In this document: positions 1 to 14,549 of the stretch, piece after piece | Layout: every line of letters begins with the position of its first letter | How positions within the stretch are numbered: the stretch's first letter is position 1 | Source: an uncultured Pseudomonadota bacterium | GTDB lineage: Bacteria > Pseudomonadota > Gammaproteobacteria > Methylococcales > Methylomonadaceae | NCBI GenBank assembly: GCA_903931355.1 | Contig: CAIZCB010000471.1 | Coordinates: forward strand, 1-14,549 | DNA length: 14,549 nucleotides | Reading direction: 5' to 3' | The notes under the pieces: generated by a model | The model's database searches: none | Told to the model about the DNA's origin: nothing | What the model saw: the letters and a program-made list of their open reading frames with translations, nothing else | Position numbers and translations under genes: made by a program

Positions 1-1
1 G

Positions 2-829
2 TTTCTGGAGGGTGAGCGTCGTTTTGATATCACCCTGCGTTACGAAGAAGAGGCGCGGAATTCGGTATCGGGTTTGGAAAATTTAACTGTGCAAACTCCC
101 GATGGTCAGCGGATTCCTTTGTCAGAACTGGCGACGATTAGCGTTAATCAAGGTGCCTCGCGGATTAGTCGTGAAGACAATATGCGGCGGATTGCGATTA
201 AATGTAATTTAATCAACCGTGACCAAGGTAGTTTTGTTGCCGAGGCTCAGCAAAAAGTAGCGCAGCAAGTGGATTTGCCACCGGGTTATCGAGTGGTGTG
301 GAGTGGTCAGTTTGAGAATCAGCAACGGGCGATGAAACGCTTGGCGGTGATTGTGCCGATTAGTTTGGGATTGATTTTTGTCCTATTGTTTTGGGCGTTT
401 ATGTCGGTCAAAAATGCCTTGCTGATTGTGATGAATGTGCCGTTTGCGATGATTGGCGGTTTGCTGATTTTATTGGCGACCGGGATTAATTTGAGCGTTT
501 CCGCAGCGGTAGGCTTTATCGCCTTGTTTGGGATTGCAGTACAGAATGGCGTGATTCTAGTTTCAAACTTAAACAAGCTACGCCGCGAAGGTCAGTCATT
601 GCATGATGCGATTGTGAATGGCTCGGTGAGTCGCTTAAGACCGGTGGTGATGACCGCATTAATGGCGATGTTAGGCTTATTCCCTGCGGCTTTATCAACC
701 AGCGTTGGCTCGGAAACCGCCAAACCGTTTGCAGTGGTGATTATTGGCGGCTTAATTACTGCAACTTTGTTAACCTTAACCCTATTACCCGCGCTTTACC
801 GTTATTTTGCCGAGGCCGATGAGCCTTAA
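2..829 (+). CDS. Heavy-metal efflux RND pump inner-membrane subunit (CusA/CzcA family), 3' part
   Basis: This is the C-terminal part (275 residues) of a proton-driven RND permease of about 1030 residues in the heavy-metal efflux subfamily, which exports metal cations through a tripartite complex spanning the cell envelope. The reading frame is already open at base 2, so the gene starts upstream of the window and the internal TTG at 74 is not a start. The visible part begins in the periplasmic porter domain (EGERRFDITLRY, then the LSELATI stretch typical of CusA/CzcA). It then shows the C-terminal membrane bundle with NVPFAMIGG, GIAVQNGVILV and RLRPVVMTALMAMLG, the conserved TM10-TM11 signature region of this subfamily. 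The metal specificity cannot be told from this part. The following PII-like gene starts 9 bases after the stop and is probably co-transcribed. Confidence 0.93.
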   Translation, partial: FLEGERRFDITLRYEEEARNSVSGLENLTVQTPDGQRIPLSELATISVNQGASRISREDNMRRIAIKCNLINRDQGSFVAEAQQKVAQQVDLPPGYRVVWSGQFENQQRAMKRLAVIVPISLGLIFVLLFWAFMSVKNALLIVMNVPFAMIGGLLILLATGINLSVSAAVGFIALFGIAVQNGVILVSNLNKLRREGQSLHDAIVNGSVSRLRPVVMTALMAMLGLFPAALSTSVGSETAKPFAVVIIGGLITATLLTLTLLPALYRYFAEADEP

Positions 830-838
830 AGGATTTTT

Positions 839-1165
839 ATGAAAGAAATACGCGCTTACATTCAGCCACATAAACTGAGTCAAGTAACGATGGCTTTAAT
901 GGAAGTTCCAGGTTTTCCGGGGATGACGGTGATTGATTGTGATGGTTTTGGTCGCGAACGCACCGAACATAGCCAAGATTACAAACCGTTTTTACCGAAA
1001 AAACGCATCGAAATATTGGCCCCAGAGGATTTGGTCGAGAAAATTTTTGAAATCGTGATGCGCGTTGCTCATAGCGGCCATCATGGCGATGGTAAGGTTT
1101 ATATTTTTGATGTGCTGGAAGGTGGGCGGATTAGCACTGGGGAAAGAGCGGCGGATTTGGGTTAG
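839..1165 (+). CDS. PII-superfamily signalling protein linked to metal efflux pump
   Basis: This 108-residue protein has the size and motifs of a PII (GlnB/GlnK-like) trimeric regulator. FLPKKRIEIL follows the T-loop (about residues 37-55), SGHHGDGK (79-86) is the B-loop that binds nucleotide phosphates in PII proteins, and RISTGE (97-102) matches the C-loop. The T-loop is divergent: tyrosine 48 does not fall exactly where the uridylylated Tyr51 of enteric PII should. The second arginine of the classical RIRTGE motif is serine here. A PII group encoded beside CusA-type pumps (called PII-NG) is established, and this gene fits it: it lies 9 bases after the pump gene with a good AAAGGA ribosome site at 828-833. 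I infer a role in tuning metal efflux and not ammonium assimilation. The ligand and partner are unknown. Confidence 0.87.
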   Translation: MKEIRAYIQPHKLSQVTMALMEVPGFPGMTVIDCDGFGRERTEHSQDYKPFLPKKRIEILAPEDLVEKIFEIVMRVAHSGHHGDGKVYIFDVLEGGRISTGERAADLG

Positions 1166-1170
1166 TGTGT

Positions 1171-1199
1171 AAATTGTCATTCATAATGTAATACAATTT
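1171..1199. promoter_or_regulatory. Candidate operator/promoter palindrome of the toxin-antitoxin operon
   Basis: Seven-base inverted repeat arms AAATTGT (1171-1177) and ACAATTT (1193-1199) are separated by 15 bases, 33 bases before the antitoxin start. The right arm contains TACAAT (1192-1197), a plausible -10 box, and TTGTCA occurs twice nearby (1174-1179 and 1198-1203). An operator overlapping the promoter is expected for an autorepressed toxin-antitoxin operon. Binding by this antitoxin is inference. Confidence 0.4.
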
Positions 1200-1231
1200 G
1201 TCATCAGTATTGAGCTTATCTGGAGAATGCT

Positions 1232-1534
1232 ATGACCGCTATCAGCCTACGACTGCCTGACAATATCGAAGCAAATCTGAAAGCCGAAGCGCTACTGGTC
1301 GGCAAAACCCCTTCAGAAATCGCCCGCTTAGCCATTAGCGAATATTTAGCGCGGCGCGAAAAAGAACGCTTTATGATGCAAATGGTGGCAGAAATTCAAA
1401 CTGCTTATGCGAATCCAGTTATTGCTAATCAGGCACAAGCGTTTGCTGATGAGTTAGTTGATGAAGGCTTAAATGCGGTGATCGCTGCCGAATTAGAAGC
1501 GGGTATCGATCCTGATGAAAAATGGTGGCGCTAA
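1232..1534 (+). CDS. MazE-like antitoxin, ribbon-helix-helix type
   Basis: A 100-residue acidic protein whose N-terminus (ISLRLPDNIEANLKAEALLVGKTPSEIARLAISEYL, given here only as the region of residues 4-39) has the pattern of a CopG/MetJ-type ribbon-helix-helix: a short beta strand followed by two helices. The remainder is helical and strongly acidic near the C-terminus (LEAGIDPDEKWW), as expected of the part that wraps and neutralises a MazF toxin. The start is supported by GGAG at 1222-1225, six bases ahead. The stop overlaps the toxin ATG (TAATG at 1532-1536), which indicates translational coupling. It probably binds the palindrome upstream and represses the operon; this is inferred from the family. 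Confidence 0.82.
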   Translation: MTAISLRLPDNIEANLKAEALLVGKTPSEIARLAISEYLARREKERFMMQMVAEIQTAYANPVIANQAQAFADELVDEGLNAVIAAELEAGIDPDEKWWR

Positions 1535-1875
1535 TGAAGCGGGGTGAGATTTGGGTCGCTAATCTCAATCCTGCGCGTGGCCGTGAAATTGGTAAAGTTC
1601 GTCCGGTATTGATTATTCAAGCTGATGAGCTAATCGCAAGCATTACTCCGATGATTGTGGTTTTACCGCTATCCACTCAAATTTATCCCAGTTTTAAAAT
1701 CTGGCGAGTCACTATCGAAGCTAAAGAGCGTTTATTAAAACCTTGCCAAGTGATTACCGATCAACCAAGAGCCTTGGATAGAAGCCGTTTTGGTGAAGGG
1801 CCGTTGGCAAGCTTAACCCAGCAAGAAATGTTGGCGGTGGAAAAAAGTTTGTCGGCTGTGTTGGGAATGCTTTGA
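1534..1875 (+). CDS. MazF/PemK-family endoribonuclease toxin
   Basis: A 113-residue MazF/PemK-fold toxin, a family of ribosome-independent mRNA interferases. The characteristic order of motifs is present: KRGEIW at the N-terminus (2-7), REIGKVRPVLII (17-28) with the conserved arginine-proline loop, LPLST (44-48), and QVITDQPRALDRSRF (72-86). I start it at the ATG at 1534, which overlaps the antitoxin stop and gives the family-typical MKRGEIW start. An in-frame ATG at 1522 would add four residues (MVAL) inside the antitoxin gene and is less likely. Gene order antitoxin-toxin with one-base overlap is the standard arrangement. The gene appears intact. Cleavage specificity cannot be read from the sequence. 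Confidence 0.9.
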   Translation: MKRGEIWVANLNPARGREIGKVRPVLIIQADELIASITPMIVVLPLSTQIYPSFKIWRVTIEAKERLLKPCQVITDQPRALDRSRFGEGPLASLTQQEMLAVEKSLSAVLGML

Positions 1876-1912
1876 ATCTAATGGTTGCTTAAAAAAGCTA
1901 TTTGCATTCTAG

Positions 1913-1942
1913 GGTTGGTAAATCACAACCGTGTATTTTTTT
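1913..1942 (+). terminator. Possible weak terminator after the toxin gene
   Basis: GGTTG (1913-1917) pairs with CAACC (1926-1930) across an 8-base loop, and a run of seven T begins five bases later (1936-1942). The stem is short and the T-run is not immediately adjacent, so this is only a candidate end for the toxin-antitoxin transcript. Confidence 0.3.
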
Positions 1943-2093
1943 AATTGCGCCGTTTTATGCAAAAGTGGGTATGCTTCTAATACTCGTTATCCGCCAGTAG
2001 CAGACGTTCGCGAATGGCTGTTACTGGAATATTCAGAGAGATTGCAAGCATGTTACGAACGGAAATAGACCACTTTGAAAATACCGACTTAAC

Positions 2094-3278
2094 TTATGTT
2101 TTGCTGGACTTGCTAGTAAAATTACGAGTCAAATAGTCGTTGAACATTGGCACGGTGAAAGCGATGTCGCCATGCGAAGGGCTGTAGATCATCCCTTTGC
2201 TGATAATCTGTGCTCGGCGTGGACCCAGACTTTGAGATGATTCCCCCAATGCTTCGGCAACATCGGATGATCGATATGGGCCGGTCCCTAGCTGAGCCAT
2301 GGCAATAACGTACTCCCGTTCTTTTGGTGTGAGTCGATCAAATCGCACCTTAAAAAAGCCATCATCTAAGCGCCGAGTAGCCGCACTCTCAGCTTGTAAC
2401 GCGTCAGCAACTTCAATCCGTTCATTTTGCGCAATATTCCAGCATTGGTAGCCCCATTCTTGCAGGAAGTACGGATAACCTTGGGTTTTGAGCACAATCT
2501 CGTCCAGAGCGTCTTCACTGATGCTCACTCCCTCATCTTCGACGGGTTGCTTGATAGCGCTTTTTGAATCTGTGGGGAGCAGTGGACCTACTGCGGGATA
2601 ATGGAAGAGTCGCTCGGCATATGACTTGGCATTGCTAGATAGCGCAGCAACTTGCGGCAAACCTGCGCCGAAGAAAAGCACAGGTAGCTCCTTCTGACTT
2701 ATTTTGTGAAGAGACACGATTAATGCAGCTAAGTCATCTGGTCGTAGATACTGAACCTCATCGATAAGGAGTGTCCAAGCCTTTCCTGCCGCTTTAGCAG
2801 CATAGCCGACACGAATAAAAAGCTCTGGTAGATCACTTTCTAGGTCTCCGCTATCGGCAACACCTACTTCTGGGTCGACTGACAGAGTAACTTCGCCATA
2901 GGAAAGCTTGAAGGCCGAAGCAAAGGACTTTAGCGCTCTAAGCGCTTGGTGAGCCTGTGCTTTGGCTTGGTCGGTTACAGAGAGTTTTCGCAGAACCTGA
3001 TTGAGTTTTGGAACCAGCATTTCGCTCAATGACTTACCTTCCGGCGCTTCAAGAAATGATGTCAGGTGTCCCCTTTCCTCCGCCATCTTTTCAATTTCGT
3101 TCAGGAGCACGGTTTTACCTACTCCTCGCAAGCCGAGCAACATTTGAGGTCTGCCCCATTTGCCAATCAAGGTTCGCTGAATGGCAACATCCGCATCATT
3201 GAGAATTGCATCGCGGCCAGCAATTTCCGGTGGTTTACTGCCCGCGCCGGGCGCAAAGGGATTTCGTACAGGGTCCAT
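2094..3278 (-). CDS. AAA/STAND-type ATPase with C-terminal winged-helix region
   Basis: A 394-residue P-loop ATPase of the kind annotated simply as ATP-binding protein (archaeal-ATPase-like/AAA_16 group). GLRGVGKT (residues 49-56) is the Walker A motif. WTLLIDEVQYL (168-178) is Walker B with a DE pair. LFFGAGLPQ (201-209) looks like the sensor-1 strand, and TQGYPYFLQEWG (265-276) is the GxP-type motif in the lid domain of this family. The last 80 residues (LTPKEREYVIAMAQL and onward) resemble a winged-helix module. Start: ATG with GGAG at 3284-3287, six bases upstream. It is the minus-strand gene downstream of the integron-like cassettes, but no attC site separates it from the repeat region, so membership in the array is unproven. 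Function is unknown; relatives are often found in accessory DNA. Confidence 0.82.
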   Translation of the reverse strand: MDPVRNPFAPGAGSKPPEIAGRDAILNDADVAIQRTLIGKWGRPQMLLGLRGVGKTVLLNEIEKMAEERGHLTSFLEAPEGKSLSEMLVPKLNQVLRKLSVTDQAKAQAHQALRALKSFASAFKLSYGEVTLSVDPEVGVADSGDLESDLPELFIRVGYAAKAAGKAWTLLIDEVQYLRPDDLAALIVSLHKISQKELPVLFFGAGLPQVAALSSNAKSYAERLFHYPAVGPLLPTDSKSAIKQPVEDEGVSISEDALDEIVLKTQGYPYFLQEWGYQCWNIAQNERIEVADALQAESAATRRLDDGFFKVRFDRLTPKEREYVIAMAQLGTGPYRSSDVAEALGESSQSLGPRRAQIISKGMIYSPSHGDIAFTVPMFNDYLTRNFTSKSSKT

Positions 3279-3290
3279 GGTAGCTCCATA

Positions 3291-3340
3291 TCTATCGAAA
3301 ACTAGCTAAGTATAATGCAATATATTAGATAATCGATAGA
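3291..3340. repeat. Inverted repeat upstream of the ATPase gene
   Basis: TCTATCGA (3291-3298) and TCGATAGA (3333-3340) are perfect 8-base inverted copies, 34 bases apart, just upstream of the ATPase start at 3278. Between them lies an AT-rich stretch with a minus-strand -10-like box TATACT (3314-3309). A paired operator flanking the promoter is possible but unproven. Confidence 0.35.
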
Positions 3341-3447
3341 GTTTTGTAAATTCCGTATACTACCGTTAGCAGGCTATGCGATTAACGGGTATATGCAGGA
3401 CGGGATATTTAAAGTTTCAAATCACTTCAAAGTAACAATAAATAGTG

Positions 3448-3472
3448 CAGACGGGTTTACAAACCCCGTCTG
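3448..3472. repeat. Imperfect palindrome (hairpin-forming repeat)
   Basis: CAGACGGGTTT (3448-3458) is followed after two bases by AAACCCCGTCTG (3461-3472), complementary along its whole length apart from one extra C. It lies in the roughly 360-base stretch without a convincing gene between the ATPase gene and the truncated cassette gene. It looks like an intergenic repeat unit; it has no T-run to make it a terminator on the plus strand. Confidence 0.6.
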
Positions 3473-3497
3473 GCGACAGGTTGTTGGTTAATGCGGC

Positions 3498-3511
3498 ATA
3501 ATGGCCATTAT
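3498..3511. repeat. 14-base perfect palindrome
   Basis: ATAATGGCCATTAT is self-complementary over 14 bases. It sits between the hairpin at 3448-3472 and the larger inverted doublet at 3532-3614 and is probably part of the same palindrome-rich cluster. Confidence 0.55.
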
Positions 3512-3531
3512 TACCAAGTACGGCGTAACGG

Positions 3532-3614
3532 GTAGGGCGCAATAACCAACGGGCATTGCGCCGTATTTGGCCTTCGATCATACGGCGTAATACGCTATCG
3601 CTATTACGCCCTAC
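3532..3614. repeat. Inverted doublet of REP-like palindromic elements
   Basis: Two related hairpin units face each other. Unit 1 (3532-3566) begins GTAGGGCGCAAT and contains a perfect 8-base stem GGCGCAAT/ATTGCGCC (3536-3543 with 3555-3562). Unit 2 (3580-3614) is the reverse complement of a close variant, ending ATTACGCCCTAC, with stem GGCGTAAT/ATTACGCC (3584-3591 with 3603-3610). The spacer is 13 bases. A further partial copy, TACGGCGTAA, lies at 3519-3528. Dispersed palindromes in inverted pairs are the pattern of REP/BIME elements, which can be moved by RAYT transposases; no such transposase is in the window. The open frame reading through this stretch on the minus strand is a by-product of the repeats. 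Confidence 0.75.
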
Positions 3615-3638
3615 TTGCTTCACGTTGTTCAGCGCATC

Positions 3639-3824
3639 CTATGGCCCTAGACGAGTCAATCCTTCGGATATTTTATTAGGGCCGACCAATAGATCCCTTG
3701 CGGTTTGAAGTGCTCCACGGTTTCTGACCATAGAGAGGAACTGTGGAGCTTTATAACCCGTTTCCTCTTTTGAAATCTGGTGTTGCTCCAGAATATGAAT
3801 TTCAAATTCTTGTTCGAGGCTCAT
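3639..3824 (-). pseudogene. Truncated integron cassette gene (cassette C)
   Basis: The minus-strand frame starts 20 bases after the recombination point of the attC site at 3839-3900, with a purine-rich GGAGAGAG ribosome site directly before the ATG. Its protein (EFEIHILEQHQISKEETGYKAPQ and on) matches, as I remember it, a small domain whose members read roughly like EIYERAKxExGYNAxxFLxMV...GGLxTAxxLL...SEGxTxLWExGRLDLTVE. Here the similarity stops after KISEGLTRL: two more residues (GP) and a stop follow, so the usual WExGRLDL end, perhaps 35-40 residues, and the cassette's own attC are missing. The break lies within about 40 bases of the REP-like cluster, suggesting deletion or insertion there. 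A functional short protein cannot be excluded. The family's function is not known to me. Confidence 0.6.
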
Positions 3825-3838
3825 ACTCTCTCCATGAA

Positions 3839-3900
3839 AGCTAACGTTCGAATAATGGGCGCCGCAAGGCGTCCCGTTGATGAAGGGGTAGGTTTTAGCT
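3839..3900 (-). other. Integron attC recombination site of cassette B
   Basis: Read on the minus strand, the site begins AGCTAAAAC (R''-like, 10 bases after the cassette B stop codon) and ends GTTAGCT at 3845-3839, a variant of the consensus GTTRRRY with C in place of the last R. The outer ends AGCTAA and TTAGCT are complementary. The centre pairs GGGACGCC with GGCGCCC around a four-base loop, leaving one unpaired A, like the extrahelical base that integrases use to choose the strand. Length 62 bases, in the usual attC range. Recombination would occur between G3845 and T3844. Confidence 0.72.
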
Positions 3901-3910
3901 GGCAGCCCTA

Positions 3911-4897
3911 TTACCCAGTGTTCTTAAGGGCAGCGAGTTGCGTGTCGATCTGCCCCACGAGGACCGACTTTGACTCCGCCTTTTGGACTTCTCCCGAGAA
4001 CGCATACCAACTCGCCAAATCTGCTTGGTAGTCAGCTAACTTGGCTCCAGCGGCGGGGACAATCGCAAGATGCGGCAGGCCCACGATGCGGAGCAGCGTA
4101 CCTAGCCAGCCGAGAAGCCCGCTCGCATACTTGCCGACTGTATCCTGCTCAATGGCGTCGCGAGCCATAGTCAAGAGCCTCAGCTTCAACTCTGATGTCG
4201 GAGCCGATTGCATCTCGGTAAGTGCGGAAAGGAGATGCTCTCCATATGTTCGCACATTCTTGTCGGGTTTGATCTCAATGAGATTATCTAGACTCTTGGG
4301 GGACAAAAGGAGGCCAGTGGCATCCATGTAAGCATCGGTCGCTGCGATATGAACGTCGCCGATTACTGTGGCATGAATTGCAGGCCGGTCAATCTCGACC
4401 AAGCGTTTAAGGACTTGCCGGCGACCCGGAGAACAGATCACGGGGCAGCGCAGTTCGCGAGATAGGCTGTACTCGTAAAGGATCGAGGACATCACCATCT
4501 TCTGGACGGATTTCGGAATCTTGAAGGTCTGGGTGAGCAAAGTAGATATGACTGGATCGGAGAGGTATCGATGTACATGACCGCTCGTGTCATTAAATAG
4601 TGGCTTGTAGTCGTCCCAGTCGGCATGAAGTCCAAGTTCGATGTGAACTGCATTGCTCGAAGAGAGTTTGGATTTTGGCCAGGGATTGTCTGCTGGCGTG
4701 AGATAGACCTCGTCATAGACAAGCGTAAACATGAGCGCGCGCTCAATGTACTTGGCATAGTTTCGACCGTAGAGAGTCGTGTAGTACGAGTGACTTCCGA
4801 CCGCTCGCGTATAACAACTGCTGGCACCTTGTGTTTGATCAGCAATATATGCGTACAGAGCCCCCGAGTAGGGGTGGCCGAGAATAATCTTGGTCAT
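3911..4897 (-). CDS. Integron cassette B protein of unknown function
   Basis: I do not recognise this 328-residue protein. It occupies nearly the whole of a cassette of about 1083 bases bounded by recombination points at 4928/4927 and 3845/3844. The start ATG lies 30 bases inside the cassette and the stop 10 bases before the attC, a compact layout typical of cassette genes. No Shine-Dalgarno sequence is visible. There is no signal peptide. The N-terminal half is rich in Tyr and His (HPYSGALYAYIAD, SHSYYTTLYGRNYAKY, LHADWDDYKPL), residues 151-168 carry CPVICSPGRRQVLKRLVE, and a hydrophobic stretch at about 258-282 (SGLLGWLGTLLRIVGLPHLAIV) could be one membrane segment or a buried helix. The C-terminus looks helical and charged. 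GC content looks higher than in the flanking core genes, consistent with acquisition. Roles in defence or stress are possible for cassette proteins but nothing here shows one. Confidence 0.78.
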   Translation of the reverse strand: MTKIILGHPYSGALYAYIADQTQGASSCYTRAVGSHSYYTTLYGRNYAKYIERALMFTLVYDEVYLTPADNPWPKSKLSSSNAVHIELGLHADWDDYKPLFNDTSGHVHRYLSDPVISTLLTQTFKIPKSVQKMVMSSILYEYSLSRELRCPVICSPGRRQVLKRLVEIDRPAIHATVIGDVHIAATDAYMDATGLLLSPKSLDNLIEIKPDKNVRTYGEHLLSALTEMQSAPTSELKLRLLTMARDAIEQDTVGKYASGLLGWLGTLLRIVGLPHLAIVPAAGAKLADYQADLASWYAFSGEVQKAESKSVLVGQIDTQLAALKNTG

Positions 4898-4921
4898 GAG
4901 TGGCGAGGAAGGAGTTCTGAA

Positions 4922-4988
4922 ACCTAACGTTGAGGTGAGGGGCGCGACGCCGATAGGCGGAGCGTCCCTCTCGACCGCCGGGTTAGCC
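4922..4988 (-). other. Integron attC recombination site of cassette A
   Basis: On the minus strand the site starts GGCTAAC (4988-4982, R''), five bases after the TAA of cassette A, and ends GTTAGGT (4928-4922), an exact match to the GTTRRRY crossover consensus. Between them GGTCGAGAGGGACGC and GCGCCCCTCACC pair as an interrupted stem, with GCC/GGC closing the loop TATC. Length 67 bases. The unpaired interruptions are what attC folding models expect. This is the clearest of the three sites. Confidence 0.85.
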
Positions 4989-4993
4989 TACGG

Positions 4994-5272
4994 TTACTCA
5001 TTTGAAAGAATGATATTGGATTTGCGTAACTGCAAAATCTCCGGTGTACTCAATAGGCGGTCACAATCTGAAATGAAGCTATCCATCAATGGGGGATTCG
5101 CTTTTGTGTGACCAAAATTGAATTCGCGGTTTGCAATATTTGCGCTTTTGCTCAAGTAATGAACTCGGTCTCTGGATTGAGCATCGGTTTCGATTTGAGT
5201 GACCTTGCGTAACTGCTCATTGGCGGTAATGAAAAATGCACCGACTTGAACTTCACTGCTTTGAACTGGCAT
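4994..5272 (-). CDS. Integron cassette A small hypothetical protein
   Basis: A 92-residue protein without signal peptide or membrane segment. It begins with a likely small beta domain (VQVGAFFITANEQLRKVTQIE), has a central SREFNFGHTKANPP-like stretch (the actual text is NREFNFGHTKANPP, about residues 48-61), and a helical C-terminus (FISDCDRLL, PEILQLRKSNIILSNE). I have the impression of small cassette-borne proteins sharing the FGHTKANPP stretch but cannot name a family. The start is well fixed: AAGGAGGT at 5276-5283 is close to a perfect ribosome site four bases before the ATG. The cassette runs from about 5300 to 4928 (roughly 373 bases) and its attC begins just after the stop. Function unknown. 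Confidence 0.75.
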   Translation of the reverse strand: MPVQSSEVQVGAFFITANEQLRKVTQIETDAQSRDRVHYLSKSANIANREFNFGHTKANPPLMDSFISDCDRLLSTPEILQLRKSNIILSNE

Positions 5273-5294
5273 AAAACCTCCTTTTTTTTAAGTG

Positions 5295-5421
5295 GGCTAA
5301 CTAGTAATTAGATGGTTTCAGTATATCTACAGAAAAATGATTCCCAAACAGTAAATTAGTGATCAGCATAGAAATTCCCCTTCTGTATATCATCGGAACC
5401 TAGTCGGTATGACTGTTAAGC
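5295..5421 (-). other. Longer candidate attC site upstream of cassette A
   Basis: On the minus strand GCTTAAC (5421-5415) matches R'' consensus RYYYAAC exactly, and GTTAGCC (5301-5295) is a near match to GTTRRRY, 127 bases end to end. Inside, GGTTCC..ATAT-ACAGAA near the left end mirrors GGTTTC..ATATCTACAGAA near the right end (as reverse complement), giving an interrupted stem with a two-base bulge. Length resembles the long VCR-type attC sites. It would close an upstream cassette of which nothing recognisable remains between 5422 and 5550. Being the only boundary for cassette A's leader, it could alternatively be a degenerate attI. Confidence 0.5.
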
Positions 5422-5549
5422 ATCAAATTGCCGCCATTGAATCAAATTAGACGATAGACCGCAACGGGTCGAAACGAGTCAATTAAGCCATGAGATATTC
5501 CGAAAGTCAATTCCAACCAATAGCCCTTAAAAGTCAGCTTTTAGCGCTG

Positions 5550-5558
5550 TGCTACAAT
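5550..5558 (+). promoter_or_regulatory. Extended -10 promoter for the secreted protein gene
   Basis: TGCTACAAT is an extended -10 element (TGN plus TACAAT at 5553-5558), 35 bases before the ATG at 5593. No good -35 hexamer lies at the usual distance, which is normal for extended -10 promoters. Confidence 0.5.
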
Positions 5559-5592
5559 CGCCACTCTTTTAACTCCATTATTGGATTTCCTC

Positions 5593-5982
5593 ATGCAAGC
5601 TAAAACTCTTCTTGGCGCAGTACTGTTGTTTTTATCTTCAAGTGTTATGGCTGATGTGCCATTGACTCAAGCGGATTTGTTGGGCACTTGGCAGATTGAT
5701 AAAGAATCGGTTAACAGCGATGGCAGCAATGCGCGCGGCATGAACACCACTTGGGAGTTTAGAGCTGATGGCACAATGGAAGGGATTACCGAAGATAAAG
5801 ATGCTAATGCTCGGGTTAATCAAATGCGTGCGATCTTAAATTACAGTGTCGATAACGGCAAATTAGTCAAACAAGCCGCATCAGGTCGTTCAAAAATGGA
5901 AACCTGTGGCGCTGTCGAAAAAGACGGTAGCAAATTAGTTTTGAAATGCCCCTCGGTTTATTTCTTTATGACTAAAAAATAA
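5593..5982 (+). CDS. Small secreted hypothetical protein, lipocalin-like start
   Basis: A 129-residue protein with a clear Sec signal peptide (positive Lys4, hydrophobic core LLGAVLLFL, cleavage expected after SVMA at Ala20). The mature part opens with QADLLGTWQID, followed by NTTWEFRADGTMEG, the pattern of lipocalin-like small beta-barrel proteins in which a GTW strand starts the barrel. Two cysteines (105 and 119) could form a disulphide in the periplasm. I use the ATG at 5593; a TTG at 5581 in the same frame would only add four residues before the signal peptide. It is transcribed alone from the promoter at 5550-5558 and converges on trpC. No specific ligand or function can be given. Confidence 0.78.
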   Translation: MQAKTLLGAVLLFLSSSVMADVPLTQADLLGTWQIDKESVNSDGSNARGMNTTWEFRADGTMEGITEDKDANARVNQMRAILNYSVDNGKLVKQAASGRSKMETCGAVEKDGSKLVLKCPSVYFFMTKK

Positions 5983-5996
5983 AGTTGGGCTGAAAA

Positions 5997-6028
5997 TCTG
6001 GGCGAAACTGTTCGTTGTTTCGCCCAGA
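5997..6028. terminator. Hairpin terminator shared by two convergent genes
   Basis: A perfect 12-base stem TCTGGGCGAAAC (5997-6008) with GTTTCGCCCAGA (6017-6028) and an eight-base loop lies between the convergent stops at 5982 and 6036. On the minus strand the stem is followed by ATTTTC, so termination is best supported for trpC; on the plus strand there is no T-run. Confidence 0.75.
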
Positions 6029-6035
6029 AACAGGC

Positions 6036-6878
6036 TTAGTAAGTTCTCGGAAAAAACAATTCACGCATTTTTTGTCCCGGTGACGGTGCACGCATAAACG
6101 CTTCGCCGACCAAAAAGCTGTAAATCCCCTGCTCTAACATCAATTTCACATCATCAGGTGTGTGAATGCCGCTTTCGGTGACGATTAAACGATCATCAGG
6201 AATTTGGTTTTTCAGTTCTAAAGTGGTTTGTAGCGATACTTCAAAGGTTCGCAGATTACGGTTGTTGATACCGATCAATTTGGTATCCAGTTTTAAAGCG
6301 CGTTCCAATTCAGCGGCATCATGCACTTCAACCAACACATCCATCCCCAAGCCAGTTGCGGTATCGGCTAATTCTTTCAACATCACATCATCTAACGCTG
6401 CAACGATTAGCAACACGCAATCAGCGCCTAAAGCACGCGATTCGTGGATTTGATACGGGTCGATCATGAAATCTTTGCGAATTGCTGGCAACGGGCATTT
6501 TTCGCGCACGGCTTGTAAATTCGCTTCCGAGCCTTGGAAATACAATTTATCGGTTAGCACTGACAAACAAGTTGCGCCGTTTAAGGCGTAATCGTGGGCG
6601 ATGTCGATGGGTTTAAAGTTTTCGCGAATTACGCCTTGGCTGGGCGAGGCTTTTTTAATTTCGGCAATAATCGCTGGTTTGCCTGCTGAGGCTTTGCTTT
6701 GTAAGGCTTGGTAAAAACCGCGTGGGCCTTGTACGGTGCCTGCTAATTCTTCCAGCAAACTCAAGGGTAAATTAGGCTTGCGACGAGCGACTTCTTCGGC
6801 TTTAGTGGCAAGAATTTTTTTTAAGATGTCAGGTGTGTCGGTCATAGCAGTTGCTGATAAATGAAAAGATGTCGCCAT
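6036..6878 (-). CDS. trpC: Indole-3-glycerol phosphate synthase
   Basis: Cytoplasmic TIM-barrel enzyme of tryptophan synthesis that closes the indole ring of CdRP with loss of CO2 and water. Active-site motifs appear in the correct order: EIKKASPS (73-80), RKDFMID (134-140), LLIVAAL (156-162), VEVHD (183-187), GINNRNL (203-209), VTESGI (233-238) and FLVGEAFM (255-262). At 280 residues it is slightly long. The first ATG overlaps the preceding stop (TAATG), but an internal ATG at 6845 gives [12 protein letters not shown], the usual N-terminus of the family at about 269 residues, and may be the true start; neither has a strong ribosome site. It is a single-domain form without a fused TrpF, and lies outside any visible trp operon, downstream of metH and a glutaredoxin-like gene. 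Confidence 0.96.
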
Positions 6879-7114
6879 TATAGGCGATTGTTTTTAATGA
6901 AGTCCTGCAAGGCGAGGCTATCAAATGGCCAGTTTAATTGTTGCTGGCTGGCGCTGTGTAATAACACCGGAATCAATACGCCATAATTTTGCAGCAATTG
7001 TGGGTCTTCGATGATGTCTTGTTTGCTAAACGCCAAACCCGCATCAAGCAGCAATTGTTCGGCGTCTTCGCATAAATGGCAGCCTTCGGTGCCGTATAAA
7101 AGGTAATCGCTCAT
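6878..7114 (-). CDS. Glutaredoxin-like thiol-redox protein
   Basis: A 78-residue protein of the glutaredoxin-like group (the DUF836/PF05768 type). It has the CxxC motif GCHLC (Cys12 and Cys15) after the first beta strand (DYLLYGT), an acidic helix after it, and a VLIPVLL stretch with the cis-proline (Pro49) that faces the CxxC in thioredoxin folds. I use ATG at 7114, giving [12 protein letters not shown]; the TTG codon just before it is an unlikely start. Its stop overlaps the upstream ATG of trpC, and it begins 45 bases after metH, so the three genes may be one transcript. Its partner is unknown; a link to reactivation of MetH or other thiol enzymes would be speculation. Confidence 0.85.
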
Positions 7115-7159
7115 CAATGTTTGGTGATTTTGTCTAAGTAAGCCATGAACATGCCGAGA

Positions 7160-10100
7160 TTAATGATGCAAATGCGCCGCTAACCAGCGTTCCGCAACTT
7201 CAAGCTTAATGCCTTTACGTTTTGCATAATCTTGAAGCTGGTCTTGATCGATTTTGCCGACATTGAAATATTGCGATGCTGGATGAGCAAAATACCAACC
7301 GCTGACTGCGGCTGTTGGCAACATGGCAAAGTTTTCGGTCAGTTCAATGCTGGTGTTAGCTGTGACATTCAGCAATTCAAATAACTTGGCCTTTTCTGTG
7401 TGATCAGGGCAAGCAGGATAACCCGGTGCTGGGCGAATGCCTTGGTAGGCTTCGTCGATTAAGGCGGCGTTGTCGTGATTTTCATCTTCGGCATAGCCCC
7501 AATAATCGCGGCGCACGGCTTGGTGCATGTATTCAGCAAAGGCTTCGGCAAAGCGGTCGGCCAAGGCTTTCAACATAATCGCGCTGTAATCGTCGTGGTC
7601 TTGTTCAAACTCGGCGAGTTTGGTTTCGATGCCAATCCCTGATGTCACCGCAAAACCGCCTAAGTAATCCGCAACACCGCTGCCAACTGGGGCAATAAAG
7701 TCGGATAAGCAATAGTTTGGACGGCCTGGGGCTTTGACGTTTTGCTGGCGCAAGTGATGCAATACTTCCAAGGTTTCGCTACGGCTGTCGTCACGATAAA
7801 CAATCACATCGTCGCCTTGGCTATTGGCAGGGAAAAAGCCGATTACTGCTTTGGCGCTAATCCAGTTTTCGTCAACGATTTGTTTGAGCATGGTTTGTGC
7901 ATCAGCAAACAATTTCACCGCTTCTTCGCCCACCACATGGTCAGTCAAAATGGCTGGATAGCTGCCGGATAATTCCCAAGTTTGGAAAAATGGCGTCCAG
8001 TCGATGTAATCTACCAAACTAGCCAGCGAGAAATTGTCGATGACTTTGGTGCCTAAAAACTTAGGTTTTACCGGTTGGTGGTCTGCATAGTTAAATTTAT
8101 TGGTGCGGGCGGCTTCTAAATCATGTTGAGCAACTTTGGCATGGCGACCTTTGTGACGCTCGCGGACGATTTCGTATTCGGCGCGGGTTTTGGCGATAAA
8201 GTCGGCTTTTAAATCGTCGCTCAATAATGAACTAACCACGCCAACGCTACGAGACGCATCGGTGACATACAGCGTTGGTGCCGCTTGGTAGTTGGGTTCA
8301 ATCTTAACGGCGGTGTGAGCGCGGGAAGTGGTGGCGCCGCCGATCATCAATGGAATGGTAAAACCTTGGCGTTGCATTTCTTTGGCAACGTGAACCATTT
8401 CATCTAACGATGGGGTAATCAAACCGCTAAGGCCGATGACATCGACTTTTTCATCGCGCGCGGTTTTCAAAATGGTTTCTGCTGGCACCATGACGCCCAA
8501 GTCGATGACTTCGTAATTGTTGCATTGCAGAACCACGGCAACGATGTTTTTACCGATGTCGTGAACGTCGCCTTTGACGGTAGCCATTAATACTTTGCCG
8601 TTGGTTTTGCGTTCGCTGCCATCAACTTCGGCATCCATAAACGGCATTAAATAGGCCACGGCTTTTTTCATTACCCGCGCCGATTTCACGACTTGTGGCA
8701 GGAACATTTTGCCTTCACCAAACAAGTCGCCCACTACGTTCATGCCGTCCATCAAGGGGCCTTCGATAACGTGCAGCGGTTTTTCGGCTTCTAAACGAGC
8801 GGCTTCGGTGTCTTCTTCAATATAGTCGGCGATGCCTTTAACTAAAGCGTGCTCCAGTCGTTTGCTGACTGGCCAGTCGCGCCATTCTAAAGTTTCCTGT
8901 TTGGCAGCTTGGCCTGTGCCGCGATATTTTTCGGCAATTTCTAACAGTCTTTCGGTGCCTTCTGGGGTGCGATTTAAAATCACATCTTCAACCACATCGC
9001 GCAATTCAGTCGGAATATCGGCATAAATTGCCAATTGTCCTGCGTTGACGATACCCATATCCATGCCAGCTTGGACGGCGTGATATAAAAATACCGCGTG
9101 AATCGCTTCTCGTACCGGATTGTTGCCACGGAATGAGAATGAAACATTCGATACACCGCCAGAAATTAAGGCGTGTGGCAGGGTTTGTTTAATGATGCGG
9201 GTGGCTTCGATAAAGTCCACGCCGTAGTTGTTGTGTTCTTCAATCCCGGTGGCGACGGCGAAAATATTGGGGTCGAAAATAATATCTTCAGCTGGGAAGC
9301 CGACTTGTTCGGTCAGGATTTTGTAAGCGCGTTGGCAAATTTCGACTTTGCGGGCCATGGTGTCGGCTTGGCCTTGTTCATCAAACGCCATCACAATCAC
9401 GGCGGCACCGTAGCGACGCACTAGCTTGGCTTGTTTGATAAAGGTTTCTTCGCCTTCTTTGATCGAAATCGAGTTAACAATGCCTTTGCCTTGAATGCAT
9501 TTTAAGCCGGCTTCCAAAATCTCCCATTTCGAGGAGTCGAGCATGATTGGCACTTTGGCAATGTCCGGCTCGGCAGCGATTAAGTTCAAAAAGCGCACCA
9601 TTGCCGCTTTTGATTCCAACATGCCCTCGTCCATATTGATGTCGATGATTTGCGCACCGTTTTCAACTTGTTGTTTGGCGACATCTAAAGCGGCTTCGTA
9701 GTTTTCTTCGACAATCAGTTTTTTGAAAACCGCTGAGCCTGTTACGTTGGTGCGTTCGCCGACGTTGACGAATAAGGTTTCTGGGCCAATGCTCATCGGC
9801 TCTAAACCAGACAAATGGCATTTTTTTTCTAATTCGGGGATTTGTCTTGGCGGGTGTTGGCTAACGGCTTTGACGATGGCGCGGATGGTGTCTGGTGAGG
9901 TGCCGCAGCAGCCGCCGATGATGTTCAAGTAGCCGTTAGCTGCCCAGTCGGCCAATTCTGCTGCCATTTGTTCTGGGGTTTCGTCGTATTCGCCAAATTC
10001 GTTAGGTAAGCCTGCGTTGGGATGGGCGGAAACGTAAGTATCGGCAATGTTTGAGAGTTCTTCGATGTATTGGCGTAATTCTTGGGCGCCTAATGCGCAG

Positions 10101-10834
10101 TTAAAACCAATTGAAATTGGCTCGACGTGTTTTAACGAGTACCAAAATGCAGCGGCGGTTTGGCCGGATAAAGTGCGGCCTGAGGCGTCGGTAATGGTGC
10201 CGGAAATCATTACTGGCAGTTTGTAGCCTAGCTTGTCGAAGGTTTGTTCAACGGCAAAAATCGCAGCTTTGGCGTTGAGGGTATCAAATACGGTTTCGAT
10301 CAAGATAATGTCAGCGCCGCCGTCGATCAAGCCTTGGGTGGCTTCGCTGTAAGCTTCGACCAAATTATCAAACGTGACGTTGCGGTAGCCTGGGTCGTTA
10401 ACATCGGGCGACATTGACGAGGTGCGGTTGGTTGGGCCAAGTACACCAGCGACAAACCGAGGTTTGTCGGGGGTTAAGGCGCTAACTTCATCGGCAACTT
10501 GTTTGGCTAGTTTTGCCGAGGCGACGTTGATTTCGTAAGCCAGACTTTCCATTTGGTAGTCGGCCATGGCGATTTGGGTGGCGTTGAAGGTGTTGGTTTC
10601 GAGAATGTCGGAACCAGCATCCAAATAGGCGCGATGGATGGCTTTGATAATGTCCGGTTGGGTTAAGGACAGTAAGTCGTTATTGCCTTTCAGGTCGGTC
10701 GGCCAGTTTGCAAAACGTTGGCCGCGATAATCCTTTTCGCCTAGCTGGTAGCTCTGTATCATGGTGCCCATCGCACCATCCAGAAATAAAATCCGTTGTG
10801 ATAATTGCTGTTTTAGTCGTTGGTTGCTGTTCAT
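7160..10834 (-). CDS. metH: Cobalamin-dependent methionine synthase
   Basis: A complete 1224-residue MetH, equal in length to the enteric enzyme. It transfers a methyl group from 5-methyltetrahydrofolate through methylcobalamin to homocysteine. All four modules are visible. The homocysteine domain (about 1-330) starts [12 protein letters not shown] and has zinc ligands Cys246 (FNCALG), Cys309 and Cys310 (GGCCGTSP). The folate domain (about 350-615) contains [11 protein letters not shown] and SISIKEGEE. The cobalamin module (about 650-890) has DVHDIGKN at 756-763, where His758 is the lower cobalt ligand, with GLSGLITPS and IGGATTS. The reactivation domain (about 900-1224) has the AdoMet motif [15 protein letters not shown] (1134-1148). 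The short gap to the divergent gene at 10922 leaves no room for a cobalamin riboswitch and I see none. Confidence 0.98.
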
Positions 10835-10873
10835 CGGCCTGAAAATTCGGATATTGTTGTGGATGTTATAAAC

Positions 10874-10897
10874 AGCGGTGATTTGCCGCTTTTCTTT
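10874..10897 (+). other. Small hairpin with T-rich tail in the divergent intergenic region
   Basis: AGCGG and CCGCT pair across a seven-base loop just before TTTTCTTT, in the 87 bases between metH and the divergent DUF2970 gene. It resembles a weak terminator or attenuator on the plus strand, but the stem is only five pairs, so the assignment is tentative. Confidence 0.25.
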
Positions 10898-10921
10898 AAA
10901 ACCACTTTATAAAGGAAAACT

Positions 10922-11113
10922 ATGTCTAAACCCAGTCTACTACATGTTGTAAAAAGTGTGTTTGCTGCAATTATTGGTGTGCAAAGTAATAAGAATCGAG
11001 AAGTCGATTTTAAGAGTGGTTCTTTGCCGGCTTATATTGCAGTTGGCTTAGTCGCGACGCTGTTGTTTATTTATACGATAGTGAGCATCGTGTCGATGGT
11101 AACAGGGTCGTAG
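10922..11113 (+). CDS. DUF2970 small membrane protein
   Basis: A 63-residue protein that matches the DUF2970 pattern: an N-terminal LLHVVKSVFAAIIGVQSNKNREVDF segment (residues 6-30) followed by SGSLPAYIAVGL and one transmembrane helix (about 38-60). DUF2970 proteins are small, uncharacterised inner-membrane proteins of proteobacteria. A good AAAGGA ribosome site (10911-10916) lies five bases before the ATG. It is transcribed divergently from metH and ends at a hairpin (11125-11151) shared with the next convergent gene. No function is established. Confidence 0.85.
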   Translation: MSKPSLLHVVKSVFAAIIGVQSNKNREVDFKSGSLPAYIAVGLVATLLFIYTIVSIVSMVTGS

Positions 11114-11124
11114 GAAGATATAGG

Positions 11125-11151
11125 AGGCGGTAAATCGATGACTTACCGCCT
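11125..11151. terminator. Hairpin between convergent membrane-protein genes
   Basis: Perfect nine-base arms AGGCGGTAA (11125-11133) and TTACCGCCT (11143-11151) with a nine-base loop lie between the stops at 11113 and 11161. There is no strong T-run on either side, so termination strength is uncertain. Confidence 0.55.
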
Positions 11152-11160
11152 TGCAGTATT

Positions 11161-11580
11161 TTAGTTGCTAGATGTTTTGAAGCTGTTTTTGATGCTAGAA
11201 AACAGTTCTTTTAAACCGCTAAACAAGTTAGCTGGTGTTAAAGCTTCTTTCATGATGAATAAAGTACGAACGATTGCAACGCTCAAGAAACCTGCAGTTG
11301 GTGGTAATAATTCTAGGAAGGTTGGCAAAATAGCGCCGCCTACACCTTCTTGAGTTTTACGATCACCCACGCTGGTTAAATCGCGTTCGTAAGCTTCGTT
11401 TGGATCTTTGCCATCGAACATGTCAACAATTTCAACGTTTATGGTGTAGAACAGAAATTGCATAGCCAAAAATAAGCCTGCACAACCTGCAACCCAAAAC
11501 AAAATATTGCCTTTTTTAACTTTCATCAACGATTGGTAAACCCAAATCGTCGTTAAAATCATAATTACGCCACCGATCAT
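11161..11580 (-). CDS. Hypothetical membrane protein
   Basis: A 139-residue protein I do not recognise. Hydropathy suggests three membrane segments: about 2-19 (IGGVIMILTTIWVYQSLM), 25-48 (NILFWVAGCAGLFLAMQFLFYTI) and 82-110 (GAILPTFLELLPPTAGFLSVAIVRTLFIM), separated by an acidic loop (50-80, with DMFDGKDPNEAYERDLTSVGD). The tail after residue 115 is amphipathic and rich in Ser, Lys and Phe. The start is supported by GAGGGG (11592-11587), six bases upstream of the ATG; a second ATG at codon 7 is possible. It stands alone on the minus strand between the DUF2970 gene and the 42-residue membrane protein gene, and the association of three small membrane proteins may reflect a shared envelope role, which is only inference. 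Confidence 0.7.
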   Translation of the reverse strand: MIGGVIMILTTIWVYQSLMKVKKGNILFWVAGCAGLFLAMQFLFYTINVEIVDMFDGKDPNEAYERDLTSVGDRKTQEGVGGAILPTFLELLPPTAGFLSVAIVRTLFIMKEALTPANLFSGLKELFSSIKNSFKTSSN

Positions 11581-11699
11581 ATTAATCCCCTCTAAACTGT
11601 TTTTATTGTTATCAAACTAGGTCAAAGCTCAATACTACTCATATTCTTATGATATGGCAATTTGCGAAATGATCTTTCCATGGTAGGTCATCAATCTGC

Positions 11700-11727
11700 T
11701 TGACTTTAAATGTGTCTAAAGTAAGAT
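11700..11727 (+). promoter_or_regulatory. Candidate promoter for the 42-residue membrane protein
   Basis: TTGACT (11700-11705) and TAAGAT (11722-11727) are separated by 16 bases and lie about 70 bases upstream of the ATG at 11796. The -35 box is close to consensus and the -10 box is moderate. The rest of the 215-base gap between 11581 and 11795 shows nothing I can assign. Confidence 0.4.
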
Positions 11728-11795
11728 ATGAAGTTCGAGCGCCAAGAATTGGCAGAATTTTTTTATAACAACTAAACTAAAGGTAGGAGGCACCT

Positions 11796-11924
11796 ATGGG
11801 AGCGATCTTAGATTTAACAGAAATGCTGAAAGAACCATCTGGCATGGTCGGAGCGGTTGTAATTATCGCTGTAGGCTACTTCTTCGTAAAATGGGTTTTC
11901 GCTGAACCTAAAGACGGAGAATAA
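11796..11924 (+). CDS. 42-residue single-span membrane protein
   Basis: A very small protein: N-terminal amphipathic part MGAILDLTEMLKEPSG, one hydrophobic span (about residues 17-36, MVGAVVIIAVGYFFVKWVFA), and an acidic tail EPKDGE. Three things argue that it is a real gene. AGGAGG at 11785-11790 is a near-perfect ribosome site five bases before the ATG. A plausible promoter lies upstream. A strong terminator follows 27 bases after the stop. Topology resembles small accessory subunits such as those of cytochrome oxidases or other membrane complexes, but I see no match that would identify a partner. It has its own transcription unit and is not obviously tied to the neighbours. Confidence 0.75.
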   Translation: MGAILDLTEMLKEPSGMVGAVVIIAVGYFFVKWVFAEPKDGE

Positions 11925-11951
11925 GCTAACTGCTTTTTGCATAGCTTACTA

Positions 11952-11985
11952 AAAGGCGGTTCGGATTTCCGATACCGCCTTTTTT
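11952..11985 (+). terminator. Strong Rho-independent terminator
   Basis: AAAGGCGGT (11952-11960) pairs with ACCGCCTTT (11974-11982), and inside this TCGGA pairs with TCCGA, leaving one bulged T. A six-T run (11980-11985) follows directly. It ends the 42-residue gene's transcript. Confidence 0.88.
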
Positions 11986-12020
11986 ATTGCCTAAAGAAAC
12001 TGATCAAACCATAAATACCT

Positions 12021-12026
12021 TATAAT
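12021..12026 (+). promoter_or_regulatory. -10 box for the HTTM-DCC fusion gene
   Basis: TATAAT, a perfect -10 hexamer, 31 bases before the ATG at 12058, just after the terminator of the preceding gene. No good -35 hexamer is found at 16-18 bases upstream. Confidence 0.5.
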
Positions 12027-12057
12027 TCGTATAACTTTAAGCCTCAAAATACGGAAA

Positions 12058-13965
12058 ATGCACAAACTTCTTCTTTCCAAAATAAACGCTCTTTATCATA
12101 AAAAAGCATCGGCCACGGGTGTAGGTTTGTTCCGAATGCTGTTTGGTCTCGTGACTTTGCAAGAAGTGCTATTTCTGATTTTCTTTAATCATTTGATCTT
12201 CGACCCGATTCCGTTTTTGGATGTCGAATTTCCGATGATTAGCTTTTTTCTATGGCTATGGGCTTTAGTCGCTTTTGCTTTAGTGATTGGCTATCGCTGC
12301 CAACAAGCCAGTATCGCCAATTACCTATTTTGGTTGGTATTCGTTAATTTCACCCCGATGCAGCGCGATTTTGATGGTGGCTTTGATTTATTCATGATCG
12401 GCGCCAATTTTTTCCTGATTTTTATGCCGTTGGATAAGGCATTTGCAATTGATAGTCTTAGAAAAAAACTCGCCACGCCGTTTGTTCATTACAGCATTTA
12501 TGCAAAACCACAAGTCACGGTTTTAGCCTATTACCTACCCGTCATCATTTGTCTTGGCTTTCTGTATTTTGATTCGCTAATTCACAAAATGTTTGCCCCG
12601 CATTGGCGCAATGGCTTAGGCGGTTGGTTGCCATCCTCTATGCCCTATTACATGTCTGCATTAGATTTGTCATGGCTGTTGAATAACGAAATGCTGCAAA
12701 AATTGATTGGCTACACCATTCTGATTTTTCAATTTAGCTTTCTAGCGCTTTTTCATTATCGCTTGTTAAGACCGTTGTATTTCTTAATAGGGATCGCTTT
12801 GCATTTGGGGATTACCCTGTCATTCAACATTTACCCATTTGGGATGGGGATGTTGATTTTCTATAGTTTGATGATGCCTTTTGCTTGGTATCGTGCCATT
12901 GGCAACTTTCTGCAAGCAAAACAGCCAGTATTAAGAGTTTTTTATGATCAGCAATGCCCTCTCTGTTGCCGCACAGTTTTGATTTTGAATCATTTTGATG
13001 TGTTGGGTTGTGTTGATTTTCAGGGCGCGCAATCAGCGGCTAAAAACTATCCAGCGTTGAATCAAATTGGCGAAGCGCAATTATTAACCGATTTGTATGC
13101 GCTTGATAATCAAGGTCGGGTTTATGCTGGCGTTGCTACCTACGCGCAGATTTTAGTCGCTATGCGATACACGGCGCCAATAGGCTGGCTGCTGAAATTA
13201 CCTGGGATTTATCAGCTAGCTTGCAGAATTTATCGCAATATTGCCGATAATCGAGCGAGGGTTAGCTGTGATGTCAGTTGTGTTGCTAATGTGGCTGGTA
13301 GTTTTCCAGCAACGCTTTACGACAAGATTTTTGATAATCAAGATCAGCGCTTAAGTAAACGCTTTATAAATAAAATCAGCAAAATCTTGTTGGTTTTGAT
13401 TGTGTTACAGCTGAATAGCAGTATCCACTATGGCTTGTTGTACCGATTCCATGTCAATACACGACAATTGCCTGTGACTAGCATCGTGGCAGACATGAGC
13501 AATGCTTTACTGATGTTTTCCAACACTTTTCTAGGCATTACCCCTCATGCGCTGTATTTACACGATCATTTTGAGGGTTATGACCGAATTTTGGCGATTA
13601 CCTATATCGATGCTAATGGCCAAGAGCAATGGCTACCGTTTGTAAATCAACAAGGCCGCCTTTTAGCGCCAAATTGGGGACGAGTGCATTCTATGTGGGC
13701 AAACATTGCCGTGACTCCCAATATCGATGAGCTACGCTTGAAAAAATTTATCATGAAAGTCACGGCTTTTTGGGGGGGTAAGGAGAATTTGCGCCTTGAT
13801 AGCACTCAGTTTGTCATCAAAATGAAAAAGATCCGTGCCCCATTCGAGTGGGAAAATGACTTGAGAAAGAACAACTTATCGGGTGATTGGCAAGACGTCG
13901 GTTCGGCGAAATGGCATGGTAAAGAGATTAAAATCCAGCTGCCAAGCGACCTAGATACCTTGTGA
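12058..13965 (+). CDS. HTTM membrane domain fused to DCC (DUF393) thiol-redox domain
   Basis: A 635-residue protein with three parts. Residues 1-285 are polytopic membrane sequence of the HTTM type (related to the membrane part of vitamin K-dependent gamma-carboxylase): GLFRMLFGLVTLQEVLF near the start, MQRDFDGGFDLFMIGANFFLIFMPLD (101-126) and FLIGIALHLGITLSFNIYPFG (242-262). Residues 290-390 are a DCC-family domain with the DxxCPxC signature YDQQCPLCC (296-304), a putative thioredoxin-like thiol site. The remainder has one more hydrophobic stretch (442-452, SKILLVLIVLQ region) and a hydrophilic C-terminal region (500-635) that I cannot assign. HTTM-DUF393 associations are known, and a function in redox-linked modification in the membrane is plausible but unproven. 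The start is the only ATG near the promoter; the ribosome site is weak. Confidence 0.8.
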   Translation: MHKLLLSKINALYHKKASATGVGLFRMLFGLVTLQEVLFLIFFNHLIFDPIPFLDVEFPMISFFLWLWALVAFALVIGYRCQQASIANYLFWLVFVNFTPMQRDFDGGFDLFMIGANFFLIFMPLDKAFAIDSLRKKLATPFVHYSIYAKPQVTVLAYYLPVIICLGFLYFDSLIHKMFAPHWRNGLGGWLPSSMPYYMSALDLSWLLNNEMLQKLIGYTILIFQFSFLALFHYRLLRPLYFLIGIALHLGITLSFNIYPFGMGMLIFYSLMMPFAWYRAIGNFLQAKQPVLRVFYDQQCPLCCRTVLILNHFDVLGCVDFQGAQSAAKNYPALNQIGEAQLLTDLYALDNQGRVYAGVATYAQILVAMRYTAPIGWLLKLPGIYQLACRIYRNIADNRARVSCDVSCVANVAGSFPATLYDKIFDNQDQRLSKRFINKISKILLVLIVLQLNSSIHYGLLYRFHVNTRQLPVTSIVADMSNALLMFSNTFLGITPHALYLHDHFEGYDRILAITYIDANGQEQWLPFVNQQGRLLAPNWGRVHSMWANIAVTPNIDELRLKKFIMKVTAFWGGKENLRLDSTQFVIKMKKIRAPFEWENDLRKNNLSGDWQDVGSAKWHGKEIKIQLPSDLDTL

Positions 13966-13977
13966 TTAAGTAGGGTA

Positions 13978-14006
13978 TTGCAACAGCTGTTTTGCCATGA
14001 TATAAA
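13978..14006 (+). promoter_or_regulatory. Promoter of the first small lipoprotein gene
   Basis: TTGCAA (13978-13983) and TATAAA (14001-14006) with 17-base spacing, 62 bases before the ATG at 14069. The -10 region and the GCCGTGC that follows are repeated almost unchanged before the second lipoprotein gene. Confidence 0.6.
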
Positions 14007-14068
14007 TTTTGCCGTGCCGAACTTTTCGTGTGCACAATTATAAAAACCTTTTTAATTCGGAGGATGTT

Positions 14069-14203
14069 ATGAAAAAAGTATTTTCTGTTTTGGCTTTGGT
14101 AATGATGGTTGTCAGCTTGACTGGTTGCATGGATAGCCCTGATATTGGCAATAAAAAGCCAGCTAATTACGGCGCAGGTCCTGAACAAGGCAAAGCAAAC
14201 TAA
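14069..14203 (+). CDS. Small lipoprotein, first tandem copy
   Basis: A 44-residue lipoprotein precursor: MKK start, hydrophobic core VFSVLALVMMVV, and lipobox SLTGC with Cys20 as the lipidated residue, leaving only a 25-residue mature peptide (CMDSPDIGNKKPANYGAGPEQGKAN). Asp at position +3 and Met at +2 after Cys give no clear inner-membrane retention signal, so the outer membrane is likely. The ATG is fixed by GGAGGA (14059-14064), four bases upstream; a TTG-initiated longer frame upstream has no support. It has its own promoter and terminator. The paralogue at 14467 shares the same ribosome site, signal peptide and MDSPDIGN sequence. No function is known; size resembles entericidin-like peptides but the sequence does not. 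Confidence 0.78.
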   Translation: MKKVFSVLALVMMVVSLTGCMDSPDIGNKKPANYGAGPEQGKAN

Positions 14204-14229
14204 ACACAAGTTTTGCCCTGCAGTGCAAT

Positions 14230-14253
14230 CAAGGCCCACTTTTGTGGGCCTTG
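14230..14253 (+). terminator. Hairpin terminator after first lipoprotein gene
   Basis: CAAGGCCCAC (14230-14239) and GTGGGCCTTG (14244-14253) form a perfect ten-base stem with loop TTTT, followed by TTCGTTT. The tail is only moderately T-rich. Confidence 0.75.
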
Positions 14254-14273
14254 TTCGTTTAAGGCTAACGAGG

Positions 14274-14317
14274 TTTATCAATACAATGTGTTGATAAATA
14301 TCAGATTTTTATCAGAT
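14274..14317. repeat. Inverted repeat followed by direct repeats upstream of second lipoprotein gene
   Basis: TTTATCAA (14274-14281) and TTGATAAA (14291-14298) are inverted copies around a nine-base loop. Immediately after, TATCAGAT occurs twice in direct orientation (14299-14306 and 14310-14317). They may form regulatory binding sites for the second gene, about 60-100 bases ahead of its promoter, or an AT-rich structural element. The rest of the gap 14204-14466 holds only the terminator and promoter. Confidence 0.35.
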
Positions 14318-14373
14318 AAACTTTTTATAAACGCGTGTTTTTTAAAAATAACTGCCAAAAAATTAACTTCGGG

Positions 14374-14403
14374 TTGCTAAAAACAGATTTACCGTGATAT
14401 AAA
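14374..14403 (+). promoter_or_regulatory. Promoter of the second small lipoprotein gene
   Basis: TTGCTA (14374-14379) and TATAAA (14398-14403) with 18-base spacing, in the same sequence context (TGATATAAATT then CCGTGC) as the promoter of the first copy. Confidence 0.55.
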
Positions 14404-14466
14404 TTGTCCGTGCTTGATTTTTGATTTAGTACACAAAATAAAAAAAACTTTTAATTGGAGGATGTT

Positions 14467-14549
14467 ATGAAAAAAGTATTATCTCTTTTAGCTATGACCC
14501 TGATGATTGTTAGCTTGACAGGTTGCATGGATAGCCCAGATATCGGCAA
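14467..14549 (+). CDS. Small lipoprotein, second tandem copy (cut by window end)
   Basis: The first 27 codons of a paralogue of the gene at 14069: MKKVLSLLAMTLMIVSLTGCMDSPDIG, with the same lipobox LTGC at Cys20. GGAGG at 14457-14461 precedes the ATG, in the same AATT(C/G)GGAGGATGTTATG-like context as the first copy. Differences in the signal peptide are conservative while MDSPDIG is identical, so the mature N-terminus seems under constraint. The 3' end lies outside the window, and more copies could follow. Confidence 0.75.
   Translation, partial: MKKVLSLLAMTLMIVSLTGCMDSPDIG

Follow-up and report, generated by a model that had tools for sequence, protein, structure and literature searches.

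An integrase-free cassette array headed by a solo attI in a member of the Methylomonadaceae, and the dispersed attI family to which it belongs

The locus and its neighbouring genes

The window, by which we mean the whole 14,549-nucleotide stretch of DNA analysed here, comes from an uncultured member of the Methylomonadaceae, probably of the genus Methylomonas, and makes up one entire contig (G000:C471) of a fragmentary assembly (2.29 Mb in 525 contigs, 84% complete). Two cassette-like ORFs and a short third ORF were listed on its minus strand. One flank of this variable region holds a RelB/MazF-type pair and an AAA ATPase gene, together with the end of a CusA-like gene and a PII-like gene (both named by eye); the other holds a lipocalin-like gene and trpC, a glutaredoxin-like gene, and metH (the last three named by eye). 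The initial annotation of the window had seen no integrase gene, and our searches agreed: no intI was found on the contig, and none in the rest of this genome passed the TIGR02249 cut-off, the top match reaching 87 bits against the 265 required. Because the assembly is 84% complete, an intI could have escaped detection. An Rfam search of the window matched nothing, and a search for tRNA and tmRNA genes in the window found none, which rules out an insertion site of the tRNA type.

The RelB-like/PemK-MazF-like toxin-antitoxin pair (1232-1875, plus strand) adjoins the variable region and has its counterpart in a relative, G189, at L088 8664-9307. The stretch 1990-3640, on the far side of the variable region, bears the AAA ATPase ORF (2094-3278, minus strand). 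It is without counterpart in G189 and in a second relative, G202, where a small secreted-type ORF is found instead, and no attC match falls within it. This stretch is possibly a separate insertion that took away the end of the array. At 3420-3640, immediately past the short third cassette ORF, there are palindromic REP-like repeats (GTAGGGCG.. / ..GCGCCGTA, recognised by eye).

Cassettes and attC sites of the window

Reading the GTT cores from the sequence, we placed cassette 1 at 4928..5300 (between the cores of attI and attC A) and cassette 2 at 3845..4927 (between those of attC A and attC B), both from crossover to crossover on the minus strand. Each carries a minus-strand ORF of unknown function in the ORF list, of 92 aa (4994..5272) and 328 aa (3911..4897), respectively. 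The start of a third cassette is marked by a 61 aa ORF (3639..3824, minus strand) whose ATG lies 20 bases past the attC B crossover and which was probably cut short. None of the three ORFs had a match in Pfam, NCBIfam, or PADLOC. Among 5.8 billion proteins, 29 resembled the 92 aa product; those of Methylomonas koyamae and of Methylomonas sp. DH-1 share 72% identity with it. For the 328 aa product, 32 similar proteins were found (counting itself), the best named relative being from Azotobacter chroococcum at 55%. When the 328 aa protein was modelled (mean pLDDT 77), its structure gave no PDB fold match at E ≤ 0.001, and its sequence profile had no match in the PDB. The 92 aa ORF was present in 1 of 37 genomes of the genus and the 328 aa ORF in 1 of 201 genomes of the family, in both cases the genome of the window itself; these ORFs are therefore not part of conserved operons in the relatives searched.

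We evaluated attC sites with two models trained on cassette arrays adjoining intI genes in the same family: a two-sided weight matrix made from 66 training attC, and a covariance model (R2) made from the 37 training attC of at most 78 bases and run on the window with filters off. Two of three sites previously proposed as attC were matched by R2, with no other match at E < 1 in the window. The first, attC A (4922..4988, minus strand), is canonical, scoring 63.0 bits (E 3.2e-13) with the covariance model and 47.0 bits with the weight matrix, close to the training median of 47.7. The second, attC B (3839..3893, minus strand), is decayed, with a covariance-model score of 19.2 bits (E 0.0053, the calibration being rough) and a weight-matrix score of 15.0 bits, compared with at most 12.1 bits in four control loci and 12.6 bits for attC A read antisense. 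Its R'' box is ACCTACC at 3887-3893, not AGCTAAAAC, which makes the site shorter than first thought, and its covariance-model alignment contains two non-standard pairs and gaps in both L boxes. No integrase gene lies nearby, as in a CALIN; a CALIN also has at least two clustered attC, and attC B, given its E-value of 0.0053 under a rough calibration, may or may not count as the second.

Hairpins had been expected on the minus strand of the window. It is instead the plus strand, corresponding to the bottom strand of the cassettes, that folds better than its shuffles (z -2.0 for attC A and -2.4 for attC B, against -1.1 and -0.3 on the minus strand). The spacing around the sites was described correctly for the next ORF starts, which lie 30 and 20 bases past the crossovers of attC A and attC B; the interval of 5-10 bases from the preceding stop codon holds for attC A (5 bases) but not for attC B (17 bases). 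The cassettes are of integron type, as had been proposed, and this reading withstood both checks set for it: two of the sites gave covariance-model matches, and the relatives searched do not carry the cassette ORFs in ordinary operons.

The attI at the head of the array

The remaining site, once taken for a long attC, matches an attI (5297..5399, minus strand), with a G^TT crossover between 5301 and 5300 at which cassette 1 begins. By blastn, window positions 5297-5394 matched L057:1417-1515 (E 3e-11), which sits between an intact 461-aa IntI and the first cassette of a genome of the same genus, G159. The site also aligned with 44 other copies, and scored 87.8 bits with a sequence-only model (R1), a value to be read with the window copy being one of the model's 41 training rows. 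All 41 rows are intI-less copies; L057, L106, L110, and L159 were left out. R1 nevertheless recovered sites adjacent to intI, each just upstream of the start of a long IntI (L057, 72.0 bits; L110, 58.0 bits; L106, 53.0 bits). Over 59 sources, its only matches besides these three were the window and, at 16.2 bits, a copy in L088 that is truncated at its 5' end. The attI was found at 3 of the 21 loci that we took as the long-IntI class (L057 and L095-L114, some of them cut by contig ends) and at no other intI locus; "long" and "class-I" IntI are labels coined in this analysis.

As an attC, this third site was rejected: neither of its strands folds better than the shuffled controls (z +0.7), it has no covariance-model match, and it matches the attI. 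Since it is an attI and not an attC of another size, the argument for varied cassette origins from sizes of 62, 67, and 127 bases does not apply. The description as a CALIN-like array held for the cassettes and the missing intI and misses the point that the array has a docking site of its own. Because an attI heads the array on a contig without intI, the window carries, as judged from its sequence, an attI-headed array and not just a CALIN. Compared with a complete integron, it has an attI by sequence and attC cassettes from the crossover onward, and lacks a neighbouring intI. An R1 match with no adjoining intI and no IntI match by tblastn places it in a family of solo attI. A single -35/-10-like pair inside the attI (5347-5320, minus strand) was not above chance as a promoter.

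Dispersal of the attI family

Searches with the window attI found matching DNA in 26 of the 37 genomes of the genus, at up to nine places each (blastn). R1 matches occurred in 67 of 201 genomes and 17 of 29 genera of the family, with up to 16 copies per genome. At the order level, 75 of the 77 genomes with matches (301 searched) belong to the family, as do both of the two found at the class level (369 searched). No attI match was found among plasmids (PLSDB). Homology mostly ends soon after the crossover. The crossover G is query base 125; of 88 non-self matches, 74 ended at bases 127-133, 3 went further, and 11 ended short.

Upstream of most dispersed copies, the alignment revealed a left module of about 90 bases (CGACCCGTTGC..TGATTCAATG..) that is absent at the three intI-adjacent copies. 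In the window, it lies at 5400..5475 (minus strand, limits approximate), with an exact motif at 5452-5471. The CGACCCGTTGC.. motif also occurs away from attI; it was found at 31 places in the fetched loci, 19 of which adjoin the attI core. In L141 (genome G079), two attI copies are in tandem at 1111 and 3491, the second lying inside the array of the first and having no left module. At G159:C1:1978472-1979645, about 1 kb of inserted DNA interrupts a copy of the attI, whose two parts cover model positions 3-64 and 57-105.

Cassette arrays behind solo attI copies and traces of their movement

We fetched flanking sequence for 40 loci out of the 88 places, mostly the best-scoring ones, holding 41 solo copies. 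An attC of at least 20 bits was present downstream in cassette orientation for 28 of the 41 copies and missing for 13, one of which (L139) stops at a contig end. The one case of an attC upstream of an attI is explained by the second attI in L141; at L163, an antisense site outscored the sense strand. For the 35 copies with 7 kb of downstream sequence, the same threshold gave an attC in the first 2 kb for 24, at 5-7 kb for one, and upstream for none. attC sites are nearly palindromic; five antisense matches were seen in the first 2 kb behind these 35 copies, one of them at 25 bits.

In a whole-genome census at E ≤ 0.01, the genome with an intact long IntI, G159, had 25 of its 27 attC no more than 6 kb downstream of an attI, five of the 25 behind the intI-adjacent one. 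Random placement gave a mean of 0.24 and never more than 3 in 500 draws. Nine of its 13 attI matches, two of which are halves of the one interrupted copy, had attC. The fractions behind attI of this family were 7 of 21 in G165 (with nine more near its class-I intI), 5 of 14 in G079, and 4 of 11 in G153. The link between attI and attC is thus nearly complete with an intact cognate intI and partial elsewhere.

Cassettes have also moved between these sites. G159 carries one 469-base cassette, 99.8% identical, behind two solo attI that are 2 Mb apart. At 1.72 Mb the cassette directly follows the attI; in the array at 3.78 Mb it comes after the second attC that was detected. The identity begins at the G^TT of the attI and the attC, respectively, and ends at the next GTTAGG. 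Between genomes, a first cassette is shared behind non-orthologous attI by L140 and L146 (595 bases, 95%) and by L145 and L161 (410 bases, 97%). Orthologous solo sites match up to the crossover, give or take a few bases; past it they carry different cassettes, and farther on the match resumes (pairs L138/L143, L144/L149, L137/L146, L152/L158, L153/L168, and L130/L131). The resumption is at an attC end for L130/L131/L141 and L168, and at no evident attC for the other pairs. Two of the genomes with such pairs, G011 and G079 (L138/L143 and L144/L149), both have no intI over the cut-off, which points to an integrase that has been lost, came from outside, or escaped recognition.

The locus of the window itself varies between relatives. 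G189, with flanks 80-95% similar, has a truncated attI at the same place and in the same orientation, followed by a different ORF (281 aa, L088 7085-7930, plus strand) whose product resembles endonucleases of the DpnII-MboI type (Pfam E 2.7e-7) and, weakly, the PADLOC helical-REase model. The putative attC of this ORF scored 4.1 bits only. G202 has neither attI nor cassettes at the locus, and its genome (81% complete) gave no R1 or R2 match at E ≤ 0.01. Direct repeats of 10-12 bases were seen by eye at the G189/G202 locus; deletion between them fits as well as insertion with target duplication.

Integrase genes in relatives

An R1 match was found in 32 genomes of the genus, including that of the window; 13 of these had an intI over the TIGR02249 cut-off and 19 did not, although one of the latter, G171, has intI pieces. 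A long IntI occurs in 3 of the 37 genomes of the genus. It is intact in G159, interrupted by one stop in G165, and in G215 the match ends at 303 of 315. In most attI carriers, an integrase that would serve these sites is therefore missing or was not recognised. One further R1 match lies less than 1 kb from a broken intI (G032:C23). The long IntI P0001 (L057:1-1383, minus strand) begins with some 145 residues for which Pfam has no match, followed by SAM_4 and integrase domains.

With the long IntI as query, at least 5000 plasmid records had an IntI-like match. Among the matches listed, coverage of the query stays below 80%, and the one ranked first shows 43% identity across 73% of it. A record outside those listed has 60-80% identity over a smaller part.

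Origin of the array

The window combines a sequence matching the attI beside a long IntI in relatives with two cassettes and the start of a third, on a contig without intI. We consider it likely that an IntI acting in trans inserted these cassettes; the support for such action consists of traces of past recombination, namely exact boundaries and exchanged cassettes. An integrase that is encoded at another place in the genome, or that has meanwhile disappeared, would recombine the bottom strand of the cassette attC; each solo attI would receive cassettes, and one integrase would serve many docking sites. Against this reading count the 13 solo copies with no attC downstream, the partial link in G079, G153, and G165, the scarcity of long IntI in the genus and of this attI at long-IntI loci, the low scores of attC B and of the putative attC in G189, and the resumption points at no evident attC. 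Since the attI is itself an interspersed repeat, a single chromosome would have a dozen or more separate cassette docking ports. On balance, we favour extending this to a "distributed integron" in Methylomonas and its family, in which interspersed attI serve as a dozen or more ports, one trans-acting IntI (resident, lost, or supplied via mobile DNA) deals the cassettes, and the attI units are themselves copied.

Alternatively, the array could be what remains of an ordinary integron after loss of intI at this position (a CALIN by decay), and the other copies would be broken integrons likewise. The absence of intI from both the genome of the window and G189 would fit, as would the decay of attC B, the truncated look of the third cassette ORF, the intI pieces under the cut-off in G171, and the few tens of bases resembling the 5' end of intI that L159 keeps upstream of its attI. 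However, tblastn with two IntI queries over 356,677 bases (the 40 fetched solo loci, the window, and L088) found no intI piece, and in most dispersed copies the left module occupies the position at which intI would begin. Nor would one decayed integron leave a dozen copies per genome and an exchange of cassettes among them in a genome whose intI is intact, and we regard this explanation as unlikely. Still less probable is that the repeat of 100 bases belongs to the transposable or REP-type elements and is found with cassettes by coincidence. Although the repeat is interspersed and the left module travels with most copies, the same repeat is the attI of three long IntI genes, its homology ends at the crossover, cassette boundaries are exact, and attC follow on one side and strand only. 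Cassettes are known to insert at genomic sites of a non-classical kind, attG (Loot et al., 2024, as cited in PMC12444791), and such insertion yields integrase-free cassettes, but attG are described in the part of PMC12901181 consulted as strongly diverged from classical att sites. The site in the window is not a diverged sequence that is neither attI nor attC; it matches a conserved element of about 103 bases common to the intI-adjacent attI, which makes an attG origin the most improbable of these readings. Insertion in trans by an IntI accounts best for the cassette array in our view.

Relation to known systems and implications

A complete, sedentary chromosomal integron likewise has an attI, attC cassettes, a G^TT crossover, and cassettes oriented away from the attI, and the same attI adjoins a long IntI in three relatives. 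It has an intI and one attI, whereas here the array is without an adjoining intI and each genome has many attI. CALINs, as they appear in the relevant passages of PMC9024848 and PMC12444791, are similar in having attC without a neighbouring integrase, and in Xanthomonas integrase-free attC clusters occur at several loci per genome and are mobilised in trans, according to the same part of PMC12444791; the arrays described here differ in that they begin at a conserved attI. The standard program searches attI in class 1 only, according to its description in PMC9024848. Dispersed attI of other classes are for this reason easily overlooked, and arrays such as these would by default be filed as CALINs or, if they have one attC, go unreported. 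Cassettes scattered over chromosomes without a local intI also arise by attG insertion (Loot et al., 2024, in the account given by PMC12444791), but attG have diverged from attI and attC, and here one attI sequence is conserved. Cassettes with a partial attI (delta-attI) in class 1 and class 2 integrons, treated in sections of PMC12901181, similarly place attI-derived sequence away from intI; there, however, delta-attI takes the place of a cassette's attC within an array, and here the attI heads separate arrays across the chromosome. A passage of PMC10127599 mentions attI-like secondary sites in genomes, and attC of Methylococcales were already known from the portion of PMC8352920 consulted. 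The portions of the open-licence literature searched contained no report of a conserved attI as a multi-copy chromosomal family or of dispersed solo attI.

The usual description of an integron pairs a single attI with a single neighbouring integrase. In the family reported here, docking sites have multiplied and are no longer coupled to the integrase, so that one chromosome could have cassettes in first position, for which the best expression is expected, at many of its loci. Such an arrangement would offer a concrete origin for some of the arrays without integrase that are currently classed as CALINs, and it would provide a natural system for studying the trans action of IntI on chromosomal attI.
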